This document shows positions 1-64,000 of a DNA stretch of 64,000 nucleotides, one piece after another; positions within the stretch are counted from its first letter, which is position 1, and each line of letters opens with the position of its first letter. The notes under the pieces are model-generated. The model made no database searches, had not been told where the DNA came from, and was given only the letters and a program-made list of their open reading frames with translations. Source of the DNA: Bergeyella zoohelcum ATCC 43767 (GTDB taxonomy: Bacteria > Bacteroidota > Bacteroidia > Flavobacteriales > Weeksellaceae); assembly GCF_000301075.1 (NCBI RefSeq), contig NZ_JH932293.1:1648692-1712691 (forward strand). The letters are read 5' to 3'. A program made the translations under genes and the position numbers.

Positions 1-568
1 GGATATGAGCCAAATCGTCCAAGCCAAAAGCAAAGCCGTGTTCATTGTAAAATTGCTCTAACTCGCTTTCATTGAACGAAATAAATTGGTCGTAAGTAGG
101 CACTTCATTTGGGGTTTCCTCAGCAGGAATTTCAAGAATAGATAAGTCTTTTTCTTGAGATTCTACTTTATTGATGAGTAAGTTTTTGATTTTTACTAAA
201 TCTGTTTCCGAAACGCCTTCCAGCTCTATGAGTTTTCCACTACGCACCTTTGCACTTTCGTTATTGGTCAGCAAGGCGATGCACTGCTCGGCAGAATCTG
301 CTCTTTGGTCGTACTGGCCAGGTAAAAACTCGGTAGCAAAATACAAATGCTGGGCTGGATTTTCATAGTGTAAAATGTCCGTAACAGGGTCTGCAAAGGT
401 ATTTCCTACTACTTTTTTCAGTTCAGCATCTTCTAAACCGAAAATGTCATAAACATTATACACCCTTACCGACTTTACGCTCGGCACTACGGCTTTGATT
501 TCGTCAAAAACCTTGGGGCTTTCTACATCGAACAGCCCTTTTTTTTCTATATATATTCTTGTATTCAT
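1..568 (-). CDS. purL: Phosphoribosylformylglycinamidine synthase, N-terminal part (cut by window edge)
   Basis: The reading frame starts at the ATG at 568 and stays open to the left edge, giving about 189 residues. It begins MNTRIYIEKKGLF and contains FATEFLPGQYDQRADSAEQC and, near the edge, FNESELEQFYNEHGF, which I recognise as the N-terminal region of the large single-chain FGAM synthase (PurL/PurQ fusion). The enzyme converts FGAR, glutamine and ATP to FGAM in de novo purine synthesis in the cytoplasm. The ATP-grasp-like core and the glutaminase domain would lie outside the window. The gene is divided from the acyl-CoA reductase gene by about 70 AT-rich bases and points the same way. The family call is fairly secure; the rest of the protein cannot be checked here. 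Confidence 0.85.
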   Translation of the reverse strand, partial: MNTRIYIEKKGLFDVESPKVFDEIKAVVPSVKSVRVYNVYDIFGLEDAELKKVVGNTFADPVTDILHYENPAQHLYFATEFLPGQYDQRADSAEQCIALLTNNESAKVRSGKLIELEGVSETDLVKIKNLLINKVESQEKDLSILEIPAEETPNEVPTYDQFISFNESELEQFYNEHGFAFGLDDLAHI

Positions 569-637
569 TTTCTTATTCTCGTTGTATGGTGTATCTCTGA
601 ATTTAATTATAATCCATTTTTAAAAAATTTCTTTTTC

Positions 638-1675
638 TTAGTTAAGCCTCTCCAAAAAAGCCATCGTATCTACATTATCTGCATAGATGCTGAGAGATGG
701 ACATTGAGCGTTTCCTAATGCTTCTGTTTTTCTTTCTAATACTACAGATGACACTACGCACTGTATTTCCTCTTCATGAATGGATAAAAAATCTTCTACT
801 TCAGAAATATTTTCATATCTACTGAAATTCAACACACTTAATGGGCTAAAAAGCGACTGCTCCTCTCTCATCATTACAAAATTATTGTCCCAAAATTCAT
901 CTTGATTAAGTAGGAAAATTGCCTTATTGTAATCATAATTATTGGCATACGCATGGTGATTAATAATTTCTCCATACTGGATAAAGTTCTCAAACAACCT
1001 TGCTAAGTCCACTTCTTTTGGTAAGAATAATCGGGTTACATTTCGGCATCCCATTCCGAAATAGGTAAAAATATCTTTTGCCAGATTTTGAATCTCAGCA
1101 TCAGTCTCATCCCCCGATAATACAGCTACTGAAGTTCTATTTTTTCTGATGATATGAGGAATATCTTTAAAATACTGTGATAAATACTGAGCGGTATTAT
1201 TACTTCCCGTAGCGATGAGTGCATCTATATTTTCCAATTTCTCCACTATGGTAAAAGGAAGGAGTTCTCTATGAAAAGACTGCCACAGCTGTAATATGAA
1301 AGGAATAAGAACGGTATCCTTAGAAGAAAGTTTTATCATGGCATGATGCCCAGAAAATAATACGCTTAAAATATCATGAAAACCTACCATAGGAAGATTC
1401 CCTGCCAGTATGAGTCCTATATTTTTCGGTGCTTTTTCTTTCCAAGTATATGTTTTCAGCCACGCTGTAAGTTCCTTTTCGGTAAGCATCTCCGCCCATT
1501 GTAGCAGAGCAAAACGAAGATTTTCCTGAGTGAACCAAGCATTTTTTATTTCCGTCTCTCTTAGTTTTTCCTTAAACTGCTGCTTTAGCTCGTAGGTTAA
1601 TTTTTCTTCATGATGAAAAAAATCAAAAATGGTCTGTCCTACTTGGAGTGCCGACTGTAATAAAGCTGTATTCAA
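638..1675 (-). CDS. Acyl-CoA reductase, LuxC-like
   Basis: A 345-residue protein that resembles the LuxC-like acyl-CoA reductases common in flavobacteria. The motif GMGCRNV carries a likely catalytic cysteine at about residue 210 (acyl-enzyme thioester). Upstream, AGNLPMVGFHD and HAMIKLSSKD fit the nucleotide-binding part of an aldehyde-dehydrogenase-type fold. Known family members reduce acyl-CoA to aldehyde with NADPH; the substrate here is unknown and no luxE, luxA or luxB lies nearby. No ATG fits: the frame opens with TTG at 1675, about 18 nt after a TAACTTTA (one mismatch from TAnnTTTG), so a TTG start on a short leader is the best choice. The divergent tRNA-Arg begins about 90 bp away. 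Confidence 0.85.
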   Translation of the reverse strand: MNTALLQSALQVGQTIFDFFHHEEKLTYELKQQFKEKLRETEIKNAWFTQENLRFALLQWAEMLTEKELTAWLKTYTWKEKAPKNIGLILAGNLPMVGFHDILSVLFSGHHAMIKLSSKDTVLIPFILQLWQSFHRELLPFTIVEKLENIDALIATGSNNTAQYLSQYFKDIPHIIRKNRTSVAVLSGDETDAEIQNLAKDIFTYFGMGCRNVTRLFLPKEVDLARLFENFIQYGEIINHHAYANNYDYNKAIFLLNQDEFWDNNFVMMREEQSLFSPLSVLNFSRYENISEVEDFLSIHEEEIQCVVSSVVLERKTEALGNAQCPSLSIYADNVDTMAFLERLN

Positions 1676-1726
1676 TGTAATGAAATTTGAGCGTAAAGTT
1701 ACGAAATTTTCCGAATTGAATTTTAA

Positions 1727-1756
1727 TTGAAAATTGATAAAAATAAATTATCTTTG
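1727..1756 (+). promoter_or_regulatory. Promoter of tRNA-Arg
   Basis: TTG at 1727-1729, a 19-nt spacer, then TATCTTTG at 1749-1756. This fits the Bacteroidota sigma-ABfr consensus (-33 TTG, -7 TAnnTTTG) and ends 9 nt before the tRNA. Confidence 0.75.
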
Positions 1757-1765
1757 CACTAAAAT

Positions 1766-1837
1766 GGCTCCATAGTTTAATGGATAGAATAAAAGATTCC
1801 GGTTCTTTTGGTTCAGGTTCGATTCCTGATGGGGCTA
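1766..1837 (+). tRNA. tRNA-Arg (CCG)
   Basis: A cloverleaf can be drawn: acceptor arm GGCTCCA with TGGGGCT (two G-U pairs), anticodon stem AAAGA/TCTTT with loop TTCCGGT, and T-arm TCAGG-TTCGATT-CCTGA. The anticodon CCG reads the arginine codon CGG. The discriminator is A1837 and CCA is not encoded. A matching promoter lies just upstream. Confidence 0.9.
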
Positions 1838-1883
1838 CAAGTAATACTAAGTCATAATTTAGAAAATAAAAATCCTTTTTCAG

Positions 1884-2972
1884 ATGGAAAACTTCATCGT
1901 TTCTGCGAGAAAATATCGCCCACAAGAATTTGATACCGTGGTGGGACAATCTCACATTACTGATACTTTGGAACATGCCATTGAAGAAGGTCAGTTAGCA
2001 CAGGCACTCTTATTCTGTGGTCCCAGAGGAGTAGGAAAAACCACTTGTGCAAGAATTTTAGCAAGAAAAATCAATGAAAAAGATGGTTCTGTTTCAGAAG
2101 ATGGATTTGCTTATAATATCCATGAATTAGATGCCGCATCTAACAACTCTGTAGATGATATCCGTGGACTGATAGACCAAGTTCGTTTTGCTCCACAAGT
2201 AGGAAAATACAAAGTGTATATCATAGATGAGGTACACATGCTCAGTACTGCCGCTTTTAATGCTTTTTTGAAAACATTAGAAGAACCTCCTGCACACGCC
2301 ATTTTTATCCTTGCGACTACTGAAAAACATAAAATCATCCCTACGATTCTTTCTAGATGCCAAATCTATGACTTTAAGAGGATTACCATAGGGGATATAC
2401 AGAAACATTTAGAAAAAATAGCTCAAAAGGAAAGCATTGCTTATGAAGAAGATGCACTCTACCTCATCGCCCAAAAAGCCGATGGTGCACTTAGAGATGC
2501 TTTGTCTATTTTTGACCGATTAGCCACTTTTTCACAGAAAAACATCACCTTACAAAAGGCGGCAGAAATCCTTAACATCCTTGATTATGATGAGTATTTA
2601 CAAATCGTAGATTTAGCGAAAGTGAATGATATTTCTGGACTTTTAGCAAAGTTTGATGCAATAGTGAAAAAAGGATTTGACCCTCATATTTTCATCGCTG
2701 GATTAGGAAATCACTTCAGAGATTTAATGTTTGCCCAAAGTCCTAAAACGCTTAGCCTAATGGAAGTAGGTGAAAATGCAAAAGCCAAAATAGGACAGCA
2801 GGCCAGCGAGTGGCTTCCCCAGCATTTGGTAGATGCTATTGAGATTTGTAACCACGCTGATATCAACTATAAAAATTCAAAAAGCCCAAGACTTACGGTA
2901 GAAATCGCTTTAATGCAACTGGCAAGTCTCACCAATAATGCTTTCGATACAAAAAAAAAAAGTTTAGGATAA
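1884..2972 (+). CDS. dnaX: DNA polymerase III gamma (zero-frame product of dnaX)
   Basis: The 362-residue zero-frame product is the clamp-loader ATPase. Walker A GPRGVGKTT is at residues 45-53, the DEVH box lies in YIIDEVHM, and sensor and arginine-finger regions follow in ATTEKHKIIPTILSRCQ. The zinc-binding cysteines of E. coli DnaX are absent, as I recall for flavobacterial DnaX. The frame ends soon after the collar domain, three lysine codons into an A11 run at 2951-2961, with stop GGA-TAA. That length is what a functional gamma subunit would need. The tau C-terminal part continues in the -1 frame to 3616, so slippage is needed for full-length tau. A homopolymer sequencing error that split one ORF is the alternative. 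Start: ATG 1884, after tRNA-Arg. Confidence 0.92.
   Translation: MENFIVSARKYRPQEFDTVVGQSHITDTLEHAIEEGQLAQALLFCGPRGVGKTTCARILARKINEKDGSVSEDGFAYNIHELDAASNNSVDDIRGLIDQVRFAPQVGKYKVYIIDEVHMLSTAAFNAFLKTLEEPPAHAIFILATTEKHKIIPTILSRCQIYDFKRITIGDIQKHLEKIAQKESIAYEEDALYLIAQKADGALRDALSIFDRLATFSQKNITLQKAAEILNILDYDEYLQIVDLAKVNDISGLLAKFDAIVKKGFDPHIFIAGLGNHFRDLMFAQSPKTLSLMEVGENAKAKIGQQASEWLPQHLVDAIEICNHADINYKNSKSPRLTVEIALMQLASLTNNAFDTKKKSLG
2951..2962 (+). promoter_or_regulatory. A11G slippery run inside dnaX
   Basis: Eleven A followed by G at the exact point where the zero frame is about to end (K-K-K-S-L-G-stop) and the -1 frame stays open for 222 codons. Long A runs at this place in dnaX are known programmed sites: ribosomal -1 shift in E. 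coli, RNA polymerase slippage in Thermus thermophilus. I see no strong Shine-Dalgarno upstream and only a weak CCCTAGGG palindrome downstream, which favours transcriptional slippage over an E. coli-type site. Confidence 0.55.
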
Positions 2973-3616
2973 ATTTACCTTTCCCCCTAGGGACGGAAGT
3001 TTCTAAAAAATCAGAAATAAAATCAGTAAATACCGCTGTACATACCGTACAAAATACACAAACTGGCAGTACATCTTCGGCACATTCTCTTACTGAAAAA
3101 AAACATCTACCGAAAAAGGCGGCAGCTCCCCTGGGAAATGATGGCGTGAAAAGGGCATCCTCTACCTCTATTGACTTGTTCTCTCAATTATTAGAACAAG
3201 AACAGAAAAAAGAAGAAGAAACGGAAACCATTGATACCCAAAATCTTCCTAAGAACCATTTTGCTGAAAGTGATGTACAGGAGTTTTGGCATCAATTTTT
3301 ATCCGAATTAAAACAAAAAGAATTCTTCATTTACAATGCTATTTGTGATTTCAAAATCAATAAACTGGACGAAAATACACTAAAAATTCAGTACCCTTCT
3401 GAAACGGCAAAAACAGAATTTGACAAAATAAGCCCTCAATTTTTTTCTGAATTTAAGCATAAGGTAAACCATTTTTCAGTGGAGGCTCAGTTTGAAATCA
3501 ATCATAGAATGAAAAAAGAAAAAATTACTCGGAGAAAGATTTTCGAACAATTGGCAGAAAAAAATCCACTTCTTAACGAACTTAATAGCATTTTTAATTT
3601 TGACCTAACCGATTAA
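2951..3616 (+). CDS. dnaX: Tau-specific C-terminal part of DnaX, reached by -1 shift
   Basis: In the -1 frame the A run reads as lysines and continues F-R-I-N-L-P without a stop to TAA at 3616. This adds about 215 residues and gives a tau of 577 residues in total. The segment starts with a low-complexity Ser/Thr/Lys-rich linker (about 2960-3200), then an acidic Q/E-rich stretch, then a compact region containing VQEFWHQFLSELKQKE, DFKINKLDENTLKIQYPS and a C-terminal basic helix. Tau C-termini usually bind the replicative helicase and the polymerase alpha subunit. An internal GTG at 3146 could start a separate ORF but no ribosome site supports that. It is followed closely by the DAHP synthase gene (8-nt gap). 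Confidence 0.75.
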   Translation, partial: KKKKFRINLPFPLGTEVSKKSEIKSVNTAVHTVQNTQTGSTSSAHSLTEKKHLPKKAAAPLGNDGVKRASSTSIDLFSQLLEQEQKKEEETETIDTQNLPKNHFAESDVQEFWHQFLSELKQKEFFIYNAICDFKINKLDENTLKIQYPSETAKTEFDKISPQFFSEFKHKVNHFSVEAQFEINHRMKKEKITRRKIFEQLAEKNPLLNELNSIFNFDLTD

Positions 3617-3624
3617 TCACTTTT

Positions 3625-4707
3625 ATGAACCTACAAGACATATCTAAAAATTGGATTTCTACATTTCCTTCGCCGCTTATCATTGCGGGGCCGTGCAGTG
3701 CAGAAAGTGAACAGCAAATGTGCAGTACCGCTGAAAAAATAAAGGAAAATACCCCTGAAGTAAATATTTTCCGTGCAGGTATATGGAAACCAAGGACTAA
3801 GCCCAACGGATTTGAGGGCGTAGGCATCATAGGATTGCCATGGCTCAAAAAGGTAAAAGAAGATTTCGGAATGAAAATTACCACCGAAGTGGCCAATGCA
3901 GAACATGTAAAAGCAGCGTTAGATCATGGTGTAGATATACTTTGGATAGGTGCAAGGACTACCGCTAACCCATTTGCCGTTCAAGAAATTGCAGATGCAC
4001 TAAAAGAGAAAGACATTCCTGTACTCATCAAAAACCCAGTTAATCCTGATTTGGCACTATGGTTGGGAGCTTTTGAAAGACTACTGGGTGCTGGAATTAC
4101 AAAATTAGGTGCTATTCATCGTGGTTTTTCTACTTACCACAAGACGAAATTCAGAAATGAACCCAATTGGCAACTTGCCATTGATTTTATGAATGTACAG
4201 CCTAATATTCCTTTTCTTATAGACCCTTCTCACATCATGGGAAAAAGAGAAGGCATTGCCGATATTACTCAGCAAGCATTTTCATTAGGCTATGATGGAA
4301 TGATGATAGAAACTCATATCCGTCCTGCAGAAGCATGGAGTGATGCGAATCAACAAGTTACACCATCAGAATTAAAAGAAATCATCACAGGTATCCATCC
4401 TCCATGCCAAAAACACGAAACATTAGACAAAGAAATAGAAAGACATAGAATAGGCATTTCTGAAATAGATGAACAAATTATCCGTTTACTGAAAGATAGG
4501 ATGAAATTTTCTGAGAAAATAGCCAAAGTAAAACAAGCGAAAAATGCACAAGTTTTCCAGCCTGAAAGATGGAAAGAAATCATGAATAATGTGATGATTT
4601 TAGCTAATGAAAACCAATTATCAGAAGATTTTGTACAAAAAATTTTTAAATCTATTCATGAAGAAAGTATTGAGATACAACACAGATTTATCGCTCAAAA
4701 TAAGTAA
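3625..4707 (+). CDS. Bifunctional DAHP synthase / chorismate mutase
   Basis: A 360-residue fusion. Residues about 15-260 are a type I-beta DAHP synthase-like barrel: IIAGPCSAES at the phosphoenolpyruvate site, FRAGIWKPRTKPNGFEG, then GAIHRGFS and DPSHIMGKRE with metal-binding His/Asp. Residues about 275-355 are an AroQ-type chorismate mutase helix bundle (RIGISEIDEQIIRLLKDRM, then KVKQAKNAQVFQPERW). It would join PEP and erythrose-4-phosphate to DAHP at the start of the shikimate pathway, and convert chorismate to prephenate. The mutase domain may also act as an allosteric sensor for prephenate, as in related fusions. It lies 8 nt after dnaX and 3 nt before rsgA, so probably one transcript. 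Confidence 0.9.
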   Translation: MNLQDISKNWISTFPSPLIIAGPCSAESEQQMCSTAEKIKENTPEVNIFRAGIWKPRTKPNGFEGVGIIGLPWLKKVKEDFGMKITTEVANAEHVKAALDHGVDILWIGARTTANPFAVQEIADALKEKDIPVLIKNPVNPDLALWLGAFERLLGAGITKLGAIHRGFSTYHKTKFRNEPNWQLAIDFMNVQPNIPFLIDPSHIMGKREGIADITQQAFSLGYDGMMIETHIRPAEAWSDANQQVTPSELKEIITGIHPPCQKHETLDKEIERHRIGISEIDEQIIRLLKDRMKFSEKIAKVKQAKNAQVFQPERWKEIMNNVMILANENQLSEDFVQKIFKSIHEESIEIQHRFIAQNK

Positions 4708-4710
4708 AAT

Positions 4711-5637
4711 ATGACAGGAACTATCACCAAATCTACAGGAAGCTGGTATCAAGTTTTGGAAAATAAAAGCGGTTTGTTTTATGAGGCAAGAATTCGTGGA
4801 AAATTTAAACTCAAAAAAATACGCCTTACCAATCCTTTGGCTGTAGGAGATAAGGTAGATTTCGAAATGGATACCGATGGCATTGCTTGGGTAACACATA
4901 TCCACCCAAGAGAAAACTATCTCATCAGAAAATCTGTCAATCTCTCCAAAGAAGCCCATATCATTGCCTCTAATGTGGATATTGCCTGTTTCCTTTTCAC
5001 GGTAAAAAATCCTGAAACCTCTTTAGGTTTTTTAGACCGATTTCTAGCCTGTTGCGAAGCATATTCCATTCCACCACTGATTATTTTTAATAAAATAGAC
5101 TTACTTACGGATGCTGATAAAGAAGTGCTGTCCATCATCCAAGAAATCTATAAGCCACTCCCCTATTCTATGCTAGAAGTATCGGCACAGACGGGTGAAA
5201 ACTTAGCTACTTTAAAGGATATTTTAAAAGATAAAATTTCCGTATTTTTCGGGCATTCTGGTGCTGGAAAATCCACTTTGGTCAATGCCTTACAGCCTGA
5301 CCTCAATCTGAAAACCTCTGAAATTTCCGAGGTTCATCTCAAAGGAAAACATACCACTACTTTCGCACAGATGCATTTCTGGGATTTCGGCGGTAGTGTA
5401 ATAGATACCCCTGGTGTAAGAGAATTTGCCATGATAGATGTAGAAAGAGAGGAAATTCAGCACTTTTTCCCTGAAATTTTTGAGATAGGTAGAACATGTA
5501 AATACCATAACTGTCTTCATATTAATGAACCTCAATGCCAAGTTCTTACTGCCATAGAGACCGGCGAAATTTCTGACACCCGCTACGCCACCTACACCAA
5601 GCTATTAGATGAGGAATTAGAAAACAGAAAGTTTTAA
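4711..5637 (+). CDS. rsgA: Small-subunit ribosome biogenesis GTPase RsgA
   Basis: A 308-residue circularly permuted GTPase. An N-terminal OB-fold carries SWYQVLENKSG and RGKFKLKK. The G motifs then appear in the order NKID (G4), GHSGAGKST (G1, about 181-189) and DTPGVRE (G3). A C-terminal zinc knuckle holds C263, C268, H270 and C276. The protein docks on the 30S subunit and checks late maturation of the decoding centre. It begins 3 nt after the DAHP synthase stop. Its last 21 bases overlap the convergent binding-protein gene, leaving no room for a terminator between them. Confidence 0.95.
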   Translation: MTGTITKSTGSWYQVLENKSGLFYEARIRGKFKLKKIRLTNPLAVGDKVDFEMDTDGIAWVTHIHPRENYLIRKSVNLSKEAHIIASNVDIACFLFTVKNPETSLGFLDRFLACCEAYSIPPLIIFNKIDLLTDADKEVLSIIQEIYKPLPYSMLEVSAQTGENLATLKDILKDKISVFFGHSGAGKSTLVNALQPDLNLKTSEISEVHLKGKHTTTFAQMHFWDFGGSVIDTPGVREFAMIDVEREEIQHFFPEIFEIGRTCKYHNCLHINEPQCQVLTAIETGEISDTRYATYTKLLDEELENRKF

Positions 5638-6342
5638 TTCAGAAAGATAATACATGGATTTCCTCATTCTGGTTCCATACCATGAAAAGGCTTCTCCATC
5701 TACCAAAATTACTTGGGAGTTAGGAAATTTTTCTTGGAATAGTGCCACATGCTTTTCTGAAAAAGGATAAGGCTCTGAGGAGAGAAAGATAAAATCCGAA
5801 TGAGATAAAATTTCATCACTGATGTATGGATATCGGGTATGATTTTTCATACTGTTCTCAAAACCGAAATGTGCCAACATAGAATGAATAAAAGTATCAT
5901 GACCAATAGACATATTCGGTGCTGTCCAAATCAAATAAGAAACAGTTTTTCCCAATGATTCTTGGGAAGTTTGATACATTTCTTCTATGACTGAAATGAT
6001 AGGCATTGCTGTAGTTTTTTTGCCTATTTTTTCTGCGATTATTTTCATAGTGTGAATGGCATCAGATATCGTGGCAATATCCGTAACCATCACAGGAACA
6101 TACTTCTGAAGTTCTTCTATCTGTTCCTTTACATTCTCTTCCTTACTGGCGATGACAAGATCTGGCTGGAGTTCCAAAATTTTTTCTATCCGAATATTTT
6201 TCGTGCCTCCGATGATGGGAATTTGGTCAATGAAAGGGCTTGGATGAATACAGAATTTCGTTCTCCCCACCAATTCATCTTCCCTTAGTCCAAAATCTAC
6301 CAAAGTTTCGGTAAGAGAAGGCACTAAAGAAATGATTTTCAT
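5617..6342 (-). CDS. BtuF-like substrate-binding protein (helical backbone metal-receptor family)
   Basis: 241 residues starting MKIISLVPSLTETLVDFGL, the usual opening of cobalamin/iron-siderophore binding proteins of class III ABC importers (BtuF type). KILELQPDLVIASKEENV and the C-terminal DGEAFSWYGTRM agree. The frame is open further up to 6411, but that extra 23-residue piece overlaps the stop of mgtE; the ATG at 6342 gives the family N-terminus. No signal peptide is seen, which is unusual for a periplasmic receptor, although cytosolic members of this family exist in flavobacteria. No permease or ATPase is adjacent. It follows mgtE by 4 nt on the same strand. The ligand is unknown. Confidence 0.8.
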   Translation of the reverse strand: MKIISLVPSLTETLVDFGLREDELVGRTKFCIHPSPFIDQIPIIGGTKNIRIEKILELQPDLVIASKEENVKEQIEELQKYVPVMVTDIATISDAIHTMKIIAEKIGKKTTAMPIISVIEEMYQTSQESLGKTVSYLIWTAPNMSIGHDTFIHSMLAHFGFENSMKNHTRYPYISDEILSHSDFIFLSSEPYPFSEKHVALFQEKFPNSQVILVDGEAFSWYGTRMRKSMYYLSELKLSVF

Positions 6343-6346
6343 AATT

Positions 6347-7675
6347 TTACAATAATTTCCCTGTAAGCAATGCAGCCGCAATGGTAAAGTAGAGAATAAG
6401 CCCCGTAACATCCACTAAAGTAGCAACAAATGGAGCAGATGAAGCCGCAGGGTCTAGTTTTAATCTCTTCAAAATAAAAGGCACCATAGACCCTGAGAGT
6501 GTTCCCCAAAGCACAATCATTGCCAAGGAAATGGCTGCACTTAGCCCTACAAAAAACCAATGTTCACCGTAATCAAACCACCCCATCTGTTGCCAAATAG
6601 TGATTCTAAGAAAACCAAAAACTCCGAGCAAAGTGCCTAAAAATGCACCTGTTACTATTTCTTTTCGCATCACCGTCCACCAGTCTTTCAGTGTTACCTC
6701 TTGTAATGCCATAGCACGAATGATTAGCGTAGCTGCTTGAGAACCAGAGTTTCCCCCACTAGAAATAATCAGTGGAATGAAAAGTGCCAATACCACAGCT
6801 TTCTCTATTTCAGTTTCATAAATTCCCATTACCGAAGTGGTAATCAGTTGTAGAAAAAACAGTACGATAAGCCAAAACCCTCTCTTTTTAATCATTTCAA
6901 ACCAATGCGTCTGAAGATAAGGTTCATCCAAGGCTTCCATCCCTCCAAATTTCTGAATATCCTCTGTATTTTGAGATTCTATCTGGTCTAAAATATCATC
7001 AATGGTTACGATGCCTACCAGTACACCCGAACTAGTAACAATGGGCATTGCAGAGCGGTCATACTTTTCAAAATAAGAAACAGCATCTTCCTTAGAAGTA
7101 GTGGTAGTTATCGCAACGAAATGATTATCTGTAAGTTCTGATACCAATTGGTCTTCCTCTGCTAAAAGCAGAATACGAATATCAAGGTCATCAATAAGTT
7201 TATTCTGCCTATCCACCACATATAGATAGTGCATGGTCTCCACCTTTCCACCGATTTTTTTAATATGCTGAAAGCACTTCTTTACCGTCCATTCTTTACG
7301 AATTTGGATATAGTACGGCGTCATCATCCTCGCTACGGAATCCTCATGATAGCCAAGCAGTTTCAGAGCAATATGTCTCTCTCTAGGTTTTAGTAGATTA
7401 ATAGAGTATTTAATCAGTTCATCGGGGAAATCTTCAAAAAGCTGTGTTCTATCATCTGGGGTCATCTCATTGAGGATATTCGCTACTTCTTCATTACCTA
7501 TACTTCGGATAATATCTTCCTGAAAATGAGGCTCAATATGAGAAAAAACTTCTGCCTTAGAATCTGTGGGTAACTTCAAGAAAGCCAATAATCTATCGTC
7601 CGGAGAGAGCTGACAGAGTTCCTCGGCAATATCCTCTACATTTTGTTGAATCATTTCAGAGTCTTGAAGTTTCAT
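6347..7675 (-). CDS. mgtE: Magnesium transporter MgtE
   Basis: 442 residues. The N-terminal superhelical domain (about 1-130) contains [21 protein letters not shown] tandem CBS pair (about 131-250) contains [15 protein letters not shown] and [12 protein letters not shown]. Five membrane segments follow from about residue 285, with [14 protein letters not shown], the conserved pore helix. It is a Mg2+-gated inner-membrane Mg2+ channel. The open frame extends to 7753, but the ATG at 7675 matches the family and lies only 4 nt after a perfect TATTTTTG box, implying an almost leaderless mRNA. No Mg2+ riboswitch can fit in that space. It is divergent from the membrane protein at 7744. Confidence 0.93.
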
Positions 7676-7679
7676 TGTG

Positions 7680-7687
7680 CAAAAATA
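7680..7687 (-). promoter_or_regulatory. -7 box (TATTTTTG) of mgtE
   Basis: TATTTTTG on the minus strand followed by CACA and then the mgtE ATG. The 4-nt spacing would put transcription start at or next to the start codon. Confidence 0.6.
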
Positions 7688-7697
7688 AGGTAAAAGA

Positions 7698-7725
7698 TTG
7701 AAAAAAATAATATTTCGTACATTTG
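7698..7725 (+). promoter_or_regulatory. Promoter for the membrane protein at 7744
   Basis: TTG at 7698-7700, a 17-nt spacer, then TACATTTG at 7718-7725; the ATG follows after 18 nt. It is back to back with the mgtE promoter. Confidence 0.6.
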
Positions 7726-7743
7726 GATAAAAAGTATTTTGGT

Positions 7744-8277
7744 ATGAAAGCACAACAGACTACTTTGGACAAAATCAGAAGTCGGCCACGATTTAAAATT
7801 CACACCAATATGTCCCCTGAAAAATACCATATGAAACTAAAAAAGTTTTTAGAAAATCATAAAGACCGTTACTCTGGAACAGTGAATTTTGAACTGGCTA
7901 CCATATCAGTGATTACCTCTGAAGATACTTACTGGAAACCCTATCTTACCCTTAGAGCGAAGGAAGAAGATGGGCATACGGTCATCCGTGGAGTTTTCGG
8001 TCCGGGAGCTAATATGTGGACGCTATTTATGTTTTTGTATTTTATTTTCAGTGTGTTGTGGATGGTTTTCTTTACACTTTGGTTTGTAGGCATCCAAATA
8101 AAATCACATGAATACACTTGGGGGCTTTCTGCTTCATTCGTTATGCTCGTTCTCTTAGGCTTAGTATATTATGCTTCCTACCTTGGTAAGAAGAAAGCAG
8201 TGAAAGAAATGGCACTCCTCAGAAAATTTGCCATTGACTCCAGTTTAAAATACGAGGATTATGTGGAAGAGGAATGA
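7744..8277 (+). CDS. Two-helix membrane protein of unknown function
   Basis: 177 residues from the ATG at 7744; seven further residues are open upstream but overlap the -7 box. An N-terminal soluble part of about 90 residues ([19 protein letters not shown]-like region; [21 protein letters not shown]) is followed by two hydrophobic helices, [20 protein letters not shown] and [19 protein letters not shown], and a charged acidic tail. The soluble part plus two helices is reminiscent of small sensor or PH-like membrane proteins, but I do not recognise a family and assign no function. It is transcribed alone. Confidence 0.7.
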
Positions 8278-8315
8278 TGGATTAGAAATTGTACAAGGTA
8301 TAATGATTTTAGAGA

Positions 8316-8400
8316 TGAGATGTTAGAAATTAGATATTGGAAGTTAGAAAGCTAAAAGGCTAAAAAGCTAGAAGCCAAAAGCTATTCGCCAGTAGCTCAA
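8316..8400. repeat. Degenerate AGCTAAAA-type word repeats
   Basis: The stretch is built from shuffled short words (AAGCTAAAAGGCTAAAAAGCTAG and variants). Similar text occurs at 39405-39478 and 54612-54659, always between genes. No gene or clear hairpin terminator is seen in it. Confidence 0.45.
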
Positions 8401-8401
8401 T

Positions 8402-8704
8402 TTATATCTGATTCAGTTTAGATGGGAATACCATTACTTCGTTTCCAAAAGTAGCTGTAATGTCTTTGATTAAAAGAGCAATTTTTTCATCAAAAAAATG
8501 ATTTCTCAAAGTAGCATTGTCAAAAAACAACAACAAATTATAATTTTTTCCTTCGGCTACTACTTCGGTTTCTATTTCTGAGAGTAAAACTCTCTTTTCG
8601 CCACAAAAGTTTTTTGCCCAAGGCATTACAGAACCCTGCAAATACACTTTCCAATCTTCTATTTTTTCAGGGGTAGCATGAAAACTCACACTTAATATCG
8701 CCAT
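8402..8704 (-). CDS. DUF4286-like small protein
   Basis: 100 residues, MAILSVSFHATPEKIEDW at the start and LLLFFDNATLRNHF in the middle. The size and the alternating beta/helix look suggest a ferredoxin-like or dimeric alpha-beta barrel fold, and it resembles the flavobacterial DUF4286 family. The function is unknown. It is divergent from gyrA; the space between them is AT-rich. Confidence 0.65.
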   Translation of the reverse strand: MAILSVSFHATPEKIEDWKVYLQGSVMPWAKNFCGEKRVLLSEIETEVVAEGKNYNLLLFFDNATLRNHFFDEKIALLIKDITATFGNEVMVFPSKLNQI

Positions 8705-8824
8705 TTTATATTTTTTTTATGATTTAAGACTGCAAAAATCGGTTTTTTTTCGTAAATTCGCTCTTTGTTTTAAAGGAAAAATCTGTACTTATTTTTCCTA
8801 TTTTATGTAAGAAAGTAAAAAATT

Positions 8825-11389
8825 ATGAATACAGAAGGAGAAAGGTTAATTCCCATTAACATTGTAGATGAAATGAAATCTTCCTACATTGATTATTCAA
8901 TGTCGGTGATTGTATCTAGAGCATTACCTGATGTTCGAGATGGACTGAAGCCCGTACACCGTAGAGTACTTTATGGCATGTATGGTTTGGGCGTTTTTTC
9001 AAACAAGAAATATTTAAAATCTGCTAGAATTGTGGGGGATGTACTTGGTAAATATCACCCCCATGGAGATTCCTCCGTATATGATGCCATGGTGCGTATG
9101 GCACAGCCTTGGAGCTTGAGGTATCCACAAGTAGATGGACAAGGGAACTTTGGTTCTATGGATGGAGACCCTCCTGCGGCAATGCGTTATACTGAAGCAA
9201 GACTTAAGAAAATCTCTGATGAAGTATTAGCAGACCTAGATAAAGAAACGGTAGATTTTCAGAATAACTTTGATGATTCACTCACTGAACCTACCGTACT
9301 CCCTACTAAAATTCCAAATTTATTGGTAAATGGAACTTCGGGAATTGCTGTAGGTATGGCAACCAATATGGCACCACATAACCTATCAGAAGCTGTGGAT
9401 GGTATTTGTGCTTACATAGATAATAGAGACATTACCATAGATGAGCTGATGCAGCATATCACCGCTCCTGATTTTCCTACAGGTGGTATTATCTACGGAT
9501 ATGAAGGCGTAAGAGATGCTTTCCACACAGGACGAGGAAGAATCATACTCCGTGCAAAAGTACATTTTGAGGAAGTGCATAACAGAAATGCCATCATCGT
9601 AACGGAAATTCCTTATCAGATAAACAAGGCAGAAATGATTGCCCGTACTTCTGAACTGATCAAAGAAGAGAAAATTACAGGCATTTACGAAATTCGTGAT
9701 GAATCGGATAGACGAGGAATGCGTGTGGTATATGAACTAAAAAACGATGCTATTCCGAATGTAGTTCTTAATCTTCTCTATAAATACACTGCACTACAGA
9801 CTTCTTTCAGTGTGAATAATATCGCATTGGTCAATGGCCGACCAGAGCAACTCAATCTGAAAGACATCATTCGTCATTTCGTGGACCACAGACACGAAGT
9901 AGTGGTTCGCCGTACACAATACGAGCTGAAAAAGGCCAAAGAAAGAGCCCATATCTTAGAAGGCTTTATGAAGGTGATTGCTACACAAGACACCTTGGAT
10001 AGAGCCATTGCCATTATTAGAAATAGTGCCAATCCAAGCCAAGCCAAAGAGGGACTCATTACAGAATTTGACCTTTCTGAAATTCAGGCACAAGCAGTTC
10101 TTGATTTGAGATTGGCAAGGCTCACGGGAATGGAACTAGACAAAATCCGTGATGAGTATGAGGAAATTATGGCGATTATCAAAGATTTGGAAGATATTCT
10201 GAGCAATGAACCTCGTCGTTTTGAGATTATCAAAAACGAAATGCTAGAAATCAAAGAAAAATACGGAGATGAAAGACGCACAGAAATTGATTTTGCAGGT
10301 GGAAATATGTCCATAGAGGATTTTATTCCAAACGAATCTGTGGTGGTTACCATATCTCATGCTGGATACATCAAAAGAACACTGCTTTCAGAATACAGAA
10401 TCCAAAGTCGTGGTGGCGTAGGAAACAAAGCCGCTACCACGAGAGATGAAGATTTCCTCGAATACATCGTTTCGGCTACAAATCATCAGTATATGCTTTT
10501 CTTTACCGAAAAAGGAAAATGCTATTGGCTCAGAGTCTTCGAAATACCAGAAGGTTCCAGAACGGCAAAAGGGAGAGCCATCCAAAATCTCATCAACATA
10601 GAGCCTGATGACAAGGTGAAAGCCTACATCCGTACCAATGATCTAAAAGACGAAGAATACATCAATCAAATGTTTGTGGTAATGATTACCAAAAACGGTA
10701 CCGTGAAAAAAACTTCCCTCGAAGCCTACTCAAGACCGAGAACCAATGGTATCAATGCCATCGAAATTCGTGAAGATGACCAGCTTCTTGGTGCGAGATT
10801 AACCAATGGTTCTTCGCAAATTATGATTGCTACTAAAAAAGGAAAATGTATCCGCTTCCCAGAAGAAAAAGCCAGAGCAGTGGGAAGAGGCTCCATCGGT
10901 GTAAGAGGAATTTCATTGGAGGACAATGATGAAGTTGTAGGAATGATTGTAGTCAATGACTTAGAGCAAGAATCTGTACTTGTGGTTTCCGAGAAAGGCT
11001 ACGGAAAACGCTCGGCTGTACTAGATTACCGCGAAACCAACCGAGGCGGAAAGGGAGTCATCACCCTTAATATCACTGAAAAAACAGGAGATTTAGTTGC
11101 TATCCAGTCCGTAACCGATGAAGATGGACTTATGATTATCAATAAATCTGGCGTAGCCATTAGAATGAGTGTAGATGAACTCCGTGTAATGGGCAGAAAT
11201 ACGCAAGGTGTGAAACTCATTAACCTAAAAGGTAATGATGAAATAGCCGCCATCGCTAAAGTGGAAATGGACAAATCTGTAGAAGACGCGGAAATCATGG
11301 AAGGGGATAATGAAAATAAATCTGCGGAAACATCAGAAAATACTCCAGGAACTGCTTCTGAAAATAATGAACATAATACTGAATCTTAA
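8825..11389 (+). CDS. gyrA: DNA gyrase subunit A
   Basis: 854 residues. The breakage-reunion domain has [10 protein letters not shown], with Ser and Asp at residues 83 and 87 (E. coli numbering coincides), and the catalytic Tyr122 in AMRYTEARL. Both quinolone hot spots are therefore wild type. The C-terminal beta-pinwheel carries a GyrA-box-like NRGGKG and repeated AV-G-R-GS-GV-G blades. The protein ends in a disordered acidic, Asn/Glu/Ser-rich tail of about 35 residues. With GyrB it introduces negative supercoils using ATP. A TATTTTTC box at 8790, with TTTG 22 nt upstream, may be its promoter. The TPR gene follows after 13 nt. Confidence 0.97.
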
Positions 11390-11402
11390 ACTATTTGTAC
11401 CA

Positions 11403-12764
11403 ATGAAAAAATTGAGTATCGGTCTTTTAATGGCCATCACCACACTTTCTTTCGGACAAAAGAAAGAGGTAACCAATGCTTTTAAAGCAATAGAATCTAA
11501 CGATATTTCTACAGCAGCTACACAGCTCTCCGCAGCTGAAAGCATCCTTAATGGAAACCTACATCTGCTTACCCCCGAGCTCCAAGAGCAATACTATTTT
11601 GCCAAAGGAATGCTGGCAATGAAGCAAGGAAAAAATACCGAAGGGGCAAGTTATTTAGCAAAAATAGCAGACTTGGGCAAAAGCAAAATCTATACGGGAA
11701 GAGATTCTAATAAAAATAGAGTATATTTTGTAGGAAAAACTGCTGCTGATGCTTCGGGAGTTACTGGACTAAAAGAGGAAAAATATACGCCTCAACATCT
11801 TAATGCACTCATTAATATGATTAATCCATTGATTCAAAAAGCCAATAATGATGCGATTAATGCTTACAATGCTAAAAATTATGCAGAGGCAGGAAAAAAA
11901 TTTGAAGAAACCTACTATCTCTTGGCTGCTTCGGGACAAAATGATGGACAAATTCTCTACAATGCGGCCTTAAGCTATATGAATGCTAAAGATGCTGACA
12001 GAGCCATCAATGCCTATAAAAAACTAATTGACACGAATTACACAGGTGTTCAGACATCTTATTCTGCAAAAAATAAGAAGACAGGAAAAGTAGAAAATTT
12101 TGATAAAGGCACTTGGGACTTAGTAAAGCAAAGTTCAGACTACACGGATTTCAAAACAGAAACCAGCAAAAACATAGAGCAAGATTTATATGATTTATAC
12201 GGTACACTCTTGGTAGATAATAACAGAAATGATGAAGCCATAACTTTCCTAGAAAAAGCCATAGCAAAGTATCCGAAGAATGCAAGATTCGGAACACTGC
12301 AGGGGTTGGCCTATTTCAAAGCAGGAAAAACCGATGAATTTGCAAAATCACTTCGTGCTACATTAGAAAAAAATCCAAATGATGCCATGAACTGGTATAA
12401 CCTAGGCGTTATTCTTTCTAACGAAGAAGCTAATAAGGAAGAAGCAAAAAAAGCCTTTGAAAAAGCAATCTCTATAGACCCTAAAATGGAAAATGCTTAC
12501 CAAAATTTAGGAAATCTATTGATGGGGGATGATAGTAAAGCGGTAAATGAAATCAGAGCAGCCAAAGGAGCTGAAAGAGATAGACTTTTAGAAGTTCGTA
12601 GAGAAAGATTTAAGACGGCTATTCCCGTATTTGAAAAATGGTATAGCATCAATCCAAACAATATAGAAGTGGTTTCTATGCTGAAAGGTCTTTATCAATC
12701 TACTAAAAACGATGCAAAATACAACGAATTTAAAGCCAAAGAAGCTGCTTTAAAAGGCAACTAG
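11403..12764 (+). CDS. Secreted or periplasmic tetratricopeptide-repeat protein
   Basis: 453 residues beginning MKKLSIGLLMAITTLSFGQ, a Sec signal peptide ending near Gln. The frame is open upstream inside gyrA, but the ATG at 11403 gives the signal peptide. Several TPR-like helical pairs are visible, for example ILYNAALSYMNAKDADRAI, FGTLQGLAYFKAGKTDEF and NWYNLGVILSNEEAN with AYQNLGNLLMGDD. TPR proteins hold partner proteins; the partner is unknown. It starts 13 nt after gyrA, so it is probably co-transcribed, and it ends at a strong terminator at 12788. Confidence 0.85.
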   Translation: MKKLSIGLLMAITTLSFGQKKEVTNAFKAIESNDISTAATQLSAAESILNGNLHLLTPELQEQYYFAKGMLAMKQGKNTEGASYLAKIADLGKSKIYTGRDSNKNRVYFVGKTAADASGVTGLKEEKYTPQHLNALINMINPLIQKANNDAINAYNAKNYAEAGKKFEETYYLLAASGQNDGQILYNAALSYMNAKDADRAINAYKKLIDTNYTGVQTSYSAKNKKTGKVENFDKGTWDLVKQSSDYTDFKTETSKNIEQDLYDLYGTLLVDNNRNDEAITFLEKAIAKYPKNARFGTLQGLAYFKAGKTDEFAKSLRATLEKNPNDAMNWYNLGVILSNEEANKEEAKKAFEKAISIDPKMENAYQNLGNLLMGDDSKAVNEIRAAKGAERDRLLEVRRERFKTAIPVFEKWYSINPNNIEVVSMLKGLYQSTKNDAKYNEFKAKEAALKGN

Positions 12765-12787
12765 CCCAAGCTAAAAATACAAAAAAA

Positions 12788-12816
12788 AGGGAACCTCGAA
12801 ATGAGGTTCCTTTTTT
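12788..12816 (+). terminator. Intrinsic terminator after gyrA-TPR unit
   Basis: Stem GGAACCTC/GAGGTTCC with a 5-nt loop, followed by T7. The IS1 remnant begins two bases later. Confidence 0.85.
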
Positions 12817-12817
12817 T

Positions 12818-13574
12818 AGGTAATGCCAAAAAAGTCCAAATAACGGCATTGTTAAATTATTATATTTAATTGATTATTCAGCTTCAGGAATAAAAGTTTC
12901 AAGGAATTTTCTAACATTGTTTTTGACTTCGAGTAACATTTTCCTTTTCTTTTAAATCTTGCCAAATAATGTCTTATTCTACTATTATATCCCTCCACTG
13001 TAAAGGTTTCTGCTTTGGATTCCATATGCTTTTCACTTGGAATTACCTCTGAATAACTCTTCCAATAATCGCTACAAAAACCATTGATATCCCTGCTTTT
13101 CAATTTCTTCCAAAGTTCTAAGAAAGTTTCTGTGTCTCGTTTGCCACAAACAAAACCGATGAACTTTTTTCCAAGTCTATCAATAGCAATCCAGCTCCAA
13201 CAGTAGTTTTTTTTGACTGTACATAACTGTGAATCTCGTCCAATTCCACTATCTCAATAGGCTCTTCATTCTGAGGTAGTTCCACAGATTCTTCCCATTT
13301 CTTTACCCACCGATAAACCGTTCCGTAGCTAATATTCAATATCCTTCCAATAGCTCGAAATCCTAATCCTTCCAAATACATTTGCAAAGCAAGACGCTTT
13401 TGTTCTGGCGTTTTCACATCCGATTTCTTCTCAACACTGAAAAAATAACCACAGTCTTTACATTTATATCGCTGTCTGCCTCCAACAAAACCTGCTTTAA
13501 TCTTGATTTAACGATTCACATCTGGTACATTTCATGACGCTAAATTATATAAAATATATCAGAATAACAATACC
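12818..13574 (-). mobile_element. Decayed IS1-family insertion sequence
   Basis: About 757 bp, close to the usual 768 bp of IS1. The left end reads GGTAATGCC and the right end, in reverse complement, reads GGTATTGTT; both resemble the IS1 terminus GGTAATG. No convincing 8-9 bp target duplication is visible. The single transposase gene inside is broken. The element lies between the gyrA-TPR terminator and darG. Confidence 0.7.
12852..13535 (-). pseudogene. IS1-family transposase, frameshifted
   Basis: The product would start MKCTRCESLNQ at the ATG at 13535 (zinc ribbon CxxC; second pair YKCKDC). It then needs a +1 shift near 13502 to reach IKAGFVGG. The middle frame carries the HTH (FRAIGRILNISYGTVYRWV) and the first acidic residue in ELDEIHSYVQSKK. 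At T8 (13207-13214, A8 in sense) the frame runs off to a stop; a -1 slip there restores NYCWSWIAIDR and then DYWKSYSEV and the basic C-terminus. IS1 itself uses a -1 shift on an A run, so the second break could be programmed. The first cannot easily be, so I call the copy dead. Confidence 0.8.
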
Positions 13575-13611
13575 AAATATTAACACCATATTCTGCGAAA
13601 TGAAAAACCAC

Positions 13612-14634
13612 TTAATTTTGAATTAAATGTTTTAAAACAATATCTAAATATCTTTCATTAGAGGTCATTTCACTTTTTCTACTATTCCAACTTTTAAGTT
13701 TTTCTATGATGATCTCTTTTTCTTTTGTTTTTTCTTCTCTCATAATATAATCTACCGAAGAAAGTAATTCCAAAGCATAATCAGAATAAAATCCTTCCAG
13801 AAAATGCATGGTGTCATTAGCAATCTGCTTCAATTCTTCATTACCTTCAATGAATTTTTCCACTTCTTGAAATCCATCTCCAAGCAAATTGAGTGGTTCA
13901 AAAGGTTTTTTATTCATATCGCTATATCCCATGATATAGCTTCCGTTCAAGGCATTCAAAACAAAACGAACTTTTCCTGAATAAGGTCCATAAAAATAAG
14001 GAGTAAATTTCAATTTCAAATACTTTTCAGCTCCAAACTTTTGAAGGAAATAGCATACTTTCTCACTTGAAAATTCAGATACAAATTCTCCTTCTCGTAC
14101 CAAATCGTGTAGTACATATAGTAGTAAAGCTCTGCCTTGTGTCAGTTTCACCCTCTCATTTTTCAGTTGCTCTTTGATTTGGACAGAAGGTTCGTAGATG
14201 TAGATTTCCGTATCCAGATGAGAAAGTTTTCGTTCTATTATTTGCTTTACTTTATCCCAGTCCAATCCTCCATTTCCTGCCCCCAATGGCGGAATGGCAA
14301 TACTCTTGATGTTCCTTTCCTTAATGATTTTTACCAAATCATCAAGTCCCCATTCTATATATTCATATTCAGAGGGCTTTTTCCAAGTGGTTTTGGTGGG
14401 AAAGTTGATGATAACTTTCTTACCAGAAGTAAGATTCTCATCTTCGGTTACAAACATTTTCCCCACTACCACACTTTTTTCTTTACAGGCTTTTTGATAT
14501 TGCTTAAAGTTATTCGGGAAAGCATTTTTAAATTGGAGTGCAATACCTTTTCCCATTACCCCAACGGTATTCACCGTATTAATGAGTGCCTGTGCATCAC
14601 TCTCTAATATGTTTCCTTCTAAATAAGTAATCAT
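13612..14634 (-). CDS. darG: DarG antitoxin: macrodomain ADP-ribosyl glycohydrolase
   Basis: 340 residues. Residues 1-155 are a macrodomain: ITYLEGNILESDAQALINTVN, then GVMGKGIALQFK and the phosphate loop PPLGAGNGGLDW. The remaining 185 residues form a separate helical domain (LLLYVLHDLVREGEFV, KLKFTPYFYGPYSG), matching the C-terminal part of DarG that binds and neutralises DarT. The enzyme removes ADP-ribose from thymidines in DNA. It starts 4 nt after the darT stop, so the two are translated from one mRNA. Call based on domain order plus neighbour; high confidence. Confidence 0.92.
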   Translation of the reverse strand: MITYLEGNILESDAQALINTVNTVGVMGKGIALQFKNAFPNNFKQYQKACKEKSVVVGKMFVTEDENLTSGKKVIINFPTKTTWKKPSEYEYIEWGLDDLVKIIKERNIKSIAIPPLGAGNGGLDWDKVKQIIERKLSHLDTEIYIYEPSVQIKEQLKNERVKLTQGRALLLYVLHDLVREGEFVSEFSSEKVCYFLQKFGAEKYLKLKFTPYFYGPYSGKVRFVLNALNGSYIMGYSDMNKKPFEPLNLLGDGFQEVEKFIEGNEELKQIANDTMHFLEGFYSDYALELLSSVDYIMREEKTKEKEIIIEKLKSWNSRKSEMTSNERYLDIVLKHLIQN

Positions 14635-14638
14635 AGCT

Positions 14639-15292
14639 TTAATAATAATATTGATGAATAACTTTAATTTTTACCTCCTCTATACCAAAACTAATCAACT
14701 TTTGTTTAGCCATCTCATTATAACAACCAAAACCGATAATAAAATCAGAAGCTATATCCGCTTTTACTAAAAATTCAGCCTCTTTTTTTCTTTTGACATC
14801 TAAATTTTCATCTCCACCCCAATCCCTTGCTTTGATGGCCTTCCAATCCAAAATAGTTTCAATTTTATTTAAAGCTGTTTTATCATACAAAACAGAAAAT
14901 TTATCTGCAGCGTGTCCATCTGAAAAATATACTTCTGAATATTGGTCAGCCAATTTGCTCGGAATACAAACCAAATATACTATTTCTTCGGGATTTCTTT
15001 TAACAACATTATGAAATCCCTTTTGAATGATGTACAGCATAGGCATCCTCAACCAAAAGTAAAAAGGAATAAAATCTCCTAAACATATACGCTTTGCATC
15101 TCTATAGTCTAAAGTTCCATTAGTAACTTGAATAGTTTTGCTCGCTCGAGTATCAATCAATGAATTATCTCCAATCGAAACATAGTTTACATTAGCATTA
15201 GGTGAATTTTTGTGCGTTATTCCATTTTGTAAAATATGAGGAATATTGTCTATATGTGTCATCCTAAATACTTTGATTTCAGATAAATTCAT
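14639..15292 (-). CDS. darT: DarT toxin: DNA thymidine ADP-ribosyltransferase
   Basis: 217 residues from the ATG at 15292 (MNLSEIKVFRM); nine more residues upstream are open but poor. It shows the DUF4433 (DarT) pattern. An N-terminal FRMTHIDNIPHILQNGITH is the NAD-binding strand-helix. YRDAKRICLGDFIPFYFWLRMPMLYII is a diagnostic stretch. KKEAEFLV carries the likely catalytic glutamate (about E173). DarT attaches ADP-ribose to thymidine in single-stranded DNA, which blocks replication, and DarTG systems defend against phage. It begins 32 nt after menB on the same strand. No TAnnTTTG is obvious in that gap, so read-through from menB is possible. Confidence 0.92.
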   Translation of the reverse strand: MNLSEIKVFRMTHIDNIPHILQNGITHKNSPNANVNYVSIGDNSLIDTRASKTIQVTNGTLDYRDAKRICLGDFIPFYFWLRMPMLYIIQKGFHNVVKRNPEEIVYLVCIPSKLADQYSEVYFSDGHAADKFSVLYDKTALNKIETILDWKAIKARDWGGDENLDVKRKKEAEFLVKADIASDFIIGFGCYNEMAKQKLISFGIEEVKIKVIHQYYY

Positions 15293-15324
15293 AGCTACTA
15301 TTTTTAGTAAAATTATCAAGTTAT

Positions 15325-16161
15325 TTAACTAATCCACTGATTCTCTCCAAAGTCAGGTTTTCTTTTCTCTAAAAATGCGTTACGCCCTTCTTTGGCTTCG
15401 TCGGTCATATAGGCAAGTCGAGTGGCTTCTCCTGCGAAAACTTGTTGCCCTACCATTCCGTCATCGGTAAGGTTCATCGCAAATTTCAGCATACGAATTG
15501 ATGTCGGGGATTTTGCAAGGATTTCTTGAGCCCACTCGTACGCTTCCTGTTCCAAACGAGCGTGAGGCACCACTTTATTCACCATTCCCATTTCAAACGC
15601 CTCTTGTGCGGAGTAATTTCGCCCTAGAAAGAAAATTTCACGAGCTTTTTTCTGTCCTACCATTTTTGCCAAATACGCCGAGCCATAGCCTCCATCAAAG
15701 CTGGTAACATCGGCATCGGTTTGTTTGAAGATGGCGTGTTCTTCGCTGGCGAGAGTCAAATCACAAACTACATGTAAAGAATGTCCGCCTCCAACAGCCC
15801 AGCCATTTACCACGGCAATCACCACCTTTGGCATAAAACGGATAAGCCTTTGCACCTCTAATATATTAAGGCGATGCCTTCCGTCTTCGCCTACATAGCC
15901 TTGATGTCCACGAGCCTTTTGATCACCACCGCTACAGAATGCGTGTCCACCGTCCTTTGGGCTGGGACCTTCGCCAGTGAGTAGCACTACCCCAATGCTT
16001 GAGTCTTCGTACGCATCATAAAACGCATCGTAAAGCTCGGAGGTAGTTTTGGGGCGGAAAGCATTGCGTACTTCAGGTCGGTTAAAGGCGATTCTTGCCA
16101 CGCCGTTACATTTTTTGTAGGTAATATCTTCGTATTCTTTTACGGTTTTCCAATCTTGCAT
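15325..16161 (-). CDS. menB: 1,4-dihydroxy-2-naphthoyl-CoA synthase
   Basis: 278 residues from ATG 16161 (MQDWKTVKEYEDITYKKC). It is a crotonase-fold enzyme with AFCSGGDQKARG and the oxyanion loop WAVGGGHSLHVVCDLTLAS, then QTDADVTSFDGGYGSAYLA, all typical of MenB. The catalysed step is ring closure of o-succinylbenzoyl-CoA in menaquinone synthesis, the main respiratory quinone of this group. The frame is open for 27 residues further, but a TATTTTTG box at 16177-16184 lies inside that extension, supporting the shorter start. darTG follows downstream. Confidence 0.95.
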   Translation of the reverse strand: MQDWKTVKEYEDITYKKCNGVARIAFNRPEVRNAFRPKTTSELYDAFYDAYEDSSIGVVLLTGEGPSPKDGGHAFCSGGDQKARGHQGYVGEDGRHRLNILEVQRLIRFMPKVVIAVVNGWAVGGGHSLHVVCDLTLASEEHAIFKQTDADVTSFDGGYGSAYLAKMVGQKKAREIFFLGRNYSAQEAFEMGMVNKVVPHARLEQEAYEWAQEILAKSPTSIRMLKFAMNLTDDGMVGQQVFAGEATRLAYMTDEAKEGRNAFLEKRKPDFGENQWIS

Positions 16162-16176
16162 AATGTTAATTTTTAG

Positions 16177-16184
16177 CAAAAATA
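16177..16184 (-). promoter_or_regulatory. -7 box (TATTTTTG) of menB
   Basis: Perfect TAnnTTTG on the minus strand, 15 nt before the menB ATG. No clear -33 element. Confidence 0.6.
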
Positions 16185-16421
16185 GGGATAAAAATTCTAA
16201 GATAGAAGACAAAGAAAAATAAAGACATTCTAAGAAACTCATTCATTTGAAATATGTGGCAAAAAATAAATTTTAAATTTATTAGATTCAACTTATTAAA
16301 TTAATTTAGTGTATTAAAATACTGATTATCAACAACTATACACATACTACAGATGGTATTGAAATATCAGCATCACTATGAATTACTGATAAAAATCATG
16401 CAAGCATCTAAATAATTTTAT

Positions 16422-16429
16422 TATTTTTG
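16422..16429 (+). promoter_or_regulatory. -7 box (TATTTTTG) of the FG-GAP gene
   Basis: Perfect TAnnTTTG, 26 nt before the ATG at 16456. The remainder of the menB to FG-GAP gap (16185-16421) is AT-rich and holds nothing else I can name. Confidence 0.5.
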
Positions 16430-16455
16430 TTTAGAATAATTATAAACAATATAAC

Positions 16456-18162
16456 ATGAAAAAAACTTTTATCCTAGTGGGGCTTTTGCCAATGATTATG
16501 AACGCTCAAAGTTTTACAGAGCTGCCTAGCATTCTTCATAGTTTGTATTACAGTAATTCTTGTGTAGCGGATATTGACAATGATGGTGTAATGGATATTG
16601 TCATCAATGGTGCTCAAGATACCAATAGTGATGATTTTCCAGAAACCACTTATAGTCAAGCCTACTTGTTAAAAAATGGTCAGTTTACCGCTTCTCATAC
16701 TCTGAATAATGGAGGTACACATTCTGGACCTATTAAAGTTTTTGATTTTAATAATGATGGGCTAAAAGATATTGTTACGGTAGGGCTAAATTATGATTAT
16801 GGTACCAAACATTACCGATACATAAATACGGGAAATGGATTTAATTCTGTATTTGATGATCAAGGGAAAATATCTGGAGATATGGATGTTTTTGATTTTA
16901 ACCACGATGGTCTTCTTGACTATGCTATTAGTGGTATTGAAAGTAGTAGTGATCCGAAACAAGTATTACACTACCAAAACTCCTCTTCTGGTTTTCAGCT
17001 TACCTCAAATCTTCTATCTGACGGTACCATTTATGGAAATTTTAAGGTAGTGGATATTAATAACGATAAAGAATTAGATCTTATTATTATAGGAATGGAC
17101 GACTCTGACCAACCAGTTTGCAAAACTTATCTCAATAATAATGGTGTGCTTACTTTACATGAAGTGTACATCGGAATTGTGGGTAAAATAGATGTTGCAG
17201 ACTTTAATAATGACGGATTCATGGATTTCGCAGGAATAGGTGATGACGGATTAGAAGATTATTTTTCCTATTTTATTAATGATGGACAGGGGAATTTCAC
17301 GCAGACTGAAATACCTGGTGCAGGACTCTCCAACCCGTCTATTCATTGTGCTGATTTTAATAATGATGGCTATCCAGATATTATCACCATCGGAGCAAGA
17401 AACTATGAGCCTATTACCGAAGTTTATTACTACCACCCTACTCAAAATACCTTCGTAAAAGATCAAAACACAGGATTAATACCTATAGATGGACCTGGAT
17501 TTATCAATAGTCTTGACATGGATGGAGACAATGACCTAGATATAGTCATGACAGGGTTTGACTGGAACGGAAGCGGTAAACTCCTATCCAAATTGTACCA
17601 AAATAATCAAACCACCATAAATCATCCGCCTACCCCCCCTACCCAATTGAGTTCCACGATTTCGGGAAATCGTGTTGAGTTCAATTGGAGCGGAGCTACT
17701 GATGATAAAACGGCAGCAGAGGGACTTTCTTATGAAATTAGAATTGGTACAAGCCCAGGTGCAGTAGATATTGCAAATTATGAGGTGAAAACACCTAGCT
17801 GGTATATTGATTTTGCATCTATTCCTTCCAATATCTATTGGTCTGTTAGATCCATTGATGCCTCCCGTGTAAAGTCCATCTATTCATCGGAGCATGAAAC
17901 ACTTAGCGTAAATGAAGCTCATAAAAAAACGGCTAACATAGTGATTTATCCTAATCCTACAGATGATGTATTTCATATCAGTACTCATAAAGAAAATATA
18001 GAAAAAATAGAAATCTATTCCGCAGGAGGTGCCTTAGTAAAAGTATTAGGCGGAAAAGCAAAAGAATACACCGTTTCTGATTTACTATCAGGTACTTATA
18101 TAGTTAAGATAAAACTTTCTGATGCTGATAAATTCATTATTCAGAAACTCATTAAAAAATAA
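16456..18162 (+). CDS. Secreted FG-GAP/VCBS repeat protein with T9SS sorting domain
   Basis: 568 residues. A signal peptide (MKKTFILVGLLPMIMNAQ) is followed by at least six Ca2+-binding repeat loops of the type DIDNDGVMD, DFNNDGLKD, DFNHDGLLD, DINNDKELD, DFNNDGFMD and DFNNDGYPD. These are the blades of an integrin-like beta-propeller (about 35-390). A fibronectin III-like section with PPTPPTQLSSTISG follows (about 395-480), then the C-terminal type A sorting domain with IYPNPTDDVF and a final LSGTYIVKIKL...LIKK. It should cross the outer membrane by the type IX system and be surface-attached or released. The binding partner is unknown. Single-gene unit with its own promoter and terminator. 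Confidence 0.9.
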   Translation: MKKTFILVGLLPMIMNAQSFTELPSILHSLYYSNSCVADIDNDGVMDIVINGAQDTNSDDFPETTYSQAYLLKNGQFTASHTLNNGGTHSGPIKVFDFNNDGLKDIVTVGLNYDYGTKHYRYINTGNGFNSVFDDQGKISGDMDVFDFNHDGLLDYAISGIESSSDPKQVLHYQNSSSGFQLTSNLLSDGTIYGNFKVVDINNDKELDLIIIGMDDSDQPVCKTYLNNNGVLTLHEVYIGIVGKIDVADFNNDGFMDFAGIGDDGLEDYFSYFINDGQGNFTQTEIPGAGLSNPSIHCADFNNDGYPDIITIGARNYEPITEVYYYHPTQNTFVKDQNTGLIPIDGPGFINSLDMDGDNDLDIVMTGFDWNGSGKLLSKLYQNNQTTINHPPTPPTQLSSTISGNRVEFNWSGATDDKTAAEGLSYEIRIGTSPGAVDIANYEVKTPSWYIDFASIPSNIYWSVRSIDASRVKSIYSSEHETLSVNEAHKKTANIVIYPNPTDDVFHISTHKENIEKIEIYSAGGALVKVLGGKAKEYTVSDLLSGTYIVKIKLSDADKFIIQKLIKK

Positions 18163-18188
18163 TCTATTTTCTACTATCCATTTTTTCT

Positions 18189-18228
18189 AAAGTAAACTGG
18201 AATGAAAAACATTTTAGTTTACTTTTTT
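18189..18228 (+). terminator. Terminator between convergent FG-GAP and esterase genes
   Basis: AAAGTAAACT, 17-nt loop, AGTTTACTTT then T-rich. The right arm overlaps the stop codon of the esterase gene. Confidence 0.7.
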
Positions 18229-19121
18229 ATTTTGTTTTTTTGTAGAAATGTTTTAATATGAGGATAAAGTACTGTCTCTCTAAATTTCTTGCTAAGTAGC
18301 CTCGGAGTATGTCCTCTTTTGGGCATGAAAACCAACTGATGAGGAATCTGCTTCTCCGTGAGCACAGAGTCTAATGTTAGTCCTTGGCTTTGATGAACTA
18401 AAATATCTCTTCCCCCTTGAAAATGGAGTGTAGGAACAGCCGAAGCTACAAATATGGGACTTGCTTTTTGAAATTCTTCTAATGAAGATTCAGTATATCT
18501 TGCCCCCACCACTTTTTCAAAAGTTCGGTGTGATAATTTGTAATAAAAACTAGCCCTATACTTTTCAGAATAAAAATCTACTGGCGGACTCAGAGCAATA
18601 ATTTTATGGACAATATCAGAATATGTATAGCCGTACATAAGTGCCAAATGTCCCCCTGCACTTTCTCCCAAAACCACTAAACCTCGGTATGGAATATTGG
18701 CTTTATCAGCAAATTCTTTAAATTGTTGTACCGCATGAGCAACATCGTCCAGCTGCTCTCGGTAGGTAATACCTTTTTTTCTGCTCACCAAACGATAATT
18801 AATACTATAACTCACAAATCCTTCCTTCAGTAAATACCGCTGAATCTGCCCAATGTGTTCTTTTCTACCAAATTGCCACGCTCCTCCATGAATGATAAGA
18901 ATGGCAGGTTTATTCTCATCTATTTCTTTGGGACTAAAAATATCCATGATATGTCTTTTATGTTTACCATAAGGCATATTGAATATTTTTTGCTCACCAG
19001 TATGAGCGATGAAAACACGATGTTTATTATTACAGCTCATCATTGTACCAATAAACAAAACGAGCATGAAAGATTTTATTACTTTTTTCACTATTGAGTT
19101 TTTAAACCATTTTTTAGACAA
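18219..19121 (-). CDS. Alpha/beta-hydrolase lipoprotein (esterase)
   Basis: 300 residues. The hydrophobic N-terminus ends in a lipobox-like LFIGTMMSC, so it is probably a lipoprotein. The HGGAWQFG oxyanion-hole motif, the nucleophile elbow GESAGGH and a late KRGHTPR histidine make up a carboxylesterase of the HSL/BD-FAE type; an aspartate in GGRDILVHQ is the likely third member of the triad. The substrate is unknown; acetyl or aryl esters of sugars or lipids are typical. Alternative start codons exist within the first 20 residues. It is 59 bp downstream of proline dehydrogenase, behind that gene's terminator. Confidence 0.85.
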   Translation of the reverse strand: MSKKWFKNSIVKKVIKSFMLVLFIGTMMSCNNKHRVFIAHTGEQKIFNMPYGKHKRHIMDIFSPKEIDENKPAILIIHGGAWQFGRKEHIGQIQRYLLKEGFVSYSINYRLVSRKKGITYREQLDDVAHAVQQFKEFADKANIPYRGLVVLGESAGGHLALMYGYTYSDIVHKIIALSPPVDFYSEKYRASFYYKLSHRTFEKVVGARYTESSLEEFQKASPIFVASAVPTLHFQGGRDILVHQSQGLTLDSVLTEKQIPHQLVFMPKRGHTPRLLSKKFRETVLYPHIKTFLQKNKIKK

Positions 19122-19148
19122 TAATCATGCAAGTGTGCCTATTAATAG

Positions 19149-19174
19149 AAAAAATCCTCTCAAATAATGAGAGG
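19149..19174 (-). terminator. Terminator of proline dehydrogenase
   Basis: On the minus strand CCTCTC-ATTATTT-GAGAGG followed by ATTTTTTC. Confidence 0.75.
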
Positions 19175-19180
19175 AAATTA

Positions 19181-20353
19181 TTATCTAGCACTTTCTCTTC
19201 GCTGAATTTCTTTTTGGATAAGTCCTAATTCTCTACCCGTTTGTCCTGCTACAGAAGTATTTTCTTGAGCTCTTCGGGTAAGATACGGAACTACATCTTT
19301 CACAGGGCCATACGGAAGATATTTACAAGCATTGTATTTAAAATTTCCTAGATAGTAAGAAATATTATCGCTCATTCCGTACAATTGTCCAAAATGAATT
19401 TTAGGATAGTCATTCGGGAGATCTAGCTCTTTCATCTTATCCATTATCAGTTCTGTAGATTTCTCATTATGCGTACCAAAAAATGCCGAAATTTTATCCA
19501 AATTTTTCATCACAAAGTGAATAGCAGCGTTGTAATTATCATCACTTGCTTGTTTGGTAGGCTGTATAGGGTCTGGATATTTCATTTCAGCAGCTCTTGC
19601 TCTCTCTTTTTCCATATACGCTCCACGCACAAATTTATAGCCGAGGAAATAATGATGCTCATTAGCTCTTTTTAAATCTTCTTCCAAGTACTCTAATCTT
19701 CCTGTTCTATACATTTGGATGGTATTCCATACAATCGCCTTTTCAGTATTGTATTTTTTCATCATTTCATTTACCAGCTCATCTACTGTAGTTTGTATCC
19801 ATGTCTCTTCAGCATCTACCATGAGTACTACATCTTTTTCGTGGGCTCTTTTACACACTTTATCATACCTTTCTACCACTCTATTCCATTCTTCTTTTTC
19901 TGATGCCGTAAGCTCTATATCTGCTTGGATTTCAGCATACAAATCAAATCTCCCGAAACCTGTAGGTTTAAAAACCACAAAAGGAATGGCGGGATTTCCT
20001 GCGGCAAAATCTATATTTTCTAAGATTTCATGACAAGTTTGGTCAAAGTGTGCCTCATCTTCTTTCCCTTCAATTGCATAATCAAATATACTTCCGATGT
20101 GGCTTTTGTGCATTTGGTTTACTACTTCTAAGCTTTTTTCACGCGTTTCTCCTCCCACAAACTGGGCAAACAGCGTTTTTCTCACAATGTTTTCCACAAA
20201 AGGAAAATTATTCTTAATGCTAAAATTGAGTGCTTTGATTCCTAATCCCGTTAATGATGGGTTTTCAATCATTTTAAACATCCAGTACGCCTTTTTCAGT
20301 TGGGCAGTGGATTTATCTTTAAATGCTATTTCTGTGTTGTTAAATATAGACAT
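19181..20353 (-). CDS. Proline dehydrogenase
   Basis: 390 residues from ATG 20353 (MSIFNNTEIAFKDKSTAQLKKAYWMFKMIE). The FAD-dependent (beta/alpha)8 barrel shows PFVVFKPTGFGRFDL, VLMVDAEETW, YKFVRGAYMEKERARA (substrate/FAD region) and FGTHNEKS, with a C-terminal YLPYGPVKDVVPYLTRRAQEN, a diagnostic proline-binding stretch. It oxidises L-proline to pyrroline-5-carboxylate and passes electrons to the quinone pool. It is a stand-alone enzyme, not fused to the P5C dehydrogenase as in PutA, which agrees with other flavobacteria. TTTG-N20-TAAATTTG lies at 20414-20445. Confidence 0.93.
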   Translation of the reverse strand: MSIFNNTEIAFKDKSTAQLKKAYWMFKMIENPSLTGLGIKALNFSIKNNFPFVENIVRKTLFAQFVGGETREKSLEVVNQMHKSHIGSIFDYAIEGKEDEAHFDQTCHEILENIDFAAGNPAIPFVVFKPTGFGRFDLYAEIQADIELTASEKEEWNRVVERYDKVCKRAHEKDVVLMVDAEETWIQTTVDELVNEMMKKYNTEKAIVWNTIQMYRTGRLEYLEEDLKRANEHHYFLGYKFVRGAYMEKERARAAEMKYPDPIQPTKQASDDNYNAAIHFVMKNLDKISAFFGTHNEKSTELIMDKMKELDLPNDYPKIHFGQLYGMSDNISYYLGNFKYNACKYLPYGPVKDVVPYLTRRAQENTSVAGQTGRELGLIQKEIQRRESAR

Positions 20354-20413
20354 TGCTGTTATAGTTGATAAATAATTTAACGATTTTTTTTTAGTTCCGC
20401 TTTTAAACAATGG

Positions 20414-20445
20414 CAAATTTAGTCATCAAAATCAATGTGTACAAA
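20414..20445 (-). promoter_or_regulatory. Promoter of proline dehydrogenase
   Basis: TTTG (20442-20445), 20-nt spacer, TAAATTTG (20414-20421) on the minus strand; leader of about 55 nt. Confidence 0.6.
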
Positions 20446-20446
20446 T

Positions 20447-21334
20447 CTAATATGAAAATATTCCATCTAGTGCGATAGCCCAAATTCCGATGAAAATCCA
20501 AATTTTCAGTAAATTATTGATGATTAAAGGCATCCCTTTATCTTTTTTGAATACAATCAAAAACATTAAACCTAAAAAAAATAATAATCCCAAAAGGAAA
20601 TAATAAGGTAAAAATACATGATTTTTAAGCAGTTGATACAGTGCTACCGAAATTATCATCAGAAGAAGCAATACTCCTATACTTATTCTCTTTGTCCACG
20701 AAATACTTATGGTATTGGGAAGCGTCTGATAGCCTAGAACAGAATCAATGCGTTGGCTCAAAATATCTTTCATCAAGTCCATTAATAATAGTAATAGAAA
20801 AAGATACGCCGCCATCACAAAGACTACTGCATGATAGGCTTCAAAATAGATGACCATCCCGAAGAATGGATATAAGGATAAGGACACGAAAAGGAGGTTA
20901 TTCAGTATTAAAATTCTGGATAATTTATGACTGTATGCCCAAATAAAAATTTGAAAAATAAGGTAAAATATAAAAACTCTCAACGAAATAATCCCTGCCA
21001 AAATGAGGCTCAATATGGAGCCTATAAGATAGGAAATGAGATAGGTTTTCTGCTGAATAAAAGATTGAAGCTTCGTTCTGAAAGGTCTTACTACTCTATC
21101 TTTTTCTTGATCGTAAAACTGATTAATCATCGCTCCTGTAAGGATACTCATCAGCCCACAAAAAATAATACCATGCACTTTTAAATCAAAGACAAAATCT
21201 TTGATATTTTCATTGGTATTAAAAATAAAAAAAGTAGATACATAAAGTGCAAATGCTAAAACAATTGTCGTAAAAAAACGAGCTCCTAATAAGAAGCCCA
21301 ATATTTTTTTAGTCCAAAGTTTCAACTGTTCCAT
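20447..21334 (-). CDS. UbiA-family prenyltransferase
   Basis: 295 residues, eight or nine predicted membrane helices. The two aspartate-rich loops of the UbiA superfamily are visible: NQFYDQEKDRVVRPF (about residue 70) and LMDLMKDILSQRIDSVLG (about 185). They bind Mg2+-prenyl diphosphate and the acceptor. Possible acceptors are a quinone precursor, glycerol phosphate or another aromatic; the sequence does not decide. It starts 8 nt after the mevalonate kinase gene, a sensible pairing because that pathway supplies the prenyl donor. Confidence 0.85.
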   Translation of the reverse strand: MEQLKLWTKKILGFLLGARFFTTIVLAFALYVSTFFIFNTNENIKDFVFDLKVHGIIFCGLMSILTGAMINQFYDQEKDRVVRPFRTKLQSFIQQKTYLISYLIGSILSLILAGIISLRVFIFYLIFQIFIWAYSHKLSRILILNNLLFVSLSLYPFFGMVIYFEAYHAVVFVMAAYLFLLLLLMDLMKDILSQRIDSVLGYQTLPNTISISWTKRISIGVLLLLMIISVALYQLLKNHVFLPYYFLLGLLFFLGLMFLIVFKKDKGMPLIINNLLKIWIFIGIWAIALDGIFSY

Positions 21335-21342
21335 CGGTATGT

Positions 21343-22278
21343 TTAAAAACGATAAATGACCTCTTTCTGAAAACCTTCCAGCATTTTATCTGCCTTCTCA
21401 AAATCCTTGGTGAACCCCAAAATATAGCCACCACCACCGCTTCCACAGAGTTTTAAATAATACGCATTGGTATCCAATCCTTTTTTCCAAGCATTGTACA
21501 AAGATTTAGGAATCATGGGTTTGAAATGGATATATGCCCATTTAGAAAGCGATTTGAGATTTTTAAAAAAAGGCGTCATTTCCTTCTTTAGGAAAGTATC
21601 TATACATGCATTATTGTACCTGATAAATTCATCTTTAAGCGTCTTCCTGAATCCTTCAGTTTTCATTTTTTCAAAGAAAATCTGTACCATAGGCCCAGTC
21701 TCTCCCACTGCTCCAGAATCAATGAGAAATATTGCTCCTTTTCCCATTTCCTCTTCAGGAATGCTTACCTTGTCCACATTCTCTCTATTTTCAATGAGAA
21801 TAGGTAAATTCATATAACAAATCAGTGGGTCTATCCCCGAACTTTTACCATGAAAATAACTTTCCAAAAGTCCGAATACGGATTTCAGCTGTTTAAGTTC
21901 CTCCTTAGATATGCTTTCGGGCATAAATTTTTTGTAAGAATAGCGTTCAAAAATAGCTGCCACCAAAGCACCAGAACTTCCTACGCCGTAGCCTTGTGGG
22001 ATATTACTATCAAAGAATAAACCTTCTGAAATATCTTTAAGTAGAGCATCAATATCCATCTTGAAATTTTCTGGCAATGCTGTATTTTTTAGATATTCAG
22101 CATATTGCTTTAAACTTTCATTAGATTTTTTTTCAAATTCCGTATCTAAGGCAGAAAATTTCAGTGTCCCTTTGTAAAAAGAATATGGTAAAGTAAGCCC
22201 TTGAGAATCTTCGATGATTCCATACTCTCCGAATAGTAATATCTTAGCGTAAAAAAGAGGATTTGACATAGAGCTCAT
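21343..22278 (-). CDS. mvk: Mevalonate kinase (GHMP kinase)
   Basis: 311 residues. AKILLFGEYGIIEDSQGLTL gives the N-terminal GHMP motif, NIPQGYGVGSSGALVAAI the phosphate-binding loop, and KLCGSGGGGYILGF the C-terminal motif 3. Together these fit mevalonate kinase, the first phosphorylation of the mevalonate route to isoprenoids, which this group uses. The start could be the first Met or the MSNPLFYAK three codons later. It sits in a minus-strand run UMF1 transporter, mvk, ubiA with gaps of 23 and 8 nt. Confidence 0.9.
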   Translation of the reverse strand: MSSMSNPLFYAKILLFGEYGIIEDSQGLTLPYSFYKGTLKFSALDTEFEKKSNESLKQYAEYLKNTALPENFKMDIDALLKDISEGLFFDSNIPQGYGVGSSGALVAAIFERYSYKKFMPESISKEELKQLKSVFGLLESYFHGKSSGIDPLICYMNLPILIENRENVDKVSIPEEEMGKGAIFLIDSGAVGETGPMVQIFFEKMKTEGFRKTLKDEFIRYNNACIDTFLKKEMTPFFKNLKSLSKWAYIHFKPMIPKSLYNAWKKGLDTNAYYLKLCGSGGGGYILGFTKDFEKADKMLEGFQKEVIYRF

Positions 22279-22301
22279 TATTCCACAAAGGTAAGAAAAA
22301 A

Positions 22302-23780
22302 TTATTTTTTCACATGTATAAATCTAATCAATACAGCTCCAATGGCAAAAAAGCTAGACATCGCGATGAATGCATACTGCATATTCCCAAATTTCTGGAT
22401 AATAACAGAGAAAATAAGCATTCCTAAAATAATAGCTATCTTTTCTAAAACATCGAAAAAGCTAAAAAATGTAGTGTTTTCCTGAGAGTTTTCAGGAAGC
22501 AATTTAGAATAAGTAGAGCGGGAAAGAGATTGTAGCCCTCCCATCACTAAACCAATAAATCCAGCCAAAATGTAAAATATCATCTGTAAATTAGGATTTT
22601 CCTTGTTCATAATAAACGCCGTAAGACAACATCCTATCCAAATGACAATGGCAATGGTAAGTACATTTTTATTACCGATTTTTTTGGATAATCTTGAAAA
22701 TAAATATGCACCAAAAATGGCAATAATCTGAATGATTAAAATGGTAATAATCAGTTTGTATTTATCATCTGATTTCGGGAATACCACAGTACTTCCGAAA
22801 GGCGTTGCCATGAGAAATATAGTTTGCATCCCTACGCTGTAAAAGAAAAAGCTACTGAGAAAAAAACTTAAGTTTTTGTTACCAAAAAGGTTTCTTCCCA
22901 CTTTGAAAAGTTCTTTAAAACTTTCCTTTGCAATGGCAATATAAAATTTGATATTATCTATCAAAACCATCCAAAACCCACCATGTTCTGCATGTTTTTT
23001 AAAGATATTTTTATAATTTAAAAGCACTAAATCCTTCGGTAATTTATTTTCTATATTTCCGAACTGAGGAAGGTGTTTAAAGGTATATTGAGAAAATCCA
23101 AACCACCAAGCTCCTGTAATTAAAAAAGTTACACGGATAAGTTGAGTTCTCAGCGTTTCATCATCGGTAAGTCCTTGGATAAGTACCAAACATAGCACCA
23201 GTAAAATCACTGAACCAATATACCCATGGATAAAACCTCTTGCAGAGAGTTCATCCTGCTTATCAGGAGTTGCAATGTCAGGTAAAAAGGAATTATAAAA
23301 TACTAAACTTCCCCAGAAGCCCACACTTGCAGTGATGCTAAAAAGCAACCCTAAGAAAACATTTTCCATCCCCGTGAACATAGCCAGTCCCATGCATGAA
23401 GTGGCACCGAGGTAGCAGAAAAACTGGAGAAAAGATTTCTTATTCCCTATGGTATCTGCTAATGAAGATAAAAATGGAGATAATAATACTACCAAAAAGA
23501 AAGAAATAGCATAAGAAAAACTAAGCACTGCATCGGGCTGATAAGTCTCTCCCAATATGGTAATCATATTTCTCACAGGAATTTCTTGTATTTCTCCTGC
23601 TTCGGGTACAAACTCTTTTTTATTGTACGCCGTAGTAAGAATGGTATAATAAATAGGAAAAATAGTAGAAGTAATTACCAGAGAATATACGGAGTTTGCC
23701 CAATCGTAGAATGCCCATGCTTTCATGATTTTCGGATCATTCTTGATGTTGGTCTTAGGTAAGTTTTCGTTTTCTGTCAT
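22302..23780 (-). CDS. MFS transporter, UMF1/Atg22-like family
   Basis: 492 residues from ATG 23780 (MTENENLPKTN). About 12 membrane helices. The opening KAWAFYDWANSVYSLVITSTIFPIYY is the signature of the UMF1 subgroup of the major facilitator superfamily. In yeast Atg22 exports amino acids from the vacuole; bacterial substrates are unknown. Twelve further residues are open upstream but overlap the thiolase terminator region. Downstream genes on the same strand are mvk and ubiA. Confidence 0.88.
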   Translation of the reverse strand: MTENENLPKTNIKNDPKIMKAWAFYDWANSVYSLVITSTIFPIYYTILTTAYNKKEFVPEAGEIQEIPVRNMITILGETYQPDAVLSFSYAISFFLVVLLSPFLSSLADTIGNKKSFLQFFCYLGATSCMGLAMFTGMENVFLGLLFSITASVGFWGSLVFYNSFLPDIATPDKQDELSARGFIHGYIGSVILLVLCLVLIQGLTDDETLRTQLIRVTFLITGAWWFGFSQYTFKHLPQFGNIENKLPKDLVLLNYKNIFKKHAEHGGFWMVLIDNIKFYIAIAKESFKELFKVGRNLFGNKNLSFFLSSFFFYSVGMQTIFLMATPFGSTVVFPKSDDKYKLIITILIIQIIAIFGAYLFSRLSKKIGNKNVLTIAIVIWIGCCLTAFIMNKENPNLQMIFYILAGFIGLVMGGLQSLSRSTYSKLLPENSQENTTFFSFFDVLEKIAIILGMLIFSVIIQKFGNMQYAFIAMSSFFAIGAVLIRFIHVKK

Positions 23781-23805
23781 GAATGATGAATTATTCAGCA
23801 AAAAT

Positions 23806-23847
23806 AAAAAAACCATTGAGAAAAATGGTATTTCCTCAATGGTTTTT
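23806..23847 (-). terminator. Terminator of the thiolase gene
   Basis: AAAAACCATTGAG/CTCAATGGTTTTT, 14-nt loop, with A/T tracts on both sides, so it may work in both directions. It separates the thiolase unit from the UMF1 transporter unit. Confidence 0.75.
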
Positions 23848-23869
23848 AAAAGTTTATAAAATAGATTTA

Positions 23870-25048
23870 CTATACATTTTCAATGACAATAGCCGATGCA
23901 CCACCTCCACCGTTACAGATGGCAGCTGCTCCGTATCTTCCATTGTTTTGCTTAAGAACATTGATAAGCGTAACGATGATTCTCGCTCCTGAACTTCCTA
24001 ATGGATGTCCTAAAGCCACTGCTCCTCCATTTACATTCACTTTTTCTGCATCTAAACCTAAAATTTTATTATTAGCCAATCCTACTACAGAAAAAGCTTC
24101 GTTAAACTCAAAGAAATCAATATCAGAAATCTGCAAGTTCGCTTTTTTCAGAGCGATAGGCAATGCCTTTGCTGGGGCTGTGGTAAACCACTCTGGAGCT
24201 TGTGCAGCATCAGCATAAGAAACAATTTTCGCCAATGGTTTTAATCCTAACTCTTCCATTTTTTCTTTAGAAACAAGGATAAGGGCAGATGCTCCATCAT
24301 TTAGCGTAGAAGCATTGGCGGCAGTTACGGTACCATTTTCTCTTTGGAAAACAGTAGGTAAAGCACCTATTCTGTCAAAGTTTACTGCTTTATATTCTTC
24401 ATCTTCTGCAAAGATAATAGGCTCTCCTTTTCTCTGTGGAATTTCTACAGGAACTACTTCCTCTGCAAATTTCCCTTCTGCCCAAGCCTTTGCCGAACGC
24501 TGATAAGATTGTACCGCAAAAGCATCTTGTTCTTCGCGAGAAATATGATATTCTGCAGCACATTTCTCCGCACAAACACCCATGTGTACTTTGTTATACA
24601 CATCGGTAAGCCCATCTGTAACCATTCCGTCTTGCATTTTTACATCGCCTAATTTTGTTGCTTGTCTGGCATTGTAATAATGCGGAACACTACTCATATT
24701 CTCCATACCTCCTGCTACGATGATGTCTGCATCTCCTGCTTTAATGGCTTGTGCTGCCATCATTACGGCTTTCATTCCAGAAGCACATACTTTATTAATG
24801 GTAGTAGCGGGAGTCTCCTCGGAAAGCCCTGCTCCTAATGCTACTTGTCTTGCAGGAGCCTGTCCTTCACCTGCCTGAAGCACATTTCCCATGTAGATTT
24901 CTTGTACCAAAGCAGGGTCTAAATTAATTTTATCCAAAGCACCTTTTACCGCCACTGCACCAAGTTGGGTAGCAGGAACAGACGCTAAACTCCCTAAAAA
25001 GCTACCCATAGGTGTACGAGCAGCAGATACGATGAAAATTTCTTTCAT
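23870..25048 (-). CDS. Acetyl-CoA C-acyltransferase (thiolase)
   Basis: 392 residues. The acyl-enzyme cysteine is C88 in NKVCASGMKAV, the family motif FFEFNEAFSVVG follows, then VNGGAVALGHPLGSSGARI, and the second catalytic cysteine C378 lies in AICNGGGGASAIVI. The length and motifs fit a degradative/biosynthetic acetyl-CoA acetyltransferase. It could feed acetoacetyl-CoA to the mevalonate pathway (mevalonate kinase lies nearby) or act in beta-oxidation with the etfAB genes. A small secreted-protein gene lies 4 nt upstream. Confidence 0.93.
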   Translation of the reverse strand: MKEIFIVSAARTPMGSFLGSLASVPATQLGAVAVKGALDKINLDPALVQEIYMGNVLQAGEGQAPARQVALGAGLSEETPATTINKVCASGMKAVMMAAQAIKAGDADIIVAGGMENMSSVPHYYNARQATKLGDVKMQDGMVTDGLTDVYNKVHMGVCAEKCAAEYHISREEQDAFAVQSYQRSAKAWAEGKFAEEVVPVEIPQRKGEPIIFAEDEEYKAVNFDRIGALPTVFQRENGTVTAANASTLNDGASALILVSKEKMEELGLKPLAKIVSYADAAQAPEWFTTAPAKALPIALKKANLQISDIDFFEFNEAFSVVGLANNKILGLDAEKVNVNGGAVALGHPLGSSGARIIVTLINVLKQNNGRYGAAAICNGGGGASAIVIENV

Positions 25049-25052
25049 AAAT

Positions 25053-25436
25053 TTATTTTTGTTTTAAAAGTATTAATTCCATACCTGTTTTTTGCGTTTC
25101 GGTACGGATGTATAAATAATTATCTATAATATCTTTTACGGTAGTAATGTACTTATCTCCTACCTTTATTTCGGGTTCATCACCTTCTATTTTTTGTACA
25201 GTCATTAGGTATTCACAGTCATTAGGATGAACTTTGGTATAAGTGGAATAAATCACTATCTCACCATGATGAATGATTTCCTTTAATTGGTTACCTTTAA
25301 TTTCCAACATCCATTCATCCATAGGAACATCCCAAGCAATATATTTACCTTCGGGCAGATTACATTTTTCTTGATTTTGCTGTGCAGCAACATAGGAGGT
25401 AAGCAATAATGCGAAAGCAATCCAAATTTTCTTCAT
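25053..25436 (-). CDS. Small secreted protein of unknown function
   Basis: 127 residues with a Sec signal peptide (MKKIWIAFALLLTSYVAAQ). The mature part holds CNLPEGKYIAWDVPMDEWML and many beta-strand-like stretches (EIVIYSTYTKVHPNDCEYLMTVQKI), with two cysteines that could pair. I do not recognise a family. The stop is 4 nt before the thiolase start, so it is probably on the same mRNA, without a known functional link. Confidence 0.7.
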   Translation of the reverse strand: MKKIWIAFALLLTSYVAAQQNQEKCNLPEGKYIAWDVPMDEWMLEIKGNQLKEIIHHGEIVIYSTYTKVHPNDCEYLMTVQKIEGDEPEIKVGDKYITTVKDIIDNYLYIRTETQKTGMELILLKQK

Positions 25437-25509
25437 TTTATATCCAAAATGCGACTGCAATTTACACATTTTTTAACACTTTAAATTAAATGACCCTCTT
25501 GTACGAAGC

Positions 25510-26850
25510 CTAGTGCTTTACATTTTCTAGTTTTTCTGGCTCATGTTTGTACTTAAAAATAACCATAAATACCAAAGCTACTATGAGGGCATATAGGGCA
25601 AAAATACTCCATGCGGATTCCCATCCTTTCATTCTGGTAATGGCATCTGTAGTGTCTGAAAACACATTAAAATGATTGACCACTGCCCCAGCAACCAACA
25701 CTCCTATTGTAGCTCCGAATCCATTCGTCATCATCATAAATACGCCTTGTGCCGAAGAACGAATACTTACATCGGTTTCTTGATCCACAAAGAGCGACCC
25801 TGAAACATTGAAAAAATCAAAGGCTACCCCGTAAACAATCATGGAAAGAATGAACATCCATACGCCAGAGCCAGGATCCCCTATAGCGAAAAGCCCGAAT
25901 CTTAAAAACCAAGAAAACATCGCCATAAGCATCACTTTTTTTATTCCAAATTTCTTTAGACAATAAGGAATTAATAAAATACAAAGTGTCTCTGAGACTT
26001 GTGAAAGAGAAATCAGTGCGTTAGCATTATTCACTCCCCACGCAGAGCTGTACTCTTCAATATCTCCAAAACTGGAAATAAAAGGATTAGCATACGCATT
26101 AGTAATCTGCAAAGAAACTCCTAAAAGCATAGAAAAGATGAAGAAAATGGCCATTCTTTTATCTTTGAATAATGCAAAGGCTTTCAGACCAAAAGCTTCT
26201 GAAAATGATTGCTTCTCTGAAGCAGGACTCGTAGGGCAATTTGGCAATGCAAATGAAAATAAAAACAAAGCAAAACTCAATATTGCCGAAACGAAAAACT
26301 GAGCATAGGTATTCTGAAAACTTTCAAAATTAGATTGGTTATTAAAATTAAATCCTAGATTTCCCTCATTAATGCCAGCGAAATTCACAAATAACATGGC
26401 ACAAATAAATCCTACTGTTCCTAATGTCCGTATAGGAGGAAAGGCTTTAATAATATCCATATTATTATTTTTCAAAATGGTATATGCTACAGAATTAGAA
26501 AGTGCAATAGTAGGCATATAAAACATAACACTGAGAGAATACAGTCCAAAAAGTACAGAAAACTCTGTGGCACTACCATTCACCATTCCTACATAACCTG
26601 TCCCTGCAATAGCCATCCCTGCAATGAGATGAGCAAAGCCCAACAAACGCTGAGCAGGAATCCATCGGTCTGCAATGATTCCCAAAATTGCAGGCATAAA
26701 AATGGAAACAATACCTTGCATGGCGTAAAAAATAGGAATTTTATCTCCTAAACCTATCGCTCCTAAATATTTTCCCATAGAAGTAAGGTATGCTCCCCAC
26801 GCCGCAAACTGTAAAAAATTAAGAAGGATAAGTCGTAATTTTACATTCAT
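25510..26850 (-). CDS. Nucleoside:H+ symporter-like MFS permease
   Basis: 446 residues, 12 membrane helices. LNFLQFAAWGAYLTSMGKYL at the N-terminus, GIIADRWIPAQRLLGFAHLIAG (motif A-like loop) and AFPPIRTLGTVGFICAML resemble the NupG/XapB nucleoside permeases. It may import nucleosides; direct substrate evidence is absent. It starts 18 nt after the bifunctional nuclease gene, probably in one operon. Confidence 0.85.
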   Translation of the reverse strand: MNVKLRLILLNFLQFAAWGAYLTSMGKYLGAIGLGDKIPIFYAMQGIVSIFMPAILGIIADRWIPAQRLLGFAHLIAGMAIAGTGYVGMVNGSATEFSVLFGLYSLSVMFYMPTIALSNSVAYTILKNNNMDIIKAFPPIRTLGTVGFICAMLFVNFAGINEGNLGFNFNNQSNFESFQNTYAQFFVSAILSFALFLFSFALPNCPTSPASEKQSFSEAFGLKAFALFKDKRMAIFFIFSMLLGVSLQITNAYANPFISSFGDIEEYSSAWGVNNANALISLSQVSETLCILLIPYCLKKFGIKKVMLMAMFSWFLRFGLFAIGDPGSGVWMFILSMIVYGVAFDFFNVSGSLFVDQETDVSIRSSAQGVFMMMTNGFGATIGVLVAGAVVNHFNVFSDTTDAITRMKGWESAWSIFALYALIVALVFMVIFKYKHEPEKLENVKH

Positions 26851-26868
26851 AATGAATTGTTTTTATAG

Positions 26869-27471
26869 TTAATCTATCGGTTTTGCTCTGTGATTAAGTA
26901 TCTCTTGGATTTTAGCAGCGGTATCAAAATCTTCTATTTTCACTGCTTCTTCTAGTTTAGCACGAAGTACATCAGAAGATAGATGCTCTAATCTTTCTTC
27001 TCTTTCTTGGCTTATTTCTTCTTGGTCTTGATGAGATGATGGTATTTCTTGAATTTCCAAAATAATTCCTGCTTCACTCAATACTTCAGAAGTAGTATAA
27101 ATAGGTGCATCTTGCCTTACTGCCATGGCTACTGCATCAGAAGTCCTTGCATCTAGAACGATAGCATCTCCCGTAGATTTATTAGTAAAATTAATATTAG
27201 AATAAAAAACACCATCTACAATACTATGGATAATCACCGAAACCACCTCGTATCCCGTTTCTGTAATAAATTTTGTGAAAATATCATGAGTAAGCGGGCG
27301 GGCGGTGGGCAAATCTTTTTCTAACCCAATGGAGATGGCTTGTGCTTCATTCCCTCCAATAACAATAGGTAGTTTAATACCACTTAACGGTTCTTCTAAT
27401 ATGAGGGCATAAGCTCCTGCTTTGGATTGACTATGTGATATTCCTCTTATTCTTAATTCCTTAAAGTCCAT
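26869..27471 (-). CDS. Bifunctional nuclease family protein (DUF151 + UVR motif)
   Basis: 200 residues from ATG 27471; a TTG two codons upstream is less likely. The DUF151 domain (about 1-135) shows LPIVIGGNEAQAISIGLE, RPLTHDIFTKFI and LDARTSDAVAMAVR. After an acidic linker, a C-terminal UvrB/UvrC motif, AKLEEAVKIEDFDTAAKIQEIL, is fused. Plant and bacterial DUF151 proteins have been described as DNase/RNase, but the role in bacteria is poorly known. It leads the nucleoside permease gene. Confidence 0.88.
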   Translation of the reverse strand: MDFKELRIRGISHSQSKAGAYALILEEPLSGIKLPIVIGGNEAQAISIGLEKDLPTARPLTHDIFTKFITETGYEVVSVIIHSIVDGVFYSNINFTNKSTGDAIVLDARTSDAVAMAVRQDAPIYTTSEVLSEAGIILEIQEIPSSHQDQEEISQEREERLEHLSSDVLRAKLEEAVKIEDFDTAAKIQEILNHRAKPID

Positions 27472-27517
27472 GGACAAATATACTGTATTTTTTATGATAT
27501 TATTCTATTTTTCCAAT

Positions 27518-27540
27518 GAAAAAAGCCCATTAAAATGGAC
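27518..27540 (-). terminator. Terminator of etfBA
   Basis: Minus strand GTCCAT-TTTA-ATGGGC (one G-U pair) followed by T6. Confidence 0.65.
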
Positions 27541-27567
27541 TTTTTATTGTATAGAAGTGGTAAAAAA

Positions 27568-28515
27568 TTAACCTTTAAACGCTTTGATTTTCTCTGTAAG
27601 TGCAGGAATTACTTGGAAAGCGTCTCCCACTACACCGTAATCTGCTGATTTAAAGAATGGTGCTTCAGCATCATTATTAATCACCACAATAGTCTTAGAA
27701 CCATTCACGCCAGCAAGGTGCTGAATAGCTCCAGAAATCCCTACCGCAATGTAAAGATTCGGAGAGATCGCCTTTCCTGTCTGTCCCACATGCTCACTAT
27801 GTGGTCTCCACCCGATGTCAGCCACTGGCTTGGAAGAAGCTGTAGCAGCCCCTAGTACATTAGCAAGTTCCTCTATCATTCCCCAGTTTTCAGGGCCTTT
27901 CATCCCTCTACCTGCAGACACTACAATTTCTGCCTCTTTTAGGTCTAACTTTCCTGAGCTTTGCTCCTGAGCTACCACGCTAATACCATCAGTAGAAACA
28001 GAAACATCTTTACTTTCTTCAGTACCACTTACCGCATTGTCTTTCACTCCATAGGCATTAGGTGAAACCGTGATCACTACTCCAGATTGTTCTGCTTTAG
28101 CGATCATATAACCTTTGCCAGAGAAAGATTTCCTTCTTACTTGGAAAGGTGCTACTGATTCAGGTGCGTCCATAACATTGGTAATTAAAGAATACCCTTT
28201 TTTGACTGCCACCATAGAAGCAATACCCGAAGCATCTGCCGTATGCGGGAAAACGATATAATTCCCATCCGCTACCTCCGCTACCACTTCTGAATATACT
28301 TTTGCACTAAAAACTTGGAGTGCATCATTTTTTATCACAATTACTTTAGATACCCCACAAGTGTAGAGTTTATCAGCACTATCGGTAGGATTAATGGCGA
28401 TGGCTACTACCTCCGTACCTGCTTTTTCTGCTACCGCTTTGGCATAAGACACTGCCTCTAAAGTAGATTTTTTATATGTACCATTACTATTTTCTGCGTA
28501 AACAAATACTGACAT
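27568..28515 (-). CDS. etfA: Electron transfer flavoprotein alpha subunit
   Basis: 315 residues. The C-terminal FAD domain has VVSAGRGMKGPENWGM, VGQTGKAISPNLYIAVGISGAIQHLAG and NNDAEAPFFKSADYGVVGD, the ETF-alpha signature. The N-terminal half is the degenerate AMP-binding-like fold. With EtfB it accepts electrons from acyl-CoA dehydrogenases and passes them to the quinone pool. It lies 32 nt downstream of etfB. Confidence 0.95.
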   Translation of the reverse strand: MSVFVYAENSNGTYKKSTLEAVSYAKAVAEKAGTEVVAIAINPTDSADKLYTCGVSKVIVIKNDALQVFSAKVYSEVVAEVADGNYIVFPHTADASGIASMVAVKKGYSLITNVMDAPESVAPFQVRRKSFSGKGYMIAKAEQSGVVITVSPNAYGVKDNAVSGTEESKDVSVSTDGISVVAQEQSSGKLDLKEAEIVVSAGRGMKGPENWGMIEELANVLGAATASSKPVADIGWRPHSEHVGQTGKAISPNLYIAVGISGAIQHLAGVNGSKTIVVINNDAEAPFFKSADYGVVGDAFQVIPALTEKIKAFKG

Positions 28516-28547
28516 GTTTTTTCTTTTTTTTATTAATAATCCTGTAA

Positions 28548-29294
28548 TTAAATCACTTTAGCTTCCTCGTGAAGTAACCTTACCAATTCATCTAAATTAT
28601 CTGGCGAAACTAATTTCACTGCAGCTCTTGGCGGTACAGACTGGAAAGATACGGAGGAAACACCTTGTACTGCTCCAGTAGCTTCTTTTACCTCCAAAGG
28701 CTTTGTTCTTGCCCCCATGATGCCTCTCATATTAGGAATGATAAGTTCTTTTTCATCTACTAATCCTTTTTGTCCTGCAACTACTAAAGGCAACTGTACT
28801 TTGATAGTTTCTTTACCTCCATCTATTTCTCTGGCTACTGTAGCTATATTTCCTTCTAAAGTAAGACCTACCGCAGCATTCACAAAAGACTGCCCCAAAA
28901 ATTCTGCCACCATTGCTGGAACAGCTCCTCCATTATAATCAATAGACTCTCTTCCACAAAGTACCAAATCATAACCTCCTGCCTTTGCTACTTCTGCTAT
29001 TTCCTTAGCAGTAGTATAGCTATCTTTAGGCTCTATATTTATTCTCACCGCATCATTAGCTCCAATAGCTAATGCCTTACGAATCACAGGCTCTGTCTCA
29101 GAAGTTCCTACATTAATTACAGTAACGGTAGCACCTGCCGAAGCCTGAAGCTGAATGGCCTTAGTGAGTACAAACTCATCCAAAGGATTGATTACCCACT
29201 GAATACCAGTTTTATCAAACGCAGACTGATCTGCTGTAAAATTGATTTTAGAAGTAGTATCTGGCACACTACTAATGCACACCAATATTTTCAT
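28548..29294 (-). CDS. etfB: Electron transfer flavoprotein beta subunit
   Basis: 248 residues with MKILVCISSVPDTTSKINF, NPLDEFVLTKAIQL, LVLCGRESIDYNGGAVPAMVAE and VAREIDGGKETI, the ETF-beta pattern that binds AMP. Partner of EtfA downstream. The 211-bp gap to the divergent DUF4476 gene holds a TACATTTA box about 30 nt before the ATG. Confidence 0.95.
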   Translation of the reverse strand: MKILVCISSVPDTTSKINFTADQSAFDKTGIQWVINPLDEFVLTKAIQLQASAGATVTVINVGTSETEPVIRKALAIGANDAVRINIEPKDSYTTAKEIAEVAKAGGYDLVLCGRESIDYNGGAVPAMVAEFLGQSFVNAAVGLTLEGNIATVAREIDGGKETIKVQLPLVVAGQKGLVDEKELIIPNMRGIMGARTKPLEVKEATGAVQGVSSVSFQSVPPRAAVKLVSPDNLDELVRLLHEEAKVI

Positions 29295-29505
29295 ATTTAT
29301 CTTGATTTATATAACTGCGTAAATGTACATATTTTTATATTAATCCACCTTATTTTTTTAATAAAAAACTTTAGCAGAAAGAACATTATGGATGAATAAC
29401 TTATTTTTCAGTTGAAAAAATATTTTACTTTTTAGAAAGAAACATCATGAAAGTGAAATAAAAATTGGCATAATAATAGTATGGTGAAATTCAAATAAAC
29501 CGCTT

Positions 29506-30384
29506 ATGAAAACAAAATTTATTTTTTTATTAGCCCTTGTATTCGTATGGGGAACTTATGCACAAGAAGCAGGAAAAGCAGGTAAACTTTTACCGAATGA
29601 ACTGAATACTACTGAACTTAAAAACAAGACCACACCTCACAATGAGAATAAAATAAGTAACCATAAAAATCCAACTACGGATAGAGTGAGTGGCTTCCGA
29701 AATGAGGAACATTACCCTCCAAATGGGAATTATCATTTTAATTACTCCATGGGAAACTCTGAATTGTTTCTAAGGATTCCAGAAATGGGTAAATTTACGG
29801 TACATGTGGGAAACCAGATGATATCTAATGCCACTGGAAAATATCGTTTCTTTGATATTCAGGCGGGAAATTATCCTATCTTAATTTATAGAAATAATTA
29901 CTTAGTCTATCGCTCTCGTGTAGAGATTCCTCATCATTCAAGGCTAATAGTAGATTTTTTCTCTGGTCATGGACTTTATCTCTTAGACATCGTACCTGTG
30001 CGTATGCAGAGCTATGGTTTTAATGCTTGGGATGATGTATGGAATGCTCCTTACCATTCGGGACAAAACTATGGTAACCCTTATTACCGTCCTGCAATGC
30101 ACCCAGCAGATTTTAAAAAATTGGTGAAAAACTTACAGCAAGCCTCTTTTGATGATGATAAGATAAGAAATATACGAATGGCTATACGAAATACTAATTT
30201 CTATGCAAAACAAATTGCAGAGATTATTAATGTCATTTCTTTTGATAAGAAACAAATTGCTCTTTCTAAGGAACTGTATGCGTATTGTATAGACCCTCAA
30301 AATTATCATGTAGTGATAGATGTATTAAGGTTTACTTCCAGCAAAAGAGAAGTACAGGATTATATCATTCGGCAAGGGTACTAG
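29506..30384 (+). CDS. Secreted DUF4476 protein
   Basis: 292 residues, signal peptide MKTKFIFLLALVFVWGTYAQ. A middle beta-rich part (FLRIPEMGKFTVHVGNQMIS, GNYPILIYRNNYLVYRSRVEI) resembles a small Ig-like fold. The last 95 residues, DFKKLVKNLQQASFDDDKI through YIIRQGY, form the helical DUF4476 domain known from Bacteroidota exported proteins. Function unknown. Single gene, ending at a strong bidirectional hairpin. Confidence 0.85.
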   Translation: MKTKFIFLLALVFVWGTYAQEAGKAGKLLPNELNTTELKNKTTPHNENKISNHKNPTTDRVSGFRNEEHYPPNGNYHFNYSMGNSELFLRIPEMGKFTVHVGNQMISNATGKYRFFDIQAGNYPILIYRNNYLVYRSRVEIPHHSRLIVDFFSGHGLYLLDIVPVRMQSYGFNAWDDVWNAPYHSGQNYGNPYYRPAMHPADFKKLVKNLQQASFDDDKIRNIRMAIRNTNFYAKQIAEIINVISFDKKQIALSKELYAYCIDPQNYHVVIDVLRFTSSKREVQDYIIRQGY

Positions 30385-30411
30385 GAAGATAACACTCCAC
30401 AATTAAAATAA

Positions 30412-30445
30412 AAATGGCTAATGATTAGGGTATCATTAGCCATTT
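30412..30445. terminator. Bidirectional terminator between DUF4476 and tolC-like genes
   Basis: 14-bp perfect stem AAATGGCTAATGAT/ATCATTAGCCATTT, 6-nt loop, between convergent genes. Confidence 0.8.
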
Positions 30446-30453
30446 TCATGCTT

Positions 30454-31806
30454 TTAAAGCGTCAAATGTCCCTCTGCATAAAACTCCAGTAGCTTCATAC
30501 TAAAGAGAAAATTGTATTTACTTTGGACTACTGTACCTTGGGCGTTGGCATAATTATTTCTCGCGATATTCAAATCATAGATGCTGCTCTTCCCTGCGTG
30601 GTAGCTCTTTTCCGCAAAGTCTAACGCCAAGCGTGTGCTTTTTTCTGCCGCTACTGCCGCTTGATAATTTTCATAATTGGTGTCTAAATCCAAAAAGGCT
30701 TTTTGGATGGATTGCAATAGCTCCTGCTTTTGGATGTTCAAATTATTTCGGGCTATATCTTCATTGATTTTGGCTTGTTCTACTTGTTGTTTCGTAATCC
30801 CTTTGTTGAAAATCGGGAGGTGTACAGAAAGTCCGATTTGCTGTGAAAAATTGGTCTTGTATTGCTCAAAAAATCCTTTTTCGCGGAGGATATTCCCGAA
30901 CATGTCTATTCCTGTGGTATTGGTAACTAACGAATTAAAATAAAACGAACCAATACCTGCATTGGCAGTTACCGTGGGATAAAAAGCCGTTTTTGCGATT
31001 TCCGTTTGTGCTTCTGCTGCTTTTATTCTGCTTTCCGCTGCCAAAATTTGAGGCTGCTGGCGGTACGCCTCTTCTGCCACCTGTGGCAAAGTGTAGTGAT
31101 GTGCTGCATCTATCGGGTGCGAAACGGGGAAATCCTCTACATCAAATCCTTCGTATTCCTTGAGCTGGAGCGTTTGTGCCAAGGCAAAAAGATTTCGTTT
31201 GATTTCTATTTCTGCATTCGTAAAGTTTTGTTTTTCTCGGGCAAGTGCCGCTTCTGCTTCTGCCAAAACAGTTTGGGCTGTAGTTCCCACTTGGGTAGTG
31301 AGCACGGCTCTATCGTAGAGTTTTTGTGCATTATCCAAAGCACTTTGGTTGATTTTCAGCACTTCTTTGCTCAGCAATATGGACAAATATTGCCGAACGA
31401 TTTGCAGTGAGATATTGTTTTTTACCGTCTCCAAATCATATCCAGCAGCAGCTACATCGTATTGCGTTTTTCGGATGGTCTTCCCTACTCTATTCCCATT
31501 GTACACCAATACACTCGCTCCGATATTTGCCGAATTATTGAAGTTGTCATTTCTTCCGATGCTTCCTTGAAACCCTTGCGTCTGACCAAAGTTCATTGAA
31601 TTTCCCACATTGGCAGTAACCGAAGGTAAGTATTCATTTCTCGCCATTTTCAGGCTGCTTTCCTGCATCTTTTTATTGTATTGATTGGCGATTACTTGCA
31701 AATTATTTTCCACCGCATAATCCACACATTTACGCAAAGACCATTTCTCCTGAGAAAACCCCCACAAAGAAATAAAAAGCAATAAAGTAGTAATATTTTT
31801 TTTCAT
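30454..31806 (-). CDS. TolC-like outer-membrane efflux protein
   Basis: 450 residues from ATG 31806 (MKKNITTLLLFISLWGFSQ, signal peptide); an ATG four codons earlier is also possible. Two OEP repeats of long helices and strands are visible: WSLRKCVDYAVENNLQVIANQYN at the start of the mature protein, SLQIVRQYLSIL, and in the second half QIGLSVHLPIFNKGITK. It would form the outer-membrane channel of a tripartite pump with the adaptor gene 40 nt upstream. Confidence 0.92.
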   Translation of the reverse strand: MKKNITTLLLFISLWGFSQEKWSLRKCVDYAVENNLQVIANQYNKKMQESSLKMARNEYLPSVTANVGNSMNFGQTQGFQGSIGRNDNFNNSANIGASVLVYNGNRVGKTIRKTQYDVAAAGYDLETVKNNISLQIVRQYLSILLSKEVLKINQSALDNAQKLYDRAVLTTQVGTTAQTVLAEAEAALAREKQNFTNAEIEIKRNLFALAQTLQLKEYEGFDVEDFPVSHPIDAAHHYTLPQVAEEAYRQQPQILAAESRIKAAEAQTEIAKTAFYPTVTANAGIGSFYFNSLVTNTTGIDMFGNILREKGFFEQYKTNFSQQIGLSVHLPIFNKGITKQQVEQAKINEDIARNNLNIQKQELLQSIQKAFLDLDTNYENYQAAVAAEKSTRLALDFAEKSYHAGKSSIYDLNIARNNYANAQGTVVQSKYNFLFSMKLLEFYAEGHLTL

Positions 31807-31846
31807 TGATTGTTGCATGTTTATTATTCTGAGCTTGGCAAAGCCA

Positions 31847-33031
31847 TTATTTCATTGCCTCCTTATCCTTTTGGCTTGGGTTCCATACTTTCACTTCGGC
31901 ATTTTTGTCTAATCCTGAAAGGATTTGCACATTAATCCCGTCGCTTCCGCCCAGTTTTACGAATACCTTTTCAAACTTCCCGTTGGCTTTTTTCACTTCC
32001 ACAAAAGGCACATCTGCTCCGTTTTTCTTTTCATATTGAATCAAGCTTTCATCCAGTAGCAAAGCATTTTTCTGAGCATTTAGCACGATTTCGCCATTGG
32101 CAGAGAATCCTGCTCTGATGTATTCGCCGTTGGGATTGAATACATCGCCTTCTACAGGAAATTTTATTGTACCGCTTTCTTCCTTGCCTTTAGGAGCAAT
32201 CATGGTGAGCTTGCCCGAAAACTTTTTATTTTGCAACGCCCCGATGACAATGTTCATCTCCATTCCTTCTTTCAATTTTCCGGCTTGGGCTTCGTCTATT
32301 TTCCCTTCAAAAATCAAAGAATTGAGGTTGGCAACCGAGGCGATGGTAGTTCCCGCATTAAATGAATTGGCCTCTATCACTTGGTTTCCCACCTTTACGG
32401 GTACTTCTAACACGGTACCCGAGGCTTTGGAACGAATCTGGGTAGTTGCCAAACTTTGCAACTCGGGAGTTACGCCTGTTTTGGCTATCTGCAAAGACTT
32501 TTGAGCGGTAACCAACTGCTGTTGGGCGTTTTTCAACTGGATTTGTGCCGACTGCAATTGTTGCTGTGCCGTGAGGTATTCCTGCTTTGAAATCACGCCT
32601 TGCTGGTAGAGCGATTGCTGCATATCAAACTGTTTTTGCTGGGTAGAAAGATTCATCTGTGCATTGGCTATTTGCAAACGGCCATTGTTTACCTCTTGCT
32701 GTGCGGCGTTTACACTCTGAATATTGGGTACGATTTTTAGGGTAGCAATGAGCTGCCCTACTTCTACCTTGTCGCCCTCGTTTACATATATTTTATCGAT
32801 GATTCCCGGCATATTGGGTTTTATTTCTATTTCCTCTTTGGGTACTATTTTTCCGGTAGCCATCACCTTGTCTTCAAGGTCTTGTACAAAAGGTTTTTTG
32901 GTGAGAAATACCTCTTTTTCTTGCTTATTGGAATTGATAAAATAAGTAATCACCATTCCCAAAACGGCAAGTCCTACCACTGCCAAAAGGCCGTAAAGGA
33001 TTTTTTTTACTGTAGATTTTTTTTTGGTCAT
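31847..33031 (-). CDS. HlyD/MacA-like periplasmic adaptor protein
   Basis: 394 residues from ATG 33031. One N-terminal membrane anchor (ILYGLLAVVGLAVLGMVITY), a biotinyl-lipoyl-like half motif (MATGKIVPKEEIEIKPNMPG), a coiled coil of about 110 residues rich in Gln (QQEVNNGRLQIANAQMN, then QSLYQQGVISKQEYLTAQQQ), the second lipoyl half and a beta-barrel. It resembles MacA. In most flavobacteria such an operon also carries a MacB-type ABC permease; none is found here. Confidence 0.92.
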   Translation of the reverse strand: MTKKKSTVKKILYGLLAVVGLAVLGMVITYFINSNKQEKEVFLTKKPFVQDLEDKVMATGKIVPKEEIEIKPNMPGIIDKIYVNEGDKVEVGQLIATLKIVPNIQSVNAAQQEVNNGRLQIANAQMNLSTQQKQFDMQQSLYQQGVISKQEYLTAQQQLQSAQIQLKNAQQQLVTAQKSLQIAKTGVTPELQSLATTQIRSKASGTVLEVPVKVGNQVIEANSFNAGTTIASVANLNSLIFEGKIDEAQAGKLKEGMEMNIVIGALQNKKFSGKLTMIAPKGKEESGTIKFPVEGDVFNPNGEYIRAGFSANGEIVLNAQKNALLLDESLIQYEKKNGADVPFVEVKKANGKFEKVFVKLGGSDGINVQILSGLDKNAEVKVWNPSQKDKEAMK

Positions 33032-33166
33032 CATATTATATTAGTTATTAAAAACGCCCATGGTTTTGTATCCAAACGCTACGGTATTTGTCGTAAGAAA
33101 CAGGAATTTGTTACAAGTAGGAATTACCCATTGATAAAATTACCCATTAGCATATAGCAATTGAGA

Positions 33167-33204
33167 ATAAAAAAACTTCTCAGAAGTCAGACTTCCGAGA
33201 AGTT
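33167..33204 (-). terminator. Terminator after the 33212-33931 gene
   Basis: Minus strand AACTTCTC, 15-nt loop that can itself pair, GAGAAGTT, then T7. Confidence 0.75.
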
Positions 33205-33211
33205 GAGAAAA

Positions 33212-33931
33212 TTAACCATTATTTTCCTTATTTTTTCTTGGAGGGCGTAAGTTTGCCAGTGCGTTTTTCACCTCTTCATTGATGGCACTAGCGAGGGGCT
33301 GATAGGCGTCTTCTCCCTTTACGAAAGCCATAGCGGTAATGGCTTTGCAGAGGTGGTTAAACTGCTCTTGCATTTCCTCTCGTGCTTCTTTAGATAGCCC
33401 TACTTCTTTTTCAGATTTCTCCAAAGTACGGTTGGTGTGAAGCGTGTCAAACTGATCGTTGATAGATTTCAGCAAGTCTAGCCATTCTTTAGCCCCAATG
33501 AGTGTGAGGTCTTGCTGGCGTTCTTGATCTTCAAAATCCACGATGATATTTCGTATAATAGCGGTTTCATCGCGGTAGGCACGGCGTTGAGGAGCCTCTC
33601 CATAGGCTTCTATCTGAATCACGCATCGCTTGGCAGCTTCGGATTTATTAGCTTGGGGATGGGTCTGGAAGAGTTTACAATGAGCGATGAAATTCATCAG
33701 CAAAATATCTCTCTGGGCATCTAGCTCCAAGATAGCCTCCGTGTGTTCGCTTTTCTTCGTAGGATTTAGAGCGAGTTCTAGTTTTTCAAAAGCTTTATTA
33801 AAGCTATTTTTAGCCTCTTGCAATCCCATACTTTCTAAATCGGTTTCTTTTTCTAAGAACGATTGCACATTTTTCATCACCTGAGAAAATGTCATCAGGC
33901 GAAGATTTTTCAAGTTAGTTTTTGTAATCAT
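33212..33931 (-). CDS. Helical protein of unknown function, possibly DUF6261
   Basis: 239 residues, almost all helical by eye. It begins MITKTNLKNLRLMTFSQVMKN and ends with a basic tail RPPRKNKENNG. LELDAQRDILLMNFIAHCKLF, YRDETAIIRNIIVDFED and TLIGAKEWLDLLKSINDQFDTLH are the better-marked stretches. It resembles proteins I know as DUF6261 in Bacteroidota; these have no known role. The 41-bp repeat array begins about 55 bp upstream of its start, so the array lies in or next to its promoter region. Confidence 0.7.
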   Translation of the reverse strand: MITKTNLKNLRLMTFSQVMKNVQSFLEKETDLESMGLQEAKNSFNKAFEKLELALNPTKKSEHTEAILELDAQRDILLMNFIAHCKLFQTHPQANKSEAAKRCVIQIEAYGEAPQRRAYRDETAIIRNIIVDFEDQERQQDLTLIGAKEWLDLLKSINDQFDTLHTNRTLEKSEKEVGLSKEAREEMQEQFNHLCKAITAMAFVKGEDAYQPLASAINEEVKNALANLRPPRKNKENNG

Positions 33932-33987
33932 AATTATTTAAGATTTAATGTTTTTTATAATGTATTGATGTTTTTTTTGATTCCGAA

Positions 33988-34384
33988 CTGCGGAAAGTTT
34001 CCTGCACGAATGTTTGGCGTTTTCCCACTTGCGGAAAGTCTCCTACACGGATGTTTGGCGTTTTCCCACTTGCGGAAAGTCTCCTGCACGGATGTTTGGC
34101 GTTTTCCCACTTGCGGAAAGTCTCCTGCACGAATGTTTGGCGTTTTCCCACTTGCGGAAAGTCTCCTACACGGATGTTTGGCGTTTTCCCACTTGCGGAA
34201 AGTCTCCTGCACGGATGTTTGGCGTTTTCCCACTTGCGGAAAGTCTCCTGCACGAATGTTTGGCGTTTTCCCACTTGCGGAAAGTCTCCTGCACGGATGT
34301 TTGGCGTTTTCCCACTTGCGGAAAGTCTCCTGCACGAATGTTTGGCGTTTTCCCACTTGCGGAAAGTCTCCTGCACCAATGTTT
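33988..34384. repeat. Tandem array of a 41-bp repeat, about 9.6 copies
   Basis: GCGGAAAG recurs at 33990, 34031, 34072, 34113, 34154, 34195, 34236, 34277, 34318 and 34359, exactly 41 bp apart. Unit variants differ at two sites (CTGCACGAATG, CTACACGGATG, CTGCACGGATG) in the order A B C A B C A C A, with a variant last copy (CTGCACCAATG), so there is a 123-bp higher-order unit. Each unit can fold as TTTCC-CACTTGC-GGAAA. The ORFs seen here in several frames are by-products of a stop-free unit whose length is not a multiple of three. Confidence 0.95.
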
Positions 34385-34737
34385 GATGTAAATGTAGAAA
34401 AAAAATTGCTAAATGAGTGATTTTGTTTAGATAAATCTTTTGATTATAAACTGGTCTTGACTTTTTATTTTGCTTAAATTCTCTGAATTGTAATACGATT
34501 TTAAAGCACTTTAGTAAAGTACCTTAAATGATGAAATTCATTCAACATAATATTCTTCATAGACTCATTTGTAGATTTTTAACAAAAGAATCATTATACT
34601 TTTTTAATGGGTGTTTATTACCAAATAAATCGAGATCACCTCCACTTACATAACCAAACAAATTGCACAATTGGTTATTATTTTCTTTATTTTTGCTTAA
34701 ATTTGCATCAATAATAAAAAACAGATAAAATTAAGAA
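34385..34737. other. AT-rich intergenic region
   Basis: No ORF of note. It holds the promoter of the gene at 34738 and, at 34615-34640, a 25-bp stretch (ACCAAATAAATCGAGAT) that resembles the right end of the inverted-repeat segment at 36065-36308. Confidence 0.5.
34663..34695 (+). promoter_or_regulatory. Promoter of the palmitoyltransferase-like gene
   Basis: TTG 34663-34665, 22-nt spacer, TATTTTTG 34688-34695 (a second TTG at 34671 gives 14 nt). Leader of about 40 nt. Confidence 0.6.
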
Positions 34738-36009
34738 ATGGATATATTTGAAAGGATTAAAAAAAATCCAGGACCACTAGGGCAGTTTGCAGATTATGGT
34801 GAAGGGTATTTTATTTTCCCTAGATTGGAAGGGCCTATCGGACCAAGAATGATATTCCAAGGAAAAGAAGTAGTATTTTGGAGTGCCAATGACTATTTAG
34901 GACTTTGTAATCACCCCGAAGTAAAGGCTACAGATGCTAAAGCTGCCGCAGAATACGGAATGTATTATCCAATGGGAGCGAGAGCCATGTCAGGCGAAAC
35001 AGATGAGCATTTGGCATTGGAAAAAGAATTGGCAGAATTTGTACAAAAAGAATCCGCATATGTGCTGAATTTCGGTTACCAAGGTATGCTTTCTACCATT
35101 GACGCTCTTGTTTCTAGACATGATGTCATTGTATATGATGCAGATTCTCACGCTTGTATCGTAGATGGGGTTCGTATGCACCAAGGAAAATCTTTCACCT
35201 ATAGACATAATGACATTGCTTCTCTTGAAAAAAACCTAGAAAGAGCAACGAGAGTGGCTACCGAACAAGGAGGTGGCATTCTGGTAATTACTGAAGGGGT
35301 TTTCGGGATGAGAGGTCAGCAAGGTAAGCTGAAAGAAATTTGCGAACTGAAAAATAAATTTAATTTCAGGCTTTTGGTAGATGACGCTCACGGCTTTGGA
35401 ACATTAGGAAAAACAGGAGCTGGTGCAGGAGAAGAACAAGGCTGCCAAGACCAAATTGATATCTATTTCTCTACTTTTGCCAAGTCTATGGCAGGATTCG
35501 GAGCATTCATTGCTGGAAACAAAGAGGTAATTCGTTATTTAAAATTCAATCTTCGTTCACAGATTTTTGCAAAATCATTGACTATGCCTATGGTCATCGG
35601 AGCTAGAAAAAGGCTAGAACTCCTCAGGACAAAACCAGAAATCAAAGCAAAACTTTGGGAAAATGTGCATAAACTCCAAAACGGACTCAAAGAAAGAGGA
35701 TTTAACCTTGGAGAAACCAATACCTGCGTAACGCCAGTAATGATGGAAGGCTCTCCTGTAGAGGCTACCCTTTTGGTAAAAGATTTAAGAGAAAATTTCG
35801 GTATTTTCACTTCAGTAGTAGTATATCCAGTGATTCCTAAGGGAATGATTTTATTGAGATTAATACCTACTGCTTCCCATACTGATGCAGAAATCAATGA
35901 AACGCTAGCTGCCTTCGAAGCAATTCATGATAAGCTGGTAAGCGGACACTATAAGCAACAAGCGGAACAACTTCTAAAAGAACAAAATTTAGAGTTTAAA
36001 CCGATATAA
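34738..36009 (+). CDS. Alpha-oxoamine synthase, serine palmitoyltransferase-like
   Basis: 423 residues, fold-type I PLP enzyme. YPMGARAMSGETDEHLALE, YDADSHACIVDGVRMH, LLVDDAHGFGTLGKTGAG and the PLP lysine K249 in FSTFAKSMAGFG give the alpha-oxoamine synthase family. The long N-terminus (FERIKKNPGPLGQFADYGEGYF) is the form found in Flavobacteriia. Members of this group condense serine, or cysteate, with a long acyl thioester at the start of sphingolipid or sulfonolipid synthesis. Which amino acid this one uses cannot be read from sequence by eye. Two other options, 2-amino-3-ketobutyrate ligase (KBL) and BioF, fit less well because of the N-terminus. No acyl carrier protein is adjacent. Confidence 0.82.
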   Translation: MDIFERIKKNPGPLGQFADYGEGYFIFPRLEGPIGPRMIFQGKEVVFWSANDYLGLCNHPEVKATDAKAAAEYGMYYPMGARAMSGETDEHLALEKELAEFVQKESAYVLNFGYQGMLSTIDALVSRHDVIVYDADSHACIVDGVRMHQGKSFTYRHNDIASLEKNLERATRVATEQGGGILVITEGVFGMRGQQGKLKEICELKNKFNFRLLVDDAHGFGTLGKTGAGAGEEQGCQDQIDIYFSTFAKSMAGFGAFIAGNKEVIRYLKFNLRSQIFAKSLTMPMVIGARKRLELLRTKPEIKAKLWENVHKLQNGLKERGFNLGETNTCVTPVMMEGSPVEATLLVKDLRENFGIFTSVVVYPVIPKGMILLRLIPTASHTDAEINETLAAFEAIHDKLVSGHYKQQAEQLLKEQNLEFKPI

Positions 36010-36030
36010 ATCATCACTCTAATTAAAAAT

Positions 36031-36063
36031 AAGGCTATCAGAATATTTCCGATAGCCTTTTTT
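36031..36063 (+). terminator. Terminator of the palmitoyltransferase-like gene
   Basis: AAGGCTATC-11 nt-GATAGCCTT followed by a T run. Confidence 0.85.
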
Positions 36064-36064
36064 A

Positions 36065-36308
36065 TGAACTCATCTCAACTTTTTCTTTTGTTTAAATTTT
36101 AAATCATTATACTTCATTTTCTTTACCTCTTTAATGGCTAAACTTATCTTTACTTTTTCCACCATTAAGGTGTATTTGCTTTGTATGGCTTATAGCATTT
36201 TCATTTATCCATTGATGGATGCTTAATAAAAAGCAACAATACTCTTCATTTTATTTTTTATTAATTCTATTCGTGGTTATTTTTATCAAATAAATCGAAA
36301 TGAGTTCA
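36065..36308. repeat. Noncoding segment bounded by short inverted repeats
   Basis: The left end TGAACTCATCTC and the reverse complement of the right end TGAACTCATTTC match at 11 of 12 positions. The 244 bp between hold no ORF and are very AT-rich. Part of the right end (CGATTTATTTGATAA on the minus strand) recurs at about 34620. It could be a MITE-like relic; no target duplication is evident. Confidence 0.3.
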
Positions 36309-36325
36309 AAATAAAAATTAAGAGC

Positions 36326-36363
36326 AAAAAAGCAGTTATCCGAAAAAGGGCAACTGCTTTTTT
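36326..36363 (-). terminator. Terminator of ggt
   Basis: AAAAAAGCAGTT-14 nt-AACTGCTTTTTT, usable in both directions; it lies 20 nt after the ggt stop. Confidence 0.8.
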
Positions 36364-36382
36364 ATGTGAAATCTTATATTCA

Positions 36383-38074
36383 TTAATAAACCGCTACAGA
36401 GTCATCTCCTCTGCCGTCTGCTATGGCGGTAATATTTCCGTTTTCTTCTTTTACGATGAGTTCTGTTCTTCCTATCGCTGCTCTTTCTTTAAACACATAG
36501 CCTTTTTTCTCTAAAATTTGGAGGGTAGATTTAGGAAAATTTTTCTCCACCGAAACATACTCTGGCAACCACTGATGGTGAAATTTCGGTTGGTTCACGG
36601 CTTGATTAGGAGAAAGCTTAAAGTCAATTATATTCACTATGCTTTGGAATACCGAAGTAGGAATGGTAGTTCCACCAGGGCTACCTACCACCATCATGGG
36701 ACGCTCATTTTTTAGTACAATGGTAGGAGACATAGAGGAAAGCATTCTCTTACCCGCCTCTATTTTGTTGGCTTCTCCGCCCACTGCCCCGAACATATTC
36801 GGAACACCTGGCTTAATGGAGAAATCATCCATCTCATTATTCAGGAAAAAACCAGCTCCTGATACATAGACTTTAGAGCCGTAATAGCCATTCAGGGTAG
36901 TGGTTACCGCTACGGCATTCCCCTCATGGTCTAAGATGGAGAGGTGTGTGGTTTGGGTACTTTCTTGGGGTGGTAAAATTACATTCCCCACTTCCTTGCT
37001 TGGTGTAGCTCTATCGGGAGTGTAAGATTTCCATCGGTTTTTGATATACGATTCAGAGATGAGCATCTGCGTAGGGTCTTTCACAAAATTCGGGTCTCCC
37101 ATATATTCCGCTCTGTCTGCAAAAGCTCTTCTTTCTGCTTCTACCATGATTTGTACGGCTTCTGGAGTATTAGATTGGTATTTTTCTAAATTTTCCATGG
37201 CAGTCATTTGAAGCATTTGAGCCAAAATAATTCCTCCCGAAGAAGGCAAAGGCATAGTAAGCACTTCGTGATTTTTATAATTAAAAGAAAGAGGCGTTCG
37301 GGTGGCTACGGTATAGTTTTTCAAATCTTCGTGGGTGATGATGCCTTTGAGTTTTTTCATCTCCGCTACGAATAAGTCGGCAGTTTTACCCTCGTAAAAG
37401 CCTTTTAATCCTTCTTTTTGAATCCTTTTTAGCGTCTCTGCAAGGTCTTTTTGTATTAAAATATCGCCTTGTTTCCAAGGGGTGTTTTTGATGAAGACAT
37501 GCGTACTGGTGCTGTACTTTTTAAAATCCGCCTGATGTTCATTCAGTAAATCGGCTTCTTTTTGGGTAATCGCAAATCCTTTTTCAGCCAAATCAATGGC
37601 GGGCTGAATGAGCTTTGCCATGGGTAATTTGGCATATGGTAAAGTTTCATAAAAACCTGCTACTGAACCAGGGATACCTACAGCCAAAGCACCATTTTGG
37701 GATAAATCTGTATTGGCATTTCCTTTTTTGTCCAAAAACATATCTCGGGTAGCTTTCTTAGGAGCAGTTTCTCTAAAGTCTAGTGCTATTTTCTTTCCGT
37801 TTGTGGTATAACCTACGAGGAAGCCACCCCCTCCGATATTCCCTGCCTGAGGATATACCACCGCTAAGGCATACTGCACAGCAATGGCCGCATCAAAGGC
37901 ATTTCCACCTTGTTTCATCACTGCTGTTCCTGCTTCACTGGCAAGTGGATGGGCAGAGACTACTACGCCTTTATTACGAGTCTGAATTTCCTTTACGATA
38001 GAATAATCCGTGTATTGGGCAAAACAAAAAGCCGAAGTGAATAGGGAAACCAGTACAATATTTTTGATTTTCAT
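36383..38074 (-). CDS. ggt: Gamma-glutamyltransferase
   Basis: 563 residues from ATG 38074, signal peptide (MKIKNIVLVSLFTSAFCFAQ). The precursor self-cleaves before the nucleophile threonine in QTTHLSILDHEG (about T375), giving large and small subunits. GNAFDAAIAVQYAL and AGNIGGGGFLVGY lie in the large subunit. MDDFSIKPGVPNMFGAVGGE and SPGGTTIPTSVFQSIVN lie in the small one and form the glutamate pocket. It acts in the periplasm on glutathione and other gamma-glutamyl compounds. It has its own promoter, divergent from threonine dehydrogenase. Confidence 0.95.
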   Translation of the reverse strand: MKIKNIVLVSLFTSAFCFAQYTDYSIVKEIQTRNKGVVVSAHPLASEAGTAVMKQGGNAFDAAIAVQYALAVVYPQAGNIGGGGFLVGYTTNGKKIALDFRETAPKKATRDMFLDKKGNANTDLSQNGALAVGIPGSVAGFYETLPYAKLPMAKLIQPAIDLAEKGFAITQKEADLLNEHQADFKKYSTSTHVFIKNTPWKQGDILIQKDLAETLKRIQKEGLKGFYEGKTADLFVAEMKKLKGIITHEDLKNYTVATRTPLSFNYKNHEVLTMPLPSSGGIILAQMLQMTAMENLEKYQSNTPEAVQIMVEAERRAFADRAEYMGDPNFVKDPTQMLISESYIKNRWKSYTPDRATPSKEVGNVILPPQESTQTTHLSILDHEGNAVAVTTTLNGYYGSKVYVSGAGFFLNNEMDDFSIKPGVPNMFGAVGGEANKIEAGKRMLSSMSPTIVLKNERPMMVVGSPGGTTIPTSVFQSIVNIIDFKLSPNQAVNQPKFHHQWLPEYVSVEKNFPKSTLQILEKKGYVFKERAAIGRTELIVKEENGNITAIADGRGDDSVAVY

Positions 38075-38102
38075 ACCATTATTTTTTATCATTTTTGAGC
38101 TA

Positions 38103-38131
38103 CAAATTTATTGCTTTTTTAGTTGAGCAAA
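38103..38131 (-). promoter_or_regulatory. Promoter of ggt
   Basis: TTTG (38128-38131), 17-nt spacer, TAAATTTG (38103-38110) on the minus strand; interleaved with the promoter of the divergent gene. Confidence 0.65.
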
Positions 38132-38153
38132 ATAGATTATTTCTTTATTTTTG
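38123..38153 (+). promoter_or_regulatory. Promoter of threonine dehydrogenase
   Basis: TTG 38123-38125, 20-nt spacer, TATTTTTG 38146-38153, 12 nt before the ATG at 38166. Confidence 0.7.
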
Positions 38154-38165
38154 CTAAAAAAATTC

Positions 38166-39125
38166 ATGGCTCAAACAGAAAGAATACTTATTACAGGTGC
38201 TTTAGGACAGATAGGAACAGAACTGACGAAAAAACTAATGGAAATCTATGGTGAAGACCAAGTCATTGCGTCAGGATTGGAACTGAAAGCACAAATCCAA
38301 ACCCCAGCAAAGCATTATGAAACATTAGATGTTACCGATACGCCACGCCTTAGAGAAGTGATTGAGAAGCATCATATCACTACCGTATATCATTTGGCGT
38401 CTCTCCTTTCTGGGACTTCTGAAAAAAATCCCCTTTTAGCGTGGAAACTCAATTTAGACCCACTCATTCAGCTTTGCGAAATAGCGAAAGAGGGGCTTAT
38501 TTCTAAAATATTTTGGCCAAGCTCTATTGCCGTTTTCGGAAAAGGTATCCCGAAACATGATGTGGGACAAGAGGTGGTACTGAACCCTACTACCGTGTAT
38601 GGAATTTCTAAACTAGCAGGGGAAAAGTGGTGCGAATACTATTGGGATAAATATGGTGTAGATGTAAGAAGTATCCGTTATCCAGGGCTTATTTCATGGA
38701 AAACGCCTGCGGGAGGTGGCACCACAGATTATGCGGTAGAAATTTTTTATGAAGCCGTAGAAAAAGGGAAATATACCAGCTTTATCTCTGAAAATACCGC
38801 CATGCCGATGCTCTATATGGATGATGCTATTAATGCTACGCTACAGCTGATGAACGCTCCTAAGGAATCTCTCAGTGTGAGAACTTCTTATAACCTTGGA
38901 GGGCTTAGCTTTACTCCAAAGGAACTTAGTGAGGAAATTAAAAACATTATCCCTGAATTCGAAATTAGCTACAAGCCAGACTTCCGACAAGCTATAGCAG
39001 ACTCTTGGCCTGCGTCTATTGATGATAGTGTAGCCAAAAAAGACTGGGGGCTTACTTATGAATTTGGCATCCAAGAAATGACGAAAGATATGATTGATAA
39101 TCTGAGAATAAAATTGGGCAAATAA
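38166..39125 (+). CDS. SDR-type L-threonine 3-dehydrogenase
   Basis: 319 residues from ATG 38166; a TTG start at 38151 lies inside the -7 box. The NAD motif TGALGQIG (G11, G14, G17), the catalytic Tyr145 and Lys149 in TVYGISKLAGE, and FWPSSIAVFGKG, SIRYPGLISWKTPAGGGTTDY and MPMLYMDDAI together match the epimerase-like threonine dehydrogenases first described in Flavobacterium/Cytophaga, not true sugar epimerases. It oxidises L-threonine to 2-amino-3-ketobutyrate, which KBL splits to glycine and acetyl-CoA; no KBL gene lies beside it in this window. Confidence 0.85.
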   Translation: MAQTERILITGALGQIGTELTKKLMEIYGEDQVIASGLELKAQIQTPAKHYETLDVTDTPRLREVIEKHHITTVYHLASLLSGTSEKNPLLAWKLNLDPLIQLCEIAKEGLISKIFWPSSIAVFGKGIPKHDVGQEVVLNPTTVYGISKLAGEKWCEYYWDKYGVDVRSIRYPGLISWKTPAGGGTTDYAVEIFYEAVEKGKYTSFISENTAMPMLYMDDAINATLQLMNAPKESLSVRTSYNLGGLSFTPKELSEEIKNIIPEFEISYKPDFRQAIADSWPASIDDSVAKKDWGLTYEFGIQEMTKDMIDNLRIKLGK

Positions 39126-39142
39126 AATATAAGGTTGATAAA

Positions 39143-39176
39143 AAAGAAGCTATCGTATTTGTACGATAGCTTCTTT
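39143..39176. terminator. Bidirectional terminator between threonine dehydrogenase and S9 peptidase
   Basis: AAGAAGCTATCGTA/TACGATAGCTTCTT, 4-nt loop, with T-rich tracts on both strands. Confidence 0.8.
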
Positions 39177-39481
39177 CATAATACAACAAACAAAAAACGA
39201 ATAATTAGTAACTCTATTTATTCTTTTATCTATAACGCTCAGTAGGAGGGTTTTTGTATTATTATCACTGTATGCCTATTGTGCGTATTTTTTATAACTG
39301 ATTAATGTTCCAAAACTACGCTTTTTACTAGGAGAAAATGTTACAAAATAAAAGCGATTTCGTTTCATAATTTAAAGCATAAGGTTTTAGAAATTATAAG
39401 TCATAAATTATAGACTAAAAAAGCTAAAAGCTGTAAGCGAGTTGCTAAATGCCTACTGCCTACAGCTTATCATCTAGATTT
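39177..39481. other. Intergenic region with degenerate word repeats
   Basis: No gene seen. From about 39405 it contains AAAGCTAAAAGCTGTAAGCGAGTTGC-type text ending in TGCCTACTGCCTACAGC, which can fold back on GCTGTAAGC and resembles 8316-8400 and 54612-54659. Confidence 0.45.
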
Positions 39482-41482
39482 TTATTTCTTTAAGGTTTCT
39501 TCTAGCCATTGGAAAAATTCTCTTTGCCAAACGATGGCATTCTGAGGATTGAGCACCCAATGGTTTTCATTCGGGTAATAAAGGAATTTAGATTTTAGCC
39601 CTTTTAGTCTTGCCGCTTGGAAGGCTCCTTGTCCCTGCTCATAAGGCACACGGAAATCTATTCCTCCCTGAATCACCATTAATGGGGTATTCCATTGATC
39701 TACGAAATTGCTTGGATTAAAATCTGTATAAGATTTCGGTAATGGCTTGTCATACGGAGAGCCTCCTAAATCCCAGTTAGCAAACCATAATTCTTCCGTA
39801 GTGAGGTACCACATTTTCATGTCAAATAGCCCATTGTGAGAAATAAAAGTTTTGAATCTATTATTGTGAATCCCTGCCAGCATGAGTACCGAATATCCGC
39901 CATAGCTTGCCCCTACAGCCCCTACTCGTTCTTTATCCACGAAAGGAAGCGTCATGGCATAATCTGTGGCAGCAAGGTAATCCTTCATCGGTTGTCCCCC
40001 CCAGTCTTTAGAAATAGCTTCGTTCCATTCTACGCCCCAGCCTGGCATTCCTCGTCTGTTGGGTGCTACTACTATGTAGCCATTGGCTGCCATAAGTGCA
40101 AAGTTCCATCGGTAGGAAAAATACTGAGAAAGTGCAGACTGTGGACCTCCCTGGCAGTAAAGTAATGTTGGGTATTTTTTATTGGGGTCAAAATTCGGTG
40201 GATAGTGAAACCAAACGCCCATCTCCTTGCCATCAGAGGTTTTTACCATTCTTAACTCTGATTTAGAGGGGGCTATCTTCGCATAAATATCCTTGTTTAC
40301 ATCGGTGAGCTGAGCCATTTTTCCATTTTTCGGCTGAACAGAAAATAAATCGGTAGCGTGGTTAATGTCTGTTCTTCCCACTACCAGTCCATTTTTAGCA
40401 TCGGCAAAAATATTGTTTACATCAAAGTTTCCCTGGGTAATTTTCTGAATTTTTTGCGTTTTAGGGTCGAGGGAAAAAAGCTGTTTCGTACCACGGTAAG
40501 CCGCCGTAAAATAGATCGTTTTAGAATCTTTGCTCCACAAGAAATCTCCCGTTACGCTTTCGTTCCAGCTTCGGGTGAGGTTTGTGGTCTTTCCAGTTTT
40601 CCAATCTAAGATTTTAATATCGTTTTTATCAGATTCATTGCCGTCTCTCTCCATACTTTGCCATGTAAGATATTGCCCATCAGGACTAAATTTAGGGTGT
40701 ACATCATAGCCTTTATTGTCTTCCGTAAGGTTTTTAATTTGTCCCGAAGAAAAATGGTAAGAAAAGATGTCGGTATTGGTAGATTTGGCATAATCCACAC
40801 CGCTTTTAGGCTTCATGACGAAGAGAAGCTGAGAAGCATCTGGACTGAAAATAAAATCTTCGGCTCCGCCAAATGGTCTTTGTGGTGCGTCCCATGCTTT
40901 GCCTTCTAATACATCTTTGGCGTTTTCTACGCTTTCATCGGTATTGACTACGAAAATATGATTGTACTTTCCTTGATTAAAATAATCCCAATGTCTGTGA
41001 TTCAAATCATGGTATATATGTGCCGTATTTTTAGGTAAATCACTATGTTTATCAGTACCCATTACTTTTTCTACCAATACTTCTTTGCTAAAAGCAATGC
41101 GTTTTCCATCAGGAGAAATCAGAATATGGTCTGCTTTACCAATGGTATAAAATTCTGACCAAGATTTTCCTTCATCTTTAGAAAGATAAATTTTTTCTCC
41201 TTCCTGAGCATAGATTCCATTTTTGTCCCACTGGATGAGTGATTTTTTGCCGAAATTTATTTTAGTGGATTGTTGGTTTTTAAGATTAAGAAAATAACTG
41301 ATGCTGCTGTTCTTTTCTGTATGAATATCTACAGTACCTACTTTATAAATGAGTGCCGATTGGTCTGGAGCAATGGTCTGTACGCTAAGTCTTTTCAATG
41401 ACCAGAGCGTTTCTGGGGTCATCACCTGTGCAGATAATAAAGCGGGCGATGCTAATGCAATAAGGGTGTTTTTTATATTCAT
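39482..41482 (-). CDS. S9-family peptidase (acylaminoacyl/dipeptidyl peptidase type)
   Basis: 666 residues with signal peptide (MNIKNTLIALASPALLSAQ). A WD40-like beta-propeller (about 25-400: SPDGKRIAFSKEV, SPDASQLLFVM, SPDGQYLTWQS) covers a C-terminal alpha/beta-hydrolase. The nucleophile is Ser526 in GASYGGYS, the Asp lies in QGGIDFRVPYEQG and the His in NENHWVLNP. It should cut short peptides in the periplasm, suiting a protein-degrading organism. A bidirectional terminator lies downstream. Confidence 0.93.
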   Translation of the reverse strand: MNIKNTLIALASPALLSAQVMTPETLWSLKRLSVQTIAPDQSALIYKVGTVDIHTEKNSSISYFLNLKNQQSTKINFGKKSLIQWDKNGIYAQEGEKIYLSKDEGKSWSEFYTIGKADHILISPDGKRIAFSKEVLVEKVMGTDKHSDLPKNTAHIYHDLNHRHWDYFNQGKYNHIFVVNTDESVENAKDVLEGKAWDAPQRPFGGAEDFIFSPDASQLLFVMKPKSGVDYAKSTNTDIFSYHFSSGQIKNLTEDNKGYDVHPKFSPDGQYLTWQSMERDGNESDKNDIKILDWKTGKTTNLTRSWNESVTGDFLWSKDSKTIYFTAAYRGTKQLFSLDPKTQKIQKITQGNFDVNNIFADAKNGLVVGRTDINHATDLFSVQPKNGKMAQLTDVNKDIYAKIAPSKSELRMVKTSDGKEMGVWFHYPPNFDPNKKYPTLLYCQGGPQSALSQYFSYRWNFALMAANGYIVVAPNRRGMPGWGVEWNEAISKDWGGQPMKDYLAATDYAMTLPFVDKERVGAVGASYGGYSVLMLAGIHNNRFKTFISHNGLFDMKMWYLTTEELWFANWDLGGSPYDKPLPKSYTDFNPSNFVDQWNTPLMVIQGGIDFRVPYEQGQGAFQAARLKGLKSKFLYYPNENHWVLNPQNAIVWQREFFQWLEETLKK

Positions 41483-41674
41483 AGCGTTTGATTTTTATGT
41501 ACAAAGTATAATGATGAATGTCTGCTGTCTGTGGCTTTTAAAAAATTATGTTTCTACTTTACCAAAGTTCTAAAAACTCTGGCAAAGTGCACTGAATGGT
41601 AAAATTTAAGCAAAAATAAAAAGCTTAAGACGAATGTACAGAATACAGTGATTATCGTCTATAGCTTTTAAAAA

Positions 41675-42982
41675 CTATTTTTGTCTAAAGTACACTTCAA
41701 TAGGAACGCCCGTAAAACCGAAATGCTTTCTGAGTTGGTTTTCGGTAAATCGTTTGTACGGTTCTTTTACATACTGCGGGAGATTACAGAAGAATACGAA
41801 CTGTGGAGATGGAGTACCCAGCTGTACACAATATTTGATTTTAATATATTTTCCTTTAAGTGCAGGAGGTGGGCTAGATTCAAAAATAGGAAGCATCACT
41901 TCATTCAGCTTAGAAGTTTTTATTTTTTTCTTTCTGTTTTCATATACCTCCATAGCAGTATCCACGGCCTTTAAGATTCTTTGCTTCGTTAGTGCCGATA
42001 CGAAAAGAATAGGAATATCCTGAAACTGACCAATTTTTTCTTTGATTTGTCTTTCAAAATCCCTCATGGTATTGGTAGATTTTTCCACTAAATCCCATTT
42101 ATTGACTAAAATTACGATGCCTTTTCTGTTTTTTTGAGCGATACCAAAAATATTCATATCCTGACTTTCCCATCCCTGGGTGGCATCTACCATAATAATC
42201 ACTACATCCGAATGTTCTATTGCCCTTACGGAACGCATTACACTATAAAACTCTAAATCTTCTTTTACTTTAGATTTTTTACGCATTCCTGCCGTGTCCA
42301 CTAAAACGAATTGATGTCCGAATTTATTGTAGAGGGTTTCTATAGCATCTCGGGTAGTACCTGCAATATCTGTTACGATGTTTCTCTCCACATCCAAAAG
42401 AGCATTGGTAAGCGTAGATTTCCCTACATTAGGTCTTCCTGCGATGGTAATTCTCGGCAACCCCTCGAATGGGTCTTTGTAATCTACGGTAGGAAAATCT
42501 TTCACTATATCATCTAAAAGATCTCCAGTACCAGAACCTGTAGCAGAAGAAAGAGAATAGTATTTTTCTATTCCCAACTGATAAAACTCAGTAGCTGCAA
42601 GGTCTTCTTTTACAGAATCTACCTTATTTACCACAATGTACAAAGGTTTCCCCGAACGGCGAAGCATTTCATGCATCTCTATATCCGTATCAGTGAGCCC
42701 TTCTTCTACATTGAGCATAAAGATAATGGAAGTGGCTTCATCTACAGCCAGCTCTACTTGTTTGGTAATTTCTTCTTGGAAAATATCATCTGTACTTACT
42801 TCGTAGCCTCCTGTGTCTATTACGGTAAATTCTACACCATTCCAGTCAGATTTTCCGTAGTGTCTGTCTCTAGTAACGCCAGAAGTAGAATCTACGATGG
42901 CCTCTCTCTTTTCTAATAGTCGGTTAAAAAGTGTGGATTTACCCACATTGGGTCTTCCTACAATTGCAACGATATTGCTCAT
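41675..42982 (-). CDS. der: Ribosome-associated GTPase Der (EngA)
   Basis: 435 residues from ATG 42982 (MSNIVAIVGRPNVGKSTLFN). Two tandem G domains: GRPNVGKS, DTGGYEVS and NKVD, then AGRPNVGKS, DTAGMRKKS and NKWD; a KH-like C-terminal domain ends with FGFTGVPIEVYFRQK. It is essential for 50S assembly. Twenty-three residues are open further upstream but match no family member. tRNA-Met lies upstream on the same strand, behind a terminator. Confidence 0.96.
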   Translation of the reverse strand: MSNIVAIVGRPNVGKSTLFNRLLEKREAIVDSTSGVTRDRHYGKSDWNGVEFTVIDTGGYEVSTDDIFQEEITKQVELAVDEATSIIFMLNVEEGLTDTDIEMHEMLRRSGKPLYIVVNKVDSVKEDLAATEFYQLGIEKYYSLSSATGSGTGDLLDDIVKDFPTVDYKDPFEGLPRITIAGRPNVGKSTLTNALLDVERNIVTDIAGTTRDAIETLYNKFGHQFVLVDTAGMRKKSKVKEDLEFYSVMRSVRAIEHSDVVIIMVDATQGWESQDMNIFGIAQKNRKGIVILVNKWDLVEKSTNTMRDFERQIKEKIGQFQDIPILFVSALTKQRILKAVDTAMEVYENRKKKIKTSKLNEVMLPIFESSPPPALKGKYIKIKYCVQLGTPSPQFVFFCNLPQYVKEPYKRFTENQLRKHFGFTGVPIEVYFRQK

Positions 42983-43067
42983 AAAAATTATTTCTTTTTT
43001 TTGCCCGTTTGGGGTAATGAAGAATGAGTACCTCGGTCTTTCCGAGCTCAAATTTTATGCAAAGATA

Positions 43068-43094
43068 TAAAAAAAGCACTCATACTGAGTGCTT
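43068..43094 (-). terminator. Terminator of tRNA-Met
   Basis: Minus strand AAGCACTC-AGTAT-GAGTGCTT followed by a T run, 3 nt after the tRNA 3' end. Confidence 0.8.
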
Positions 43095-43097
43095 ATG

Positions 43098-43171
43098 TGG
43101 TCCCACCTGGGCTCGAACCAGGGACCACCTGATTATGAGTCAGGTGCTCTAACCAACTGAGCTATAGGACC
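43098..43171 (-). tRNA. tRNA-Met (CAT), or CAT tRNA-Ile2
   Basis: 74 nt. Acceptor GGTCCTA/TGGGACC with one wobble, D-arm AGCTCAGTTGGTTAGAGC, anticodon stem CCTGA/TCAGG with loop CTCATAA, T-arm CCTGG-TTCGAGC-CCAGG, discriminator A. The anticodon is CAT. It is not an initiator (acceptor 1-72 is paired). Elongator Met and lysidine-modified Ile2 share this loop; I favour Met without proof. CCA is not encoded. Confidence 0.9.
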
Positions 43172-43199
43172 AGTGGAAGTATTTCCGTTTCTTGGTGTG

Positions 43200-43230
43200 C
43201 AAAGATAGTGTTTTTTTCTGACCAAGCAAA
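43200..43230 (-). promoter_or_regulatory. Promoter of tRNA-Met
   Basis: TTTG (43227-43230), 19-nt spacer, TATCTTTG (43200-43207) on the minus strand. The -7 box is identical to that of tRNA-Arg. Confidence 0.7.
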
Positions 43231-43680
43231 TTATTTTTGAAATTTTAAAGATGAAATGCTGTATTTTTTCTATCAGTAAAGAAAAATAATCGGCGTAAAA
43301 TATTAAAAATCAAATAGTTTTTAAAAATAAAATTTAATGAAATATTTAATAACAATATATCTTTCATTAATTAAAAATACTGATTGAAAAGCATTTTGGC
43401 GAAAATAAACATGAATAATGATTGCCCTTTGCTGTGCCTAAAGTTGCATTTTAATGCATTTGGCTTAAGAAATATCAAAAGTAGTAACATGTACAACCTA
43501 TTTTTTCCGTATTTTTGCAAACATTGAATAATTGGAAGATGAGAGTCAGTTTGATGAAGCTTGAAATAGTTTTGGATATTTAGGGGAATTTGAAAAGGTT
43601 CCTATATTATTTTTATTCATTATTTGAAGTACGATTGGAATGGCTAAGTTGACAATCATTTTATTATTGCTAAAATTGTT
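43231..43680. other. AT-rich intergenic region and alaS leader
   Basis: Nothing recognisable up to 43500. TATTTTTG at 43510-43517 then starts a leader of about 160 nt before alaS. It contains a 14-codon ORF at 43539-43583 (MRVSLMKLEIVLDI), and TATTATTG, one mismatch from the -7 box, lies just before the alaS ATG. Confidence 0.4.
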
Positions 43681-46278
43681 ATGACATCACAAGAAATAAG
43701 ACAGAAATTTTTAGATTTTTTCAAGAGCAAAGGACATGAAATTGTTCCATCGGCTCCCATTGTTTTAAAAGATGACCCTACGCTGATGTTTTCCAATTCG
43801 GGAATGACGCAGTTTAAAGATTTTTTCTTGGGGTATAAACAGCCTTCCTCGCTCAGAGTGGCAGATACCCAGAAGTGTCTCAGAGTATCGGGGAAACACA
43901 ATGATTTGGACGATGTAGGGCGTGATACCTACCATCATACCATGTTTGAAATGCTGGGCAACTGGTCTTTCGGAGACTATTTTAAGAAAGAAGCCATAGA
44001 ATGGGCATGGGAGCTTCTTACAGGAGTATATAAAATTCCCAAAGAAAATATCTATGTAACCATTTTTGAGGGCGATGCTTCGGAAAATTTGGACAGAGAC
44101 CAAGAGGCATATAACTTTTGGAAAGCCCATATCTCTGAAGATAGAATCCTTAATGGAAATAAAAAAGACAATTTTTGGGAAATGGGAGAACAGGGACCAT
44201 GTGGACCTTGCTCGGAAATTCATATTGACCTCAGAAGTGAAGAGGAAAAAGCTAAAATTTCGGGTAAAGAATTGGTCAATCAAGACCATCCTCAAGTCAT
44301 TGAGGTATGGAATCTTGTTTTTATGGAGTTCAACCGAAAAGCCGATGGCTCACTGGAAAAATTACCCAAGCAAAATGTGGATACAGGAATGGGCTTTGAA
44401 AGGCTTTGCATGGCACTTCAGGGCAAGTCTTCCAACTATGATACCGATGTTTTTACGCCACTTATAGAAAAAGTAGAAGAGATTTCGGGCAAAAAATACG
44501 AAGGAAAATTGGAGGATGAAAAGGATATTGCCATCCGCGTGATTGTGGACCATATTCGTGCAGTTGCTTTTGCTATTGCTGATGGACAACTCCCATCCAA
44601 CAACGGAGCGGGCTATGTCATTAGACGAATCTTGCGTAGAGCCATCCGATATGGGTTTACTTTCTTAGGGCAAAAAGAACCTTTTATTTATCAGTTAGTA
44701 GATACGCTGGTCCAGCAGATGGGAGAAGCTTTTGCAGAGCTTAAAAAACAACATCACTTGGTTCAAAATGTCATTCGTGAAGAGGAAAATTCATTCCTAA
44801 GAACTTTAGAACAAGGGCTTTTGATACTCGATGCAATGATGAATAATGCCGAAAATAAGGAGATTTCAGGAAGTAAAGCTTTTGAACTATATGATACTTA
44901 TGGCTTTCCTATTGACCTTACTGCTTTGATTTTGGCTGAAAAAGGATTTACTTTGGATGAGGCGGGTTTTGAGGAAAATTTAAAGAAACAAAAAGAACGC
45001 TCTCGGGCGGCAGCTCAGACGAAAACCGATGACTGGGTGGTGATTCGTGAAGATGATGAAACGGAATTCATCGGTTACGATGCCACGGAAGGTACCGTGA
45101 GAATCACTCAATATAGAAAGGTGGAAAGCCAGAAAGAGGGGACGCAATATCAGTTGGTATTCAATGTTACGCCATTTTATCCCGAAGGTGGTGGACAAGT
45201 GGGCGATAAAGGATTTTTGACCTCAGCCAGTGGGGAAATGACCTATATCTTGGATACCAAAAAGGAAAATAACCTCATTATTCACATTGCCGAATCTTTG
45301 CCCGAAAATCTAAATGAGCCATTCAAAGCAGAAGTAAAGGGAAGACCGCTTACGGAGGCCAATCATACCGCTACACATTTGTTACATCAGGCGTTAAGAG
45401 AAGTTTTAGGAACGCATGTGGAGCAAAGAGGTTCAAAGGTGGATTTTGATGGACTGAGGTTTGATTTTTCTCATTTCCAAAAAGTTACAGATGAAGAGCT
45501 TCAAGCCGTAGAAAAGAAGGTAAATGAACGGATTTTGCAACAAATTGCACTCAAAGAACATCGTTCTATTTCCATGAAAGAGGCGATGGAAGCGGGTGCT
45601 ATGGCACTTTTCGGTGAGAAATATGGTGATAAGGTGCGTATGATAGAATTTGCCGATAGTAAGGAACTTTGTGGAGGTACGCATGTGAAAAATACCAGCG
45701 ACATTTGGTATTTTAAGATTATTTCAGAAGGTGCTGTGGCATCGGGGATACGCCGTGTGGAAGCCATTACCAGAGAAAAAGTGAAGGAATATTTCTTTAA
45801 TTTAGAGGTACAACATGAAAAACTTTCGGCACTTTTGAAATCCAAAGATCTCGTAAAATCTACAGAGAAATTGCAAGAGGAAAATGCACAGCTAAAAGCG
45901 GAAGTAGAAGCACTGAAAAAGGAAAAAGCAAAAGGTGAAGTTCAGAATTGGAAAAATCAATTCGTACAAAGTGGAGATAAGCAGCTTTTGGTAAAGAAAA
46001 CCTCTTTAGATGCGGCTTCGGTAAAAGATATCGTATTTCAGCTGAAAAAGGAAATTGCTGCATCAGTGATTGTTATCCTTTCCGATGCAGGAGAAAAACC
46101 GATGATTACCGTAGGAGTTTCTGATGATTTGGATGGAAAGTATCATGCAGGAAACATCGTAAAAGAGTTAGCAAAAGAAATTCAAGGTGGTGGTGGTGGA
46201 AATCCCGGCTTTGCAACAGCAGGAGGTAAAAACCTTGCAGGACTGGAAAATGCAGAGCAGAAGGCTAAAGCATTATAA
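43681..46278 (+). CDS. alaS: Alanyl-tRNA synthetase
   Basis: 865 residues. N-terminal class II catalytic core ([50 protein letters not shown]); the editing domain holds zinc ligands H562 and H566 (HTATH) and C664 in CGGTH. The coiled coil [19 protein letters not shown] and the C-Ala domain end in [16 protein letters not shown]. It charges tRNA-Ala and clears Ser/Gly mischarging. A PfkB kinase gene follows after 35 nt without a terminator. Confidence 0.97.
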
Positions 46279-46313
46279 TATTAATACGAATTTTTAATTT
46301 TTTGATCAATATA

Positions 46314-47237
46314 ATGAAATTACTTATCGTAGGAAGTGTGGCTTTTGATGCCATAGAGACTCCTTTTGGGAAAACGGATAAAATAGTAGGAGGAGCGGCT
46401 ACTTACATTGCGATTACTTCGTCTTTACTCAATGTGCCATGTGGTGTAGTTTCTGTAATTGGAGATGATTTTGGTAATGAAAATATTGATATTTTTAGGA
46501 AGAGAAATATCAATATTGAAGGTTTAGAAATAGTGGAAGGAGGGAAATCTTTCTTTTGGAGTGGAAAATACCATAATGACCTCAATACCAGAGATACGCT
46601 GGTAACAGAAGTGAATGTCTTGGAAAATTTTGACCCTAAAGTCCCAGATTCTATGCAAGATGCAGATATACTTCTTTTAGGGAATCTTCATCCATTGGTA
46701 CAGCTCTCTGTATTAGAGAAAATGCACCAGAGACCGAAATTGGTGATTTTAGATACCATGAATTTCTGGATGGATACCGCCATGGAAGATTTGAAAAAAA
46801 TGATTGCTAAAACCGATGTCATCAGTATTAATGATGAAGAAGCAAGACAGCTTTCTGGGGAGTACTCACTGGTGAAAGCAGCGAAAATGATCCACGAAAT
46901 GGGACCAAAGTTTGTAATTATTAAAAAAGGAGAACACGGGGCTATTCTCTTCCATGACGGAAAAGTATTTGCCGTTCCTGCACTTCCTTTAGAAGAAGTT
47001 TTTGACCCTACTGGGGCAGGAGATACCTTTGCGGGAGGCTTTGCGGCATACATTGCTAAAAAAGGAGATTTTGAGTTTGAAACCATGAAAGCCGCCGTGA
47101 TTGTTGGTTCTGCATTGGCTTCTTATACGGTAGAAAAATTCGGTACAGAAAGACTCGTGGAACTTAGTGAAGAAGACATCGTTCATCGAATAGGTGAGTT
47201 TAGAAATCTTACCGCTTTTGAAGTAATGGTGGATTAA
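46314..47237 (+). CDS. PfkB-family sugar/nucleoside kinase
   Basis: 307 residues from ATG 46314 (MKLLIVGSVAFDAIETPFG). Ribokinase fold: IVGGAATYIAITSSLL at the substrate side, and the PfkB signature DPTGAGDTFAGGFAAY with the catalytic aspartate and anion hole. The substrate may be ribose, adenosine or another sugar; the sequence does not decide. It is probably co-transcribed with alaS. Confidence 0.88.
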   Translation: MKLLIVGSVAFDAIETPFGKTDKIVGGAATYIAITSSLLNVPCGVVSVIGDDFGNENIDIFRKRNINIEGLEIVEGGKSFFWSGKYHNDLNTRDTLVTEVNVLENFDPKVPDSMQDADILLLGNLHPLVQLSVLEKMHQRPKLVILDTMNFWMDTAMEDLKKMIAKTDVISINDEEARQLSGEYSLVKAAKMIHEMGPKFVIIKKGEHGAILFHDGKVFAVPALPLEEVFDPTGAGDTFAGGFAAYIAKKGDFEFETMKAAVIVGSALASYTVEKFGTERLVELSEEDIVHRIGEFRNLTAFEVMVD

Positions 47238-47307
47238 AGAGTATCATGATTTAGAATTTTAAGAAATAATTATAAAAAAAGGGCTTAAATATTAACATTA
47301 AGTACCT

Positions 47308-47315
47308 TACATTTG
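47308..47315 (+). promoter_or_regulatory. -7 box (TACATTTG) of the SurA-like gene
   Basis: Perfect TAnnTTTG, 27 nt before the chosen ATG at 47343; it also argues against the upstream in-frame start at 47313. Confidence 0.5.
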
Positions 47316-47342
47316 CAAAAATCATTAAAACAAATGCAAAAA

Positions 47343-48671
47343 ATGAAATTATCATCGCTGTACACATTGCTCCTATTGTTCTTGGTGCAATCCTTTTCTG
47401 CCCAATTGACCAAAGGGAGTTTTGTAGATGGAATTGCCGCTGTGGTAGGAACGGAATTGATTTTAGATTCTGAAGTTAATGAACAGCTAAAATACATTGA
47501 ACAGCAAGGACTAGAACCTGCATCTAAGTGTAAAGTTTTTGAAAGTGTTCTCAATAATAAAATCATTATTTCCGAAGCAAAAAAGGATACTTTGATAGAG
47601 AACAGATCAGAGCAAATTCGTTCTATCGCAGAACAGAAATACAACCAAATTCTTTCTCAGTTTCCAAGTGAAAAGGCCATGCTAGATAATTATAAAATCT
47701 CTACGGCGTATGAAATGAAGCGGATGATAGAAAAGATAGATACGGACCAATACTATGCACAGGAAAAATTCAGAAGAATTACCCAAGGTATAGATGCTAC
47801 ACCTTTTGAAATTACTGATTTTTACAATAATTATAAAGAGCAATTGCCCGAAGTAAAAGACGAAGTGATACTTTCACAGATTAGTATTTTTCCAAAACTT
47901 ACGGAGGCTCACAAGAAAGAACTTATCGATAGACTCAATATCATTAGACAAGCTATTTTAGATGGAGAAAGTTTTGAAAATCAGGCAAGAATTTATTCCG
48001 AGGACAAGGCCAGTGCAGTCAATGGTGGTAAGATGAAAAATATTACCAAAGGACAGATGGTAAAACCTTTTGAAGCGGCGGCACTTAATTTAGAAGTAGG
48101 ACAAATATCAGCACCTATCGAAACAGAATTCGGGTTCCATATCATACGATTAGATGCTAAAAAAGGAAAAAATTATGATGCCAGCCATATCCTCCTCATG
48201 AATACTCCTAATGATGAAGAAATAGCCACTGCAAAGAAAAAATTAGAGAATATCCGTAAGGAAATAGTAGATGGAAAAATCACCTTTAAAGAAGCAGCCG
48301 TAAAATATTCTGATGATAAAAGAACCAAGTACAATGCAGGAGTGATGACAGACGAAAATGGTTCTGACAGAATGGAAAAAATAAATTTAGACCCTATATT
48401 AGGATATCAAATAGCAGGGCTTAACGAAGGCGATATGACTGAAGTTTTTGAAACTACGGTAGATAGAAAAAAAGCAGTTTCTTTCGTTAAAATAAATACC
48501 ATCATTCCTGCTCATCAGCTTTCTTTAGAGACAGATTATGACCGATTGAAAGACCTTACACTTAAGAAGAAACAAAATGAAATGATAGAAAAATGGGTGA
48601 AAGAAGTATTCCCTAAAGTGTATATGAACATTCATCCAAGGTACCAAGACTGTCATAGTTTATTAAAATAA
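47343..48671 (+). CDS. SurA-like periplasmic peptidyl-prolyl isomerase
   Basis: 442 residues with signal peptide (MKLSSLYTLLLLFLVQSFSAQ). An N-terminal chaperone helix region (VDGIAAVVGTELILDSEVNEQLKY) is followed by two parvulin-like domains: about 165-275 (GESFENQARIYSEDKASAVNGG, GFHIIRL) and 280-385 (ASHILLMNTPNDEE, FKEAAVKYSDDKRTK). It should help fold outer-membrane proteins. Upstream ATG/TTG codons are overlapped by the promoter box. Confidence 0.9.
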   Translation: MKLSSLYTLLLLFLVQSFSAQLTKGSFVDGIAAVVGTELILDSEVNEQLKYIEQQGLEPASKCKVFESVLNNKIIISEAKKDTLIENRSEQIRSIAEQKYNQILSQFPSEKAMLDNYKISTAYEMKRMIEKIDTDQYYAQEKFRRITQGIDATPFEITDFYNNYKEQLPEVKDEVILSQISIFPKLTEAHKKELIDRLNIIRQAILDGESFENQARIYSEDKASAVNGGKMKNITKGQMVKPFEAAALNLEVGQISAPIETEFGFHIIRLDAKKGKNYDASHILLMNTPNDEEIATAKKKLENIRKEIVDGKITFKEAAVKYSDDKRTKYNAGVMTDENGSDRMEKINLDPILGYQIAGLNEGDMTEVFETTVDRKKAVSFVKINTIIPAHQLSLETDYDRLKDLTLKKKQNEMIEKWVKEVFPKVYMNIHPRYQDCHSLLK

Positions 48672-48680
48672 ATTAAAAAA

Positions 48681-48712
48681 TTCGTTCTTAATCATTAAGA
48701 GCGAGTTTTTTT
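48681..48712 (+). terminator. Terminator of the SurA-like gene
   Basis: CGTTCTT-AATCATT-AAGAGCG (one G-U pair) then T7. Confidence 0.8.
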
Positions 48713-48755
48713 ATAAATTATTGGGTTCAGATTTTTATTTTTCATTATTTCGTCG

Positions 48756-48763
48756 TATTATTG
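48756..48763 (+). promoter_or_regulatory. -7 box (TATTATTG) of tRNA-Ala
   Basis: One mismatch from TAnnTTTG, ending 10 nt before the tRNA, the same spacing as at the other tRNAs. Confidence 0.4.
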
Positions 48764-48773
48764 CACCACAGAA

Positions 48774-48847
48774 GGGGAATTGGCGCAGTTGGCTAGCGCG
48801 TTTGACTGGCAGTCAAAAGGTCACGGGTTCGAATCCCGTATTCTCCA
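48774..48847 (+). tRNA. tRNA-Ala (GGC)
   Basis: 74 nt. Acceptor GGGGAAT/ATTCTCC, anticodon stem TTTGA/TCAAA with loop CTGGCAG (anticodon GGC), T-arm CACGGG-TTCGAAT-CCCGT, discriminator A. CCA is not encoded. Confidence 0.9.
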
Positions 48848-49004
48848 CTACTACTTTTAAGATTCTTAATTTCAAGTAATTATGATTTTTTTAATGCTCT
48901 AAATAGTAGAGCATTTTTTTATTTCAAATATTGGCTTATTTCTAGATTTGTTTTTATTTGTTCTACAAATTCGTCCTGCATTTTCCAGTATGATTTCATT
49001 TGTT

Positions 49005-49012
49005 TATTTTTG
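49005..49012 (+). promoter_or_regulatory. -7 box (TATTTTTG) of the Kef-type antiporter
   Basis: Perfect TAnnTTTG, 17 nt before the ATG at 49030. Confidence 0.5.
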
Positions 49013-49029
49013 TAAAAATTGATTAAACT

Positions 49030-50796
49030 ATGGCTGAGGAAACGCAAAGTGCACACAGTTTATTAAATGTTGTTGTTTTAATTGGTACGGCCGTATTGGC
49101 GGTGCCTTTGTTTAAAAAACTAGGATTGGGTTCTGTTTTAGGGTATTTAGCTGCCGGATTGGTTTTAGGGCCTTTTGGACTCAAGCTTTTTCAGGATACC
49201 CAAAGCATCATGCATTTGGCAGAACTGGGAGTAGTGATGTTCTTGTTTGTCATTGGTCTGGAAATGAAACCAGCACATCTTTGGGGGCTTAGAAAACAGA
49301 TATTCGGAATGGGCAGTATGCAAGCCCTTATTTTAGCGTCCATCCTCACTTTATTAGGATTACTTTATGGTTTGCCGTGGCAAACAGCTTTTGTAGCAAT
49401 ATCCGGTTTTGTGCTTTCTTCCACAGCTATTGTGATGCAGATTTTGGGAGAGCGGCATGAATTGGCAACGCCTCGGGGACAGAAGGTAGTGTCTATCTTA
49501 TTGTTTGAAGATTTGCTTATTGTACCTCTTTTAGCCATTGTAGCTTTTTTAGCTCCTGTGGACCCTAATGCTGTAGTACAAAAACCACCCGTTTGGCAAC
49601 AACTGGGTACAGCATTACTTTCTTTAGGGATATTAGTTGCAGCAGGATTATGGTTGCTGAATCCTTTATTTAGAATTCTTGCCAAGTCAAAGGCTCGCGA
49701 AGTGATGACAGGAGCGGCATTGTTTGTGGTACTGGGAGCGGCTTTACTCATGGAATGGGGAGGAATTTCTATGGCGATGGGGGCTTTTACCGCTGGAGTT
49801 TTACTATCAGAATCTAGTTTCAGACACCAATTAGAGACGGATATAGAACCTTTTAGAGGATTATTGTTAGGGCTTTTTTTCTTAGGAGTAGGTATGTCTC
49901 TTAATTTAGAAATGGTGGCCGAAAATCTATGGATGATACTCTTGGGTGTTTTATCCCTCATGACCATTAAAAGCTCTGTGGTTTACCTTGTAGCTCGTTT
50001 ATCTAAAAGCAATAAAACCGATGCTATAGACCGTGCATTGCTCATGTCCCAAGGGGGAGAATTTGCTTTTGTACTGTATGCTGCAGCAGCGTCTCAGGGC
50101 GTGATAGATAGCACTCTTCATGCGAATATGACAGCAATTGTTGTCATTTCCATGGCATTAACCCCTATATTTATTTTGATTTATCAGAAATTCATACGCA
50201 AAAAAACAGTGGACCTAGATGGGGTAGATCATATTTTAGATGATGAAAATTCCCGTGGTAATGTTTTGATTATAGGCTTCGGAAGAATGGGACAAATTGC
50301 CAGTCAAGTACCATTGGCATACGGTGCTACGGTTACTATTATAGATAATAATCCAGATACTATTCGATCTGCACAGAAACATGGACTAAAAGTATATTAT
50401 GGAGATGGCTCTAGAGAAGATGTTCTTTATGCGGCGGGGGCTTACCATGCAGATTGCGTGATGATATGTCTAGACGACTCTGCGGTGGCTACCCAAATTG
50501 TACGCAGTATTAAACACCACAGTCCTACCACCAAAACGGTAGTTCGTGCATCAGATCATCATCATGCTTTTGAACTGATAGAAGCAGAAGCAGATTTCTT
50601 TGTGAGAGAAACTTTTGAGGCAGCGGTAGATATGGGAGGAAAAACCTTGAAAGCCCTAGGAGCAGATGAGGAAGATGTAGAAAAATACAATGCACAAATT
50701 CGGAATACAGATAAACAGAAGTATGCATTAGAAACCAAAGGAGATGAATTTTCCGCTTGTGAAATGGCACTTAAAAACGCTGAAGGGAAAAGGTGA
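49030..50796 (+). CDS. Kef-type K+/H+ antiporter (CPA2 family) with RCK domain
   Basis: 588 residues. About 12 membrane helices in residues 1-390, with LGYLAAGLVLGPFGL and FLFVIGLEMKPAHLW in the first part and LLFEDLLIVPLLAI carrying the conserved acidic pair. Then an RCK N-terminal domain (about 410-530) with VLIIGFGRMGQIASQV, TIIDNNPDTIR and YYGDGSREDVLYAAGA. It resembles KefB/KefC, which release K+ under electrophile stress and are gated by glutathione; glutathione use in this organism is not shown. A single gene with a strong terminator. Confidence 0.9.
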   Translation: MAEETQSAHSLLNVVVLIGTAVLAVPLFKKLGLGSVLGYLAAGLVLGPFGLKLFQDTQSIMHLAELGVVMFLFVIGLEMKPAHLWGLRKQIFGMGSMQALILASILTLLGLLYGLPWQTAFVAISGFVLSSTAIVMQILGERHELATPRGQKVVSILLFEDLLIVPLLAIVAFLAPVDPNAVVQKPPVWQQLGTALLSLGILVAAGLWLLNPLFRILAKSKAREVMTGAALFVVLGAALLMEWGGISMAMGAFTAGVLLSESSFRHQLETDIEPFRGLLLGLFFLGVGMSLNLEMVAENLWMILLGVLSLMTIKSSVVYLVARLSKSNKTDAIDRALLMSQGGEFAFVLYAAAASQGVIDSTLHANMTAIVVISMALTPIFILIYQKFIRKKTVDLDGVDHILDDENSRGNVLIIGFGRMGQIASQVPLAYGATVTIIDNNPDTIRSAQKHGLKVYYGDGSREDVLYAAGAYHADCVMICLDDSAVATQIVRSIKHHSPTTKTVVRASDHHHAFELIEAEADFFVRETFEAAVDMGGKTLKALGADEEDVEKYNAQIRNTDKQKYALETKGDEFSACEMALKNAEGKR

Positions 50797-50803
50797 AACC
50801 AAC

Positions 50804-50836
50804 AAAAAAACGACCTCTAAAAAAGGTCGTTTTTTT
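50804..50836. terminator. Bidirectional terminator, Kef antiporter / DUF2007
   Basis: AAAAAAACGACCT-6 nt-AGGTCGTTTTTTT between convergent genes. Confidence 0.85.
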
Positions 50837-50841
50837 ATTAT

Positions 50842-51063
50842 TCACAATTCGTTTTCTTCTATTTCTTCTAAAATTTTCAGAGCGTTTTCCCAATCTTTTT
50901 CATTCACTAGGAGAAGGTAATTCTGAGAAATAGGCATTACCACTACATGATTTACAAATTCATTTTTAACATAAGACAGAATTCCCCGAGAAGCTAATTT
51001 AGACTTCGCAAGTTCTACCTGATATAAAAATGCTGATTGATATACAATTTTCAGTTCAGACAT
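50842..51063 (-). CDS. DUF2007-domain protein
   Basis: 73 residues: LKIVYQSAFLYQVELAKSKLASRGI and LLVNEKDWENALKILEEI fit the small ferredoxin-like DUF2007 family (putative signal-transducing, GlnB-like fold). Function unknown. It follows lysS by 74 nt on the same strand. Confidence 0.75.
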   Translation of the reverse strand: MSELKIVYQSAFLYQVELAKSKLASRGILSYVKNEFVNHVVVMPISQNYLLLVNEKDWENALKILEEIEENEL

Positions 51064-51137
51064 GTTTTTAGGATAAATGTAATCAATTTTTTTTAAAAAA
51101 ATTGTGTTTTGAAATCTTAGTGATTTCGGAAGCGTAT

Positions 51138-52835
51138 TTACACCAATTTCATCAGGAGTACTTCATCCACTTTTTCCACCTTTACGATGTTATTTTTCGT
51201 GAGATTTTTAGTGGCTTTGTCCCATTTTTTACCTGAAAGTGCCGATTTAGTTTTTACCACACTCAGTTCCATTGCGTCCTCTTGAGTGGAAAGAATATCC
51301 AAAATGATTTTCTCATCATCGCTCAACTCAAAACTTGGAGCTTTTTTCTCTGGTTTCATCTGAGGGAAGAAAAGTACCTCTTGGATAGATGCATTATTAG
51401 TCAAGAACATTACCAATCTATCCATTCCTATGCCTAGTCCTGCTGTTGGTGGCATGCCGTATTCTAAGGCACGGAGGAAATCTTGGTCTATGAACATTGC
51501 TTCATCATCGCCTTTTTCTGAAAGTTTCAGTTGTTCCTCAAATCGTTCTCTTTGGTCTATTGGGTCATTGAGTTCAGAATAGGCATTGGCAATTTCCTTA
51601 CCGCAAACCATGAGTTCGAAACGCTCGGTAAGTCCTTCTTTACTACGGTGTTTCTTGGTAAGCGGTGACATCTCTATTGGGTAATCTGTAATGAAAGTAG
51701 GTTGGATAAAATTACCTTCGCATTTTTCACCAAAAATTTCATCAATGAGCTTTCCTTTGCCCATAGTTTCATTCACTTCAATGCCTATAGACTGAGCAAA
51801 TGCTCTTAACTCGTCTTCGGATTTTCCCGTGATATCAAACCCTGTGAATTTTTGTATGGCTTCGGTCATGGAAATTCTTGGATAGGGAGCCTTGAAATCT
51901 ATTTCATGCTCTCCGAAAGTAGCTTTGGTAGTTCCATTGACAGCCATGGCACAATGCTCTAGAAGTCTTTCAGTAAAGTCCATCATCCAGTTATAATCCT
52001 TGTAAGCCACATAAATTTCCATTGCGGTGAATTCAGGATTATGGGTTCTGTCCATGCCTTCGTTTCGGAAGTTTTTAGAGAATTCATAAACACCATCAAA
52101 TCCACCTACAATGAGTCTCTTAAGATACAATTCATTGGCAATTCTCAAATAGAGCGGAATATCCAAAGCATTGTGATGGGTGATGAACGGACGAGCTGCA
52201 GCTCCTCCTGGAATCGCCTGTAGGATAGGCGTTTCCACCTCGAAATAACCCGCTTCATTAAAAAACTGACGCATGGCATTGAAAAGTTTTGTTCTTTTTA
52301 CAAAAACTTCTTTTACCTGAGGGTTTACCGTTAAATCCACATAACGCTGACGATAACGCAATTCAGGGTCATTAAAGGCATCGTGTACCACGCCATTTTC
52401 ATCGGTTTTGGCTTGTGGCAAAGGACGAAGGGATTTGGAAAGGAGGGTAAAGTCTTTCACCATAATGGTCATTTCACCTACCTGAGTTTTAAATAGTTCC
52501 CCCTCAATGCCTATAATATCTCCGATGTCTAAAAGGTGTTTATATACTTCGTTATACAATTCTTTATCATCGGTAGGACAAATTTCATCTCGGTTAAAAT
52601 ACACTTGAATCCTTCCCGAGGCATCTTGTAACTCGGCAAAAGAGGCTTTTCCCTGAATTCTTCTGGACATGAGTCTTCCTGCCAGCTTTACTTTTTTACC
52701 TTCCTGAAAATTTTCTTTTATAGATTGTGTAGTATCTGTAATGGTGTATTCGTCTGCAGGAAAGGCATTGATGCCCATTTGCGTAAGCTTTCCTAATTTT
52801 TCTCTACGGATGATTTCTTGTTCTGATAACGACAT
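51138..52835 (-). CDS. lysS: Lysyl-tRNA synthetase, class II, with C-terminal extension
   Basis: 565 residues. OB-fold anticodon domain (GRLMSRRIQGKASFAELQDA); class II core with RYRQRYVDL (motif 1), FRNEGMDRTHNPEFT (motif 2) and GLGIGMDRLVMFL (motif 3). Most bacterial LysS end about 10 residues after motif 3's FFPQMKP. Here about 65 more residues follow (SDDEKIILDILSTQEDAMEL to VDEVLLMKLV) and look like a small winged-helix or helical domain; I do not know its role. TATTTTTG lies at 52859-52866, 23 nt upstream. Confidence 0.96.
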   Translation of the reverse strand: MSLSEQEIIRREKLGKLTQMGINAFPADEYTITDTTQSIKENFQEGKKVKLAGRLMSRRIQGKASFAELQDASGRIQVYFNRDEICPTDDKELYNEVYKHLLDIGDIIGIEGELFKTQVGEMTIMVKDFTLLSKSLRPLPQAKTDENGVVHDAFNDPELRYRQRYVDLTVNPQVKEVFVKRTKLFNAMRQFFNEAGYFEVETPILQAIPGGAAARPFITHHNALDIPLYLRIANELYLKRLIVGGFDGVYEFSKNFRNEGMDRTHNPEFTAMEIYVAYKDYNWMMDFTERLLEHCAMAVNGTTKATFGEHEIDFKAPYPRISMTEAIQKFTGFDITGKSEDELRAFAQSIGIEVNETMGKGKLIDEIFGEKCEGNFIQPTFITDYPIEMSPLTKKHRSKEGLTERFELMVCGKEIANAYSELNDPIDQRERFEEQLKLSEKGDDEAMFIDQDFLRALEYGMPPTAGLGIGMDRLVMFLTNNASIQEVLFFPQMKPEKKAPSFELSDDEKIILDILSTQEDAMELSVVKTKSALSGKKWDKATKNLTKNNIVKVEKVDEVLLMKLV

Positions 52836-52858
52836 GTTTTCGTGATTTTTTTAAACCG

Positions 52859-52866
52859 CAAAAATA
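52859..52866 (-). promoter_or_regulatory. -7 box (TATTTTTG) of lysS
   Basis: Perfect TAnnTTTG on the minus strand, 23 nt before the ATG. Confidence 0.55.
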
Positions 52867-52940
52867 GTCAATTTTTTGTACAAATAGAATGAGATTTCTT
52901 TACTTCTAATGGTTTTGATTATCAAAGGAAGTATAGAACT

Positions 52941-52975
52941 TAAAATTAAAAAGACAGTTCGTGCAGACTATCTTT
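52941..52975 (-). terminator. Terminator of the cytochrome c gene
   Basis: Minus strand AAAGATAGT-CTGCACGA-ACTGTCTTT (one G-U pair) followed by TT-AATTTT. Confidence 0.65.
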
Positions 52976-52991
52976 AATTTTTAATGAAAAA

Positions 52992-53375
52992 TTATTTTTT
53001 CAAGGACATAATGTACGCCACCATTTTTTTAGCATTTTCTTTAGGAAGTCCTGCGTGAGGTGTCATAGGAACATCTCCCCAATTGCCACTTCCGCCGTTA
53101 ATGATTTTATCTGCAAGCATGTCCATATCTCCTTCTGTATATTTATTCGCAATTTCCTGATAAGAAGGACCTATCATTTTTTCATTTTCTTTGTGGCATG
53201 TGGCACAGTCCATTCCCTCGATGAGAGATTTTCCATCTAAGTCATTTGCAGAGGGTGCTTCCGTTTGCTGTGTAGGTTCTTCTAGCATGGTAGTACTAGT
53301 AGTATCTTCTGTTTTCTTATCTGAACAGTTTATAATAAAAGCTCCAGCAAGTGCCATGATGACTAATTTTTTCAT
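52992..53375 (-). CDS. Class I c-type cytochrome lipoprotein
   Basis: 127 residues. The lipobox FIINCS puts the cysteine at about residue 17, then an acidic Thr-rich linker, then the haem motif CATCH with DCATCHKENEKMIGPSYQEIA and an axial methionine in DVPMTPHAGLP. The C-terminal helix is NAKKMVAYIMSL. It is a small cytochrome c-551/c-552-like electron carrier anchored to a membrane and facing the periplasm, likely in respiration. Confidence 0.9.
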   Translation of the reverse strand: MKKLVIMALAGAFIINCSDKKTEDTTSTTMLEEPTQQTEAPSANDLDGKSLIEGMDCATCHKENEKMIGPSYQEIANKYTEGDMDMLADKIINGGSGNWGDVPMTPHAGLPKENAKKMVAYIMSLKK

Positions 53376-53461
53376 AATTCTAAATGTTTAAATGTTGATA
53401 TCCCAAAGTTAGTAAATATTTAGAGCAACAGAGTATAGGGAAGGCTAATATTTATCAGGAA

Positions 53462-53497
53462 AAAATAAAAAATCCTCGATGAAAACTCGTCGAGGAT
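53462..53497 (-). terminator. Terminator of carA
   Basis: Minus strand ATCCTCGA-10 nt-TCGAGGAT followed by T6. It means carB is not directly downstream. Confidence 0.8.
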
Positions 53498-53536
53498 GGG
53501 GATAAAAATAAAGATTCATTTAATTGTGAGTATCGT

Positions 53537-54616
53537 TTATCCATTCTTCTCTTTTTCCATCATTTCAATAAACTCATCGAAAAGATAGTTGGCATCTTCA
53601 GGTCCAGGGCATGCTTCAGGATGGTACTGTACAGAGAAACAAGGATATTTTTTATGGCGAATTCCCTCATTGGTTTTATCGTTAAGAGCAATGTGTGTTT
53701 CCTCTAAATCTGTATATTTAAGGCTTTCGCTATCAATGGCGTAATTATGATTTTGAGAAGTAATGGTAACTTTATTGGTTTTTAGATCTACTACAGGATG
53801 ATTACCGCCTCTATGCCCGAATTTGAGCTTAAAAGTCTTAGCACCACAAGCTAATCCAAGCACTTGATGCCCCATACAGATCCCAAAAATTGGTACTTTT
53901 CCGATGAGTTTTCTCACGGTTTCGTGTGCATGAGGTACATCTTCAGGGTCACCAGGGCCATTAGAGAGCATCACGCCATCAGGGTTCATCAGGAGGATTT
54001 CTTCCGCTGTGGTATCATGAGCAACCACCGTAATGTCGCAATTTCTTTGTGAAAGTTCACGGATGATTCCCAGCTTAGCTCCGAAATCCATTAATACTAC
54101 CTTAAAGCCTCTTCCGGGGTTGGCATACGGTGTCTTGGTAGAAACGGAAGCAATCTGATCCGTAGGGAAAGAAGTTGCTTTTATTTCATTGATAACACTT
54201 TGTTCATCGATGTCCGCATCCACTATTTTTCCTTTCACCACCCCCTTGTCTCTGAGCACTCTGGTCAGTCTTCTGGTATCTATACTGTGGATGCCCGAAA
54301 GGTTTTTCTTTTTAAAGAGTTCGTCTAGGGACATTTGGGAACGAAAGTTTGATGGTAAATCACACAATTCTTTTACGATAAGTCCTTTAATTGCAGGTTC
54401 TATACTCTCGTAGTCATCTCTATTGATGCCGTAATTTCCGATGAGCGGATAAGTCATACACACGATTTGTCCACAATAGGATGGGTCTGAAACCAGTTCT
54501 TGATAACCTGTCATTCCGGTGTTAAAAACCACTTCCCCTGCTATATTTTCACTCGCTCCGAAGCCTTTACCATAGAAGACCTCCCCTGATTCTAATATTA
54601 ATTTTTTATTGTTCAT
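53537..54616 (-). CDS. carA: Carbamoyl-phosphate synthase small subunit
   Basis: 359 residues. N-terminal domain LILESGEVFYGKGFGASENIAGEVVFNTGMTGYQE; the C-terminal glutaminase has the nucleophile in FGICMGHQVLG and the catalytic His/Glu in SVQYHPEACPGPED. With CarB it makes carbamoyl phosphate for pyrimidine and arginine synthesis. The gene is on the same strand as pyrB but separated from it by two genes of a different kind (54677-58233). Its 60-nt upstream gap holds degenerate GC(A/T)TAAAGC-like repeats and no clear promoter. Confidence 0.96.
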   Translation of the reverse strand: MNNKKLILESGEVFYGKGFGASENIAGEVVFNTGMTGYQELVSDPSYCGQIVCMTYPLIGNYGINRDDYESIEPAIKGLIVKELCDLPSNFRSQMSLDELFKKKNLSGIHSIDTRRLTRVLRDKGVVKGKIVDADIDEQSVINEIKATSFPTDQIASVSTKTPYANPGRGFKVVLMDFGAKLGIIRELSQRNCDITVVAHDTTAEEILLMNPDGVMLSNGPGDPEDVPHAHETVRKLIGKVPIFGICMGHQVLGLACGAKTFKLKFGHRGGNHPVVDLKTNKVTITSQNHNYAIDSESLKYTDLEETHIALNDKTNEGIRHKKYPCFSVQYHPEACPGPEDANYLFDEFIEMMEKEKNG

Positions 54617-54659
54617 TTTATATGCTTTATGCCGTAAGCAGTATGCTTTAGGCGTTTAT
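54612..54659. repeat. Degenerate GCATAAAGC-type word repeats before carA
   Basis: TATGCTTTATGCCGTAAGCAGTATGCTTTAGGC-like text, akin to 8316-8400 and 39405-39478. No other signal seen between the helicase and carA. Confidence 0.4.
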
Positions 54660-54676
54660 AATTTATTTTTTCACAA

Positions 54677-57232
54677 TTATTTTGCTCCTTTTACTGCATT
54701 TTCTCCTTTTGTCAAAAGCTGTAGATTATCAAGTATAGTTAAACCGCCTTTGTGCATAGGTACGATGTGGTCAATTTGAAAAACCAATCTGTTTTTGCTT
54801 TTATAACCGCTTTCGGCACTGAAATAGTAACCACTTTCATCAGTAAATTTTTCAAAAACTTTGTCTCGTAACCATTTTTCGTAAGCTGGATTTACTTTTC
54901 GTATTTCATACAATGGCATTCTCTCAAACTCGCGAATTTCGTATTCTTCCACTGGAAGTTGCTTTTCTTTTTGGTATAATTCTGGATAGAATAGTCTGTT
55001 TTTAGCGAGATTGATTTCATTAATGAATATTCGCTTATCATAATTGAAGAAAGTTTGCCATTCTGTTTCTGATTCTGCCCAAGTTTTATCAATAAAATCC
55101 TTTTCGGCTCTTGAACCTAAATCTTTTACATAAATTTCGTTAGCTACTTTATCAATGTTATATTTCTCTCTTTCCTTCAGTTCTATATATTGTGGTATTT
55201 CTCCCTGAATAATATAATATTGTAGTAAATCTTTAATGTCTTGCTTACTATATGCGGGATATTTCTCTATTCCAAAGAAAAATTCATCTTCAATCTGCTG
55301 TGAATATATATCTAGTTCTTGTTGGTGGAGGTATTCACAATTTTCTAAATTATTATCTTCTACAAAATATGGTAATGTCTCCACAAATTTCTTGTAAGAT
55401 TCTTCTATGTTATCGTAGATTAAGATTTCACAGTTTCGTTGTTTTTCATCTCCTTGTTCCAATTTCTCCAATAATTTGAACTGAAAAATACCTTTAGGGA
55501 TTCGTTGGATAAAATCTAGTTTTTCGAGCTCTTTTTTCGTTTCAGGATCAATAATTTGGTTAGTTAAAATAGCAAATTCTTCTATTTTAGCAATGGATAC
55601 CAAACGGATTAATTGTTTTTTTGTCTCTTTATCTGTATCGTTGAAATCAATATTATCTTCAATGAATAGTTTTTCAGGATTTACCCACGCAATTTTGTCT
55701 TGCCAATTATCAATAAAACTAACGATATACGCTTCCTTTGTTCCTCCAGCTTTTATGCCCCGTAATCCTCTGCCTATCATTTGCGTCATCAGAATGGTAG
55801 AGATGGTTGGGCGTGTTAGGAAAACTGTTTGCACATTGGGTATATCAGTGCCTTCCGTTAAGATATTTACATTGATGAGAACTTCTAATTTCCCGTTTCT
55901 GAAATCATCAATTTTAGCTTTATTTTCTTTGGTAAAATTCGTGGTAACGCCTGTAATTGCATCTTTTATATTAGCAATTACATAGTCAGATTTTATACCT
56001 TTCTCTTGAAATAATTTATTAAGAGCAATGGCATTGTTCACATTCAGAGCAAAAACGAGTGTCTGTTTGTATTTTTCCTTATTTGATACATAGCGTTCAA
56101 CAATGGTATAATTACGCTCTCTATTTTCAGCAATGGTTGTGGCAATATGCTCGCCAATACTATTTATGTCAAATGTATTGAATAATTGAATTTCTTTATC
56201 CGTTAAATTTGCCGTGAGATTTTGCCCCGTTTGTACCTCTTCAAAAATAGGTTCCGACAAAATTCCTAAACGAATAAGTGTTTTTAAATCAATCTTATAA
56301 ATGACATCATCGGGGAATACTTTTTTGAGTAATCCTCGTTCATTTTCTGCCGTTCTGGTAGGGGTAGCTGTTAGTCCCAATAATTTAAAATTCTGAACAT
56401 TATTCTTCAGATTATCGATGAGCTTCCTATAAGTTTTTGCTGTTGCATGATGAGCTTCATCAATTACTAAGAATATTTCATCGGTTTGCTTCTCAATCCA
56501 ATTTTTATAAAGAAACTCAAATCCTGTATTTAGACTGTTTTTACTGGCAATTATTAGGTCATCTGTTGGGCGTATATTGATAGGCTTATCGTGAATACCT
56601 GATAATATTCTATAATTAAAACTATTTCTTTTCGCAAAAATATCCTTATAGGCAAGTTTTTGCACGAATGTATTTTTTGCTTGTTCCAACAGTTCGTGCC
56701 TATGGGCAACCCAGAGTACTTTTTTATTTGTATCTAAAAAGTTTTTGGCAATCCAAAGAGCGGCAGTCAGTGTTTTTCCGCCTCCTGTTGGTAATACCAA
56801 AAGTCCTGAGAATGGATTTTTTTCAGATTTAATGATTTGTTTTTGAAGGTTATAAAAGGCCTCTTCTTGATGCTTATAAGGACGGATTCCACTTTCAGAT
56901 TTTGAAATGTTTATTTTCCCTGCAAAATTTATTTTTGCAGAACCTTGACTTTTATTAGTACTATCGTTTAACATGGATTTTCTAAATGTAATGGTTGAAT
57001 TTTTAGTAAAATCTATTATGCTTTCAAATTTTTCTTTTCCTTTCCAAAATGTAATATCCTTTTCCTTAAGTTTATCTTCAATCTCTTGAAGTATTTTCAA
57101 ATTTCTCCTTTTCAGCATTCCAAATTGTATCAAAATTGTTTCATATCTTCTATGAGTACAATAATACTTATTTCGTTCTATATTATCCGAAATATCTGAA
57201 ACAAATTTTTGTATATCTTTTTGTCTTTTCAT
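54677..57232 (-). CDS. SF2 DEAD/DEAH helicase fused to C-terminal HNH nuclease
   Basis: 851 residues. Residues 1-110 are a helical, lysine-rich region without known motifs. The helicase follows: Walker A PTGGGKT (148-154), DEAH (258-261), TAT (288-290), RecA2 with LVFALNVNNA and motif VI QMIGRGLRG (484-492). Residues about 520-780 are a long region I do not recognise. At the C-terminus there is an HNH nuclease, FQIDHIVPMHKGGLTILDNLQLL (819-841), with the Asp-His pair and the later Asn/Lys. It resembles type I/III restriction translocases, but with a nuclease at the end. The start codon overlaps the stop of the YhcG gene (ATGA), so the two are coupled. The pair sits between pyrB and carA; a defence role is inference. 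Confidence 0.85.
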   Translation of the reverse strand: MKRQKDIQKFVSDISDNIERNKYYCTHRRYETILIQFGMLKRRNLKILQEIEDKLKEKDITFWKGKEKFESIIDFTKNSTITFRKSMLNDSTNKSQGSAKINFAGKINISKSESGIRPYKHQEEAFYNLQKQIIKSEKNPFSGLLVLPTGGGKTLTAALWIAKNFLDTNKKVLWVAHRHELLEQAKNTFVQKLAYKDIFAKRNSFNYRILSGIHDKPINIRPTDDLIIASKNSLNTGFEFLYKNWIEKQTDEIFLVIDEAHHATAKTYRKLIDNLKNNVQNFKLLGLTATPTRTAENERGLLKKVFPDDVIYKIDLKTLIRLGILSEPIFEEVQTGQNLTANLTDKEIQLFNTFDINSIGEHIATTIAENRERNYTIVERYVSNKEKYKQTLVFALNVNNAIALNKLFQEKGIKSDYVIANIKDAITGVTTNFTKENKAKIDDFRNGKLEVLINVNILTEGTDIPNVQTVFLTRPTISTILMTQMIGRGLRGIKAGGTKEAYIVSFIDNWQDKIAWVNPEKLFIEDNIDFNDTDKETKKQLIRLVSIAKIEEFAILTNQIIDPETKKELEKLDFIQRIPKGIFQFKLLEKLEQGDEKQRNCEILIYDNIEESYKKFVETLPYFVEDNNLENCEYLHQQELDIYSQQIEDEFFFGIEKYPAYSKQDIKDLLQYYIIQGEIPQYIELKEREKYNIDKVANEIYVKDLGSRAEKDFIDKTWAESETEWQTFFNYDKRIFINEINLAKNRLFYPELYQKEKQLPVEEYEIREFERMPLYEIRKVNPAYEKWLRDKVFEKFTDESGYYFSAESGYKSKNRLVFQIDHIVPMHKGGLTILDNLQLLTKGENAVKGAK

Positions 57233-58233
57233 CTTTCCATTTGCTCCTCTAATACCCTTTTCTCTCTCTCAATTTCCGCAACCAACTCCTCTTCCGTAGG
57301 TAGATATGCCATATATTTATTGGCAAAAAGCTGCTTATTATCACTTAAAACAGAATACTTAGCAATGGTTTGATCAGTTTCTGTACAAAGTAAAATTCCA
57401 ATAGTAGGGTTATCATTTTCTTTTTTCTCCAAATCGTCAAACATTCTGACATACATATCCAATTGCCCAATATCTTGATGAGTCATTTTATTGGTTTTCA
57501 GTTCTAAAATTACAAAACATTTGAGAATATAATTATAAAATACAAGGTCTATAAAAAAATCCTGTGTCTCTGTCCGGATATGCTTTTGCCTTGCCACAAA
57601 TGCAAAACCTTTGCCCAATTCCAAAAGAAATTTTTGTAAATTGTCTATCAATCCTTGCTCCAACTCTTGTTCCGTATAAGCTGCATTTGCAGGAAGTCCC
57701 AAAAATTCCAATACCGTTGGGTTTTTGATGAACGCTGTTTTATCTTTCTGTAAATCAGATGTATTCTCTTTCATTTCCCGCTCTACCAAATCTGCTCGTT
57801 GGGACGATATAAGCCGATGATAATAGAGCGTATTGATATTTCTCTCTAAAGTTCGCACAGCCCAATTTTGCTCGGTAGCTTCCTTAATATAATAATCTCT
57901 CGCTTTACGGTCTTCCACCCTGAGCAATAAGCGTATATGGGACCAACTCAATTTGGCACACGCGTGTGCCAAATCTTCCCAATAAGGAAATGAAAGATAA
58001 AATGCACGATAATCTCTGAGCGTTCTCGGACTGAAGCCTTTTCCCAATTGGGCGGAAAGAGTTTTTATAACCTCTTTTCCATAATCAGCACGAGCGTTAC
58101 CTCCCTGTTCCTCTTCTACAATTCTCTTCCCTATCAGCCAAAAACCTTCTACCATAGCAAAAGCCGTAGCTGAATAAGCCTTTTGTCTGGCTTGTTCTAT
58201 GATTTTGCGTATATCATTGATACATTGTTGCAT
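57229..58233 (-). CDS. YhcG-family (DUF1016) PD-(D/E)XK nuclease
   Basis: 334 residues from ATG 58233 (MQQCINDIRKIIEQARQKAYSATAFAMVEGFWLIG); an ATG 12 codons upstream is possible. N-terminal DUF1016_N winged-helix-like part (GKGFSPRTLRDYRAFYLSFP). The C-terminal nuclease carries LLELGKGFAFVARQKHI, the Asp in FIDLVFYN and the ELK triad in VILELKTNK (D229, E244, K246), followed by GQLDMYVRMFDD. All key residues are present, so it is likely active. YhcG genes often sit in restriction or defence clusters. Here it overlaps the helicase gene by 4 bp and follows pyrB by 63 nt. Confidence 0.88.
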   Translation of the reverse strand: MQQCINDIRKIIEQARQKAYSATAFAMVEGFWLIGKRIVEEEQGGNARADYGKEVIKTLSAQLGKGFSPRTLRDYRAFYLSFPYWEDLAHACAKLSWSHIRLLLRVEDRKARDYYIKEATEQNWAVRTLERNINTLYYHRLISSQRADLVEREMKENTSDLQKDKTAFIKNPTVLEFLGLPANAAYTEQELEQGLIDNLQKFLLELGKGFAFVARQKHIRTETQDFFIDLVFYNYILKCFVILELKTNKMTHQDIGQLDMYVRMFDDLEKKENDNPTIGILLCTETDQTIAKYSVLSDNKQLFANKYMAYLPTEEELVAEIEREKRVLEEQMER

Positions 58234-58296
58234 GATATTTAATTTTGGTAGTCCATTATAGGCTCTCATTACGCTTGGACGAGATCTATCTTGTCC

Positions 58297-59193
58297 CTAC
58301 GGTTCTATAAATTTTATTCCTTTTTTCTCCAAAGCATCTTTTAGTATGGCCATTCGGGCATAAACGCCATTTTCCATCTGCTTAAAAATACGACTTCTCT
58401 TGCATTCCACAAGGTCTGTATGTATTTCTACTCCTCTGTTAATAGGTGCAGGGTGCATAATGATGGCATTGGGTTTCATTTTCTTTTCCCGCTCTTTGGT
58501 CAGTCCATATTTTTTGTGGTATTTATCTAGGGACATTTTCATTTTTTCCCCATGTCTTTCGTGCTGAATTCTTAGGAGCATCAGTACATCTACTTCGCTG
58601 ATGAGTGCGTCTAGTGAAAGGTAATTTCCATTGATAAATTCGGCCTCATCAAACCAATCTTCAGGACCAGAGAAATAGACTTTTGCTCCCATTTTTCTCA
58701 ATGCATCGGCATTAGAATTGGCCACTCTACTATGCTGAACATCTCCTACGATGCCTACTTTCAAATTTTTAAAAGTACCAAACTCTTGATAAATCGTCAT
58801 CAAATCCAAAAGGCATTGGCTGGGGTGATTTCCTGTACCATCTCCGCCATTAACTACGGCACTTTTTATTCCTGCTAATTCTTCATAATATTTATTTTTT
58901 TTATGCCGAATCACGAATAATTGTACCCCAATACTTTCCAAGGTTTTTACCGTATCATAGAGCGTTTCTCCTTTATTTACCGAAGAATGGGTAACATCAA
59001 ACGGCACTACTTCTAGTCCTAGTTTCCTTTCGGCGACATCAAAACTGGTTTTGGTTCGGGTACTATCTTCAAAGAAAAGATTCGATACGAAAACTTGTTC
59101 TTTTACTTTGGCACTGCGTCCTTCTGAAAAAGCTATTGCAGCTTCTAGGAGTGCCATAATTTCTTCTTTGGAATAATGATGAATCGCTAACAT
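58297..59193 (-). CDS. pyrB: Aspartate carbamoyltransferase catalytic subunit
   Basis: 298 residues. The carbamoyl-phosphate loop FFEDSTRTKTSF, the HPSQCLLDLMTIYQ active-site region, GDVQHSRVANSNADAL and HPAPINRGVEI are all typical. It condenses carbamoyl phosphate and aspartate, the committed step of UMP synthesis. No pyrI follows. The ATG at 59193 lies 4 nt after a TAAATTTG box and just after a terminator that ends a short leader ORF, suggesting regulation by attenuation. carA lies 3.7 kb downstream on the same strand, after an interposed helicase/nuclease pair. Confidence 0.96.
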   Translation of the reverse strand: MLAIHHYSKEEIMALLEAAIAFSEGRSAKVKEQVFVSNLFFEDSTRTKTSFDVAERKLGLEVVPFDVTHSSVNKGETLYDTVKTLESIGVQLFVIRHKKNKYYEELAGIKSAVVNGGDGTGNHPSQCLLDLMTIYQEFGTFKNLKVGIVGDVQHSRVANSNADALRKMGAKVYFSGPEDWFDEAEFINGNYLSLDALISEVDVLMLLRIQHERHGEKMKMSLDKYHKKYGLTKEREKKMKPNAIIMHPAPINRGVEIHTDLVECKRSRIFKQMENGVYARMAILKDALEKKGIKFIEP

Positions 59194-59197
59194 AGTT

Positions 59198-59205
59198 CAA
59201 ATTTA
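59198..59205 (-). promoter_or_regulatory. Possible internal -7 box (TAAATTTG) directly before pyrB
   Basis: Perfect TAnnTTTG, 4 nt before the pyrB ATG, but with no TTG about 19 nt upstream (that place is the terminator stem). It would give a leaderless pyrB mRNA independent of the attenuator. Confidence 0.35.
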
Positions 59206-59206
59206 C

Positions 59207-59236
59207 AAAAAAACGAAGTCAGTAAATGACTTCGTT
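59207..59236 (-). terminator. Attenuator-like intrinsic terminator in front of pyrB
   Basis: Minus strand AACGAAGTCA-TTTAC-TGACTTCGTT followed by a run that makes T7 (59207-59213). A 10-bp perfect stem. The stop codon TGA of the 33-codon leader ORF lies at the base of the descending arm (59219-59221), so a ribosome finishing that ORF would open the hairpin. Confidence 0.75.
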
Positions 59237-59320
59237 TCGGATAATATTAAAATAAAAATTTATTCCGGTAACACCAGATGAAAAAGCATCAGAAAAGAAA
59301 AAAATCTCTGTATTTTTCAT
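59219..59320 (-). CDS. Putative pyrB leader peptide, 33 codons
   Basis: ATG at 59320, 5 nt after a perfect TATTTTTG; stop TGA at 59219-59221. The product starts MKNTEIFFFSDAFSS and ends NIIRNEVIY. The RNA is U-rich twice: AUUUUUUUCUUUUCU early and AAUUUUUAUUUUAAUAUUAU just before the terminator, the second in the loop of a possible pause hairpin (CGGA...UCCG). The peptide resembles no protein I know, which suits a leader whose translation, not product, matters. The layout parallels the E. coli pyrBI leader. The alternative is a separate small transcript with its own promoter and terminator. Confidence 0.5.
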   Translation of the reverse strand: MKNTEIFFFSDAFSSGVTGINFYFNIIRNEVIY

Positions 59321-59325
59321 TGGTG

Positions 59326-59333
59326 CAAAAATA
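59326..59333 (-). promoter_or_regulatory. -7 box (TATTTTTG) of the pyrB leader
   Basis: Perfect TAnnTTTG on the minus strand, followed by CACCA and the leader ATG. No clean TTG is seen at -33. Confidence 0.6.
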
Positions 59334-59374
59334 AGCTTTTTTTTGTTAGTAAGATAGCATTTAGAGTGATTATT

Positions 59375-59409
59375 TTAAAAAAAATCACCCTACTGAATGG
59401 TAGAGTGAT
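59375..59409 (-). terminator. Terminator of dedA
   Basis: Minus strand ATCACTCTAC-CATTCA-GTAGGGTGAT (one G-U pair) followed by T8. It separates dedA from the pyrB leader, so the leader needs its own promoter. Confidence 0.8.
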
Positions 59410-59416
59410 GAGATGT

Positions 59417-60085
59417 TTATTTTTTATCCGTTTTTCCGAAAATCATTTTATAAATCACTGGTACAGTAGTAATTAGTACAATGATAATGATGATTACTTC
59501 TAATTTTTCTTTGAGTTCAATCCCAAACTGTTCTCTGAAAAGTGCATCTAAATAATGTCCTGCAAAGATGAGCGAAAACGACCAAAGTACACCTCCTAAA
59601 ATATTATCAATGAGAAATTTTCTAGGGTTCATCTTTACAATTCCTGCTACAATAGGTACGAATGTCCTTACGATAGGTAAAAACCTTGCACCAATAACTG
59701 CCAAAGAACCATTTTTCTCAAAAAAATCATGTGCTTGGTAAAGGTATTTTTTCTTAAAAAAGAAACTATCTTCTCTGTTGTAAAGGGAGTGTCCCGTTTT
59801 TTTTCCAAACCAGTAGCCTACTTGGTTTCCTACAATAGCCGCCAATGCCACACTGGAAGCCACTACAAAAGTATCCCAAAATTCACTACTTGTTCCGCCA
59901 AAAGCGTTTTCGGCAAGTTCTTTAGCGTAAATCCCTGATACGAAGAGAAGTGAGTCCCCCGGAAGAAAGAAACCGATGAAAAGCCCCGTTTCTGCGAAAA
60001 TAATAAAGAGTATGAGCCAAAAACCGCCCATTTTAATATAAAATTCTGGATTTAGTAAGTCTTTCCAGCTTTCAAAATGTTCCAT
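59417..60085 (-). CDS. DedA-family membrane protein
   Basis: 222 residues. FAETGLFIGFFLPGDSLLFVSG, GNQVGYWFGKKTGHSLY and the conserved FLPIVRTFVPIVAGIVKM with re-entrant loop arginine are the DedA/VTT signature. Several DedA proteins carry lipid head groups such as undecaprenyl phosphate across the membrane; this member's lipid is not known. TACTTTTG lies 4 nt before the ATG, again implying almost no leader. Confidence 0.92.
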   Translation of the reverse strand: MEHFESWKDLLNPEFYIKMGGFWLILFIIFAETGLFIGFFLPGDSLLFVSGIYAKELAENAFGGTSSEFWDTFVVASSVALAAIVGNQVGYWFGKKTGHSLYNREDSFFFKKKYLYQAHDFFEKNGSLAVIGARFLPIVRTFVPIVAGIVKMNPRKFLIDNILGGVLWSFSLIFAGHYLDALFREQFGIELKEKLEVIIIIIVLITTVPVIYKMIFGKTDKK

Positions 60086-60089
60086 ATTG

Positions 60090-60097
60090 CAAAAGTA
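60090..60097 (-). promoter_or_regulatory. -7 box (TACTTTTG) of dedA
   Basis: Perfect TAnnTTTG followed by CAAT and the dedA ATG. Confidence 0.55.
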
Positions 60098-60146
60098 AGT
60101 TAATTAATTTGCTTTTGAAATTTTTTAATATTTATTTAACAACTTT

Positions 60147-61826
60147 TTAGCTCAGTCCTGTAATGGTGCCATTGGCATCAATATTCATATTTTCGGCAGC
60201 TGGGATAGCAGGAAGTCCTGGCATTCTCATCATATTTCCTAAAATAGGGATGACGAAGCCCGCACCTGCTGCAAATTCAAATTCTCTTACCGTCATAGTA
60301 AACCCTGTAGGTCTTCCATATAGTTTTTCATTATCACTCAGAGATTTTTGAGTCTTTGCCATACATACAGGGAGATTATCCATACCCAGTTCTTGAATCA
60401 TTTTCAGCTGAGTATTTGCTTTTGCTTCGAAATTTACTTTCTCAGCACCATAGAATTTTTTAGCTAATATTTCTACTTTTTCTTTAATGGACAGGTTTAA
60501 GTCATAGAGCGGTGTAAACTGATTTCCGTAAGATTCGGTAGCATTTACTACTTCTGTGGCCAGTGTTTTCATTCCTTCACCGCCCATAGTAAATTCATCA
60601 GCAATGATGGCTTTTACTCCGAGTTTTTCACAAGCATCTATCAGCCAATCTAATTCTTCCTGACTATCGGTAGCGAAATGATTAATAGCCACTACAGGTT
60701 GGATGCCTAAAAGCTGAATATTTTCAATGTGTTTTTCTAAATTGGCAAATCCTTTTTTTACCGCTTCTAAATTCACTTCAGAAAATTCCGTTTTTTTAGT
60801 TGCTCCCCCATGGTATCTCAATGCTCTTATAGTAGCCACCACTACCACAGCATCGGGTTTTAAATTTCCATAATGACATTTGATATGAAGGAACTTTTCG
60901 GCACCTAAATCTGCACCAAAGCCCGCTTCTGTGACCACGAAATCGGATAGAGAAAGCCCCATTTTGGTAGCAATTAATGAGTTGGTTCCTTGAGCAATAT
61001 TAGCAAACGGTCCACCATGAAGAATAGCAGGATTGCCCTCTAAAGTTTGTACCAAATTCGGCTTGATGGCATCTTTGAGGAGAATCGCCATGGCACCTTC
61101 GGCTTTTAAATCTTTAGCATATACGGGCTTTTTATCATAAGTATAACCGATGAAAATATTACCCAAACGGGTCTTTAGGTCTTCAAAATCTTTGGACAAA
61201 CAGAGAATTGCCATTACTTCGGATGCAGGCGTGATATTAAATCCTTCCTGACGCGTAACTCCATTGGTACCATCCCCTAAACCGATGACAATATTCCTTA
61301 GAGAACGGTCATTCATATCCATTACTCTTTTCCATACAATGGTTTTGGGGTCAATGTTTAGGCTGTACTGTTTGTTTTGTAAATTATTGTCTATCAAAGC
61401 AGATAGCAGATTATTCGCTTTTTCTATCGCTGCGAAGTCTCCAGTAAAGTGGAGATTAATATCTACCATAGGAATCACTTGGGCATAGCCTCCGCCTGCA
61501 GCACCGCCTTTGATTCCAAAGACAGGTCCTAAGCTGGGTTCTCTGAGGACAGCCATGGTTTTTTTTCCTATTTTGTTCAGGCCGTCACTCAGTCCTATGG
61601 TTACCGTAGTTTTCCCTTCGCCTGCCGGGGTAGGATTAATGGCAGTAACTAAGATGAGTTTAGCTTTTTTTATTTTCTCTTCATCAATATAGGATAATGG
61701 TAGTTTGGCTTTGTATTTACCATAAAATTCTATGTCATCAGAAGCGATATTGAGTTGTTCTGCAATTTTTTTAATGGGTTGAATATTTGCATTTTCTGCA
61801 ATTTCAAGGTCTGTAGGAAAGCTCAT
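60147..61826 (-). CDS. fhs: Formate-tetrahydrofolate ligase
   Basis: 559 residues. P-loop-like NPTPAGEGKTTVTIGL (about 64-79), LREPSLGPVFGIKGGAAGGGYAQVIPM, DMNDRSLRNIVIGLG and EAGFGADLGAEKF are the standard FTHFS motifs. It joins formate and THF using ATP, giving 10-formyl-THF for purine synthesis and formyl-Met. It starts 169 nt from the T9SS gene that lies upstream, behind that gene's terminator. Confidence 0.96.
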   Translation of the reverse strand: MSFPTDLEIAENANIQPIKKIAEQLNIASDDIEFYGKYKAKLPLSYIDEEKIKKAKLILVTAINPTPAGEGKTTVTIGLSDGLNKIGKKTMAVLREPSLGPVFGIKGGAAGGGYAQVIPMVDINLHFTGDFAAIEKANNLLSALIDNNLQNKQYSLNIDPKTIVWKRVMDMNDRSLRNIVIGLGDGTNGVTRQEGFNITPASEVMAILCLSKDFEDLKTRLGNIFIGYTYDKKPVYAKDLKAEGAMAILLKDAIKPNLVQTLEGNPAILHGGPFANIAQGTNSLIATKMGLSLSDFVVTEAGFGADLGAEKFLHIKCHYGNLKPDAVVVVATIRALRYHGGATKKTEFSEVNLEAVKKGFANLEKHIENIQLLGIQPVVAINHFATDSQEELDWLIDACEKLGVKAIIADEFTMGGEGMKTLATEVVNATESYGNQFTPLYDLNLSIKEKVEILAKKFYGAEKVNFEAKANTQLKMIQELGMDNLPVCMAKTQKSLSDNEKLYGRPTGFTMTVREFEFAAGAGFVIPILGNMMRMPGLPAIPAAENMNIDANGTITGLS

Positions 61827-61924
61827 AGATTGTATTTTAAATAATAAATATAATTAGAAATGATAGGATTAGGTGTTAAAGCTAAAAACTTTATAAGGAG
61901 CGTAAATTTACGATTTTTTTACGG

Positions 61925-61963
61925 ATAAAAACAAAAGATGGATGCATAAAAACACCCATCTTT
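61925..61963 (-). terminator. Terminator of the T9SS cargo gene
   Basis: Minus strand AAAGATGG-14 nt-CCATCTTT followed by TGTTTTTA. Confidence 0.65.
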
Positions 61964-61995
61964 CAAAAACAACAAAAAACATTTAAAAAAGAAAA

Positions 61996-64000
61996 TTATT
62001 TTTTAATTAATTTTTTTGCTACTTGCTCCCCATTCGCTAAAGTAGCTTTAACGATGTACATTCCTTTTGGAAGAGAAGCAATGTTCAGCTGATTTTCCTT
62101 TCCTTCAAGAACCAACTGCCCACCTGCATTGTACACTTCTACTTTTCCTATTTTTTTGTCGGTTTGGAAATGTACTATGTCCGAAGCAGGATTTGGATAT
62201 ACCAAGAAGTTCGCATCGTTTTTATTGATTTCTTTAGTAGCGAGGGTAATGTCTTGCCATTTTACATTATCAATGATTAATGCTTTATGTGGCTGAGTGC
62301 CGAAGCTAAACTTCATTGCTACTCTTGTATGTCCTGCGGGGAATGTAATTGCTGGGGTAGAGAATGAACCTATTGCATTTACTGGGAAAGAAGCTACTGG
62401 CTGGAAAGAAGCCAAATCATTCGCATCAGTAACGGTTCCTATTACGATGGTTTCTGTTCCTGTGATGCTTGCTGGAGAGCCTGCAAGTGGAACCTCAATA
62501 TCAAATTTTAAGTGATGTGTTCCATTCTTTGTGGTTACCTCTGGCGTTACTAGGGTGATATCATTCGTAATGCCCATTCCTTTGTAGATTTGCATTGCTT
62601 TATCTGGCAATGGAATATTTCCATTACTTCCTGCTGCATTGGTTAAGGACACTGTAGGGAAAGTAGTATAGTTTCCATTCCAACAAGAAGTAGAGAACAG
62701 CTGAGCCGTAGTTAAACTTTCAAAATCAAAACTGAAATCTGCTACTGGTGAACAAGAAGTGGCTGGAGGTGTAGTTCCTACAATGTTCAATGTGTACTCT
62801 TCTACCTGTCCAGCTCTTAGGTTAGTATCACAAGGTCCAGTGATAGAATTCGGAGCAGAAGGATTAGACAATGCATTCACATTGGTATTTTTTACTAATC
62901 TCATTTTGGTAGCTCCAGTCATTGCACTTGCAGGAATCATGATATTAGAAGTAACCGTATGTGCATTGGCAGGATTACCTGGCTGTATTCTTCCTAAGTA
63001 GAAAGCTTCTCCTGCATCACCGAAATCTCCATTTTGATTAAAATCAATATAAGCTACTACATCACTTGGGAAAGTGCTAGAAGGTCCTTTTACAGAAATA
63101 GGATAGGTAGCACCTTTATTTACATCTGTAGAAATGGAGGTAAAGTCTTCATATACAGGAGTAGTTCCCGAAGTGAAAGGAGAGGTATTAGAAATGGTAT
63201 TAAAAATCACTTGCGTAATCATATTACTATCCACACCATACTGGAAATTAGGCAAACAAGTAGCAGGTGTCCAAGTAAAAGTAAGTCCGCTTGGAGGGAG
63301 GATGGTGTTTTTAGTGTAAATTTCATCGCTTTTAGCTGTACCTTGGGTAGTCATGGTCCAGTTATTCGCATTAGAGCCTTCGGCTTTTCTTGTGGCAAAG
63401 TCAGCAGCAGTGCTTCCTCTTAAGCCTACACTGAAATAACGATCATCTGGATCACCAATAGCCGTTACATTATACTTTTTCTCTATCAGCCCATTCTCGT
63501 GTAGGCTGAGCTGGAAATTCATTTCAAAACGATTGTTATCATAGCCACTCCATTGGCTTCTTGTAAAATCTTTCCATTGGATAGTATAGATCCTGTTAGG
63601 AGCTGTTCCGCTCACTTCGTAAGAAATTTCCCCTTGCTTTCCTCCTATGTTTAAACCTTCTAAGTCATCACTTATAATGGCTATGATTTCTTTATTATGC
63701 GTATTGTTTGCAGATAAAGGTTTATAGTGATAGTGGTAACTATTGGTAGCCAAAGGCGTTCCGAAAGTTACGAAACCATCTGTATAAATGTTTACAGAGG
63801 TATAATCTTGCCCATTAAAATTGAACGAAAAAGGAAGCGACTGTGTGAATAGTGCTGTATCTAAAGAATTACCTGCGGTAGCCACAGAAGCTACTACTGT
63901 AGGATTTGCTAAAGGAGTATAAGTTCCTTGAGATTGAGAGAAAGTGTAACGAGACACCTGTGCATGGAGGGCAGTGGTAGCAAAAGCTGTTGCTAATAAT
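61996..64000 (-). CDS. T9SS-exported protein with GEVED domain (5' end outside window)
   Basis: The frame is open to the right edge. Before the GTG at 63957 it reads LLATAFATTALHAQ, the end of a signal peptide, so the true start lies beyond 64000 and at least 667 residues are visible. An N-terminal beta-sandwich (LPFSFNFNGQDYTSVNIYTDGFVTFGTP) is followed by a GEVED domain with DFNQNGDFGDAGEAF and RAGQVEEYTLNIVG. A second beta-sandwich, possibly carbohydrate-binding, precedes the type A sorting domain (LVYPNPASDIVHFQ ... LPKGMYIVKATLANGEQVAKKLIKK). It would be exported by the type IX system; whether it is an adhesin or part of a hydrolase cannot be told. Confidence 0.85.
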   Translation of the reverse strand, partial: LLATAFATTALHAQVSRYTFSQSQGTYTPLANPTVVASVATAGNSLDTALFTQSLPFSFNFNGQDYTSVNIYTDGFVTFGTPLATNSYHYHYKPLSANNTHNKEIIAIISDDLEGLNIGGKQGEISYEVSGTAPNRIYTIQWKDFTRSQWSGYDNNRFEMNFQLSLHENGLIEKKYNVTAIGDPDDRYFSVGLRGSTAADFATRKAEGSNANNWTMTTQGTAKSDEIYTKNTILPPSGLTFTWTPATCLPNFQYGVDSNMITQVIFNTISNTSPFTSGTTPVYEDFTSISTDVNKGATYPISVKGPSSTFPSDVVAYIDFNQNGDFGDAGEAFYLGRIQPGNPANAHTVTSNIMIPASAMTGATKMRLVKNTNVNALSNPSAPNSITGPCDTNLRAGQVEEYTLNIVGTTPPATSCSPVADFSFDFESLTTAQLFSTSCWNGNYTTFPTVSLTNAAGSNGNIPLPDKAMQIYKGMGITNDITLVTPEVTTKNGTHHLKFDIEVPLAGSPASITGTETIVIGTVTDANDLASFQPVASFPVNAIGSFSTPAITFPAGHTRVAMKFSFGTQPHKALIIDNVKWQDITLATKEINKNDANFLVYPNPASDIVHFQTDKKIGKVEVYNAGGQLVLEGKENQLNIASLPKGMYIVKATLANGEQVAKKLIKK

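What the first reader, a model, noticed from the sequence alone, without database searches (positions are those of the whole stretch)
54677..58233. Coupled YhcG nuclease plus helicase-HNH pair lodged between pyrB and carA
The two genes overlap by ATGA and share the strand of pyrB and carA, whose products work in consecutive steps. One is a DUF1016 PD-(D/E)XK nuclease with an intact triad; the other an 851-residue SF2 helicase with an N-terminal unknown region, a 260-residue unknown middle and an HNH nuclease at the end. A DNA-tracking motor with two different nucleases is what one expects of a defence system, yet there is no methylase and it matches none of the systems I can name. By lying inside a pyrimidine operon its expression may depend on the nucleotide-sensing pyrB leader.
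Basis: partly seen in the sequence, partly recalled or inferred. Interest (0 to 1): 0.78.

Follow-up and report, generated by a model that had tools for sequence, protein, structure and literature searches.

The report
Restriction genes behind a pyrimidine attenuator
Two DNA-cutting genes sit inside a pyrimidine-making operon of a flavobacterium; they are not a fixed team but two separately moving restriction-type genes, and the operon they joined is headed by a conserved switch that looks built to sense UTP.

Summary
The two genes are real and as described: a DUF1016/YhcG nuclease (57229-58233) and an 851-aa SF2 helicase with a C-terminal HNH (54677-57232), overlapping by ATGA, between pyrB and carA. 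They are not a conserved pair. None of 15 other helicase loci carries a YhcG gene; none of 6 close and 39 further YhcG loci carries this helicase. The helicase is rare (11 of 320 family genomes), YhcG common (198 of 320). Both occur alone or beside restriction genes. In 46 of 51 pyrB-carA pairs the two lie within 267 bp, so this is a lineage-specific insertion. Most likely two restriction-type genes met here and are read from the pyrB promoter. An RNA model finds this element in 272 of 316 family genomes. It has the layout of the E. coli pyrBI UTP-sensing attenuator and no Rfam family at threshold. UTP response and anti-phage activity are untested.

The parts
59326..59333 (-). -7 promoter box (TAnnTTTG type) of the pyrB leader transcript
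   Evidence: no TTG -33 element was found in the 35 nt upstream in this genome
59219..59320 (-). leader ORF, 33 codons plus stop (MKNTEIFFFSDAFSSGVTGINFYFNIIRNEVIY), ATG 5 nt after the -7 box
   Evidence: layout conserved in 47 of 50 distinct loci
59264..59278 (-). small GC hairpin inside the leader ORF (candidate pause hairpin)
   Evidence: present in 24 of 28 distinct leaders, 18-25 nt before the terminator, against 6.2% of codon-shuffled leaders
59210..59238 (-). intrinsic terminator, 12-bp stem and U run (attenuator)
58297..59193 (-). pyrB, aspartate carbamoyltransferase
   Evidence: Pfam OTCace_N and OTCace
57229..58233 (-). YhcG/DUF1016 PD-(D/E)XK nuclease; first ATG at 58269, start at 58233 more likely
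57229..57232 (-). ATGA stop-start overlap of the nuclease and helicase genes
54677..57232 (-). SF2 helicase with C-terminal HNH, 851 aa
55703..56887 (-). SF2 motor core of the helicase, residues 116-510
   Evidence: Pfam; solved relatives by sequence 7clg and RadD; fold comparison with RadD 7r7j, Z 20.7, 335 residues, rmsd 7.9 on a low-confidence model
54833..55690 (-). middle region of the helicase, residues 515-800: no family match, no confident fold match
54689..54796 (-). HNH nuclease core, residues 813-848
53537..54616 (-). carA, carbamoyl-phosphate synthase small chain

Best explanation
Two independently travelling restriction-type genes have come to lie in tandem between pyrB and carA in this lineage. 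The helicase-HNH is most likely a stand-alone DNA-translocating nuclease: its SF2 motor moves on DNA, an unidentified part (N-terminal or middle region) picks the target, and the C-terminal HNH cuts, the logic of SauUSI or HsdR with another cutter. YhcG is most likely the PD-(D/E)XK accessory nuclease of a restriction-modification locus, here living alone. No promoter of the Bacteroidota consensus and no strong terminator was seen between pyrB and carA, so both genes are most likely read from the pyrB promoter and fall under its attenuator. In that attenuator RNA polymerase pauses at a small hairpin and a U-rich tract when UTP is low, the ribosome on the leader ORF catches up, and it blocks the terminator. 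Shown by sequence: gene structure, lack of pairing elsewhere, the empty site in relatives, the conserved leader layout. Inferred: restriction function, co-transcription, UTP sensing, and that low UTP raises expression of the two nucleases.
For: No YhcG in 15 other helicase loci by HMM, with a positive control in the window. pyrB-carA gap of 267 bp or less in 46 of 51 pairs. Nearest YhcG by tree is G266, support 100/96, in an hsdM-YhcG-hsdS locus; next is G002, between an N6-methylase-like gene and a type ISP-like gene. The nearest intact family helicase, 70% identical, is that of Kaistella yonginensis, beside HsdM and HsdS; two further helicase loci lie beside type I RM (L052) or type ISP, putAbiC and GmrSD genes (L053). 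Helicase GC3 0.254 against 0.321-0.369 for fhs, pyrB, lysS and carA, YhcG 0.329. 0 promoters of the form TTG-N18-23-TAnnTTTG in the insert. Leader: 47 of 50 distinct loci with the full layout, 0 of 1000 shuffles, 0 of 256 other upstream regions; U 0.57 against 0.28, higher in 30 of 30 loci; hairpin in 24 of 28; RNA model hits in 272 of 316 genomes, mostly one each.
Against: The ATGA overlap would suit translational coupling of partners. Most helicase loci (12 of 15) are not beside restriction genes in the flank seen, so 'restriction' rests on domains and a minority of loci. The window leader is a divergent copy: no -33 TTG found, stop codon 20 nt into the terminator rather than 2, model E 1.1e-5 against 1e-9 or better in most. 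No transcript or phenotype was available.
Confidence: 0.6

Rival explanations
1. A true two-gene defence system: the helicase loads or drives the YhcG nuclease, and the ATGA overlap sets their stoichiometry.
For: Overlap and common strand; both genes intact; both have relatives in defence or restriction loci.
Against: 0 of 15 other helicase loci have YhcG; 0 of 6 and 0 of 39 YhcG loci have the helicase.
Confidence: 0.15
2. DNA repair or housekeeping helicase: a RadD-like repair motor, with YhcG a repair nuclease, kept for genome maintenance.
For: NCBIfam RadD is the best named match of the motor (E 1.4e-30) and RadD a close solved relative. Some YhcG genes are stably kept in operons across many species, for example between two POT transporters.
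Against: RadD score 106 bits against a cut-off of 720. The helicase is present in only 11 of 320 family genomes, and in G283 it is broken by three stops.
Confidence: 0.1
3. Non-functional passengers, recently inserted and tolerated because they do not block carA.
For: Single genome; broken relative in G283; YhcG sits in tight co-directional contexts (33 of 68 loci) little more often than other genes (76 of 215).
Against: Both frames are open with catalytic residues kept.
Confidence: 0.15
4. On the leader alone: it senses something other than UTP, such as an amino acid or general translation rate.
For: The window peptide has FFF; Rfam Phe_leader scores 27.1 bits, below its cut-off of 55.
Against: No residue run is shared by the other leaders; codon positions vary equally; the constant feature is the U-rich tract before the terminator.
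Confidence: 0.2

Closest known systems
pyrBI (pyrL) UTP-sensitive attenuator of E. coli and Salmonella (mechanism recalled)
   Same: Leader ORF, pause hairpin, U-rich tract and terminator overlapped by the end of the ORF, all before pyrB
   Different: Other phylum; no Rfam family at threshold; leader ATG 5-6 nt after the -7 box, hence almost leaderless; followed by carA, not pyrI
YhcG/DUF1016 family (PF17761 + PF06250; PADLOC PDC-S02)
   Same: Both domains and catalytic residues; association of a homologue with type I RM already noted in PMC1189080 (passages read)
   Different: Stands alone in a pyrimidine operon, no RM genes at the locus
SauUSI, type IV restriction enzyme (PMC7913695, passages read; PADLOC mREase_IV)
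   Same: SF2 motor and nuclease in one chain; 7clg, a code that occurs in that paper, is the best solved relative by sequence, E 1.4e-29
   Different: SauUSI has an N-terminal PLD nuclease; here a C-terminal HNH and an unmatched middle region
RadD, PbeA and Dnd-restriction SF2 motors (names)
   Same: Helicase core
   Different: Match restricted to the core; RadD cut-off not reached

Membership tests
YhcG/DUF1016 nuclease | DUF1016_N plus YhcG_C domains over the curated cut-offs | tested here: met
   132.5 and 186 bits against 32.8 and 32.5
YhcG/DUF1016 nuclease | PD-(D/E)XK residues intact | tested here: met
   E217, D241, K258 in 28 of 28; motif as described in PMC1189080
PADLOC PDC-S02 candidate | profile match | tested here: met
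   E 5.2e-136
PADLOC PDC-S02 candidate | anti-phage activity | not testable with these tools
   needs phage plating
Type I restriction-modification locus | hsdM and hsdS next to the nuclease | tested here: not met
   flanks are pyrB and carA; the only N6_Mtase over cut-off lies about 175 kb away
Pbe system | PbeA over its whole length with its partners | tested here: not met
   match limited to residues 44-508; neighbours are pyrB, YhcG and carA; that PbeA has partners is recalled
SauUSI type IV enzyme | N-terminal PLD nuclease | tested here: not met
   no PLD match in the helicase; HNH at the C-terminus
RadD | NCBIfam equivalog cut-off | tested here: not met
   106 of 720 bits
Conserved two-gene defence module | the two genes adjacent in other genomes | tested here: not met
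   0 of 15 other helicase loci; flanks short on at least one side in L004, L054, L007 and L150
pyrBI-type attenuator | leader ORF ending at a terminator before pyrB | tested here: met
   47 of 50 distinct loci
pyrBI-type attenuator | pause hairpin and U-rich tract before the terminator | tested here: met
   hairpin in 24 of 28 leaders; U 0.57 against 0.28 in 30 of 30
pyrBI-type attenuator | termination falls when UTP is low, depending on leader translation | not testable with these tools
   needs reporter or in vitro transcription

The most novel reading that the evidence does not exclude
A restriction nuclease and a helicase-HNH have been captured by a UTP-sensing attenuator, so that pyrimidine shortage, as when a replicating phage drains nucleotide pools, switches on DNA-cutting defence together with pyrimidine synthesis. 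The underlying element would be a pyrBI-type attenuator with an almost leaderless leader peptide, used across a Bacteroidota family.
Probability: 0.3. Interest if true: 0.75.

Novelty: new variant of a known kind. Interest (0 to 1): 0.5.

Why it matters
The pair turns out not to exist as a conserved unit, which removes a false lead. The leader in front of it is a directly testable regulatory RNA, present in 272 of 316 family genomes. It would show UTP-sensing transcription attenuation, classically an enterobacterial device (recalled), in Bacteroidota, where ribosome-polymerase coupling is little studied (my judgement). It also gives a natural case of restriction genes wired to nucleotide supply.

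Tried and rejected
Pair as a conserved system: rejected on neighbourhood evidence. Phage origin: a viral-contig scan with the YhcG protein confirmed no relative. Recurrent targeting of housekeeping operons by solitary YhcG: tight co-directional contexts are 33 of 68 loci against 76 of 215 background genes, and many of the 33 are one inherited place, so no enrichment is claimed. Structure of the helicase: full-length model of low confidence (mean pLDDT 59, pTM 0.38); middle plus HNH better (pLDDT 77, pTM 0.52), with no Foldseek match at E 0.001 or below, which does not show a new fold. Three weak model hits outside the family (G389, G400, G522) are not upstream of pyrB in the stretch read. Spacer palindrome at 54628-54646: a single copy in the window. 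Literature: nothing on a Bacteroidota pyrB attenuator in searches (search listings only; for PMC9723704 passages and section 19). That paper reports leader-peptide attenuation upstream of amino-acid operons and original elements before pheA and hisG in Flavobacterium psychrophilum; pyrB is not named in the parts I read. No paper on a YhcG-helicase pair in searches (listings); the find calls in PMC10853773 and PMC12839542 count no occurrence of YhcG or DUF1016.
Full report
Observation. The two minus-strand genes exist as described. Pfam gives DUF1016_N and YhcG_C for the first and ResIII plus Helicase_C for the second. The HNH is sub-threshold in this one protein but present in 12 of 12 aligned relatives, with D821, H822, N836 and N845 invariant. 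YhcG keeps E217, D241 and K258 in 28 of 28 homologues. PADLOC files YhcG under PDC-S02 (E 5e-136) and finds only motor-core resemblances (PbeA, mREase_IV) for the helicase.

Is the site an insertion? pyrB and carA coordinates were taken from 119 relatives. For the 51 family pairs on one contig the gap is 25-267 bp in 46, 460 in two (G242, G243), 1744 in G244, 2090 in G004 and 3683 here. The longer gaps I opened hold a 117-aa protein (G242, G243), a dihydroorotase-like and a glyoxalase-like protein (G244; my reading of the sequences), and a 508-aa protein (G004). The helicase has GC3 0.254 against 0.321-0.369 for four neighbours, YhcG 0.329, which hints at separate arrival.

Is the pair conserved? 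The helicase occurs at E 1e-60 or better in 11 of 320 family genomes including this one and in 2 of 395 phylum genomes, including this one, at E 1e-90. One broken copy (G283) has three in-frame stops. I examined 15 other loci: 12 from Bacteroidota genomes (one of them a MAG titled Sphingobacteriales), two Deinococcus plasmids and one viral contig. A YhcG HMM built from 28 sequences found nothing among their ORFs at E 0.1, while the window control scored 2e-152. Flank lengths differ: 431 bp on one side in L004, 2203 and 363 in L054, 3362 on one side in L007, 2650 on one side in L150, otherwise about 3.7-10 kb. Three of the 15 lie beside restriction or abortive-infection genes: L008 (HsdM, HsdS, an AAA_5 protein, a JukA-like protein), L052 (HsdM, an HsdR-like protein) and L053 (type ISP, putAbiC, GmrSD). 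The rest are solitary in the flank seen. YhcG is found at E 1e-30 in 198 of 320 family genomes. In the loci I opened it lies in an hsdM-YhcG-hsdS locus (L055, G266), between an N6-methylase-like and a type ISP-like gene (L058, G002), between PdxJ and a hydrolase, between MoeA and MoaC, between two POT transporters, or between thiolase and acyl-CoA dehydrogenase. None of 6 close YhcG loci (about 20 kb each, one 15 kb) and none of 39 further ones (about 5 kb each) carries the helicase. In a tree of 69 YhcG the window copy is sister to the RM-linked G266 copy (100/96), then G002 (95/81), then the PdxJ and Moa copies (100/97, 100/99). Only two rows were labelled RM by the automatic test there; G002 was recognised as RM-like by Pfam. 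The host itself has a type I locus with its own YhcG (33% identical) about 175 kb away (hsdS and hsdR by my reading of the sequences).

What the helicase may be. By sequence its motor is nearest in the PDB to 7clg (E 1.4e-29), a code that occurs in the SauUSI paper, and to RadD (6e-23). A model with few sequences is poor; over its motor it aligns with many SF2 enzymes including RadD (Z 20.7). Residues 515-800 match no Pfam family, and the model of residues 556-851 gave no confident fold match. SauUSI, type I and type ISP enzymes move on DNA with such motors and cut away from the target (PMC7913695, passages); by analogy I read this chain as a solitary restriction-type motor nuclease. This is inference.

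The leader. Before pyrB lies, in order, a TAnnTTTG box, an ATG 5 nt later, a 33-codon ORF, a GC hairpin within it, a U-rich stretch, and a terminator whose 5' arm overlaps the end of the ORF. Sixty pyrB loci (30, 30; 50 distinct) were tested with one script. All 50 have the terminator and the box plus ATG, and 47 have the whole layout (L071, L085 and L247 do not have the stop in the set range). 0 of 1000 dinucleotide shuffles and 0 of 256 upstream regions of other genes do; the 257th region, the only hit, was the window pyrB itself. Summed entropy is nearly equal at the three codon positions among 20 ORFs of equal length, so the peptide sequence is not what is kept. U is 0.57 in the 18 nt before the terminator against 0.28 in the rest of the ORF, higher in 30 of 30 loci. 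A hairpin with at least three G-C pairs lies 18-25 nt before the terminator in 24 of 28 distinct leaders, with quite different stem sequences, against 6.2% of codon-shuffled leaders. In the terminator, 3 of 9 pairs show changes on both sides. A covariance model from 26 leaders hits 272 of 316 family genomes, mostly once; many of these are close relatives, and the 26 leaders that trained it match by construction. I checked 27 hits against known pyrB places: all 27 are on the same strand, 9-140 nt upstream; extra hits in G310, G201 and G260 and the third in G248 were not examined. Of the 20 genomes shown without a hit, 16 have no pyrB match and the other four have a divergent or truncated one. 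In 395 phylum genomes the model hits 9 family members and three others, weakly, not before pyrB. Rfam has no family at threshold there. The -7 consensus lies at -12 to -5 in Flavobacterium psychrophilum (PMC9723704, passage), so the ORF would start at about +2. The mechanism I infer is that of pyrBI (recalled): with little UTP, polymerase pauses in the U tract, the ribosome that loaded at the 5' end reaches the stop codon and covers the terminator arm, and transcription enters pyrB.

Putting both together. No Bacteroidota-type promoter was found in the insert (3 boxes without a spaced TTG) and no strong terminator, so the insert and carA most likely share the pyrB transcript. Whether this matters to the nucleases is open.

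Verdict. Pair as a system: not supported (0.15). Two restriction-type genes met in an attenuated operon: most likely (0.6). The leader is the part with the strongest evidence and the main reason for the score.

Noticed in passing
window 59210-59333 (minus strand); L064-L093, L229-L258: Conserved pyrB leader with the layout of a UTP-sensing attenuator; model hits in 272 of 316 family genomes, no Rfam family at threshold.
   Followed up: yes
L028, L032, L033, L113, L114, L116, L117, L119 (POT-YhcG-POT); L126, L130, L131, L133, L134, L135, L137 (thiolase-YhcG-acyl-CoA dehydrogenase); L022, L023 (PdxJ); L025, L026 (MoeA-MoaC): Solitary YhcG genes kept between co-directional metabolic genes across several species; families were scanned in one locus of each group and extended by clustering.
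   Followed up: partly
L263 (G000:C1:1868000-1887000): Type I RM locus of the host with its own YhcG between HsdS-like and HsdR-like genes, and RhuM/Fic-like ORFs (names by my reading of the sequences; only hsdM by family search).
   Followed up: partly
L150:5938-8502: Full-length helicase-HNH relative (854 aa, 29% identical) on a viral contig beside serine-recombinase-like ORFs.
   Followed up: partly
L094 (G244), L096, L097 (G242, G243), L095 (G004): Other genes inserted between pyrB and carA, among them a dihydroorotase-like gene in G244.
   Followed up: partly
L050 (G283): Helicase copy broken by three stops, 73-77% identical to the window protein.
   Followed up: no

Follow-up and report, generated by a model that had tools for sequence, protein, structure and literature searches.

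The aspartate carbamoyltransferase gene pyrB of the family Weeksellaceae is preceded by a conserved leader that we read, with a probability of roughly 80%, as a transcription attenuator, UTP-sensing and translation-coupled, that controls pyrB or, in most of the family, a pyrB–carA–carB operon. The conserved anatomy, the open frame, the position of its stop codon, the U tract and the hairpin are observed directly, as are the lack of an antiterminator and of PyrR. The transcription start, the pausing, the coupling of ribosome to polymerase, UTP as the signal and the response to it are inferred. If correct, this reading would provide an example of UTP-sensing attenuation beyond the enterobacteria that is family-wide and easily tested, and it suggests a mode of pyrB control in a family that lacks PyrR and includes Chryseobacterium, Elizabethkingia, Riemerella and others. 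No prior report of the leader was found in the literature searched, which did not extend to most subscription journals.

In the window (the whole 64-kb stretch of DNA that was analysed), the leader and its gene comprise the following elements.

59326–59333, minus strand: promoter box of the leader, of the form TAnnTTTG, TATTTTTG, read from the sequence
59219–59320, minus strand: mini-ORF of 33 codons, MKNTEIFFFSDAFSSGVTGINFYFNIIRNEVIY, read from the sequence, its frame conserved family-wide
59264–59278, minus strand: putative pause hairpin, TCTGGTGTTACCGGA, its position conserved in the family
59243–59258, minus strand: U-rich tract between pause hairpin and terminator, with U enrichment family-wide
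59207–59237, minus strand: intrinsic terminator by RNA folding, with an 11-bp stem, a 5-nt loop and T7
59198–59205, minus strand: possible second promoter, TAAATTTG, directly 5′ of pyrB, found in 1 of 107 leaders and not conserved
58297–59193, minus strand: pyrB, aspartate carbamoyltransferase, the putative regulated gene (358 bits with NF002032, whose cut-off is 263)

As a preliminary description of the window had it, the promoter box is followed after 5 nt by the ATG (59320) of a 33-codon ORF on the minus strand, and the stop codon of that ORF, TGA at 59219–59221, indeed opens the descending (3′) arm of the terminator as its first triplet. The reported T7 is also present (59207–59213), followed by 13 nt and then the pyrB ATG at 59193, but the stem has 11 bp by RNA folding rather than the 10 given. 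Similarly, U tracts and a putative pause hairpin are both present, but the later tract (about 59243–59258), which had been placed within the hairpin, lies directly 3′ of TCTGGTGTTACCGGA. The arrangement is not due to chance. There are 10 TAnnTTTG-N5–7-ATG sites in the window, and a terminator follows only the one in the pyrB leader; moreover, the predicted fold of the leader beats 200 of 200 shuffles (z = −4.6).

With PyrB as the query against 59 genomes, the same leader was found before pyrB at 28 of the 29 Weeksellaceae loci inspected, in the order TAnnTTTG box, ATG, mini-ORF, small hairpin, A/U tract, stop codon, terminator, pyrB. A covariance model (R1) built from these 28 leaders matches 42 of 60 family genomes and 252 of 296 Weeksellaceae genomes, the latter matches being spread over 25 of 33 genera; among the named relatives are Chryseobacterium, Kaistella, Elizabethkingia, Riemerella columbipharyngis, Cloacibacterium, Epilithonimonas, Soonwooa and Halpernia. 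A PyrB match is also missing from several of the family genomes that lack a leader match. In a sample of 247 genomes of the phylum, the model matches four, all Weeksellaceae. The preliminary description had named a lack of this arrangement in relatives as grounds for refutation; the comparison does not refute it, since the family keeps box, ORF, U tract, hairpin and terminator while codons and peptide vary, and its proposal of pyrBI-type attenuation gains support from this conservation, with the UTP response and the transcription starts still inferred. Two genomes of genus g17 (G016 and G080; loci L029 and L229) have a divergent pyrB behind a terminator and a U-rich stretch without the TAnnTTTG–ATG start; this region may be a degenerate or a different leader, and we count it against the UTP attenuator. 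Matches of the model in other genomes at L064, L067, L068 and L069 are terminators at gene ends and not leaders, and a third similarity match in the window's own genome (L033) lies elsewhere, within other coding sequence.

The gene upstream of the leader varies, and the leader stays beside pyrB regardless. This association bears on a possibility already raised in the preliminary description, that the element is an independent small RNA or small-peptide gene and that pyrB is served by its own promoter, TAAATTTG. In the window genome such a box does stand directly 5′ of pyrB, but the window's own copy is the only one among the 107 leaders, so that a second promoter is not a conserved feature; nor is the peptide conserved, and the attachment to pyrB whatever the upstream gene would be left unaccounted for. 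We therefore give this possibility almost no credence.

Across 107 leaders, the mini-ORF frame contains 2 stop codons in 2095 codons, compared with 254 and 111 in the two alternative frames. Because the 107-leader set contains closely related Chryseobacterium species, stops were counted separately in 28 leaders, about one per genus, with 1 in the mini-ORF frame versus 62 and 34. The mini-ORF is open to within 12 nt of the terminator stem in 105 of 107 leaders, and in 77 the last base of its stop codon is 2 nt inside the stem; every one of the 107 has its stop at, within or past the stem, or at most 13 nt ahead of it. Among 19 close pairs, codon changes were synonymous in 8 cases and non-synonymous in 34, and 14, 13 and 18 changes fell at codon positions 1, 2 and 3. 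The peptide is thus free to change while the frame stays open, which argues that the frame, and not the peptide, is kept. Judged from the stop counts, an ORF directly before pyrB is kept open by selection, its translation itself being inferred. In E. coli, a ribosome at a stop codon represses a nearby terminator, and termination becomes maximal only at distances above 27 nt (PMC4824070); the stop distance in the family (13 nt or less) is within this repressing range, so a terminating ribosome would be close enough to block the terminator. In a few leaders (L006, L013 and L022), the mini-ORF continues through the terminator, an arrangement compatible with E. coli but at odds with the stop position usual in the family, and these through-running ORFs also count against the UTP attenuator.

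Frame, stop position and terminator would be explained equally well by a translation-coupled attenuator that does not sense UTP but instead reports ribosome availability or general translation, with the A/U tract serving as a fixed pause site. The composition of the tract argues otherwise. Across the family, U makes up 71% of the 12 nt directly before the terminator stem versus 29% of the rest of the ORF, and the tract is enriched in U rather than A, with C nearly absent. Moreover, the leader is found only before the pyrimidine genes pyrB and carB. We accordingly consider an attenuator blind to UTP unlikely, although it retains some plausibility. The U tract of the window leader is less pure than those of its relatives and is followed by ATCCGAAACG, which we weigh against the UTP attenuator.

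The codons of the tract are mostly Ile, Tyr and Phe, which raises the question of amino-acid attenuation, where ribosome stalling at Ile/Tyr/Phe or Asn codons would decide termination. The window leader also shows similarity to the Rfam family Phe_leader (RF01859), at 27.1 bits against a gathering cut-off of 55. That identity was rejected, as the score is below the cut-off and none of eight other family loci matches. The third codon positions are also constrained: within the tract, Phe, Tyr and Ile codons have U rather than C as their last base by 206 to 7, compared with 729 to 352 in pyrB (p = 1e-23), which indicates that U and not the amino acid is selected. With peptides that diverge freely, no alternative stem or antiterminator found, and downstream genes that serve pyrimidines, amino-acid attenuation appears highly improbable.

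Preceding the tract is the small hairpin, whose 3′ end lies a median of 21 nt before the terminator stem (10–90% range, 17–25). Its stem sequences differ between genera while its position is conserved, and its mean stability in the family is −5.04 versus −1.69 kcal/mol in shuffles. Hairpin-stabilised pauses form a known class (PMC9291695), and we infer that the hairpin causes polymerase to pause before the U tract. In the terminator, 4 of the 9 consensus pairs are kept through changes on both sides. Complementarity to the 5′ arm of the terminator is 4.88 bp versus 5.35 bp in shuffles; since this is below expectation, there is no sign of a competing antiterminator.

The absence of an antiterminator also bears on control by a protein or ligand, either PyrR or an unknown riboswitch. 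Bacillota pyr operons are controlled by PyrR, and the PyrB of the window (58297–59193) has as its best solved matches 3r7d, 2at2 and 6pnz (about 330 bits), which we take to be Bacillota enzymes. Weeksellaceae PyrB is 63% identical to that of Bacillus badius and about 40% identical to those of other families of the order; a small PyrB tree is unresolved, with Bacillus badius not separated from the Weeksellaceae. By sequence, the Weeksellaceae enzyme looks Bacillota-like, and lateral transfer is possible. In Bacillus badius itself, CCAGAGAGGC stands before pyrB. This resemblance would favor a regulator of the PyrR type, but PyrR is missing from the family: none of 120 family genomes reaches the cut-off of NF003549, the curated PyrR model, and when a sister-family PyrR was used to search 60 family genomes, it gave just two matches, both weak and partial. 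Many other families of the order have pyrR immediately 5′ of pyrB; no such leader was seen before pyrR in those families. Antiterminator pairing is missing and little sequence between ATG and hairpin is conserved, and such a mechanism would leave the conserved open frame unexplained. We hold control of this kind to be very improbable.

Bacteroidota have their own promoter type, and their translation initiation does not rely on Shine–Dalgarno sequences. In the leaders, the spacing from TTTG to ATG is nearly fixed (6 nt in 97, 5 nt in 8 and 7 nt in 2 of 107). In Flavobacterium psychrophilum, the TAnnTTTG box lies at −12 to −5, and only 5.5% of mRNAs are leaderless (PMC9723704). Assuming the same box position, the predicted 5′ untranslated region would be 1–2 nt long, and the mini-ORF of the window would begin about 1 nt from the 5′ end of the transcript, a start that has not been mapped. 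In predicted folds, 71% of 28 leaders have a paired start codon versus 29% in shuffles, and the pairing often belongs to a compact 5′ hairpin such as CAAUG-N4-CAUUG (in family leaders; window 59270–59320). The longest helix that includes the start codon does not exceed that of shuffles in length. On the basis of these folds, pairing could slow initiation, which counts against the UTP attenuator, and the 5′ hairpin is possibly a timing element.

In the UTP-sensing attenuator that we favor, transcription would start 1–2 nt before the ATG, so that a ribosome could load almost at once on a nearly leaderless mini-ORF. RNA polymerase would pause after the small hairpin, at a point followed almost exclusively by U and A. 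If UTP is ample, it would depart promptly and outpace the ribosome, and the terminator would fold, yielding an RNA of about 110 nt that ends before pyrB. With scarce UTP, polymerase would be slowed and the chasing ribosome could cancel the terminator. The peptide itself would have no role. Against this scheme stands the lack of transcript, 5′-end or expression data for any member of the family, and coupling in Bacteroidota is assumed. A broader history, to which we lean only slightly, has the Weeksellaceae losing control by PyrR, gaining a Bacillota-like pyrB and inventing a new UTP timer. In this timer, a near-leaderless mini-ORF would race polymerase to the terminator, and the 5′ hairpin that often holds its start codon may set the delay of the ribosome. 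If true, the timer would be convergent with E. coli pyrBI, and it would be evidence for tight transcription–translation coupling on near-leaderless RNA in Bacteroidota. A single leader could in this way reveal whether polymerase and ribosome are coupled in the phylum.

The closest analogy is to the pyrL leader of E. coli pyrBI, where low UTP causes polymerase to pause and a coupled ribosome prevents the terminator from folding (PMC10135430; the mechanism is also described in PMC5021804). Both systems have a leader ORF, a U-rich stretch before an intrinsic terminator and pyrB directly downstream, and in both the ribosome can reach the terminator. The analogy is not complete, and there is no obvious sequence relation. 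The Weeksellaceae ORF lies almost at the 5′ end, whereas pyrL follows a purine-rich ribosome site; its stop is usually at the base of the terminator, whereas that of pyrL is beyond it; and its U tract abuts the terminator, whereas the U-rich stretch of E. coli lies about 20 nt before. The hairpin before the tract is conserved in position; for the pyrL pause, by contrast, reliance on RNA structure was considered unlikely in an in silico study (PMC9291695). E. coli pyrBI has a second control through UTP-dependent reiterative transcription at its start (PMC6245113); the predicted start of the Weeksellaceae leader has no U run. The Weeksellaceae leader probably works like that of pyrBI and probably evolved independently; its restriction to one family, in a search that did not include Pseudomonadota, speaks for an independent origin, and common descent has not been shown. 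The PyrR-controlled pyr attenuators of Bacillota also place a terminator before pyrB, but the leader here has neither PyrR nor antiterminator, and has a conserved ORF instead. Within the Bacteroidota, leader peptides before amino-acid operons of F. psychrophilum are thought to control transcription; these serve amino-acid pathways, and pyrB is not mentioned in the main text of that report (PMC9723704).

In most genomes examined, carA and then carB follow pyrB, and in genomes with this operon carB has no leader of its own. In the window genome, carB lies elsewhere, behind a pyrE–pyrF fusion. A similar leader, MFLANKIIFLDKIIKGEVIY, stands before this carB with one inserted gene in between; its terminator has the same stop-in-stem arrangement, but its box-to-ATG distance is longer. 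In another genome (G074), a leader lies directly before carB. The carA of the window genome (C1:1702237–1703301, about 53546–54610 of the window) is downstream of pyrB on the same strand with two genes between. These tightly spaced genes (54677–58269, minus strand) are a nuclease-like ORF, DUF1016/YhcG-like by eye (57229–58269, minus strand), and an 851-aa helicase with an HNH-like end (54677–57232, minus strand), and they look like defence or cargo insertions in the pyrimidine operon. The gene inserted between the carB leader and carB (L066:3419–4513, in C1 of the same genome) is phospholipase-D-like, with weak similarity to DrmC/DpdK.
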